Assembly (NCBI GenBank): GCA_014190035.1
Contig: BJFU01000005.1
Location: 6,529 to 44,413, forward strand
Length of the DNA: 37,885 bases
From: Actinomycetes bacterium
GTDB taxonomy: Bacteria; Actinomycetota; Actinomycetes; S36-B12; UBA5976
Direction: 5' to 3'
Part shown: positions 1-37,885 of the stretch, one piece after another
How positions within the stretch are numbered: the stretch's first letter is position 1
How the letters are laid out: every line of letters starts with the position of its first letter
Made by a program: the position numbers and the translations under genes
Notes under the pieces: generated by a model
The model's input: the letters and a program-made list of their open reading frames with translations, nothing else
Told to the model about the DNA's origin: nothing
Databases searched by the model: none

Positions 1-1670
<1,670 letters not shown>

Positions 1671-1777
1671 TTTCACAAACTTCTAATTATGTATTTCCTT
1701 TTAAAGGAAGTACTCGCGTCCTCTATGCGGTTTTCGAGTTATGTATTGGTTATTTATCCGATACACAACTCAATAAA

Positions 1778-1896
1778 GTTACGGTGATCATGGCGAGAGG
1801 GAAACGCCCAGCTCCATTCCGAACCTGGAAGCTAAGCCTCTCAGCGCCGATGGTACTTCTCGGGAGACCGGGTGGGAGAGTAGGACGTTGCCGGAC
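1778..1896 (+). rRNA. 5S ribosomal RNA
   Basis: 'gttacggtgatcatggcgagagggaaacgcccagctccattccgaacctggaagctaagcctctcagcgccgatggtact...gggagagtaggacgttgccggac' is a canonical actinobacterial 5S about 110 bp after the 23S. Boundaries are approximate. Confidence 0.95.
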
Positions 1897-1901
1897 ATAT
1901 A

Positions 1902-1934
1902 AAAATATCCACCTGTAAAAAGGTGGATATTTTG
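1902..1934 (+). terminator. Intrinsic terminator of the rRNA operon
   Basis: Perfect 13-bp inverted repeat aaaatatccacct (1902-1914) / aggtggatatttt (1921-1933) with a 6-nt loop and a following T-rich stretch, immediately after the 5S. Confidence 0.9.
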
Positions 1935-1993
1935 TTTTATAAACCTGCTTAGATTGTTTTTAACACATACATAGATAAGGATGTAATTTCTTC

Positions 1994-2653
1994 ATGGATG
2001 AATTAAAAGTTCCAGATGAAATTACTGGGAAAGAATTAGCACCGGAAATTAAAGCTGAATTAAGAACTTTGCCTGAAGGCTTAGCACTTTTTGTGTCCAG
2101 ACATTTAGTTGCAGCTGGAGAATATGTTGATACAGATCCTGAATTAGCACTTAAACATGCAAAGGAAGCAAATGTTGCAGCAGCTTCTCGTTTAGCAATT
2201 GTCAGAGAAGCAGTTGGTGTAACTGCTTATCACGCTGGAGATTTTAAACTAGCACTATCAGAATTGCGAACTGCTCGAAGAATTAGTGGTCGTCCCGATT
2301 CATTAGCAATGATTGCAGATTGTGAAAGAGCACTGGGTAGACCTGAAAAATCTGTCGAGTGTGGAAACGAAAAAGACTTACACAAGATGGATAGAGCTGA
2401 TTATCACGAACTAATGCTGGTAATAGCTGGAGCAAGACAGGATTTAGGTCAAGTTGATGCAGGACTGGCATTAGCAAAAATACCTGAATTTAACACAGGA
2501 AAACCAGCAGAATCTGTGGCAAGACTCAGATTTGTTTATGCTAAAACACTTAAAGATTTAGGCAGAGATGAAGAATCTCAAACGTGGTTTAAAAAAACAG
2601 TTGAAATAGATCCAAATGATTTCACTGGTGCTAAAGAATTTTTGGCAAAATAA
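1994..2653 (+). CDS. Tetratricopeptide-repeat-like protein (Rv1691-like position)
   Basis: 219-aa ORF with helical repeat character (LALKHAKEANVAAASRLAIVREAVGVTAYHAGDFKLALSELRTARRISG; DLGRDEESQTWFKKTVEIDPND). First gene of the conserved TPR-HAD-tlyA-nadK-recN block. Confidence 0.75.
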   Translation: MDELKVPDEITGKELAPEIKAELRTLPEGLALFVSRHLVAAGEYVDTDPELALKHAKEANVAAASRLAIVREAVGVTAYHAGDFKLALSELRTARRISGRPDSLAMIADCERALGRPEKSVECGNEKDLHKMDRADYHELMLVIAGARQDLGQVDAGLALAKIPEFNTGKPAESVARLRFVYAKTLKDLGRDEESQTWFKKTVEIDPNDFTGAKEFLAK

Positions 2654-3459
2654 TGGCATTAATTGATTCCTATGATTGTGTGCTACTAGATCTTGATGGG
2701 GTTGTTTACTTAGGGAAAACTCCTATAGAAAATGCAGTTAAAACGATCAAAGAATTACAGTCAAGAAAAGTTAATATTGCAGTCATTACAAATAATGGTT
2801 CAGTTACCGCAAAAAGTGTTAGTAAGTGGATGAAAGATTTTGGTTTAGATTTAAAAGCGTCTTCTATCGTGACTAGTTCTCAAACTCTATGTTGGTATCT
2901 CAAAGAAAATTATCCTAAATCAAGCAAGGTTTTAGTAGTCGGTAGTGAGGGATTAAAAAAATCTGTCACTGATGCAGGATTCAAAGTCGTCACGAAGGCT
3001 GATAAAGAGCCGGTAGTTGTGGTTAATGGAATTGATGCAGATATTGCACAAAAAGATTTAGCTGAAATGTGTTATGCCATAAGTAAAGGTGTGCCTTGGG
3101 TTTCTACCAATGGTGATTACACCTTTCCCACTGAAAAAGGTTTAGCTCCTGGAAATGGTGCTTTCAATGCTTTGATCACTTCAATTACTGGAAAAAGTCC
3201 ATTGTTAATGGGCAAACCTGAACCTCACATGTTTAAACAAGCAGCAGAATTATTTGCCAGCAAGAACCCGATAGTGGTGGGAGATCGTCTAGACACTGAT
3301 ATTCAAGGAGCAAACAAGGCAGGATTTAAGTCCATGTGTGTTTTGACTGGAGTAAGTGACATGGCCCAGATCCAGCAAGCACCTTTGTCCACAGCCCCGA
3401 CTTATGTCGGAAAAGACTTGAGCGCTCTCATCGATAACAACTATTTAGTAAGTTGGTAG
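2653..3459 (+). CDS. HAD-superfamily (NagD/HAD-IIA-like) phosphatase
   Basis: DCVLLDLDGVVYLGKTPIENA, ITNNGS, LLMGKPEPHMF and VVGDRLDTDIQGANKAGF motifs. Confidence 0.9.
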   Translation: MALIDSYDCVLLDLDGVVYLGKTPIENAVKTIKELQSRKVNIAVITNNGSVTAKSVSKWMKDFGLDLKASSIVTSSQTLCWYLKENYPKSSKVLVVGSEGLKKSVTDAGFKVVTKADKEPVVVVNGIDADIAQKDLAEMCYAISKGVPWVSTNGDYTFPTEKGLAPGNGAFNALITSITGKSPLLMGKPEPHMFKQAAELFASKNPIVVGDRLDTDIQGANKAGFKSMCVLTGVSDMAQIQQAPLSTAPTYVGKDLSALIDNNYLVSW

Positions 3460-3461
3460 TC

Positions 3462-3677
3462 ATGGAAAACACATTTGAACCAGAAATAGCCCAAAATCAT
3501 CAATCAGAATTATCTCTTGGCGCTCTTAAACCAATCATCCCAAGTGGTGATGGTCGAGTAGATGGTGCAACTGAAAGATTAAATGAATTAACAAATTTGC
3601 CTGCCATTGAACACGTGGCAGTTTATGAAGACGTGCATCGTCGTTTGCATGATGCCTTAACCGATAACTCAGAGTGA
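3462..3677 (+). CDS. Small conserved actinobacterial protein between the HAD phosphatase gene and tlyA (Rv1693-like position)
   Basis: ORF 3453..3677 given in the track; an internal ATG at 3462 is an alternative start. C-terminal LPAIEHVAVYEDVHRRLHDAL. Overlaps the start of tlyA. Confidence 0.7.
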   Translation: MENTFEPEIAQNHQSELSLGALKPIIPSGDGRVDGATERLNELTNLPAIEHVAVYEDVHRRLHDALTDNSE

Positions 3678-4468
3678 CACTTAACAGATTAGATCAAGAA
3701 TTAGTCAGGCGAGGTTTAGCTAGATCTCGCGAAGTTGCCATTGAATTAATTAACTCAGGCTCTGTCTTAGTAGATCACGTTCCAGCTCTTAAACCTGACA
3801 GAAGAGTAAATAATGAAGTTTCAATTGTTATTGAAACTGAAGTTGATCACTACGTCAGTCGTGGAGCACACAAATTAATTAGTGCTCTAGATGAATGGTC
3901 AGAAGTTAATGTTGAGAATCAAGTTTGTTTGGATGCAGGATCTTCCACAGGCGGCTTTAGCCAGGTCCTTTTAGAAAGAAAAGCTGCGAAAGTTTTTTGC
4001 GTTGATGTTGGTTATGGCCAACTTGCTTGGGAAGTAAGAAATCATCCTCAAGTAGTTGTTATGGAAAGAACCAATATTCGAAATATGCCAGCTGAAACAT
4101 TGCAACCTGTGCCAAGCATTGTGGTGGCCGATTTATCTTTCATTTCACTTTCCCAAGTTCTTCCAGCTTTAATTGCTAATGCTGCATTAGATGCAGATTT
4201 TCTATTAATGGTTAAACCTCAATTTGAAGTGGGCAAAGATTCTTTAGGTGCTGGGGGAGTTGTTAGAGATCCAGAATTGCGAAGAGATGCCATTAGAAAA
4301 GTAGTCGATTCAGGTGCACAACTTGGATTAGGCTGTAACGGAGTTGTGGCTTCTGCTCTTCCAGGACCAAAGGGCAATGTTGAATACTTTGTATGGTTGA
4401 AAAAAGGCGGAGCGACAATTAGTGACAAAGAAATAGAAGACGCCATTGCCAAAGGACCTCAATCGTGA
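3674..4468 (+). CDS. tlyA: TlyA family rRNA (cytidine-2'-O)-methyltransferase
   Basis: S4-type N-terminus (LDQELVRRGLARSREVAIELINSGSVLVD) and methyltransferase motif CLDAGSSTGGFSQVLLERKA; KPQFEVGKD. GTG start. Confidence 0.93.
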   Translation: MTLNRLDQELVRRGLARSREVAIELINSGSVLVDHVPALKPDRRVNNEVSIVIETEVDHYVSRGAHKLISALDEWSEVNVENQVCLDAGSSTGGFSQVLLERKAAKVFCVDVGYGQLAWEVRNHPQVVVMERTNIRNMPAETLQPVPSIVVADLSFISLSQVLPALIANAALDADFLLMVKPQFEVGKDSLGAGGVVRDPELRRDAIRKVVDSGAQLGLGCNGVVASALPGPKGNVEYFVWLKKGGATISDKEIEDAIAKGPQS

Positions 4469-5364
4469 GTAACAAACCAATCGTCTTAATTCTTTTACAC
4501 AATGATTCTGTTGAGGCCAATAAAATTGCAGCTCAAGTCTGTCAACAATTAAATAAAGCGCAAGTCTCAATTTGTGCTCTCGCCAGCGATAAAAAATTAG
4601 TACAAACTCAAGGCTTTGAAATTGATGAATTCATCAAAGGCAAAAGTGCCAATCCAAATCTTGCTTTAGTTTTTGGTGGAGACGGAACAATTCTTCGAGC
4701 CGTTGAAGTTACTAGAAAATCAAATATTCCAGTTTTGGGCATAAATCTTGGCCATGTTGGCTTTTTAGCTGAAGCAGAAGTTGAACACATTGAAGATGTT
4801 GTTAAAGCAATTGTTGAACATAAATGGGTGGAGGAACAAAGACTTGCCATCGAAGTAGTCGTTACAAAGGATAATGAAATAGTTTTTGAATCATTTGCGC
4901 TAAATGATGTGGCAATTGAAAAATCTGAACCTGGTCATATGTTTGATTTGATTTTAGAAATTGATGGCAAACCTGTTTCTAGATTATGGGGAGATGGCAT
5001 AGTTTTGGCCACTCCAACCGGATCAACTGCTTATGCCTTTAGTGCTGGCGGTCCAGTTATTTGGCCAAGTGTTGAAGCTTTAGTTGTTGTTCCCATAAGT
5101 GCTCATGCTTTATTTGCAAAACCTTTAGTTGTTGATACAAAATCTGTTATTGCCATTGAAGTTCCTCATGATGGTGCAAATGGTCATTTAACAGCAGATG
5201 GTAGAAGAGCATTTGATTTATTCCCTGGAATGCGAATTGAAGTTAAGAAGTCAAATAATTATGTGCATTTGGCAAGATTAGGAAATGAATCTTTTTCTCA
5301 GCGTTTAGTTAAAAAGTTTCAATTACCCGTTGAGGGCTGGCGCGGAACTAATAAGCGTAAATGA
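4465..5364 (+). CDS. nadK: NAD kinase
   Basis: LALVFGGDGTILRAVEVTRKSNIPVLGINLGHVGFLAE; GDGIVLATPTGSTAYAFSAGGP. GTG start with a 4-bp overlap with tlyA. Confidence 0.96.
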   Translation: MSNKPIVLILLHNDSVEANKIAAQVCQQLNKAQVSICALASDKKLVQTQGFEIDEFIKGKSANPNLALVFGGDGTILRAVEVTRKSNIPVLGINLGHVGFLAEAEVEHIEDVVKAIVEHKWVEEQRLAIEVVVTKDNEIVFESFALNDVAIEKSEPGHMFDLILEIDGKPVSRLWGDGIVLATPTGSTAYAFSAGGPVIWPSVEALVVVPISAHALFAKPLVVDTKSVIAIEVPHDGANGHLTADGRRAFDLFPGMRIEVKKSNNYVHLARLGNESFSQRLVKKFQLPVEGWRGTNKRK

Positions 5365-7100
5365 TTAATGATCTGCGGATTCAAAATATAGGTGTAATTG
5401 AAGACGTCTCACTAGAGATGTCTAAAGGTTTCACAGTATTAACTGGTGAAACCGGTGCTGGAAAAACAATGATCCTCACGGCTTTTCAAATGGTAATTGG
5501 TGAAAAAGTTGATAGCAATCTAGTTCGAGCAAATGAAAAAACAGCAATTGTTGAAGCATTTATACAAGTTCCTGATGACAAAGAGATTAGAAATCGTTTA
5601 GAAGAGCTAGATATTTCTATTGAAGATGGTGGAACTCAACTAAGTAGAACCATTGCTCGTGAGGGTAGGGGAAAGATAATTCTGGGGGGAAGATCAATTC
5701 CTAATTCAGCACTAGAAGAACTCACCCAAAATTCAATCACAATTCATGGTCAAGGTGACCAAGTTTTGTTGAATAAATCTTCTTACCAACGTGAATTAAT
5801 TGATCAGTTCGCTGGAGAAAAGCATCAGAATCAACTAATTTCATATCAAGCAGAATTTACCAAATTCACCATTCTGAAAAAGAAATTAGAAGAATTAAAA
5901 AAGGCGGGAACGCAGAATGCCCTTCGCATCTCTCAACTCCAAGAATCGGTCAAAGAGTTAACTGAAGCAAATCTAGAAATTGACGAAGAAATCACCATCA
6001 CCGAAAGAATTAACCTGATTAACAACAGTGAAGATATCTTTGAGTCACTGGCTTTGGCAGATAAATTGCTAAATGGTGGGGAAGATTCAGCTAGTTCAAT
6101 ATCTAACTCGATTAATCAGGCCCGCAAATCTTTAGATTCAGCAGCTGCTAAAAGTGAGAGAATTGCATCTTTGCGAGATCAGATAGCAAACCTTGAAATA
6201 GAAATTTCTTCAGTTGCAAGAGATGTAAATCGGGATTTGGCCTCATTAGATAGAGATCCAGCCACAATAGACAAATTAGAGTCCAGAAGAGCACTCATTA
6301 AAAAACTTTTAGTCAAATACGGTCCAACTTCTAAAGAAGCTATAGAAAAAATAGCAATCTTTACCAGTGAACTAGCGGAGAATGAAGATCTTCCTACTGC
6401 AATCTCAAATGTTGAGAAAGAATTAGTTTCAGTGATTAAAGATTTATCTTCAATTGGTCAATCGCTTCATGATAATCGTGTTAAAGCCGCTACTGATATA
6501 TCCAAATCTATAGAGAAAGAATTGAAATCACTTTCCATTCCAAATGCTCGATTTCAGGTTGGAATTGAAACCAGTGAGGATCCTCAAGGGTTGAGCATAA
6601 AACTTGATGGAAAAAATCAAACATTGCATTTTGATAATTACGGTGTTGATCAAATCACTTTTGAATTTTCAGCAAACCCAGGCCAGCCACTTCGTCCTAT
6701 CTCAAAAGTGGCAAGTGGGGGTGAAATGTCTCGCATCATGTTAGCTATTGAATTGGTTTTCTCACAAAGTGTTGCTGCAAAAACTATGATCTTTGATGAA
6801 GTTGATGCCGGCATTGGTGGAGCAGCCGCAATTGAAGTTGGCAAGCGTTTACAAGCACTGGCAAAGCATCATCAGATTGTCGTTGTCACTCATCTTCCTC
6901 AAGTTGCTGCTTTTGCTGATAAACATTTAAAGGTTGAAAAATCTGCCTCAGGAAATGTCACTACATCAAGTGTTACCGAACTTGACCAGAAGGCACGAGT
7001 CACAGAAATAGCTCGGATGATGGCAGGAATCGAAGACTCAACCTCAGCGCTAGAACACGCACGCGAACTCCTGGAGATGTCTAACAGCAAGTCGTTATAG
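5361..7100 (+). CDS. recN: DNA repair protein RecN
   Basis: Walker A GETGAGKT near the N-terminus; coiled-coil middle; SGGEMSRIMLAIE and MIFDEVDAGIGGAAA near the C-terminus; 579 aa. Confidence 0.95.
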   Translation: MINDLRIQNIGVIEDVSLEMSKGFTVLTGETGAGKTMILTAFQMVIGEKVDSNLVRANEKTAIVEAFIQVPDDKEIRNRLEELDISIEDGGTQLSRTIAREGRGKIILGGRSIPNSALEELTQNSITIHGQGDQVLLNKSSYQRELIDQFAGEKHQNQLISYQAEFTKFTILKKKLEELKKAGTQNALRISQLQESVKELTEANLEIDEEITITERINLINNSEDIFESLALADKLLNGGEDSASSISNSINQARKSLDSAAAKSERIASLRDQIANLEIEISSVARDVNRDLASLDRDPATIDKLESRRALIKKLLVKYGPTSKEAIEKIAIFTSELAENEDLPTAISNVEKELVSVIKDLSSIGQSLHDNRVKAATDISKSIEKELKSLSIPNARFQVGIETSEDPQGLSIKLDGKNQTLHFDNYGVDQITFEFSANPGQPLRPISKVASGGEMSRIMLAIELVFSQSVAAKTMIFDEVDAGIGGAAAIEVGKRLQALAKHHQIVVVTHLPQVAAFADKHLKVEKSASGNVTTSSVTELDQKARVTEIARMMAGIEDSTSALEHARELLEMSNSKSL

Positions 7101-7107
7101 GATGTAA

Positions 7108-7158
7108 TCCCGTGGGGTTAAGGTTTCTTAACTTTCATAAAAATTCTTACCACGGGAG
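7108..7158 (+). promoter_or_regulatory. Putative nested hairpin in the pyrG 5' leader, with the outer arm overlapping the SD
   Basis: tcccgtgg (7108-7115) pairs with ccacggga (7150-7157). An inner hairpin gttaag-gttt-cttaac lies at 7117-7132. The SD-like gggag (7154-7158) lies in the outer right arm, 5 nt before the TTG start at 7164. Confidence 0.4.
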
Positions 7159-7163
7159 TCAAA

Positions 7164-8792
7164 TTGTCAGCCGGAACTGTAAAACATATCTTCGTTACCG
7201 GTGGTGTCGCCTCTTCTCTTGGTAAAGGTCTTACTGCTTCTTCATTAGGAAACTTATTAGTTTCTCGCGGCTTAAAAGTAACAATGCAAAAACTTGATCC
7301 TTATTTGAATGTTGATCCAGGAACTATGAATCCTTTTCAACACGGTGAAGTGTTTGTCACTGAAGATGGTGGCGAAACAGATTTAGATGTTGGTCATTAT
7401 GAAAGATTTCTAGATGTTGAATTATCAAAATCAGCAAATGTTACAACTGGTCAAGTTTATTCAAGTGTTATTGCCAGAGAAAGACGCGGAGAATATTTAG
7501 GAGATACCGTTCAAGTTATTCCTCACATTACAAATGAAATTAAAGGTCGAATTAGAGGAATGGCGTCAGCTGATGTTGATGTAGTCATCACTGAAATTGG
7601 TGGCACTGTTGGAGATATTGAATCATTACCGTTTTTAGAAGCTGTTAGACAAATTCGTCATGAAATAGGACGAGAAAATACTTTCTTCTTACACGTAAGT
7701 TTATTGCCATATATTGGTCCATCTGGAGAACAAAAAACTAAACCAACTCAACACAGTGTTGCCTCAATGAGAAGTATTGGTTTACAGCCTGACGCAATTG
7801 TGCTTCGTTCAGATCGTGAAGTTCCAGATCATATTAAGAAAAAGATTTCGATGATGTGTGACGTCGACCAAGAAGGTGTTGTGGCAGCAGTTGATGCACC
7901 AAGTATTTATGACATTCCTCGAGTGCTACATCGTGAAGGATTAGACGCATTTGTAATTAGAAGATTGGGTTTGCCTTTTAGAGATGTTAATTGGAAGAGT
8001 TGGGATGCACTTCTAGAACGAGTTCATAAACCAGCTCATGAAGTAACAGTTGGTTTAGTTGGGAAATACATAGATCTTCCAGATGCATATTTGTCAGTAT
8101 CCGAAGCTCTACGTGCTGGCGGTTTTGCAAACAATGCACGAGTAACTATCAAATGGGTTGCCTCAGATGATTGCGAAACTCCTGAAGGTGCTGCAAAAGT
8201 CTTAAAGGATGTTGATGCAGTTTTGGTTCCAGGTGGTTTTGGAGTAAGAGGAATCGAAGGAAAACTTGGCGCTTTAACTTACACTCGCAAAAATAAGATT
8301 CCAACTTTAGGGATTTGCTTAGGATTGCAATGCATGGTTATTGAATTTGCTCGAGAAGTTGCCTCAATGCCTGGAGCCTCATCTTTGGAATTTGATTCAG
8401 ACACTGCTTATCCCGTAATTGCCACAATGGCTGATCAAGTTGAAATTGTTAATGGCAAAAAAGATATGGGCGCATCAATGCGCTTAGGAAGTTTTCCAGC
8501 ACATTTGAAAGCTAATTCAATTGTCCATGAAGTGTATGGAGCAAGTGTCATAAATGAAAGACATCGTCACAGATATGAAGTTAACAATGAATATCGCGAC
8601 AAGTTATCTGAACAAGGTTTGATTTTCTCAGGATTATCACCTGATGGGAAACTTGTTGAGTTTATTGAACTTGATAAAAAGGATCACCCATACTATGTCG
8701 CAACCCAAGCCCATCCTGAATTTAAATCAAGACCGACAAAAGCTCATCCTTTGTTCGAAGGATTAGTCAAAGCCGTGCTTAATTCACGATAA
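7164..8792 (+). CDS. pyrG: CTP synthase
   Basis: [63 protein letters not shown]; GATase motif [24 protein letters not shown] start. Confidence 0.98.
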
Positions 8793-8857
8793 ATTTGGAA
8801 TTAGCCAAATAAGCCGTAATATAGTTTGTTGGTAGGAAAATTAAAGGAGACCATTAA

Positions 8858-9976
8858 TTGTTAGTAGGCGTACCTAAGGAAATTAAGAATCACGAATATC
8901 GTGTAGCAATTACTCCTGCTGGAGTTGTAGAACTTATCAAAAATGGTCATCAAGTAATCGTTGAAAAAAATGCTGGAATCGGCTCTGCTATATCCGATAG
9001 CGAATATGAAAAAGCAGGCGCAAAAATTCTAAGCACCGCAGATGAAATCTGGGCGCAAGCCGATCTAATTTTGAAAGTTAAAGAACCAATTACAGTGGAA
9101 TATCCCAAAATGCGTAAAGGTCAAATCCTATTCACCTATCTGCATTTAGCAGCTTCAAAAGATTGTACTGATGCATTAATCAAATCTGGTACAACAGCTA
9201 TTGCCTATGAAACTGTTGAAACCGAAAATAGAGCATTGCCATTACTTGCTCCCATGTCTGAAGTTGCTGGAAGACTTGCACCACAAGTAGGTGCACATTC
9301 ACTATTGAAATTTCAAGGTGGTCGAGGATTGCTTTTAGGAGGAGTTCCAGGAGTTAAAAAAGGAAACGTAGTAATTATTGGTGGGGGAGTTTCAGGACTA
9401 CACGCTGCAACAATTGCTTTGGGATTTGAAGCAAACGTCACTATTTTAGATTTAAATGTTGAGAGATTAAAAGAATTGGATTTGATTTTTGATGGAAAAG
9501 TTCAAACTTTAGTTTCAAACGCATATGAAATTGAAAGATGTGTTCTAGAAGCAGATTTAGTAATAGGTGCGGTCTTGGTTCCAGGGGCAAAAGCACCAAA
9601 GCTTGTATCAAATGAACTTGTGAAAAGAATGAAACCAGGATCAGTTCTAGTTGATATTGCAATTGATCAAGGTGGATGTTTTGAAGATTCCAAAGCAACT
9701 ACACACGATGATCCAACTTATAAAATTCATAACTCAATCTTTTATTGCGTCGCCAATATGCCAGGATCTGTTCCAAATACTTCAACTTATGCATTAACAA
9801 ATGTGACCATGCCTTACGCCAAAGCCATTGCTAATAAAGGTTGGAAGAAAGCAATTGCTGATGATAAGTCCTTGAGATTGGGATTGAATGTTCATGAAGG
9901 TTTAATCACATACAAAGCAGTGGCCGATGCGTTTAATTTGGAATACACTCCAGCGGAGAAATTAATATCTGCATAA
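8858..9976 (+). CDS. ald: Alanine dehydrogenase
   Basis: VGVPKEIKNHEYRVAITPAGV; VVIIGGGVSGLHAATIALG; VANMPGSVPNTSTYALTNVTMPY. TTG start with SD aaaggaga. Confidence 0.96.
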   Translation: MLVGVPKEIKNHEYRVAITPAGVVELIKNGHQVIVEKNAGIGSAISDSEYEKAGAKILSTADEIWAQADLILKVKEPITVEYPKMRKGQILFTYLHLAASKDCTDALIKSGTTAIAYETVETENRALPLLAPMSEVAGRLAPQVGAHSLLKFQGGRGLLLGGVPGVKKGNVVIIGGGVSGLHAATIALGFEANVTILDLNVERLKELDLIFDGKVQTLVSNAYEIERCVLEADLVIGAVLVPGAKAPKLVSNELVKRMKPGSVLVDIAIDQGGCFEDSKATTHDDPTYKIHNSIFYCVANMPGSVPNTSTYALTNVTMPYAKAIANKGWKKAIADDKSLRLGLNVHEGLITYKAVADAFNLEYTPAEKLISA

Positions 9977-10869
9977 TGAAATTAGATCAGGCCTTAAAGC
10001 TTTATCTGAATCATTTATCGGTAGAAAGAAATCTTGCTAAGAACTCTCTTGAGTCCTATGCACGAGATCTTCGCTCATATGTAGAGCACTTTGAACAGAA
10101 ATTTGTATCCAAATCCATTCAAGAAAACGATATCCAAGAATTCTTGAACTCTAAAAGATCTGATCATTCTGAAGCATCGATCACCAGATTAATTGCATCA
10201 ATTAGAGGATTTCATAAATTCTTGATGCAAGAAGAAATACTGGATGACAATCCCGCTCAATACTTAAGTGTTGGTTCCAAATCTTTGCGACTTCCTAAAA
10301 CAATTTCAAGTGATCAGATGAATAGAATTATTGACTCAATCAAGGGAGAAGACCCAAATACTACTAGAGACAAACTCATCTTTGAATTCTTATACGGCAC
10401 AGGAGCTAGAATTTCAGAATTAGTTAACACTGATTTAGATGATATTGATGTTGAATCAAACATAATTAAGATTCGTTTCGGTAAAGGATCAAAGCAAAGA
10501 ATTGTGCCACTAGGTAAATCTCTTAAAAAAGCAATCAATGACTATTTGACCAGGAGTAGAAATTCATTAGTGAATGCAAAAAAACCAAATAATGCTTTAA
10601 TCCTGAACTCAAAAGGTGGGCGCTTAACGCGTCAAAGTATTTGGGAAGTTGTTAACCGAGTTTCTATTCAAAACAAGATCGAAGATTTGACACCCCATTC
10701 ATTAAGACATGCTTTTGCGACCCATTTATTAGAAGGTGGCGCAGATGTACGCGTGGTACAGGAGTTACTTGGACACAGTTCGGTAAACACCACACAGATT
10801 TACACTCACATCACTGTTGAAAGATTGAGAGAAGTTTTCTCCGAAACACATCCTCGAGCACGCAATTAA
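9976..10869 (+). CDS. xerD: Tyrosine recombinase XerD
   Basis: YGTGARISEL; LTPHSLRHAFATHLLEGGADVRVVQELLGHSSVNTTQIYTHI (R-H-R-H-Y catalytic signature); SAM-like N-terminal domain. Confidence 0.94.
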   Translation: MKLDQALKLYLNHLSVERNLAKNSLESYARDLRSYVEHFEQKFVSKSIQENDIQEFLNSKRSDHSEASITRLIASIRGFHKFLMQEEILDDNPAQYLSVGSKSLRLPKTISSDQMNRIIDSIKGEDPNTTRDKLIFEFLYGTGARISELVNTDLDDIDVESNIIKIRFGKGSKQRIVPLGKSLKKAINDYLTRSRNSLVNAKKPNNALILNSKGGRLTRQSIWEVVNRVSIQNKIEDLTPHSLRHAFATHLLEGGADVRVVQELLGHSSVNTTQIYTHITVERLREVFSETHPRARN

Positions 10870-10925
10870 TCAATTGGAGTTGACGCTTTAGGTAATAGAG
10901 TTCTCGCGTAGGCTTAAACCAATAA

Positions 10926-10946
10926 GCCCAGCCGGGTCGGCTGTGC
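10926..10946 (+). promoter_or_regulatory. GC-rich hairpin in the parA leader
   Basis: cagccg-ggt-cggctg (10929-10943), extendable by outer gc/gc with single bulges. It is unusually GC-rich for this genome and lies 19-39 nt before the GTG start of parA. Confidence 0.3.
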
Positions 10947-10964
10947 AGAAAGCAAGGTTTCAAA

Positions 10965-11831
10965 GTGGCAAGTACCTCTGTAAAAGATGATGGTTCTCGA
11001 ATACCTAAAGGTCAAAAAGTTGCCACAGATTTTGATATCCCAAAACCTTTAATAAAGCACGGTCCTGCCCGAATCATTTCGATGGTGAACCAAAAAGGTG
11101 GGGTTGGAAAAACAACCAGCACCATTAATTTGGGTTCTGCCTTAGCTGGTTATGGCAGAAAAGTTTTACTAGTTGATTTTGATCCGCAAGGTGCTTTATC
11201 TGTTGGTCTAGGAATTCCTGTTTACCAATTGGAAAAAACCCTAAGACATGTTCTAGTAGGCGAACAGATTCCTGCCCGAGATGTTTTAGTAAAAACTCAA
11301 GTTACAAATCTAGATTTGTTGCCATCAAATATTGAATTATCTGCTGCTGAATTGGAATTAGTCAGCGAAGTAGGCCGAGAACATGTCTTGAAAAGTGCAC
11401 TTCGACCTTTGGTTGATGAATACGATTACATAATTATTGATTGCCAACCTTCCCTTGGTTTGTTAACTGTAAATGCCTTAGCAGCGTCTGAAGGTTGCGT
11501 CGTGCCATTGGAAACCGAATACTTTGCTCTAAGAGGTTTAGCGTTACTTACTCAAACAATTGAAAAGATCAAGGGCAGAATTAATCCTGATTTAAAGATC
11601 ATTGGTATTTTGCCAACAATGTATGACCCAAGAACTGTGCACGGTCGAGAAGTATTAGAAAGAGTTGAAGAAGCATTCGGCGATAAAGTTTTTGAAACCG
11701 TAATTGCTCGAACTGTGAAATTTCCTGAAACCACTGCAGCTGGTTCTCCAATCACAGAGTACGCACCTAATTCGTCTGCCTCAAAAGCGTACAAACGCTT
11801 AGCTCGAGAAGTGATCGCCAAACTTTCATGA
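10965..11831 (+). CDS. parA: ParA/Soj-family ATPase
   Basis: Deviant Walker A MVNQKGGVGKTTSTINLGSALA; VDFDPQGALS; IIDCQPSLGLLTVNAL. Followed by scpA/scpB, as is typical in Actinobacteria. Confidence 0.93.
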   Translation: MASTSVKDDGSRIPKGQKVATDFDIPKPLIKHGPARIISMVNQKGGVGKTTSTINLGSALAGYGRKVLLVDFDPQGALSVGLGIPVYQLEKTLRHVLVGEQIPARDVLVKTQVTNLDLLPSNIELSAAELELVSEVGREHVLKSALRPLVDEYDYIIIDCQPSLGLLTVNALAASEGCVVPLETEYFALRGLALLTQTIEKIKGRINPDLKIIGILPTMYDPRTVHGREVLERVEEAFGDKVFETVIARTVKFPETTAAGSPITEYAPNSSASKAYKRLAREVIAKLS

Positions 11832-12697
11832 CAATTACTTCAACACAACCGATAATTCGTGAGAATTCGGTAGATAAGTTCAATGTCAAATTAAATCAAT
11901 TTGAAGGTCCTTTTGACCTTTTACTTTCTTTAATTGCCAAACATGAATTAGAAGTAACGGTACTTTCTCTTCATATAGTTACTGATGACTTTTTGCAATA
12001 CATCAAAAACCAAGGAAGTGAATGGGATCTTGATGAGGCAACCGAGTTCTTAGTAATCGCAGCTACACTTCTAGATTTAAAAACAGCAAGACTGCTTCCT
12101 TCAGGAGAAGTTGAAGACGAAGAAGATATTGCAAGACTTGAAGCAAGAGACTTGCTGTTCGCACGATTAATGCAATACAAAGCATTCAAAGATGTCTCTT
12201 TTTGGTTGAATGATCAGTTATCAATTGAATCAAAGAGATTTGCCAGATCTGTTTCTCTTGAACCTCAATTTGCTAACCTTTTGCCAGAAGTTCTCTTGGG
12301 TCTAGGTCCAAATGAATTAGCTCGATTAGCCGCCAAAGCTATGGAAGTTAAAACCATTCCTTCTATTTCATTGTCACATTTGCATGCACCAGCAGTAAGC
12401 GTTAGGGAACAAGCCGGAATCATTGTTGAACGATTACGAAGAGTAGGCGCAACAACTTTTAGATCTTTGATAAGTGGCGTGGAAGTTTCTGTTGTTGTAG
12501 CGAGATTTTTAGCCATTTTAGAGTTATTCAGAGAATCACAAATTACTTTAGAACAGGAAAGCCCATTAGCAGATCTATATATTAGATGGGTTGGAGCTGA
12601 GCAAGGCGAAATTGAATTAACAGACGAATTTGATTCTGATACAAAATTAAGTCTGGTTAAAGATGTTGAAATTGAGGAGGTGCTAGATGGAGAATGA
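11828..12697 (+). CDS. scpA: Segregation and condensation protein A
   Basis: FNVKLNQFEGPFDLLLSLIAKHELEVTVLSL; DEATEFLVIAATLLDLKTARLLP; followed by scpB. Confidence 0.95.
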   Translation: MTITSTQPIIRENSVDKFNVKLNQFEGPFDLLLSLIAKHELEVTVLSLHIVTDDFLQYIKNQGSEWDLDEATEFLVIAATLLDLKTARLLPSGEVEDEEDIARLEARDLLFARLMQYKAFKDVSFWLNDQLSIESKRFARSVSLEPQFANLLPEVLLGLGPNELARLAAKAMEVKTIPSISLSHLHAPAVSVREQAGIIVERLRRVGATTFRSLISGVEVSVVVARFLAILELFRESQITLEQESPLADLYIRWVGAEQGEIELTDEFDSDTKLSLVKDVEIEEVLDGE

Positions 12698-13295
12698 AAC
12701 TGAAGTTAATGAAACAATTATTGATGAAGTTCCATCAATTGGAGCACCATCATTAAAAGCTGGCATCGAAGCAATTTTATTAGTAGTAGATGAACCGGTT
12801 ACTGCAATTACTTTGGCACAAATTACCAACTCTCCTGAAATAGAAGTTCTTAAGACCCTTAAAAGTATTCAGAAAGAGTTTGACTCTCGTGAAGGTGGAA
12901 TTACACTAAGAGAAATCGCTGGCGGTTGGCGTTTTTACACCAATGAACATAGCGGTGAAGTTGTTGAAAGATTTCTGAAAGACGGACAAACTGCAAGATT
13001 AACTCAGGCATCCTTAGAAACTTTGGCTGTAATTGCTTACAAACAACCTGTATCTCGTGGAAGAGTTGCTGCAATTAGAGGAGTAAACGTTGATGGAGTT
13101 GTAAGAACTCTGCTCAATAGAGGCTTAATTGAAGAGGCAGGATCAGATAACGAATCTCAAGCAGTGCTATACAAAACCACTCCTTATTTCTTAGAAAGAG
13201 TGGGTATTGCAAATCTTGAAGAATTGCCACCAGTAGCAGATTACTTACCTAATATGGCTGCCCTTGATTCAATCATCGACGAATCGATTATCTAA
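12687..13295 (+). CDS. scpB: Segregation and condensation protein B
   Basis: LKAGIEAILLVVDEPVT; LREIAGGWRFYTNEH; LTQASLETLAVIAYKQPVSRGRVAAIRGVNVDGVVRTLLNRGLIEE. Confidence 0.95.
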   Translation: MENETEVNETIIDEVPSIGAPSLKAGIEAILLVVDEPVTAITLAQITNSPEIEVLKTLKSIQKEFDSREGGITLREIAGGWRFYTNEHSGEVVERFLKDGQTARLTQASLETLAVIAYKQPVSRGRVAAIRGVNVDGVVRTLLNRGLIEEAGSDNESQAVLYKTTPYFLERVGIANLEELPPVADYLPNMAALDSIIDESII

Positions 13296-13297
13296 TC

Positions 13298-14053
13298 ATG
13301 CAAAATCAAGAAGGAATTCGTCTACAAAAAGTGCTAGCTGCAGCCGGAGTTGGCAGTAGAAGATCGTGTGAAGAATTAATTGAACAAGGTCGCGTTGCAG
13401 TAAATGGAATTAAAGTTAATGAACAGGGAAGAAGAGTTAACCCTGCAATTGATCTCATAACAGTTGATGGAGATCCAATTGCTGCAGCTGCAGGATTTAT
13501 TGTTATTGCCCTAAATAAACCAAGTGGTGTGGTTACGACCATGAAAAGGGAAGATGAACGTGCCACAGTGGCAGATTACGTAGCAAATAGAAGTGATCGC
13601 TTATTCCATGTTGGAAGACTAGATGCAGATACTGAAGGTCTAATTTTACTAACTAACGATGGCAATCTGGCTCATGGTTTAACCCATCCATCTTCTGAAG
13701 TAAATAAGATTTATCTAGCTCGTATAAAGGGAGCTGTAACTAAAACTGAAATTTCAGCACTCACCACAGGAATTGAACTATCTGATGGATTTGCCAAAGC
13801 TGACACTGTATCAATCGTTGGAGCAACTCCTGGTGAAACCGCAATTGAAATATCTTTGCATGAAGGAAGAAACAGAGTAATTAGAAGAATGTGTGAACAC
13901 ATCGGTCATGAAGTTATCCAACTAGTTCGTGTTCAATTTGGACCAATCAAGTTAGGCGATATGAAGTTAGGCAAAACTAGAGTTCTCAATCACACCGAAG
14001 TAGGTAGTTTGTATCGAGCTGCGCAATTAGTCAAAGATGAGGCAGCCTTATGA
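13298..14053 (+). CDS. rluB: 23S rRNA pseudouridine synthase, RluB family
   Basis: IRLQKVLAAAGVGSRRSCEELIEQGRVAVNG (S4); LNKPSGVVTT; HVGRLDADTEGLILLTNDG; EGRNRVIRRMCEHIGH. Confidence 0.93.
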   Translation: MQNQEGIRLQKVLAAAGVGSRRSCEELIEQGRVAVNGIKVNEQGRRVNPAIDLITVDGDPIAAAAGFIVIALNKPSGVVTTMKREDERATVADYVANRSDRLFHVGRLDADTEGLILLTNDGNLAHGLTHPSSEVNKIYLARIKGAVTKTEISALTTGIELSDGFAKADTVSIVGATPGETAIEISLHEGRNRVIRRMCEHIGHEVIQLVRVQFGPIKLGDMKLGKTRVLNHTEVGSLYRAAQLVKDEAAL

Positions 14054-14412
14054 GATTGATTGGTATTCGTGGAGCGACAATGCTTCAAAAAAATGATGTA
14101 GTTGAAATGAAAGCAGCCGTCATTGAATTACTTAAAGAATCTCTAGATAAGAATAATGTTAAAAATGAACACTTAGTAAGCATTATTTTCACCACTACAG
14201 AAGATTTAAATTGTGCATTTCCTGCAGCTTCTGCTCGAGAAATTGGTCTTGGAGATGTACCTCTTCTTTGCTCCAAGGAGATAGATGTTCCAGGTGCTCC
14301 AAAATTAGTGGTAAGAATTCTTATTCACACATATTCAGATTTAGATAGAAAAGATGTTACTCACATATACCTGCGCGGAGCAGAAATTCTCAGACAAGAT
14401 TTGGCGCAATAA
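14050..14412 (+). CDS. aroH: Chorismate mutase, AroH type
   Basis: 120 aa; RLIGIRGATMLQKND; FTTTEDLNCAFPAASARE; VPLLCSKEIDVPGAPKLVVRILIH; THIYLRGAEILRQDL. Confidence 0.93.
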   Translation: MRLIGIRGATMLQKNDVVEMKAAVIELLKESLDKNNVKNEHLVSIIFTTTEDLNCAFPAASAREIGLGDVPLLCSKEIDVPGAPKLVVRILIHTYSDLDRKDVTHIYLRGAEILRQDLAQ

Positions 14413-15089
14413 TGAATGCGAGTAATTTAACTCGCCCAAATATGGTTGTTGCCGTAGATGGTCCCAGTGGTTCTGGGAAGTCGAGTATAAGTAAAGAATC
14501 TGCCAATAGATTAGGTTTCAATTTTCTAGACACCGGTGCAATGTATCGATCTGTAACTTGGTTTTGTGTTACAGAGAATTTAGATGACGAAGATTTGATC
14601 ATTGAGAGAATCAACAATAAAGATTTCAAATTATATATTTCTACAGATCCTCTCAAAGACCAAGTAAAAGTAAATGATGAAGATGTCTCCAAAATCATTC
14701 GTGAAGACGAAATCACTTCACGAGTAAGTCATTTTGCGGCAATGCCAAAAATTCGACAATTCTTAGTCTCCAAACAAAGGGAACTTGTGCAAGCAAGTAA
14801 TAGCGGAATTATTGTTGAAGGTCGAGATATTGGCAGTGTTGTATTGCCTGAGGCCGATTTCAAAATATTCATCACTGCAAATGATGATGTTCGAGCTAAA
14901 AGACGAGCGATTCAGATTGATTCAAATGAAAATGATGTCTTAGTTGCTCAACGAAAAAGAGATTTATTGGATTCAAGTAGAAAAGTTTCACCACTTGTAA
15001 TCCCAGATGGTGCAGTAATTCTTGATAATTCAGATTTAGATTTTGAACAATCTGTAGAGAAGTTCATTGAGATTGTGAGCGCAGAATAA
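14412..15089 (+). CDS. cmk: Cytidylate kinase
   Basis: VVAVDGPSGSGKSSISKESANRLGFNFLDTGAMYRSVTW; IIVEGRDIGSVVLPEADFKIFITA. Confidence 0.95.
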   Translation: MNASNLTRPNMVVAVDGPSGSGKSSISKESANRLGFNFLDTGAMYRSVTWFCVTENLDDEDLIIERINNKDFKLYISTDPLKDQVKVNDEDVSKIIREDEITSRVSHFAAMPKIRQFLVSKQRELVQASNSGIIVEGRDIGSVVLPEADFKIFITANDDVRAKRRAIQIDSNENDVLVAQRKRDLLDSSRKVSPLVIPDGAVILDNSDLDFEQSVEKFIEIVSAE

Positions 15090-16555
15090 TGTCTACAGAG
15101 GAAGAACTAACAAAATCTTTAATGATTGATAGCCAGATATGGCTTACTGATGATGTCGATGACGAGGAAGTTGTTCTTGAGTTAGAGAAGCAATATGGGC
15201 TAGACGAAGATTTTCTAGATGAAATTGTTGAAGAACCACCTAAGAATCGTCCTCGAGTGGTTGTCATTGGTAGACCAAATGTTGGTAAATCAACTTTAGT
15301 GAATCGATTAATTGGAAGACGAGAAGCTGTCGTGCAAGACACTCCTGGAGTAACCCGAGATCGCATTCAATATGACGCTGAATGGAACGGAAAAGAATTC
15401 ATACTTGTTGATACTGGGGGATGGTCCAGTGAAAAGACTGGTTTGATTCCTAAGATAAGCGAACAGGTTCAAATAGCAATTGATCAAGCAGATTTAATTC
15501 TCTTTATTGTTGATGCAAATGTTGGATTAACTGAGGATGATGAATCTGTCGTTAAATTAATCAGACGAAACAAAGTACCGGTAATTTTGGTTGCAAATAA
15601 AGTTGATGGGATAGAAGCCGAAGCTCAAATAGGTAATCTTTGGTCTCTTGGTTTAGGTGAACCATTTCCGGTAAGCGCACTTCACGGAAGAGGATCAGGG
15701 GATTTACTTGAATTAGTAATCCACAAAATGCCCGCTGAATCTAGAATTGTTGATCAATTAAAAGGTCCTACGAAAGTTGCTTTAATTGGAAGACCAAATG
15801 TTGGCAAAAGTAGCCTTCTTAACAAGTTAACAAAAACAAATAGATCTGTTGTTTCTGAGATTGCCGGAACAACTGTTGATCCTGTTGATGAAATTGTAAT
15901 GATTAACGATGAGGCCTGGAATTTTATAGATACTGCAGGAATTAGAAGAAGAGTTAGAGAATCCTCAGGCTTTGAGTATTACGCAAGTCTTCGAACCCAA
16001 GCTGCATTAGAACGAGCAGAAATAGCGTTATTGATTTTAGAATCAAGTGAAACAATCACTGATCAGGACAGAAAACTTATCAACTTAGTCACAGAAGCAG
16101 GTCGAGCTTTAGTTCTAGTCTTTAATAAGTGGGACTTGCTGGATGAAGATAGAAGATTGATGCTTGAAAGAGAAATCGAAATGGATCTTCATAATGTTAA
16201 GTGGGCTCCTCGAGTAAATCTTTCTGCGTTAACTGGTTGGCATGTTGATCGTTTGTCGAACTCGTTGCATGCTGCATATGACGGTTGGTCGACTAGAATT
16301 GCTACTTCGAAATTAAATCAATTCATTAAAGAGTTTGTTGCCGCTAATCCTCATCCTGTTCGAGGCGGTAAGCAATCAAAGATACTTTTCGCAACTCAAA
16401 TTGGCCATAAACCACCAGCATTTGCATTGTTTACTACAGGATTGATCGATGAAAGCTACACTAGATTTATTGAACGTCGCTTGAGAGAAGAATATGGTTT
16501 TATCGGATCCCCGATACATATAAAAGTTAAGATTAGAGAACGAAGAAAAAGATAA
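15089..16555 (+). CDS. der: GTPase Der (EngA)
   Basis: Tandem G domains: VVVIGRPNVGKSTLVNRLIGRREAVVQDTPGVTRDRIQYD and VALIGRPNVGKSSLLNKLT; C-terminal KH-like domain. Confidence 0.97.
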   Translation: MSTEEELTKSLMIDSQIWLTDDVDDEEVVLELEKQYGLDEDFLDEIVEEPPKNRPRVVVIGRPNVGKSTLVNRLIGRREAVVQDTPGVTRDRIQYDAEWNGKEFILVDTGGWSSEKTGLIPKISEQVQIAIDQADLILFIVDANVGLTEDDESVVKLIRRNKVPVILVANKVDGIEAEAQIGNLWSLGLGEPFPVSALHGRGSGDLLELVIHKMPAESRIVDQLKGPTKVALIGRPNVGKSSLLNKLTKTNRSVVSEIAGTTVDPVDEIVMINDEAWNFIDTAGIRRRVRESSGFEYYASLRTQAALERAEIALLILESSETITDQDRKLINLVTEAGRALVLVFNKWDLLDEDRRLMLEREIEMDLHNVKWAPRVNLSALTGWHVDRLSNSLHAAYDGWSTRIATSKLNQFIKEFVAANPHPVRGGKQSKILFATQIGHKPPAFALFTTGLIDESYTRFIERRLREEYGFIGSPIHIKVKIRERRKR

Positions 16556-17100
16556 TGATTAATGTTCCTAACTCTATTAGTCTTCTTCGCTTACTTCTAA
16601 TTCCAGTATTTTTATGGACAGCTTTCAATGGTCAATTAGTTTCAAGTTGCCTGATCATCTTTATTGCATCATTTACCGATTGGCTTGATGGATTTGCAGC
16701 TAGAAGGCTAAATCAGTTCACCCGACTTGGACAATTATTAGATCCAATATCAGATCGTCTATACATAATTGCTTTAATTGTGGTTGTTTTTTACTTAGAA
16801 CTTGCAAACATCTATATATTGTTGTTCATTTTCTTCAGAGAGCTGATTCTTTCTTTCTTAATGCTTTATTTGAAAATAAGAGGTGTGACTGGTTTACCGG
16901 TCCACTATTTGGGAAAAATGGGTGCTTTCTGTTTACTAATTGGGCTTCCAGGATTGATATTTGCAGAAGCTTTTCCTGACCAAGTAGACATTTGGTTCAC
17001 CATAGGTTGGTCCTTTCTAATTTGGGGATTGTTCCTCTATGCATTTTCTGGTTATAAGTATTTCGTTCATGCGCGCCTAGTATTATCAAAATATGTCTAA
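16555..17100 (+). CDS. pgsA: CDP-alcohol phosphatidyltransferase family protein (PgsA-like)
   Basis: NVPNSISLLRLLLIPVFLW; DWLDGFAARRLNQFTRLGQLLDPISDR matches the CDP-alcohol phosphotransferase motif. Substrate is inferred. Confidence 0.85.
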   Translation: MINVPNSISLLRLLLIPVFLWTAFNGQLVSSCLIIFIASFTDWLDGFAARRLNQFTRLGQLLDPISDRLYIIALIVVVFYLELANIYILLFIFFRELILSFLMLYLKIRGVTGLPVHYLGKMGAFCLLIGLPGLIFAEAFPDQVDIWFTIGWSFLIWGLFLYAFSGYKYFVHARLVLSKYV

Positions 17101-17929
17101 AGATTCATTCTTCAAGGATGATGACTCTAAATCTATGGGTCTTTTGGCAATGTTGAATAGCGAAATTGAAACTGATGAATACACAAATCCTTCTCGACCT
17201 TTAGTTGGTAAAAAAGATCCAAAGTGGTGGATAGCAGTAGTCCTCTCATTTTCTGGACTGCTTTTCGGTACTGCGATAGCAAATACACAGCGTCAACAAC
17301 CAATTCTTGAAAAGAACCGAGAAGATTTACGAACCACGATTACAAAAAATATCGATAATCTGAATAAAACTTCTGAAAATCTAAGTGCTATAAATAACGA
17401 GATTGCTCAAATCCAATCAAATACTCCCGGTCTGGATTTTCACGGAATAAGTCAAAGTAATGAATCAAATCTTCAGGTATTTTCTGGTTTAAGTTCTGTA
17501 AAAGGCGAAGGAATCGAAATTGTAATCAATGATGCTGTCAAGACTGATTCATTGGAAAGTGATGACATTGAATTAGCTCGAGTTTATGATTCAGATATTC
17601 AACTTTTAGTTAACGCACTTTGGGCAAGTGGTGCAGAATCAATATCTATTAATAAAGGACGATTAACTTCTACCAGTGCAATCCGATCTGCCGGCGATGC
17701 GATTTTAGTAAATTATCGACCATTGCTACCGCCATTTGTAATATCTGCAATAGGGGACCAAGAATTGAGAAATCGTCTGGTTAAACATCCGGACTACATT
17801 GATCTTGAATTTGTTGTGAAAACATACGGCTTAGGATTTAGTGTGTCCGATATTAAGGAAATAGAGATGATTGCAACCGGAGTAGCACTGCCAAGTCTGC
17901 AAGGCATTACAGTTGGTAACAGATCATGA
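17093..17929 (+). CDS. DUF881 family membrane-anchored protein
   Basis: N-terminal TM segment (WWIAVVLSFSGLLFGTAIANT), coiled coil, then GLSSVKGEGIEIVINDAV...LVNALWASGAESISINKGRLTSTSAIRSAGDAILVNYRPLLPPFVISAIGD, typical of DUF881. Confidence 0.85.
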   Translation: MSKDSFFKDDDSKSMGLLAMLNSEIETDEYTNPSRPLVGKKDPKWWIAVVLSFSGLLFGTAIANTQRQQPILEKNREDLRTTITKNIDNLNKTSENLSAINNEIAQIQSNTPGLDFHGISQSNESNLQVFSGLSSVKGEGIEIVINDAVKTDSLESDDIELARVYDSDIQLLVNALWASGAESISINKGRLTSTSAIRSAGDAILVNYRPLLPPFVISAIGDQELRNRLVKHPDYIDLEFVVKTYGLGFSVSDIKEIEMIATGVALPSLQGITVGNRS

Positions 17930-18261
17930 TTCCTGTCGTCGGCTTACTCATTGGTGTAATTGTTGGAATAATTCTAGATCCGACAGTGCCTCTTTGGATG
18001 CAACCTTATTTACCAATCGCGGTAATTGCTGCACTTGACGCTGTATTTGGTGCAATACGAGCTAACTTAGAAGATGTGTTCGACGATAAAATTTTTATTT
18101 CTTCTTTTGCAAGTAATGTTTTAATTGCGGCTGTAATTGTGTTTTTGGGGGATCAATTAGGAGTTGGAACTCAACTTTCAACAGGTGTCGTTGTTGTGTT
18201 AGCGATGCGAATATTTGCGAATGCTGCAGCGATTAGAAGAAATCTTTTCAATCGTAAATGA
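17926..18261 (+). CDS. sbp: Small basic membrane protein, Sbp/DUF1290 family
   Basis: IPVVGLLIGVIVGIILDPTVPLWMQPYLPIAVIAALDAVFGAIRANLEDVFDDKIFISSFASNVLIAAVIVFLGDQLGVG; flanked by DUF881 genes. Confidence 0.9.
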   Translation: MIPVVGLLIGVIVGIILDPTVPLWMQPYLPIAVIAALDAVFGAIRANLEDVFDDKIFISSFASNVLIAAVIVFLGDQLGVGTQLSTGVVVVLAMRIFANAAAIRRNLFNRK

Positions 18262-18974
18262 AAAAGAAAATATCAATCAAAACACCAGAAACTCTACAAA
18301 CTCCTCAGGGTCGAAAATATCTTGCAGTCATTCTTGTTTTTCTCTTGGGAATTTTCATAACGATCGCTATCAAACAAAATGATCAACCAGAGCTACTTAC
18401 CTCAGCTCGTGAAGGTGAACTAGTACTTATTTTGGATGATTTAACTAAGCAAAAAGATCTTTTGGAAGATGAATTGATTAAACAAAACCAAGTACTCGAA
18501 TCCTTAAAAAATGGTTCCAATGAAGATGCTAGAAAAGCTGCCCAAGACAGAATTGATCAACTAATTCTGCTTTCAGGAACTGCTCCAGTTTCAGGTCGAG
18601 GTATTCAGGTTTTAGTCACTGGGGATCTTTACTCTGTAAATTCTTTCACCATTCTTGATACCGTTCAAGAATTACGAGACGCAGGGGCTGTAGCCATTGA
18701 AATTAATGGTGTTCGAGTTATAAACAGTACATATTTCAATGACACAAACAGTGGGATAAGTATTAATCTGACTCCTATTCGAAGCCCATACAAAATATTA
18801 GCTTTGGGAGATCCAGAAACTCTGGCAACTGCACTTAAAATTCCTGGTGGCATGAGTGAGTCAATAACAACTTCTGGAGGACAGGTAGTAATTAACCAAT
18901 ACCCATCTTTAGAGATACAGGCAAGTGTTCCTCTCACCACTCCGCAATATGCTGTTCCCGTAAACGAAAAATAG
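18258..18974 (+). CDS. DUF881 family membrane-anchored protein (second copy)
   Basis: Single N-terminal TM; GTAPVSGRGIQVLVTGD...VQELRDAGAVAIEINGVRVINSTYF...SPYKILALGDPETLATAL. Confidence 0.85.
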   Translation: MKKKISIKTPETLQTPQGRKYLAVILVFLLGIFITIAIKQNDQPELLTSAREGELVLILDDLTKQKDLLEDELIKQNQVLESLKNGSNEDARKAAQDRIDQLILLSGTAPVSGRGIQVLVTGDLYSVNSFTILDTVQELRDAGAVAIEINGVRVINSTYFNDTNSGISINLTPIRSPYKILALGDPETLATALKIPGGMSESITTSGGQVVINQYPSLEIQASVPLTTPQYAVPVNEK

Positions 18975-18986
18975 ATAGGACCTTAA

Positions 18987-19373
18987 ATGAATACACCTTC
19001 AGATTTGAAATACACCAAAGAACATGAGTGGGTAAAAGAAGAATCAGCAGGAGTCGTCGTTTTTGGAATTACTGATTTTGCTCAGTCAGCATTAGGAGAC
19101 ATAGTTTTTGCAAGCTTGCCAAAAGTAGGAACTAAATTAAACGCTGGCCAGACTTGTGGTGAAGTTGAATCAACAAAGTCGGTAAGTGATATTTATACTC
19201 CTGTTACTGGAGTTGTTAAAGAAGTCAATGAGAAACTTGCTAACAATCCTGAAATCCTAAATTCAGATCCATATGGTGCAGGTTGGATGATTAAACTCTC
19301 AGATGTCGATACAAATGAATTATCTGCTCTTTTAGATGCAGCTGGTTATCAGAAAATCACTGAAAACGCCTAA
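18987..19373 (+). CDS. gcvH: Glycine cleavage system H protein
   Basis: LKYTKEHEWVKEE; GITDFAQSALGDIVFASLPKVG; GEVESTKSVSDIYTPVTG (lipoyl-Lys); NSDPYGAGWMIKL. Confidence 0.96.
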   Translation: MNTPSDLKYTKEHEWVKEESAGVVVFGITDFAQSALGDIVFASLPKVGTKLNAGQTCGEVESTKSVSDIYTPVTGVVKEVNEKLANNPEILNSDPYGAGWMIKLSDVDTNELSALLDAAGYQKITENA

Positions 19374-19393
19374 CTAATAACCTCCACCTCAGG

Positions 19394-19422
19394 TTGACCC
19401 TTTACTTGGGTTGTCTTAGTGT
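19394..19422 (+). promoter_or_regulatory. Candidate promoter upstream of the FHA/GarA-like gene
   Basis: TTGACC (19394-19399), 17 bp, then TAGTGT (19417-19422), inside the intergenic region before the ATG at 19446. Inspection only. Confidence 0.3.
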
Positions 19423-19445
19423 TAGCAGTAGAGGCGAGGTCAATT

Positions 19446-19844
19446 ATGAATATGGAAAATACTGGCGCAATTCCAGCCGTTTCTTCTGATACAAGTCCAT
19501 TACCTGCCATTGAAGATGGTCACTTAGAAGGTTTAGAAAAGGGAAGTGCTGCACTTCTAGTTAGAAGTGGGCCACAAAGAAATCAAAGATTTATTCTTAC
19601 TGGACCAAAAATAACTTTAGGCAGATCAGATGATTCCAATATTGTGCTTGATGATGTAACTGTTTCTCGTTCCCATGCCCTAATTGTTAAAGACAGTTCC
19701 TCTTGGACAATTAAGGATTCAGGAAGTTTAAATGGAATATACGTGAACTTCATTCGCATAGAAGATGCCAAACTTTCAGCTGGCGATGATGTTCAAATTG
19801 GTAAATATAGATTCACATTCCTTCTTCCAGAGCAGAAAATCTAG
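19446..19844 (+). CDS. garA: FHA-domain protein (GarA/OdhI-like)
   Basis: GSAALLVRSGPQRNQRFILTGPKITLGRSDDSNIVLDDVTVSRSHALIVKDSSSWTIKDSGSLNGIYVN...QIGKYRFTFL; gcvH-garA-merR-DUF151 synteny. ATG at 19446 with gaggcgagg SD is preferred over the track's GTG at 19419. Confidence 0.85.
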   Translation: MNMENTGAIPAVSSDTSPLPAIEDGHLEGLEKGSAALLVRSGPQRNQRFILTGPKITLGRSDDSNIVLDDVTVSRSHALIVKDSSSWTIKDSGSLNGIYVNFIRIEDAKLSAGDDVQIGKYRFTFLLPEQKI

Positions 19845-20564
19845 ATGGCAATAGTTTCAAAAAGATCTGATCTACTCACCATTGGTGAAGTATTAAATCA
19901 AGTGAGATCAGAATTTGATGATATTTCGATTTCTAAAATTCGATTCTTAGAAGCAGAAGGCCTGATTGTTCCATCAAGAACAAAAAGTGGTTATCGAAAA
20001 TTCTCAAGCGCTGATGTTGATAAATTGCGCTACATCTTGCGAATGCAACGCGATCACTATCTTCCATTAAAAGTTATAAAGGAACATATTGAGGCCATAG
20101 ATAGAGGATTAAAACCTGAAATTGATGAGATTGAAAAGCCTAAAGTTCCTTCAGTTCTTGTTGATTTGAATCAATTAGGAATCAAAAAATCAAATATTCG
20201 GGTAACTCGCGAAGAATTAATAGCCAACACCTCAATCACTGACCAAGACTTGAAAGAATCTGAAGATTACGGACTCATCAAAGTATTAGCCGATAAACGA
20301 CATTATGACGATATTGCCGTAAAAACTGCTCGAGTTATCGCCGCCTTATCTGGATTTGGTTTGGAACCTAGGCATTTAAAGTTTTTGAAATCAGGAAGCG
20401 ACAGAGAATCTTCTCTAATTAAGCAAGTAGCCTCACCCATGTCTCGTTCCAAGAGACCTGATGCAGGAGAACAAGCATTAGAAATGATGCGCGAGATTTC
20501 AAATCTAACAAATCAATTACATTTCATCTTGGTTTCTTCCACCTTGGATGAGGAAATCTTGTGA
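19845..20564 (+). CDS. MerR-family regulator (FtsR/Rv1828-like)
   Basis: TIGEVLNQVRSEFDDISISKIRFLEAEGLIVPSRTKSGYRKFSSADVDKLRYILRMQRDHYLPLKVIKEHI; synteny between garA and the DUF151 gene. Confidence 0.88.
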   Translation: MAIVSKRSDLLTIGEVLNQVRSEFDDISISKIRFLEAEGLIVPSRTKSGYRKFSSADVDKLRYILRMQRDHYLPLKVIKEHIEAIDRGLKPEIDEIEKPKVPSVLVDLNQLGIKKSNIRVTREELIANTSITDQDLKESEDYGLIKVLADKRHYDDIAVKTARVIAALSGFGLEPRHLKFLKSGSDRESSLIKQVASPMSRSKRPDAGEQALEMMREISNLTNQLHFILVSSTLDEEIL

Positions 20565-21046
20565 GTGAAGCTAAACCTGGCTTTGTAAAAGTAAATGTGG
20601 TTGGTGTTCGCGTTGAAATGCCTACGAATCAACCAATTATTTTGTTACAAGATCAAGCAGGGGACAGATATCTTCCAATTTGGGTAGGAGCAGTTGAAGC
20701 TACTGCCATTGCTTTTGCGCAACAAGGCATCAAACCTCCACGTCCTTTAACTCATGACCTTTTCACAGACGTTTTGAATACGTTGCAAGCAAATTTGCAG
20801 GAAGTTCGTATTACTTCATTGAAAGATGGGGTTTTCTATGCCGAGATCGAATTTGGGGGAGGACAGGTTTTGTCATCTAGACCTTCAGATGCAATTGCCT
20901 TAGCCCTTCGAAACGATTCTTTGATTTATGTCGCTGAAGAAGTATTGGCGGCAGCTGGAATTGATATTCCTGCCGAAGAAGAGGATGAGCTTGATAAGTT
21001 TCGAGAGTTCTTGGATCAAGTTAAGCCTGAAGATTTCAATCTGTGA
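20561..21046 (+). CDS. Bifunctional nuclease family (DUF151) protein
   Basis: VNVVGVRVEMPTNQPIILLQDQAGDRYLPIWVGAVEATAIAFAQQG; RPLTHDLFTDVL; FYAEIEF; SSRPSDAIALALR. Confidence 0.92.
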   Translation: MSEAKPGFVKVNVVGVRVEMPTNQPIILLQDQAGDRYLPIWVGAVEATAIAFAQQGIKPPRPLTHDLFTDVLNTLQANLQEVRITSLKDGVFYAEIEFGGGQVLSSRPSDAIALALRNDSLIYVAEEVLAAAGIDIPAEEEDELDKFREFLDQVKPEDFNL

Positions 21047-21166
21047 GCAAGATTAAACCTCAATCTGTACTTGAGAGTTACGGCGTGTCATGTCTTTAAT
21101 GCGAGTGAACTCTTTACCTTTGGTTTACTCTTGTAACACAAACCCACACAGATCGGTGATTATCTG

Positions 21167-21727
21167 ATGATTACATCCAAAGGTCACCAAGAATCATTAT
21201 TCGAACCTAAAGAATTAAATAGACTTCCTGAAGGCGTTGGTTATCGCGGTGCAGTTGCATGTTCTGCAGCAGGAATTAGTTACCGTCAACTTGATTATTG
21301 GGCTCGCACAGGATTAATCGAACCAACAGTAAGACCTGCTCAGGGTTCTGGAACTCAAAGACTTTATTCCTTCACCGACGTTTTGGTTCTAAAAGTAATT
21401 AAAAGACTTCTTGATACTGGAGTTTCCTTACAAAATATTAGAACTGCTGTGGAATTACTTAGAAATCGTGGCACCGATGATCTTTCAAATCTAACTCTGA
21501 TCAGTGATGGCGCTTCAGTTTATGAATGTACTAGTGATGATGAAGTTATTGATTTGGTTCGTGGCGGTCAAGGAGTGTTTGGAATTGCTGTTGGAAGTGT
21601 TTGGCGTGAAGTTGAGGGCAGTTTGGCGCAATTCCCAGCTGAAACTCCCGAAGGAAACATTGTCATGACTGATAAAGTAATTGATGAATTAGCTTCCAGA
21701 AGAGCCGCTCGTCACGAAATTGCCTAA
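21167..21727 (+). CDS. MerR-family transcriptional regulator (Rv1830-like)
   Basis: GYRGAVACSAAGISYRQLDYWARTGLIEPTVRPAQGSGTQRLYSFTDVLVLKVIKRLLDTGVSLQNIRTAVELL. Confidence 0.9.
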   Translation: MITSKGHQESLFEPKELNRLPEGVGYRGAVACSAAGISYRQLDYWARTGLIEPTVRPAQGSGTQRLYSFTDVLVLKVIKRLLDTGVSLQNIRTAVELLRNRGTDDLSNLTLISDGASVYECTSDDEVIDLVRGGQGVFGIAVGSVWREVEGSLAQFPAETPEGNIVMTDKVIDELASRRAARHEIA

Positions 21728-21746
21728 TTCTCAAGGCAAAGTAGGA

Positions 21747-21787
21747 TTGACTTAGGGAAGTAGAACTTCTTTCCATAAACAAGTCAA
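21747..21787 (+). promoter_or_regulatory. Candidate leader structure upstream of gcvP
   Basis: Outer perfect 7-bp inverted repeat ttgactt (21747-21753) / aagtcaa (21781-21787); inner gaagt-aga-acttc (21757-21769). Ends 17 nt before the gcvP ATG. Confidence 0.3.
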
Positions 21788-21804
21788 GGTGGCAATTAAT
21801 TCAC

Positions 21805-24636
21805 ATGGTAAATAGGGAAGCCATATTCCAGGATCGCCATATTGGTCCAACTCCTGAACATATCCAAACCATGTTGAAAGAGACAGGTTTTTCATCCCTT
21901 GATGGATTATTAGATAAAACTGTTCCTGGATCTATTCGTTTAAGAGACAAATTAAATTTGCAACCTGCCTTAACTGAGGAAGCTGCTCAAGCAGAATTAA
22001 AAGCCTTAGCTAATTTAAATGATTTAAAAACTAGCCTTATCGGTTTAGGCTATTCAAATTGTCATACTCCTGCAGTTATCAGACGAAATATTTTGGAAAG
22101 TCCATCTTGGTACACCGCTTACACTCCTTATCAAGCAGAAATTGCTCAAGGAAGACTTGAAGCTTTGTTGTTATTTCAAACCATGGTTCAAGACTTGACC
22201 GGACTGGCAGTTTCTAACGCTTCTTTATTAGATGAACCAACTGCTGCAGCAGAGGCAATGAGAATGGCTCAAAAATCTTCTAAAAATGATTCAAATATTT
22301 TTTTGGTTGACAAAGATACTCATCCTCAGACAATTGCTGTTTTGCGAACCAGAGCAACTCCGGTAAATGTTGAAATTAAATTAATTGATATTGAAACAAA
22401 TCAAATTGACGCAGATGCATTTGGTGTACTTATTTCTTATCCATCAAGTACCGGTCAAATAAAGGAATTGAAAGATTTTGTCGCAAAAAGTAAAGAAAAT
22501 GGACTAGTGGTAATAACAGCTACAGATTTATTGGCGTTAACTTTAATTGAAGAACCAGGTTCATTTGGTGTTGATATTGCAGTTGGTAGTGCACAAAGAT
22601 TTGGTGTACCCCTTGGCTTTGGTGGACCACATGCTGGCTTTATTGCAGTTAATGAAGATCTTTCAAGATCATTGCCCGGAAGATTAATTGGTGTAAGCAT
22701 CGATACAACTGGTCGTGCCGCATTTCGTTTAGCATTGCAAACTAGAGAACAACATATTCGTCGCGGAAAAGCAACTAGCAATATTTGTACAGCACAAGTT
22801 TTATTAGCTGTTATTGCAGCTTCTTATGCTGCTTATCACGGACCACACAGATTAAAAGCAATGGCAATAAGAATTAACAACCAGGCAATTTCAATAGCAA
22901 AAATGGCTGAAAAAAGTGGTTTGATAGTAAAACACGAAAAATACTTTGACACTGTTTCACTAATCGTAAAAGATGCAGACGAAATAGTAAGCAATTTCCT
23001 AAAAAATGATTTAAACATCAGAAAAATTAACCAAACAGAAGTTTCAATAACCGTAGATGAAACAACTAATGATGAGATTATGAATCGAATCTCTAAATCT
23101 CTGAACACCGATATTGTAAACAAATCGGATAATAAAGTAATAATCAACAATAGAACTTCTAAATTCCTTACCCATATTCATTTCAACAAATATCACAACG
23201 AAACCGCAATGCTTCGCTGGTTACGCTCGCTAAGTGATAAAGATGTGGCACTGGATAGATCAATGATTCCTCTAGGTTCTTGCACCATGAAATTAAATGC
23301 AGCTTCAGAAATGGAACCAATTACTTGGCCAAATCTTGCTAATATTCATCCATTTGCACCGGTAAATCAGTCAAATGGTTGGAAACAAATTATTACTCAG
23401 TTGCAAGGCTGGCTATGCGAAATAACTGGTTATGACGCCGTTAGCTTGCAACCAAATGCTGGTTCTCAGGGAGAATTCGCAGGACTTCTTGCTATTAGGG
23501 GATACCACTTATCAAGAGGTGATACTCAAAGAAATGTTTGTTTAATTCCTTTAAACGCTCATGGAACAAATGCTGCAAGTGCAGTGATGGCTGGAATGAA
23601 TGTTGAAGTTGTTGAGTGCACTGAAAATGGTGACGTAGATATAGAAGATTTAAAGAATAAAATTGAAAAGCATAGAAATAATTTGGCTGCAGTTATGGTT
23701 ACTTATCCATCAACACATGGTGTATTTGAGGAACAAATTACTACTCTTTGCGAAATGATTCACGAAGCTGGGGGACAGGTTTACATTGATGGTGCAAATC
23801 TAAATGCCTTAGTTGCAGTTGCTAAGCCAGGTAAATTTGGGGCAGATGTATCACATTTAAACTTGCACAAAACATTTTGTATTCCCCACGGTGGTGGAGG
23901 ACCAGGAGTAGGACCAGTAGCTGTTAAATCTCATTTGGCAGACTTTTTACCAACACATCCATTAAATGATCAAGCAGGGCCAACAAAAGTTGTCACTGGA
24001 CCAGTAAGTGGTGCACCTTATGGTTCAGCTGGAATTCTTCCAATTTCTTGGATGTATATAAAGATGATGGGTGCTCAAGGATTATTTGATGCCACAGCTA
24101 CCGCTATTTTGTCTGCAAATTACATTGCAAAGAAATTAAAGAATCATTTCCCAATTCTTTACACAGGAATTAACGACACGATTGCACACGAATGTATTCT
24201 CGATATTCGAGAAATAACAAAAAATACTGGTGTATCAGTTGACGATATTGCTAAACGATTAATGGATTATGGATTCCATGGTCCAACAATGTCATTTCCT
24301 GTTGCAGGAACTTTAATGATTGAACCAACAGAATCAGAAGATTTGTTTGAAATGGATCGTTTTATTGAAGCAATGGTTCATATAAGAGCAGAAATTAGTG
24401 AAATTGAGTCAGGAACAATTACTATTGAAGATTCAGCTTTAAGAAATAGTCCTCACACTGCAGAAGATATTGCAGGGGAATGGACCCGTAAATACTCCAG
24501 AGAAATGGCAGTTTTCCCAGTAAGTGGATTAAGAACTGGTAAGTATTGGCCACCAGTTAATAGAATTGATGGTGCCTATGGTGATAGAAATCTGATTTGT
24601 TCATGTCCATCACCAAGAGAGATGGCTAATTCTTAA
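21805..24636 (+). CDS. gcvP: Glycine dehydrogenase (decarboxylating), P protein
   Basis: 943 aa; FQDRHIGPTPEHIQTML; GYSNCHTPAVIRRNILESPSWYTAYTPYQAEIAQGRLEALLLFQTMV; HLNLHKTFCIPHGGGGPGVGP (PLP-Lys region). Confidence 0.98.
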   Translation: MVNREAIFQDRHIGPTPEHIQTMLKETGFSSLDGLLDKTVPGSIRLRDKLNLQPALTEEAAQAELKALANLNDLKTSLIGLGYSNCHTPAVIRRNILESPSWYTAYTPYQAEIAQGRLEALLLFQTMVQDLTGLAVSNASLLDEPTAAAEAMRMAQKSSKNDSNIFLVDKDTHPQTIAVLRTRATPVNVEIKLIDIETNQIDADAFGVLISYPSSTGQIKELKDFVAKSKENGLVVITATDLLALTLIEEPGSFGVDIAVGSAQRFGVPLGFGGPHAGFIAVNEDLSRSLPGRLIGVSIDTTGRAAFRLALQTREQHIRRGKATSNICTAQVLLAVIAASYAAYHGPHRLKAMAIRINNQAISIAKMAEKSGLIVKHEKYFDTVSLIVKDADEIVSNFLKNDLNIRKINQTEVSITVDETTNDEIMNRISKSLNTDIVNKSDNKVIINNRTSKFLTHIHFNKYHNETAMLRWLRSLSDKDVALDRSMIPLGSCTMKLNAASEMEPITWPNLANIHPFAPVNQSNGWKQIITQLQGWLCEITGYDAVSLQPNAGSQGEFAGLLAIRGYHLSRGDTQRNVCLIPLNAHGTNAASAVMAGMNVEVVECTENGDVDIEDLKNKIEKHRNNLAAVMVTYPSTHGVFEEQITTLCEMIHEAGGQVYIDGANLNALVAVAKPGKFGADVSHLNLHKTFCIPHGGGGPGVGPVAVKSHLADFLPTHPLNDQAGPTKVVTGPVSGAPYGSAGILPISWMYIKMMGAQGLFDATATAILSANYIAKKLKNHFPILYTGINDTIAHECILDIREITKNTGVSVDDIAKRLMDYGFHGPTMSFPVAGTLMIEPTESEDLFEMDRFIEAMVHIRAEISEIESGTITIEDSALRNSPHTAEDIAGEWTRKYSREMAVFPVSGLRTGKYWPPVNRIDGAYGDRNLICSCPSPREMANS

Positions 24637-24709
24637 GCAAGCGAATTGGTTCTAGAAGTAATTATCTACTTTACATAACATATCTTATCGGACATAATCT
24701 ATGAGGAAA

Positions 24710-25417
24710 TTAGCGAGTGAAAACCCTTTGCAAGCCCCAAATACCTATCTTTAAGAAGGCTTCTAGGACGATATTTCTGCTCATCTTTGAGGTACCAATG
24801 GTTCTTTCGGTGAAGGTAATGGGCACTTCTTTGACCTTGAATCCTTTTTTAAGCAATCTTCGAACCATGTCAACCTGGAAACAATAACCTTGACTGTCAA
24901 TGTCAGACAAATCCAATTGTTTCAAGGCAGTTGTTTTATAAGCTCTAAAACCTCCTGTTGCATCACCAATATCAATGCCTAGCATCAATCTTGCATAGGA
25001 ATTTCCGCCTCTAGAAAGAATCTCTCTACTCTTTGGCCAATTAATAACTTTCCCACCTGGGACCCATCTTGAACCAAGCACACAATCATAATCTTCAATT
25101 TCTTTAAGAATAGTCACTAAATCCTGTGGGTCGTGAGATCCATCTGCATCCATCTCAACCAAGACATCAAAATCATCAATGGAATTGTTAAACCCATCGA
25201 TATAGGCAGCACCCAATCCATTCTTACTTTTTCGATGCAACACTTCTAAATTAGAATATTTTGCTTTTAATTGATCTGCTAATTTACCCGTACCGTCAGG
25301 ACTGTTGTCATCAATTACAAGGACATGCACTTCAGGATTATGTTCAAATATTCTATGAACAATGGAAGCTAAGGTATGAAGTTCTTGGTAAGTAGGTACT
25401 AATACCCTAGTTTTCAT
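24710..25417 (-). CDS. ppm1: Polyprenol monophosphomannose synthase (GT2)
   Basis: RVLVPTYQELHTLASIVHRIFEHNPEVHVLVIDDNSPDGTGKLAD; VLVEMDADGSHDPQDL; VLGSRWVPGGKVINWPKSREILSRGGNSYARLMLG. 4-bp overlap with lnt. Confidence 0.93.
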   Translation of the reverse strand: MKTRVLVPTYQELHTLASIVHRIFEHNPEVHVLVIDDNSPDGTGKLADQLKAKYSNLEVLHRKSKNGLGAAYIDGFNNSIDDFDVLVEMDADGSHDPQDLVTILKEIEDYDCVLGSRWVPGGKVINWPKSREILSRGGNSYARLMLGIDIGDATGGFRAYKTTALKQLDLSDIDSQGYCFQVDMVRRLLKKGFKVKEVPITFTERTIGTSKMSRNIVLEAFLKIGIWGLQRVFTR

Positions 25418-26904
25418 ATCTTCCTTCTGACGCGTCGAATAAACAACATTATAAATGGAACGACAACGCCAAATAAAGATATTCGCTCAATTATTGATGC
25501 ATATTTAACTGCTGGAGTTATATCAGAATAAAGTGAGGCAGTAACAATCTTAGATTGTGGCACAAACTCTTTTGATGCCCACAAGATTTTTCCATGCCTA
25601 TCTATGTGAGCTGAAGTACCTGTTGTTGCTGTGACCACAACGTCTCTTCCTGTTTCCATCGCTCTTATTCGACTTATCATGAATTGTTGATCTATTTGAT
25701 TTGAAAATGAATAAGTAGCGTTATTTGTATGAACAGAAACAAGTTCGCCCCCATTTGAAATCTGCTCAAATATCGTTTTATTCCATGCAACTTCAAAGCA
25801 GATTATCGGACTTATTTGTGTATTGGCCAATGTTAGATTATTCGACTGTGTGCCTGGGATGAAATCTTGTGGAATAAGTTGAAATCTCTTTATAAATTTG
25901 CTTAAAAAATCTCTAAAAGGAAGGTATTCGCCAAACGGGACTAGAATTGATTTTTGATATGATTCGCTTACTTTTTTATCCTTCGGATTCCATAGTAGTA
26001 CTGAGTTAGCTAAACCAGTATTTTTTTGTAATACCGCGCCACTTATCAGAGGTTTGTCATATTTTTGTAAAACTGATTGGATCAATTGACCTGCGTCTTT
26101 ATTGATAAATGGATCGACATCAATTGAATTTTCTGGCCATAATATAGCGTCAAAATTTTTAGTGTTTGTGTCAAGTAATTTTTCAGTTTCCTTGACGTGA
26201 TATTGCAGCACCGCCATTTTTTGTTCGTTAAATAATAATCCCGTTCTTGGTACACTCCCCTGCACTATGGCAAGATTCAAGTTACCGGTCTTATTTTCCC
26301 CTGGAATTTTCAAATCAAACATCAAAAGATTCATGGCTACTATCGATATTATAAATACCATTGAGGCGGAGAACGCTCTTTGTAATAGAAAACCAAGACT
26401 TGGAATTATTAGCGCAGCTGTAGTTAATATTGCACCTGTGACAAGAGGGCTGGAACCAAAAGGCATTAACTTCGCCCACGGTGCGTCTGCAGATGCATAT
26501 GCGATTTTCCCCCATGGAAATCCACCAAAAGGAATGTAATCGGTGATTGCTTCAATTGAAATAAAGATAAATCCATACCAGATAAATGGCATTGGAAGAT
26601 CTTTTACTTTGAACATTAAATAGCCACTAAATCCATAAATTAAGGACATTAGAGTGGCTAGCAGTATGTATGCGTCAATACCAACTAAAGCCAACCAACT
26701 AATGTGTGTAAACCAATAGCCAAAAGAAAAGAAAAATGAAAAAAACAAGTAATCACTTAAGGGTCTCTTGTGAGTCCCAGCCCACCAAATTGCTATTCCA
26801 ATGGGAATGACATACCAAGCATTTGTAGGGGCGAAACTTCGAGCAATAATGATTCCAGAAACAGCACCAAGCAAAATTTTGGTCTGTAGTTGTAATTTAT
26901 TCAT
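25414..26904 (-). CDS. lnt: Apolipoprotein N-acyltransferase
   Basis: Multiple TM segments plus a nitrilase-like domain with AILWPENSIDVDP (Glu), YQKSILVPFGEYLPFRDFL (Lys) and SPIICFEVAW (Cys). Confidence 0.93.
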   Translation of the reverse strand: MNKLQLQTKILLGAVSGIIIARSFAPTNAWYVIPIGIAIWWAGTHKRPLSDYLFFSFFFSFGYWFTHISWLALVGIDAYILLATLMSLIYGFSGYLMFKVKDLPMPFIWYGFIFISIEAITDYIPFGGFPWGKIAYASADAPWAKLMPFGSSPLVTGAILTTAALIIPSLGFLLQRAFSASMVFIISIVAMNLLMFDLKIPGENKTGNLNLAIVQGSVPRTGLLFNEQKMAVLQYHVKETEKLLDTNTKNFDAILWPENSIDVDPFINKDAGQLIQSVLQKYDKPLISGAVLQKNTGLANSVLLWNPKDKKVSESYQKSILVPFGEYLPFRDFLSKFIKRFQLIPQDFIPGTQSNNLTLANTQISPIICFEVAWNKTIFEQISNGGELVSVHTNNATYSFSNQIDQQFMISRIRAMETGRDVVVTATTGTSAHIDRHGKILWASKEFVPQSKIVTASLYSDITPAVKYASIIERISLFGVVVPFIMLFIRRVRRKI

Positions 26905-26914
26905 TAAGTTAAGT

Positions 26915-28018
26915 CTATATAAAGACTAAATCCTTAGTTGAGTTGTTACAATTTACCGAATTACCACCGTCTTTTATAACAATATCCTCTATACGAGCAC
27001 CATATTTTCCCTCAATATAGAAACCTGGTTCAATACTGAATGCATTACCGTCTTTAATTAAATTCTTATTTCCAAGAACGATATATGGCTCTTCGTGTGT
27101 TTCCATTCCAATTCCATGACCCGTTCTGTGAATAAAGTATTCAGCCAAATTATTTTTACGAAGATGATCTCTTGACACTGCATCTAATTGTTCAGCAGAA
27201 ATGTCACAACTTACTGCCTTAATAGATAATTCTTGTGCCTGCTTCAAACACTCATATTTACTTTTAAAATCCGGTGAACACTCCCCGATCACATAGGTTC
27301 TCGTGGAATCACTGCAGTAACCGCTAGGAGTTGTGCCACCTATGTCGATAACAAGAACGTCACCCTTTTTAATTACTTTTTCTCCTGGTTCATGATGTGG
27401 ACTGGCTGAGTTTTGACCTGATGCAACGATTGTGAAGTCAACGCTCTCATGCCCGACGTCAATTATTAGATTGGCGATTTTTCTAGCTAGCAATATTTCG
27501 GTATCACCGAATTGGAGAATGGATGGAATGGCTCTATGTACCTCATCAATATATCTGCCAGCCAATAACAATTGTTCAATTTCATAACTTGATTTAACAC
27601 TTCTAATTTCATTCAAGATAAATCCGGCATCAGTGAATTTTGAGTCAGCAAACAATTTTTGAAAATTTAACAATTTCGAGGCATTCATATTAGAATCAAC
27701 CGCAACTACCCCACTATTTTTTGGTGGCTTTATCTTTTCAAAAGCCGATTCTGTTTCTTCCCAAGTAACAATTTCAACTTCAATTTCATTGATGCCTGAA
27801 TCTATTGCGGCTAATTTTTCGAGCTTGGGAACGATAAGTTTCGGTAATTCATTTTTTTGCAAAAATAGACAAGTTAGTCGTTCAAGATTTTTTGCCTTGT
27901 ATCCAGTCAAATAACGAAGGTTTGCCCCTGGGGTAATCAACAGAGTTGAAACATCGTGTTCATTCATTAAATTTGATGCTTTGTTGAGTCGTTCTTTATG
28001 CTCTAGAACCAGATTCAT
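26915..28018 (-). CDS. Xaa-Pro aminopeptidase/dipeptidase family (M24)
   Basis: VIDIGGTTPSGYCSDSTRTYVIGE; HRTGHGIGMETHEEPYIVLGN; FSIEPGFYIEGKYGARIEDIVI. Confidence 0.93.
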   Translation of the reverse strand: MNLVLEHKERLNKASNLMNEHDVSTLLITPGANLRYLTGYKAKNLERLTCLFLQKNELPKLIVPKLEKLAAIDSGINEIEVEIVTWEETESAFEKIKPPKNSGVVAVDSNMNASKLLNFQKLFADSKFTDAGFILNEIRSVKSSYEIEQLLLAGRYIDEVHRAIPSILQFGDTEILLARKIANLIIDVGHESVDFTIVASGQNSASPHHEPGEKVIKKGDVLVIDIGGTTPSGYCSDSTRTYVIGECSPDFKSKYECLKQAQELSIKAVSCDISAEQLDAVSRDHLRKNNLAEYFIHRTGHGIGMETHEEPYIVLGNKNLIKDGNAFSIEPGFYIEGKYGARIEDIVIKDGGNSVNCNNSTKDLVFI

Positions 28019-28067
28019 GTGCCTAACGTATCCTGAATCTCGACGTTAACATTCGGAGACTATTGAA

Positions 28068-28967
28068 ATGATGAATAAATACACTACTATTGCTGTGGAT
28101 CTTTCATCATTGGCATATAGATCCTTTTATGGTCTTCCAGACTCAATAAAAAGTACCGATGGAAAGCCAGTAAACGCTATTAAAGGTTATCTTGATGCAC
28201 TTAACAGATTTATAAAGTTATATAAACCGAAAGAGATAATCCATGCCGTGGATGAAGATTGGCGACCACAATGGAGAGTTGACCTACTTCCTCAATACAA
28301 AGCTCATCGAGTTGAAGAAAGTGATGAAGAATTAGTTCCAGACGATTTGGAATATCAGTTAGATCTACTCCCCCAAATTCTGCAAGATATGGGAATGAAG
28401 GTTGTTGGTGCACCAAAGGCAGAAGCTGATGATCTTTTAGCAGTGATCTGCAAACAAAAAAGTAATGTTGTGGTCATAACCGGTGATCGAGATCTTTTGC
28501 AATTGATTGATGACAAAAGATCCAACGCAGTACACATGCTAGGAAAAGATGGTGGAATCTTGTTCACCGAAAAGGAAGTCTTGAGTAAATATGGGGTCAA
28601 GGCAAATCAGTACATTGACTTTTCGGTACTAAGAGGTGACGCTTCAGATGGTTTACCTGGTGTTAAAGGAATTGGTGAAAAAACTGCAGCAAAATTGGTT
28701 TATGAATTTGAAAACGTCGATAATTTAATTTTAGAAGCATCAAGGGGCAATGCCAGCATCTCCAAGAGAATCGCTACTTCGATTCTGGATTCAAACGAAT
28801 ACATTATAAGTGCAGTCAAAGTTGTTACGTTGAAAAGTGATTTAGATATTGATTTATCTCGAAGAGTTCACGGAATTTCAATATCAGAGATTAGAAAAAA
28901 ATACCAAAACCTCAAGATAGGTAATCAGCTTGATACATTTAACGATTCATCAACGTCAAGATCTTGA
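28068..28967 (+). CDS. 5'-3' exonuclease (FEN/Pol I N-terminal-like)
   Basis: TTIAVDLSSLAYRSFYGLP; HAVDEDWRPQWRVDLLPQYKAHR; APKAEADDLLAVI; VITGDRDLLQLID; VLRGDASDGLPGVKGIGEKTAAKLV (H3TH). Confidence 0.94.
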   Translation: MMNKYTTIAVDLSSLAYRSFYGLPDSIKSTDGKPVNAIKGYLDALNRFIKLYKPKEIIHAVDEDWRPQWRVDLLPQYKAHRVEESDEELVPDDLEYQLDLLPQILQDMGMKVVGAPKAEADDLLAVICKQKSNVVVITGDRDLLQLIDDKRSNAVHMLGKDGGILFTEKEVLSKYGVKANQYIDFSVLRGDASDGLPGVKGIGEKTAAKLVYEFENVDNLILEASRGNASISKRIATSILDSNEYIISAVKVVTLKSDLDIDLSRRVHGISISEIRKKYQNLKIGNQLDTFNDSSTSRS

Positions 28968-31639
28968 TCATCAAACACCTTTGGTTCATAAGCCACGACT
29001 CCCCTATTAACTCGATGAACTGATTCACGAGCTATTTGAGAAATTGGATCAATCTTAAGTTTGGCAATTTGTCTTAGTAAGTCTGTAACTTGTTTTGCAA
29101 CTCTCACAAAATCACCAGGTGCTAAGTCAGAATTCTTCAGCACTTTTTGCAAACTTTCGCCTTGAGCCCATTTTCGTACCTGTTCAGCTACTCCAAAATG
29201 TGGCAGTCTTACGTACTCAAGTTTGTATTTCATTTCGAGATTTATTAACTCATTAGCCAAAACAGATATCTCTTTAGCTCTATCTCTTATCTTTGAAGAC
29301 ATGTTGCCAGGAATTTCGTATTCATCTCTTCTAGGCTGATAGATAAAACTACTCAAAACAGCTGGTAGTTCTTCGATGGTTAAATCATTCAAATGGCCTT
29401 TAATGATGGTTTCAGCTGTGAGTAAATCTTGATCGGAGTGAATCTCTTTAAGGATTTGGGCTTGACTGTTCAATTTTACTTTGTTATCAATTATGTCGAT
29501 GTAATGAATTTCATTTAATAGCTTAAGTACTTCATCACACTTGTTACTTAAGCTCATCATTGAATTGTTAAAATTTAGTTCAAGGGAATTTACTGACCTA
29601 ACCAATTTTTCTTTTCTTTCAGCCCATCTAAGATGATCATATAAGTCTGAACATGAATGGCACGGATGTTTTCTAATATCTCTTCGTAGTTCTTCAACAG
29701 ACATTGAACTTCGAGAATCTTTCTCGCTTTTATCGGGCTTTCTATAACCTAAAGACGTTAGGACCTTCGCAATTTGCTTCCTAGATTCTCTCTTTGAAAA
29801 ATCCATAGTCCTATTTATGACTAGTTCTGAAATGACACCTGCTACTGGATCAATTTCATTTAAGTGAAATTTCTTTCCATCTCCATTTTCAAGGACAATC
29901 CAATAAGAATCTTGCCCTCTTCGTTCTCGCATAATTTTTGTGATAAGACCCGACTGATATTTACCTGCAGTTTTGACCCTAATTACACTTCCTGGATTTA
30001 ATTGTCCAGATAAATCAAATCTATGTTGTCTCGTCTTATCTCTTTTTGAGGATTTTTGCTCTCTTTCTAAACGAGAAATGTCTTTAACTATTTCGTAATA
30101 GGAATCAAAGTCCCCTTTGTCACAAACAGTATTTTTTGCATATCCAGCGATTGCCTTACGCTCTTCGTCAATTCTTGATTTCATCTTAAGATTTGACTTC
30201 TCCTGCGAGAACTGAGCAAAGGATTTGTTCAGTAATAGTTTTGTCGCATCAATATTTCGATGCTCTAGCAAATTCAACAACATATTGTATCGAGGCGTGA
30301 AGGTAGACAGAAGTTCGAAAGTTCTTGATGAAACAAGGTTTAATAAAAATCTGGGCTCAGAATCTGGATGAAAAGCTATGACTGCTGTTCCAGAAGTATC
30401 AATTCCGCGTCTTCCCGCTCTGCCAGTCAACTGGGTAAATTCAGCAGGAGTTAAATATTCGTGAGTATCGCCATTCCATTTATCCATTCTCTCCAGGACT
30501 ACAGATTTAGCGGGCATATTCACACCAACAGCTAAAGTCTCAGTTGCAAATACAACTTTCATTAAACCTTTTTGAAACAGAAGTTCTGTGACTTCCTTTA
30601 ACTGAGGTATCAAACCTGCGTGATGTGAACCAAATCCCCTGATTGCACAATCAATCCAGTCGTCAATCCTTAAGGTAGCCCAGTCGGATGTTGCAATCTC
30701 ATCAAATCTGTTTCGGATTATTTCTTCAATATCAGTTCTCTCCTCTGGTGAAGTTAATCTCGTATTTGATTTCTGCAACAAATCAACAGCTTGTTCACAA
30801 CCTTTACGACTGAAAATGAAATATATAGATGGCAGTAATTTATTTGTCTGCAATAATTCCACAATCTGACTTTTATCTGGAACCTCAGATTTACTATGAG
30901 ATTTTGTGAAATTGCGTTTATAAAGATTAGATACTTTATTGTTCAATCGCGTAGGATCTTCGATTGATATAAGCGGAATTAATTCTTTAGAAGTTGCTAT
31001 GACCTGAGTCAGCGGTACGGGTCGCTTCTCTTCAATGACGAATGTGCAACTACCCCTTACTTTTCTAAGCCAGTCACCAAAATCTTCAACATTACTTACC
31101 GTGGCGGATAAAGCAACTATTTTTACAGATTGGTTAAGCAGAATCAATATTTCTTCCCAGACAACTCCTCTTTCTTTGTCCGCTAAGAAGTGAACTTCGT
31201 CCATTACTACTACACCAAGTTCATGTAATTTATCTGGATTTTGATAAATCATGTTACGAAGTACCTCAGTAGTCATAACAACAATCTCTGCATCTCCATT
31301 TATGGAGTTGTCACCAGTTAAAAGTCCAACTCTTTCTGATCCAAAACGTTGAACCAATTCCAGAAACTTTTGATTTGAAAGAGCCTTGATAGGTGTTGTA
31401 TAGAAACAGCGTTGTTTATTTTCTGTTGTTGCAAAAAGTGCAAATTCTCCAACGAGAGTTTTACCTGAACCAGTTGGTGCAGCAACTAGAACTGAGTTTC
31501 CCTGAATGAAGGATTTGATAGCTGTTTCTTGAAACACGTCAATATCAAATGGAATTGTCGCTAGATAGTCACTTATGACTCTTCGATCTTGTTGAACAAG
31601 ATCCTTATATTTACTTAATTTCTCAGCATAATTAGGCAT
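28925..31639 (-). CDS. helY: DEAD/DEAH-box helicase, HelY/Mtr4-like
   Basis: SVLVAAPTGSGKTLVGEFAL; VVVMDEVHFLADKERG; IVALSATVSN; FTQLTGRAGRRGIDTSGTAVI; 904 aa with a C-terminal DSHCT-like region. Confidence 0.94.
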   Translation of the reverse strand: MPNYAEKLSKYKDLVQQDRRVISDYLATIPFDIDVFQETAIKSFIQGNSVLVAAPTGSGKTLVGEFALFATTENKQRCFYTTPIKALSNQKFLELVQRFGSERVGLLTGDNSINGDAEIVVMTTEVLRNMIYQNPDKLHELGVVVMDEVHFLADKERGVVWEEILILLNQSVKIVALSATVSNVEDFGDWLRKVRGSCTFVIEEKRPVPLTQVIATSKELIPLISIEDPTRLNNKVSNLYKRNFTKSHSKSEVPDKSQIVELLQTNKLLPSIYFIFSRKGCEQAVDLLQKSNTRLTSPEERTDIEEIIRNRFDEIATSDWATLRIDDWIDCAIRGFGSHHAGLIPQLKEVTELLFQKGLMKVVFATETLAVGVNMPAKSVVLERMDKWNGDTHEYLTPAEFTQLTGRAGRRGIDTSGTAVIAFHPDSEPRFLLNLVSSRTFELLSTFTPRYNMLLNLLEHRNIDATKLLLNKSFAQFSQEKSNLKMKSRIDEERKAIAGYAKNTVCDKGDFDSYYEIVKDISRLEREQKSSKRDKTRQHRFDLSGQLNPGSVIRVKTAGKYQSGLITKIMRERRGQDSYWIVLENGDGKKFHLNEIDPVAGVISELVINRTMDFSKRESRKQIAKVLTSLGYRKPDKSEKDSRSSMSVEELRRDIRKHPCHSCSDLYDHLRWAERKEKLVRSVNSLELNFNNSMMSLSNKCDEVLKLLNEIHYIDIIDNKVKLNSQAQILKEIHSDQDLLTAETIIKGHLNDLTIEELPAVLSSFIYQPRRDEYEIPGNMSSKIRDRAKEISVLANELINLEMKYKLEYVRLPHFGVAEQVRKWAQGESLQKVLKNSDLAPGDFVRVAKQVTDLLRQIAKLKIDPISQIARESVHRVNRGVVAYEPKVFDDQDLDVDESLNVSS

Positions 31640-32514
31640 TAATTACAGACTAATACAGTTAAGGATTTTGGCAGCATTTTCGCGGTAAAATCACCAATAC
31701 TAATTGAATCACCATCAGATTGAGCTCTTATGACGGTATCAACTCCTTTTACTTCAATGCTTTTGACTGGATATTGACGAAATTCAGGTCTTCCATAATG
31801 TTTGCCCGCAAGCAAAAGCAAAAATAGATAAATCAACTTCAACTTATTGACTTTGTTGACAAGTATTAAATACAAATCATCAGCCTCAACATTAGCCTTG
31901 TTGCTAATAATCATTCCCCCACCAAAACTAGGGGCATTCGCCAAGATCGCTAACGAATACGAATTAGTCTCTGAAACGGCCGAAGATTCAATATTGACTG
32001 TTTCATGTGATTTTCCAAGAAGAGCAACAAATGTTGCCACCGTGTACTTAACCCTGCCGAAAAATCTAGGAAGAGTTGAGGCAATTCGATTAACTTTGGC
32101 TTCAAAGGCAAAGCAGGAAATAGTCAGAGAGTGATGCTGACCATCATTTATAGAAATAGTATTAATTTTCTTAGTTTCAAACCTTTCAATATTCTTAATA
32201 AGGCTATTTACGTCATCTGTCATATTTAGATGATTTGCAAAATCGTTCCCAGATCCTGTGGGATAAACGATTAATGGGACATCGCTATTAATCAGATAGG
32301 AGCAAATTCTTGAAACTGTGCCGTCTCCACCGCATATAATAATGACGTCGATGTTTTTTGATAGCACTTTACCGACGTCATCTAATTCTTTATCAGACGA
32401 GGCTGAGAAATCTTCGACTTGGTGATTCTCTAATAATCTATCTCTTAAGATTTTAATAGCTTCCCTATTGAATTTTCTACCGCTAGTTGGATTAACAACT
32501 AATGCAATTCTCAT
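31639..32514 (-). CDS. Diacylglycerol kinase-family lipid kinase
   Basis: RIALVVNPTSGRKFNREAIKILRD; DVIIICGGDGTVSRICSYLI; LIVYPTGSGNDFANHLNM; ANAPSFGGGMIISNKANVEADDLYLILVN. Confidence 0.9.
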   Translation of the reverse strand: MRIALVVNPTSGRKFNREAIKILRDRLLENHQVEDFSASSDKELDDVGKVLSKNIDVIIICGGDGTVSRICSYLINSDVPLIVYPTGSGNDFANHLNMTDDVNSLIKNIERFETKKINTISINDGQHHSLTISCFAFEAKVNRIASTLPRFFGRVKYTVATFVALLGKSHETVNIESSAVSETNSYSLAILANAPSFGGGMIISNKANVEADDLYLILVNKVNKLKLIYLFLLLLAGKHYGRPEFRQYPVKSIEVKGVDTVIRAQSDGDSISIGDFTAKMLPKSLTVLVCN

Positions 32515-33398
32515 AGAATTGATTCGATTCTGTCACTTAGCATCTTCTGCAAATTGCTTTTCATTTTTTTCGAGCACACAATCTCAGTCTTGTCGTCAAG
32601 TCTTAAAATAATTTCCAATAAATACTCAGGATCAATAAGATCCATTTCTATATGTAGTTGATCTCCTGATCGGGTGTACGGAATATTAAGATCCAGAATA
32701 TTACTGGCATTCCATGACTTAGTACGCAGCGATATTTTCTCGCTGTAGATGTTATTTTGTGTAATTTCTTGCGGCAATGCATCTAGTGGTACTACAGCAA
32801 CTTCAATTATTCTGTCGAGTCTAAAGGTTCTTTTTTGAGAACTATTATTATCTAGCGCAGTCAGATATTCCTTGGTATCTAGAGTTTTTATCTCTATAGG
32901 CGTAATGGATCTTTCCGAGGTCAACTTCAAGTGACTATCTATATAGTGAATAACCAATTGTTTTCTATTTGCAATAGCCTCTTTAATCCTATTTTTTTTA
33001 TTTGAATATTCTTGTTTGTATTTTTCATCTGCAATATCTGATTCAATTAATCCAGAAAGTTTAATATCAATATCTAGAATCTCTTGCTTATCCTTTGAGA
33101 TTTCACTTAGGTTTCTAACTCCCAAAAGAAGCAATACGGCCTCAATATTGTTTAACCGCAAAGGTCTATCGAAACCTTGGCTGTCTATAACTGAAATATT
33201 CTCATCGTCATATTGAATATCAACTAATTCGCCACCAAATCTACCCGGTCCGACGTAGGTTAAAAGCGATAAATCCTTATTGGCCTCGTCACGAGATATA
33301 TCAAACTGGGCGCAAAAATTATCAATAGATGTGTTCTTATTCTGGATTAGCCATGGTAATTCTAATAAAAGTCTTGATAGTCGATCGTTTTTAGTCAT
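32511..33398 (-). CDS. pafC: WYL-domain regulator PafC
   Basis: N-terminal HTH-like region (LSRLLLELPWLIQNKNTSIDNFCAQFDISRDEANKDLSLL), WYL-type core (IANRKQLVIHYIDSHLKLTSERSITPIEIKTLDTKEYLTALD...QKRTFRLDRI), and tandem position after pafB. Confidence 0.88.
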   Translation of the reverse strand: MTKNDRLSRLLLELPWLIQNKNTSIDNFCAQFDISRDEANKDLSLLTYVGPGRFGGELVDIQYDDENISVIDSQGFDRPLRLNNIEAVLLLLGVRNLSEISKDKQEILDIDIKLSGLIESDIADEKYKQEYSNKKNRIKEAIANRKQLVIHYIDSHLKLTSERSITPIEIKTLDTKEYLTALDNNSSQKRTFRLDRIIEVAVVPLDALPQEITQNNIYSEKISLRTKSWNASNILDLNIPYTRSGDQLHIEMDLIDPEYLLEIILRLDDKTEIVCSKKMKSNLQKMLSDRIESIL

Positions 33399-34317
33399 GA
33401 CTCAAAACCTTCACGAAATCCTTTAAGTATTTCTTGTAATACTCCCGAATAGCGTCATTATCGATAGAGACAATAATTGAACTAAATCGTAGAAGATACT
33501 TAGCAAAAGACTTCTCGTCGAAGAATTTAAAATCGATTGTTCTTTCCCCAATAGCAGTACCGCCAGTAATATGCGAAATTAATGATGCATTTTGATTTAT
33601 CTCGACTCGGACAGTTCTAGGTAGCGTTTGGTTATTGTCCTTCTTAAGAAGATTTAACTCAATTGCACTCGCAGGTTTTATTATTATTTCGCCTACAATT
33701 CTGGATGTTTGGTAAGTCTTCCAAGTCGTAGAAATCAATTCATAGGCATCAAAATACCAATTATCACCTTGTCTATAAAGTTTTTTTGGTATCACTTGAC
33801 GACTCTTTGGTTCATTATCATCAAACGAAACGTACTTAAAATCCATGACCGATTTAGTGTTTAAGGATTTCATAATACTTCTGAACTTTAATAACTCCCC
33901 TGAATAAATTTCTTTATTTTCATCACTCGATTTAAGGTTTATTGAGCCTCCTGTTTTCAAAGTTGCAGACTTCGCTAAATTTTCAAATTCTGTTCTATGC
34001 CAAGTTGTTGAAGCTAAGCTAAGTATTGCTCTTTCTGAAGGTGTCCATTCAACTGTTTTCGTGAGAAAAGTTTTCGAATCAACCTGATATCCAAGTTCAT
34101 CGTCAAATAGCGGATCGATAGGAACTGCGTCTATCTTGATGCCAGTGTTTCTTAATTCATCCTTATCGCGTTCAAACATTCTTTCGAAAGCAGTTTCACT
34201 TTCACATTCCTCGTAACCGTTGACTTTTTGTCTGATTTCATGTCTAGGTATTGGTCTTTTAGAGTTTATGAGAACAAAGAATAGATTTAGAATTCTTTCT
34301 GATTTACTCACACTCAT
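33391..34317 (-). CDS. pafB: WYL-domain regulator PafB
   Basis: KSERILNLFFVLINSKRPIPRHEIRQKVNGYEECESETAFERMFERDKDELRNTGIKIDAVPID; WYL core (VMDFKYVSFDDNEPKSRQVIPKKLYRQGDNWYFDAYEL). Directly follows pafA. Confidence 0.9.
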   Translation of the reverse strand: MSVSKSERILNLFFVLINSKRPIPRHEIRQKVNGYEECESETAFERMFERDKDELRNTGIKIDAVPIDPLFDDELGYQVDSKTFLTKTVEWTPSERAILSLASTTWHRTEFENLAKSATLKTGGSINLKSSDENKEIYSGELLKFRSIMKSLNTKSVMDFKYVSFDDNEPKSRQVIPKKLYRQGDNWYFDAYELISTTWKTYQTSRIVGEIIIKPASAIELNLLKKDNNQTLPRTVRVEINQNASLISHITGGTAIGERTIDFKFFDEKSFAKYLLRFSSIIVSIDNDAIREYYKKYLKDFVKVLSHD

Positions 34318-35685
34318 CTATAGTGTTGCAATCAGTTTGTCGACGCGTTCATCGATATTTTTGAATGGATCTTTACAGGCAATTGAACTTTGTTGTTGAT
34401 CGTTTATCTTCAAATTTACCCAATCAACTGTAAAATCTCGTTTCTTTTCTTGAGCAACTTTAATAAATCTTCCTCTTAAAGCGGCTCGAGTTGTTTCAGG
34501 AGGATTTTCCATTGCGCTATTAACGTCATTATTGGTGATCAGCGTCTTTGTCATGCCTGATTTTTCAAGAATGTAAAACAAACCTCGATCTTTTCTAATG
34601 TTGTGATATGAGATATCGAGCAGGATCAATCTTGAATCCATATCATTCAGCTGATGCTTTTCTTTGTAGGAATTCATGAACTTTCTCTTGATCATCCAGT
34701 CTAATTCCATATCAACCAAGGAAAAATCTTGACTTTCAAGTGCATCTAAACTTCGTCTCCACAGATTTAGGGCATATCTATAAAAAGGTTTGTCCAATAT
34801 TTCATCTAAACCAGGCATAGACAAGACGATGTTATACATCTCGTTTTGCATCTGAAGGGCGGTAATTTCACGTCCCGATGAAAGTCTAAAAGAATTTCTA
34901 AATTTCAGATCCTTTGATATATCTCTTATAGTTTTAATCGGATTCTCAATCGTGAATTTATCTTTTAATAATCCCAATTCGGCTGCTCGTAGCATTAACT
35001 CAGTCGTTGCAACTTTCAATACAGTAGTTGTTTCACTCATGTTTGAATCACCAACAATTATGTGTAATCTTCGATATTCATCAGGATCAGCGTGTGGTTC
35101 ATCTCTTGTATTAATAATTGGTCGAGATCTTGTTGTGGCACTAGAAACAGATTCCCACATGTGTTCAGCTCTTTGACTGATTTGGAAATTTGCACCCTTT
35201 GAGCTGGAAATCCATTTACCGGCGCCACAAAAAATTTGTCTTGTTATCAGAAACGGAATTATGCTTTCGGTTACTTCTTCAAAGTTCTTTTTCCTGCTAA
35301 CGGAGAAGTTCTCATGACAACCATAACTATTTCCTGCAGCGTCCATATTATTCTTGAATAAATGAATTTGGCCATTTATTCCTTCGGCATTTAATCTGAT
35401 TTCTGCTGAAACGGCTAACTCTTCAACAATCCTGTCACCTGCTTGGTCTTGCTTAATCAAATCAGAAAGGTTGTCACATTCAGCGGTTGCATATTCTGGG
35501 TGAGATCCAACATCTAAGTAAAGTCTTCCTCCGTTTGGAAGGAAAACATTAGATGATCTTCCCCAAACAACAACTTTCCTCAAAAGATATCTCGCTACTT
35601 CATCAGGAGATAGCCTTCTTTGTCCATCGACAACACAAGTAACACCATATTCAGTTTCTAAACCCATTATTCGTTTACTAAACAC
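34318..35685 (-). CDS. pafA: Pup--protein ligase PafA
   Basis: RIMGLETEYGVTCVVDGQRRLSPDEVARYLLRKVV; LPNGGRLYLDVGSHPEYATAECDNLSDLIKQDQAGDRI; GNSYGCHENFSVSR; RPIINTRDEPHAD. Confidence 0.97.
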   Translation of the reverse strand: MFSKRIMGLETEYGVTCVVDGQRRLSPDEVARYLLRKVVVWGRSSNVFLPNGGRLYLDVGSHPEYATAECDNLSDLIKQDQAGDRIVEELAVSAEIRLNAEGINGQIHLFKNNMDAAGNSYGCHENFSVSRKKNFEEVTESIIPFLITRQIFCGAGKWISSSKGANFQISQRAEHMWESVSSATTRSRPIINTRDEPHADPDEYRRLHIIVGDSNMSETTTVLKVATTELMLRAAELGLLKDKFTIENPIKTIRDISKDLKFRNSFRLSSGREITALQMQNEMYNIVLSMPGLDEILDKPFYRYALNLWRRSLDALESQDFSLVDMELDWMIKRKFMNSYKEKHQLNDMDSRLILLDISYHNIRKDRGLFYILEKSGMTKTLITNNDVNSAMENPPETTRAALRGRFIKVAQEKKRDFTVDWVNLKINDQQQSSIACKDPFKNIDERVDKLIATL

Positions 35686-35709
35686 TTAATTACCCCACGC
35701 AGGCATTAT

Positions 35710-35886
35710 TTATTGCCCGCCTTTTTGAATGAATCCCTTTACAAATTCTTCGGCATTTTTCTCAAGTACTGCATCAATTTCATCAAGCACTGAATCAAGA
35801 CTTTTAGTATTTGGTTTTGTGAAAGTAACATCAACATCATCTAGATTATCTAAATTGTTGGAAGAGATACCACGAATTTGTTCCAT
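35710..35886 (-). CDS. pup: Prokaryotic ubiquitin-like protein Pup (58 aa, C-terminal GGQ); not in the supplied ORF track
   Basis: Reverse-complement translation: MEQIRGISSNNLDNLDDVDVTFTKPNTKSLDSVLDEIDAVLEKNAEEFVKGFIQKGGQ*. C-terminal LDEIDxVLExNAExFVxxxxQKGGQ is the Pup signature. SD GGAGG lies upstream; located between dop and pafA. Confidence 0.96.
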   Translation of the reverse strand: MEQIRGISSNNLDNLDDVDVTFTKPNTKSLDSVLDEIDAVLEKNAEEFVKGFIQKGGQ

Positions 35887-35909
35887 TAACCTATGCCTCC
35901 ATTCACAGT

Positions 35910-37421
35910 TTAGTAAACCTCTGGATACTTGCGAATAGAATCGACTAAATCTAATGCTGTGTCTGACTGGCTGATTATCTCGCCAGTAAGTGGTTTTGTT
36001 CCCTTGAGTGGGTCTGTTGTAGAAATTCGAAATAGAGATTGATTCTTATCGATATCAAAAATCAAACTATCCCAAGATGCAGCAGCTATTGACTTGGAAA
36101 ACTTCGAAACAGATTTTCCTCTAAACCAGGCGCGAGTATCCTCAGGTGGTTCAGAAATTGCTGATTGAACTTCCATTGGATGTAGATATTCCTTGAGTAA
36201 TCGATTTCTTTTAAGTACTTGAGCTATACCGTCTTCAGCAGTAATTTCGCTATATTTGAAATCCAATGATTTAATTAAATCGTCTTCAAGTGATAGACCA
36301 TTCTTCGCTCGGTATTTTTCAATCAAAGACAGTTTTGCAATCCAATCAATTCTGTCTGCCAGATCTTCCTTATTACTTCTTAGGCCACTTAATGCTTGCT
36401 CCCAAAAATCAATTACCTGACGTGAGTTATCGTCATAACCTTGTTGTGCTAAATACGCTTTACTTTTTTCTAAATACCATTCTTGAACATCGATCGCTGA
36501 AAAATTCTTGCCTCGATTGTTTTCATAATTGTTCTTAAAATCCAAATCTTGAGAAATTTCTTTGACGACTCCCACTGGATTCATAAGATTAACTTCTTCA
36601 AAATCTACAAACCCATCTTCAATCATTGAGATGATTAATGCAGTTGATCCAACTTTTAAGATGTTTGCAAAATCACTCATGTTTGCATCACCAATAATGA
36701 CGTGCAATCTTCGACTAACCTTTGGATCTGCGTGAGGTTCATCCCTGGTATTGATGATTGGTCTTTTCATCGTTGTTTCTAATCCAACGTGTGCTTCAAT
36801 GTAATCTGCACGTTGAGAAATTTGATAACCGTTATTCTCTGATTCTTGACCAATTCCAATTCGTCCCGCTCCACAATAAATTTGGCGAGTAATAAAATGC
36901 GGAGTTAACCCCGCAACAATTTTTGTGAAATTAGTTGATCTTTTCATCTGATAATTTTCATGTGTTCCATAACTGGAACCCTTATTGTCAACGTTATTTT
37001 TAAAAACTCTAATTTTGTCTTCAGGAAATTCTTTGGCATCAAGAGTAACTGCAATCTTCATTATTTGCTCACCAGCTAGATCCCATTTAGTTATATCTAA
37101 CGGGATAAGAACTTCTGGAGCTGAGAATTCTGGATGAGCATGATCAACATAAAACCTCGCACCATTAGGTAATACTAAATTCGGAATGACTTGATCCTCG
37201 TCGGTTAATTGAGATGAATCTGCATCTGCTCTCGACATGTCAAAACCGCGTGCATCTCTTAAAGGACTCTCAACGTCGTAGTCCCAGCGAATGTTTGATT
37301 CAGGATAAACATGCTTTGCGTAGGCAAAGACTATTCGGTTAGAAAGTGTTATTGGATCGGTATTTTGAGCGCTAGATATTCCATATTCATTCTCTAAACC
37401 CATTACCCGTTTAATTGTCAA
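35910..37421 (-). CDS. dop: Depupylase/deamidase Dop
   Basis: KRVMGLENEYGISS; VLPNGARFYVDHAHPEFSAPEVLIPLDITKWDLAGEQIM; NNVDNKGSSYGTHENYQMKR; loop ARGFDMSRADADSSQLTDEDQVIPN. Confidence 0.96.
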   Translation of the reverse strand: MTIKRVMGLENEYGISSAQNTDPITLSNRIVFAYAKHVYPESNIRWDYDVESPLRDARGFDMSRADADSSQLTDEDQVIPNLVLPNGARFYVDHAHPEFSAPEVLIPLDITKWDLAGEQIMKIAVTLDAKEFPEDKIRVFKNNVDNKGSSYGTHENYQMKRSTNFTKIVAGLTPHFITRQIYCGAGRIGIGQESENNGYQISQRADYIEAHVGLETTMKRPIINTRDEPHADPKVSRRLHVIIGDANMSDFANILKVGSTALIISMIEDGFVDFEEVNLMNPVGVVKEISQDLDFKNNYENNRGKNFSAIDVQEWYLEKSKAYLAQQGYDDNSRQVIDFWEQALSGLRSNKEDLADRIDWIAKLSLIEKYRAKNGLSLEDDLIKSLDFKYSEITAEDGIAQVLKRNRLLKEYLHPMEVQSAISEPPEDTRAWFRGKSVSKFSKSIAAASWDSLIFDIDKNQSLFRISTTDPLKGTKPLTGEIISQSDTALDLVDSIRKYPEVY

Positions 37422-37434
37422 TTGTTAACTATCT

Positions 37435-37885
37435 CTAGAGAAATTGGTTAGCAGAACCTATTGTCTCAATAGATCTACCTTGTTCTGATCCATTGTTACT
37501 TTGAATCAAAGTTCTTAAGAAGACGATGCGTTCACCTTTTTTGCCAGAAATCCTTGCCCAATCATCTGGGTTTGTTGAATTTGGTAGATCTTCATTTTCC
37601 TTGAATTCTTCCAAGCAAGCAGAAACTAAATGTTGCACTCTGATGCCTCTTTTCTTGTTAGACAAGAATTCTTTAATTGCAGCTTTTTTTGCTCTGGAAA
37701 CAATATTTTCAAGCATCGCACCACTTGAGAAATCTTTAAAATACAGAATTTCCTTATCTCCATTTACGTAAGTTACTTCTATAAAACGATTTTGATCACT
37801 TTCTGTATACATTTGTTCCACTGCTTTATCGAACATTGTTTTAATTGTTGCTTGTCTATCACCTTTATGAAGAGCGAGATCATCT
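37435..37885 (-). CDS. arc: Proteasome-associated/ARC AAA+ ATPase (Mpa), C-terminal fragment continuing past the window edge
   Basis: The frame stays open from 37836 to the window end ([26 protein letters not shown]). [32 protein letters not shown] is characteristic of the Mpa/ARC C-terminus; terminal residues SANQFL. Confidence 0.93.

Follow-up and report, generated by a model that had tools for sequence, protein, structure and literature searches.

Of what use is Pup tagging to an actinobacterium whose pupylation locus lacks the genes of the 20S proteasome? The question is raised by a stretch of 37,885 nucleotides (the window, G000:C5:6529-44413) from a 1.26 Mb draft genome (G000, GCA_014190035.1), which is assembled in 122 contigs and 89.4% complete. 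In the order of transcription, its minus strand carries genes for ARC, Dop, Pup, PafA, a PafB-like protein, PafC, a diacylglycerol-kinase-like protein and a HelY-type helicase. The features needed here are the following.

37435-37884, minus strand: ARC/Mpa proteasomal ATPase, C-terminal 149 aa (ORF listing)
35910-37421, minus strand: Dop, Pup deamidase/depupylase, 503 aa, TTG start (PF03136 Pup_ligase, E 1.4e-161)
35710-35886, minus strand: Pup, 58 aa (PF05639, E 8.4e-16)
35686-35709: pup-pafA junction, 24 bp, the site of prcB-prcA (~1.5 kb) in relatives that have these genes, including G005 of the same genus
34318-35685, minus strand: PafA, Pup ligase, 455 aa (PF03136 Pup_ligase, E 2.9e-151)
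33391-34317, minus strand: PafB-like WYL regulator (Pfam and locus comparison)
32511-33398, minus strand: PafC regulator, HTH_PafC and WYL (Pfam)

A preliminary description of this DNA had reported a partial arc directly adjacent to dop, pup and pafA, with no space for prcB and prcA (prcBA) between the last two. The ORF listing reproduced its coordinates and its gaps of 13 bp (arc-dop), 23 bp (dop-pup) and 24 bp (pup-pafA) exactly, and a junction of 24 bp against about 1.5 kb in prcBA-carrying relatives indeed leaves no room. Contig C5 ends with the last base of the window, so the truncation of ARC comes from the assembly; no mutation is responsible. Its N-terminal part, with Walker A (GPPGCGKT), Walker B and the pore loop (KYVGETE), is placed on contig C20, and the two contig ends (window 37637-37885 of C5, positions 1-249 of C20) overlap inside arc over 249 bp with 98% identity; strain variation probably broke the assembly at this point. 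Since the remainder of ARC was found, the host operon is complete except for prcBA.

The absence of the proteasome extends beyond the locus. The proteasome fold (PF00227) gave zero matches in the host genome, the identical search being positive in 10 of 14 control genomes, and it is missing from 41 of the 43 genomes of the host family, several of which are 94-98% complete. Among genomes at least 85% complete, counted from the result rows, prcBA is present in 2/26 of the host family versus 83/92 of other families of the order. The host genome is an 89%-complete draft, so the empty search alone is no proof of absence and the claim for the host leans partly on its relatives and on the tail of ARC. 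The possibility, raised in the preliminary description, that the host does without a 20S proteasome is supported by this search and by the near-absence across the family. The other 20S activator, Bpa/PafE, which co-occurs with the proteasome (PMC8223512) and is said to be present in every species with a 20S, was detected in none of the 43 host-family genomes by a model (PF10759) that is positive in 13 of 15 relatives from the order. The two family members with prcBA, G005 and G012, carry it without detectable Bpa, and therefore the loss of Bpa probably preceded that of prcBA in this family. The same combination, prcBA present and Bpa/PafE not detected, was found in the order relatives G028 and G033; some of these four genomes are drafts, and G028 is 99% complete.

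The C-terminal tail of ARC, GQYL, binds the alpha ring of the 20S (PMC9599533, PMC8755798), and its absence is a stated trait of proteasome-less ARC (PMC3511204). GQYL was found in 15 of 15 prcBA-carrying genomes and in 0 of 19 prcBA-less genomes of the host family, the latter belonging to three clades and thus not representing 19 independent events. The host protein ends in ...SANQFL, that is NQFL where prcBA-carrying relatives have GQYL; other prcBA-less tails include GQIH, SNYSQK, GRYL, NPFA and an early stop after GRSIET. The change to NQFL is mild, with the penultimate aromatic residue retained, and by itself would not exclude docking. Taken together, the altered tails can be regarded as independent evidence, read from the proteins, that the proteasome has been lost. 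GQYL is retained in G009, a genome 75% complete whose contig stops inside dop. In three Brevibacterium loci (L189, L193, L196) prcB and prcA lie between pup and pafA, yet the ARC tail is VYPNSDLV and not GQYL.

A second element of ARC behaves differently from the tail. The beta-hairpin (ANGDK in M. tuberculosis) was reported to contact the 20S and to be conserved only together with the 20S core (PMC8755798); nevertheless, it reads VNGDK in the host, ANGDK in most prcBA-less relatives and close variants in the others. The hairpin may serve ARC itself, may touch some other partner, or may simply not have had enough time to erode since the loss. Its retention questions whether docking to the 20S alone explains its conservation, and is a point against the preferred reading given below.

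Among known systems, the locus shares gene order and proteins with the mycobacterial arc/mpa-dop-pup-prcB-prcA-pafA-pafBC arrangement, PafBC downstream included, save for prcBA; unlike that system, the host is devoid of the 20S core, Bpa/PafE and the GQYL of ARC. Corynebacterium glutamicum is more similar, with the order arc-dop-pup-pafA, pup directly before pafA, no 20S and an ARC without GQYL (PMC3511204, PMC8223512). The fetched Corynebacterium locus L194 has the same layout as the host, pup-pafA without prcBA, and an ARC tail TDVRVVQH, which agrees with the earlier remark that Corynebacterium pupylates without a proteasome. Micrococcus and Citricoccus (L188, L202) also have no prcBA and an ARC without GQYL, their pup-pafA spacing being about 1 bp; they represent a different actinobacterial lineage and an independent loss, and the loss in the host family is likewise independent of that in Corynebacterium. 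The host has the traits of Pup-only bacteria (the arc/dop/pup/pafA order, no prcBA, no GQYL, no Bpa/PafE) and departs from an associated, non-defining one in its still conserved beta-hairpin, which in C. glutamicum is IDGSV (PMC8755798) in contrast to the ANGDK-like form of the host family. Its locus is therefore of the Corynebacterium/Micrococcus kind, independently evolved. The layout, the loss of prcBA and the loss of GQYL were known from earlier publications on Corynebacterium and other taxa (PMC3511204, PMC8223512); no papers on Pup genes in the order of the host were found in the literature searched. What the host family adds is that the loss recurred within it, that sister lineages give a clean contrast, that ferritin is missing and that the hairpin has been kept.

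We consider it highly probable that the window holds a functional pupylation locus from which the 20S genes were deleted by lineage-specific loss, and that ARC unfolds Pup-tagged proteins without their proteasomal degradation. Gene content, the lack of prcBA, the eroded tail, purifying selection and the phylogenetic pattern were observed directly; the enzymatic activities are deduced from homologues and from the catalytic residues that are kept, and the biological role is likewise inferred. Pup in its Gln form requires deamidation by Dop. The host Pup ends in ...EEFVKGFIQKGGQ, with a terminal GGQ, and is of this Gln form like many others; Dop would deamidate it, PafA would then join it to lysines, and Dop could also reverse the attachment. 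ARC would recognise Pup, thread it, and unfold or pull apart the tagged protein. With neither a docking tail for the 20S nor a 20S core to dock on, ARC would release the product, which would escape proteasomal degradation, and Dop would recycle the tag. In the absence of such degradation, tagging would serve reversible disassembly, remodelling or regulation, in line with the scheme put forward for C. glutamicum. Of the proposal in the preliminary description that Pup and ARC work here independently of the proteasome, the retention of the genes without a 20S stands on the PF00227 absence, the family pattern, selection and the loss of GQYL; the unfolding, disassembly or regulatory role is a probable reading.

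The client of such a system is expected to differ from the published one. What is best known of Pup tagging in the absence of a proteasome comes from one example, the ferritin of C. glutamicum, which ARC takes apart in its pupylated form when iron is limiting (PMC8223512). Ferritin, bacterioferritin and Dps (PF00210) were found in 0 of 43 host-family genomes and in 14 of 14 controls, so this one demonstrated proteasome-independent client of C. glutamicum is missing from the host family, and for the published role to apply, a ferritin-like protein of an unrelated kind would have to serve. The proteasome has been lost repeatedly in this family, pupylation is kept under selection, and there is no recognisable ferritin; a second proteasome-independent role should therefore exist. 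It is possible, though we would put it forward only as a tentative extension, that ARC and Pup have acquired a new dedicated client or partner which is neither the 20S nor ferritin and which would keep the hairpin and Pup under strong selection beside a fast-changing PafA. If this were true, Pup tagging would serve regulation or disassembly alone in the host family.

It may also be asked whether the genes are a decaying remnant, Pup tagging having become functionless after the proteasome was lost. In genera g2, g3 and g6 of the family ARC, Dop, Pup and PafA were not found, and a trmI-type methyltransferase gene directly adjoins the FKBP-pafB-pafC flank (loci L114, L115, L116, L118), a clean deletion by which the entire arc-dop-pup-pafA block was excised with PafBC kept. 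The PafA branch is also longer in the host genus, about 0.84 against 0.20 changes per site in G005, the respective rpoB values being 0.12 and 0.165. According to quick trees, which give rough values and leave out G009, G051 and G057, the divergence of Pup-only members since the ancestor shared with G005 amounts to approximately 0.76-0.86 for PafA, 0.86-1.04 for Dop (0.55 in G005) and about 0.43 for ARC (0.41 in G005). That the pupylation enzymes vary more in sequence where a species has no proteasome had been noted earlier (PMC3511204). Against decay, however, the reading frames of ARC, Dop, Pup and PafA are all open and catalytic residues are kept. Over its whole length PafA can be aligned with a Pup ligase of known structure (4b0t, 2.3e-129), and its catalytic Asp is present in ...RLYLDVGSHPE..., the corresponding residue being Asn in 4bjr; Dop aligns end to end with the solved Dop 4b0r/5lrt, and the Asp of ...ARFYVDHAHPE... 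(D93) is conserved. The C-terminus of Pup is nearly invariant across the compared loci. Finally, dN/dS is 0.00-0.07 for all four genes in two close prcBA-less pairs from two lineages (G004/G006 and G044/G046), on the basis of which strong purifying selection maintains the proteins of the pathway despite the absence of the proteasome. With this evidence at hand, genes on their way out seem an unlikely explanation.

Genera g2, g3 and g6 are themselves actinobacteria without any pupylation, and PafC is kept in these relatives that have lost all Pup genes. Two further genomes, G002 and G003, have no Pup genes but lack pafC too; these are probable assembly gaps and were not counted as losses.

Somewhat more doubtful still is the thought that ARC passes what Pup has marked on to a different protease, such as Clp or one in the membrane, and that tagging has stayed degradative. 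The ARC core and beta-hairpin, conserved despite the loss of GQYL, leave room for another partner, but the tails differ among genera with no new conserved motif replacing GQYL, and the operon contains no linked gene for such a partner. Release of the unfolded protein by ARC is thus preferred, and it remains to be considered how the 20S genes were lost.

Mapping presence and absence on the rpoB tree, a check already suggested in the preliminary description, revealed a lineage-wide lack of prcBA with two exceptions. These are G005, a member of the host genus g1, and G012, from another genus of the family; they are the only 2 of 43 genomes with prcBA, in both cases between pup and pafA. The rpoB tree joins G005, with support 100/100, to the prcBA-less members of g1 as their sister, and the tree of ARC, Dop and PafA places it identically (G009, G051 and G057 are unreliable in that tree, because their contigs are without pafA and Dop was taken instead). 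In the tree of PrcBA, G005 groups with G012, inside the order, with support 96/92. From the placement of G005 and the grouping of its PrcBA within the order it follows that prcBA is most likely ancestral and was then lost. On the simplest reading, G005 and G012 represent vertical retention and the losses elsewhere were separate, one in the host genus after the split of G005 and others in the branches of g5 (with g3), g8 (with g6) and g2, their exact number hinging on deep family branches that rpoB does not resolve. A single loss in the family ancestor followed by regain through transfer in G005 and G012 is improbable: equal-cost parsimony on rpoB needs only three changes for it and the deep family branches are weakly supported, but it would demand two insertions exactly between pup and pafA, and the ARC, Dop and PafA of G005 are vertical, its PrcBA pairs as a sister with that of G012 within the order and its ARC tail GQYL is intact.

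The host family has three states, namely the full system, Pup only and none. It can be said that this is a natural series in close relatives with unchanged flanks, and a single genus holds sister species on both sides of the loss of prcBA.

Least credible, and very improbable, is that prcBA is hidden in the 11% of the host genome that was not assembled or, as the preliminary description had alternatively supposed, has moved elsewhere: the assembly is fragmented and incomplete, but the pup-pafA junction is assembled with only 24 bp, none was found in the host genome, prcB and prcA adjoin each other in all 17 prcBA-carrying genomes of the first survey and lie between pup and pafA (typically spaced by ~1.5 kb) in all such loci fetched, the relatives G001 (94% complete), G004 and G006 are likewise without prcBA, and the ARC tails are eroded.

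Two database titles deserve a remark. The contig of G004, a close relative of the host, that bears locus L124 (CAMATO010000022.1) is publicly titled Bifidobacterium breve, which looks wrong. L135, a contig titled Spirochaetaceae, has a locus that looks actinobacterial and may be a contaminant.
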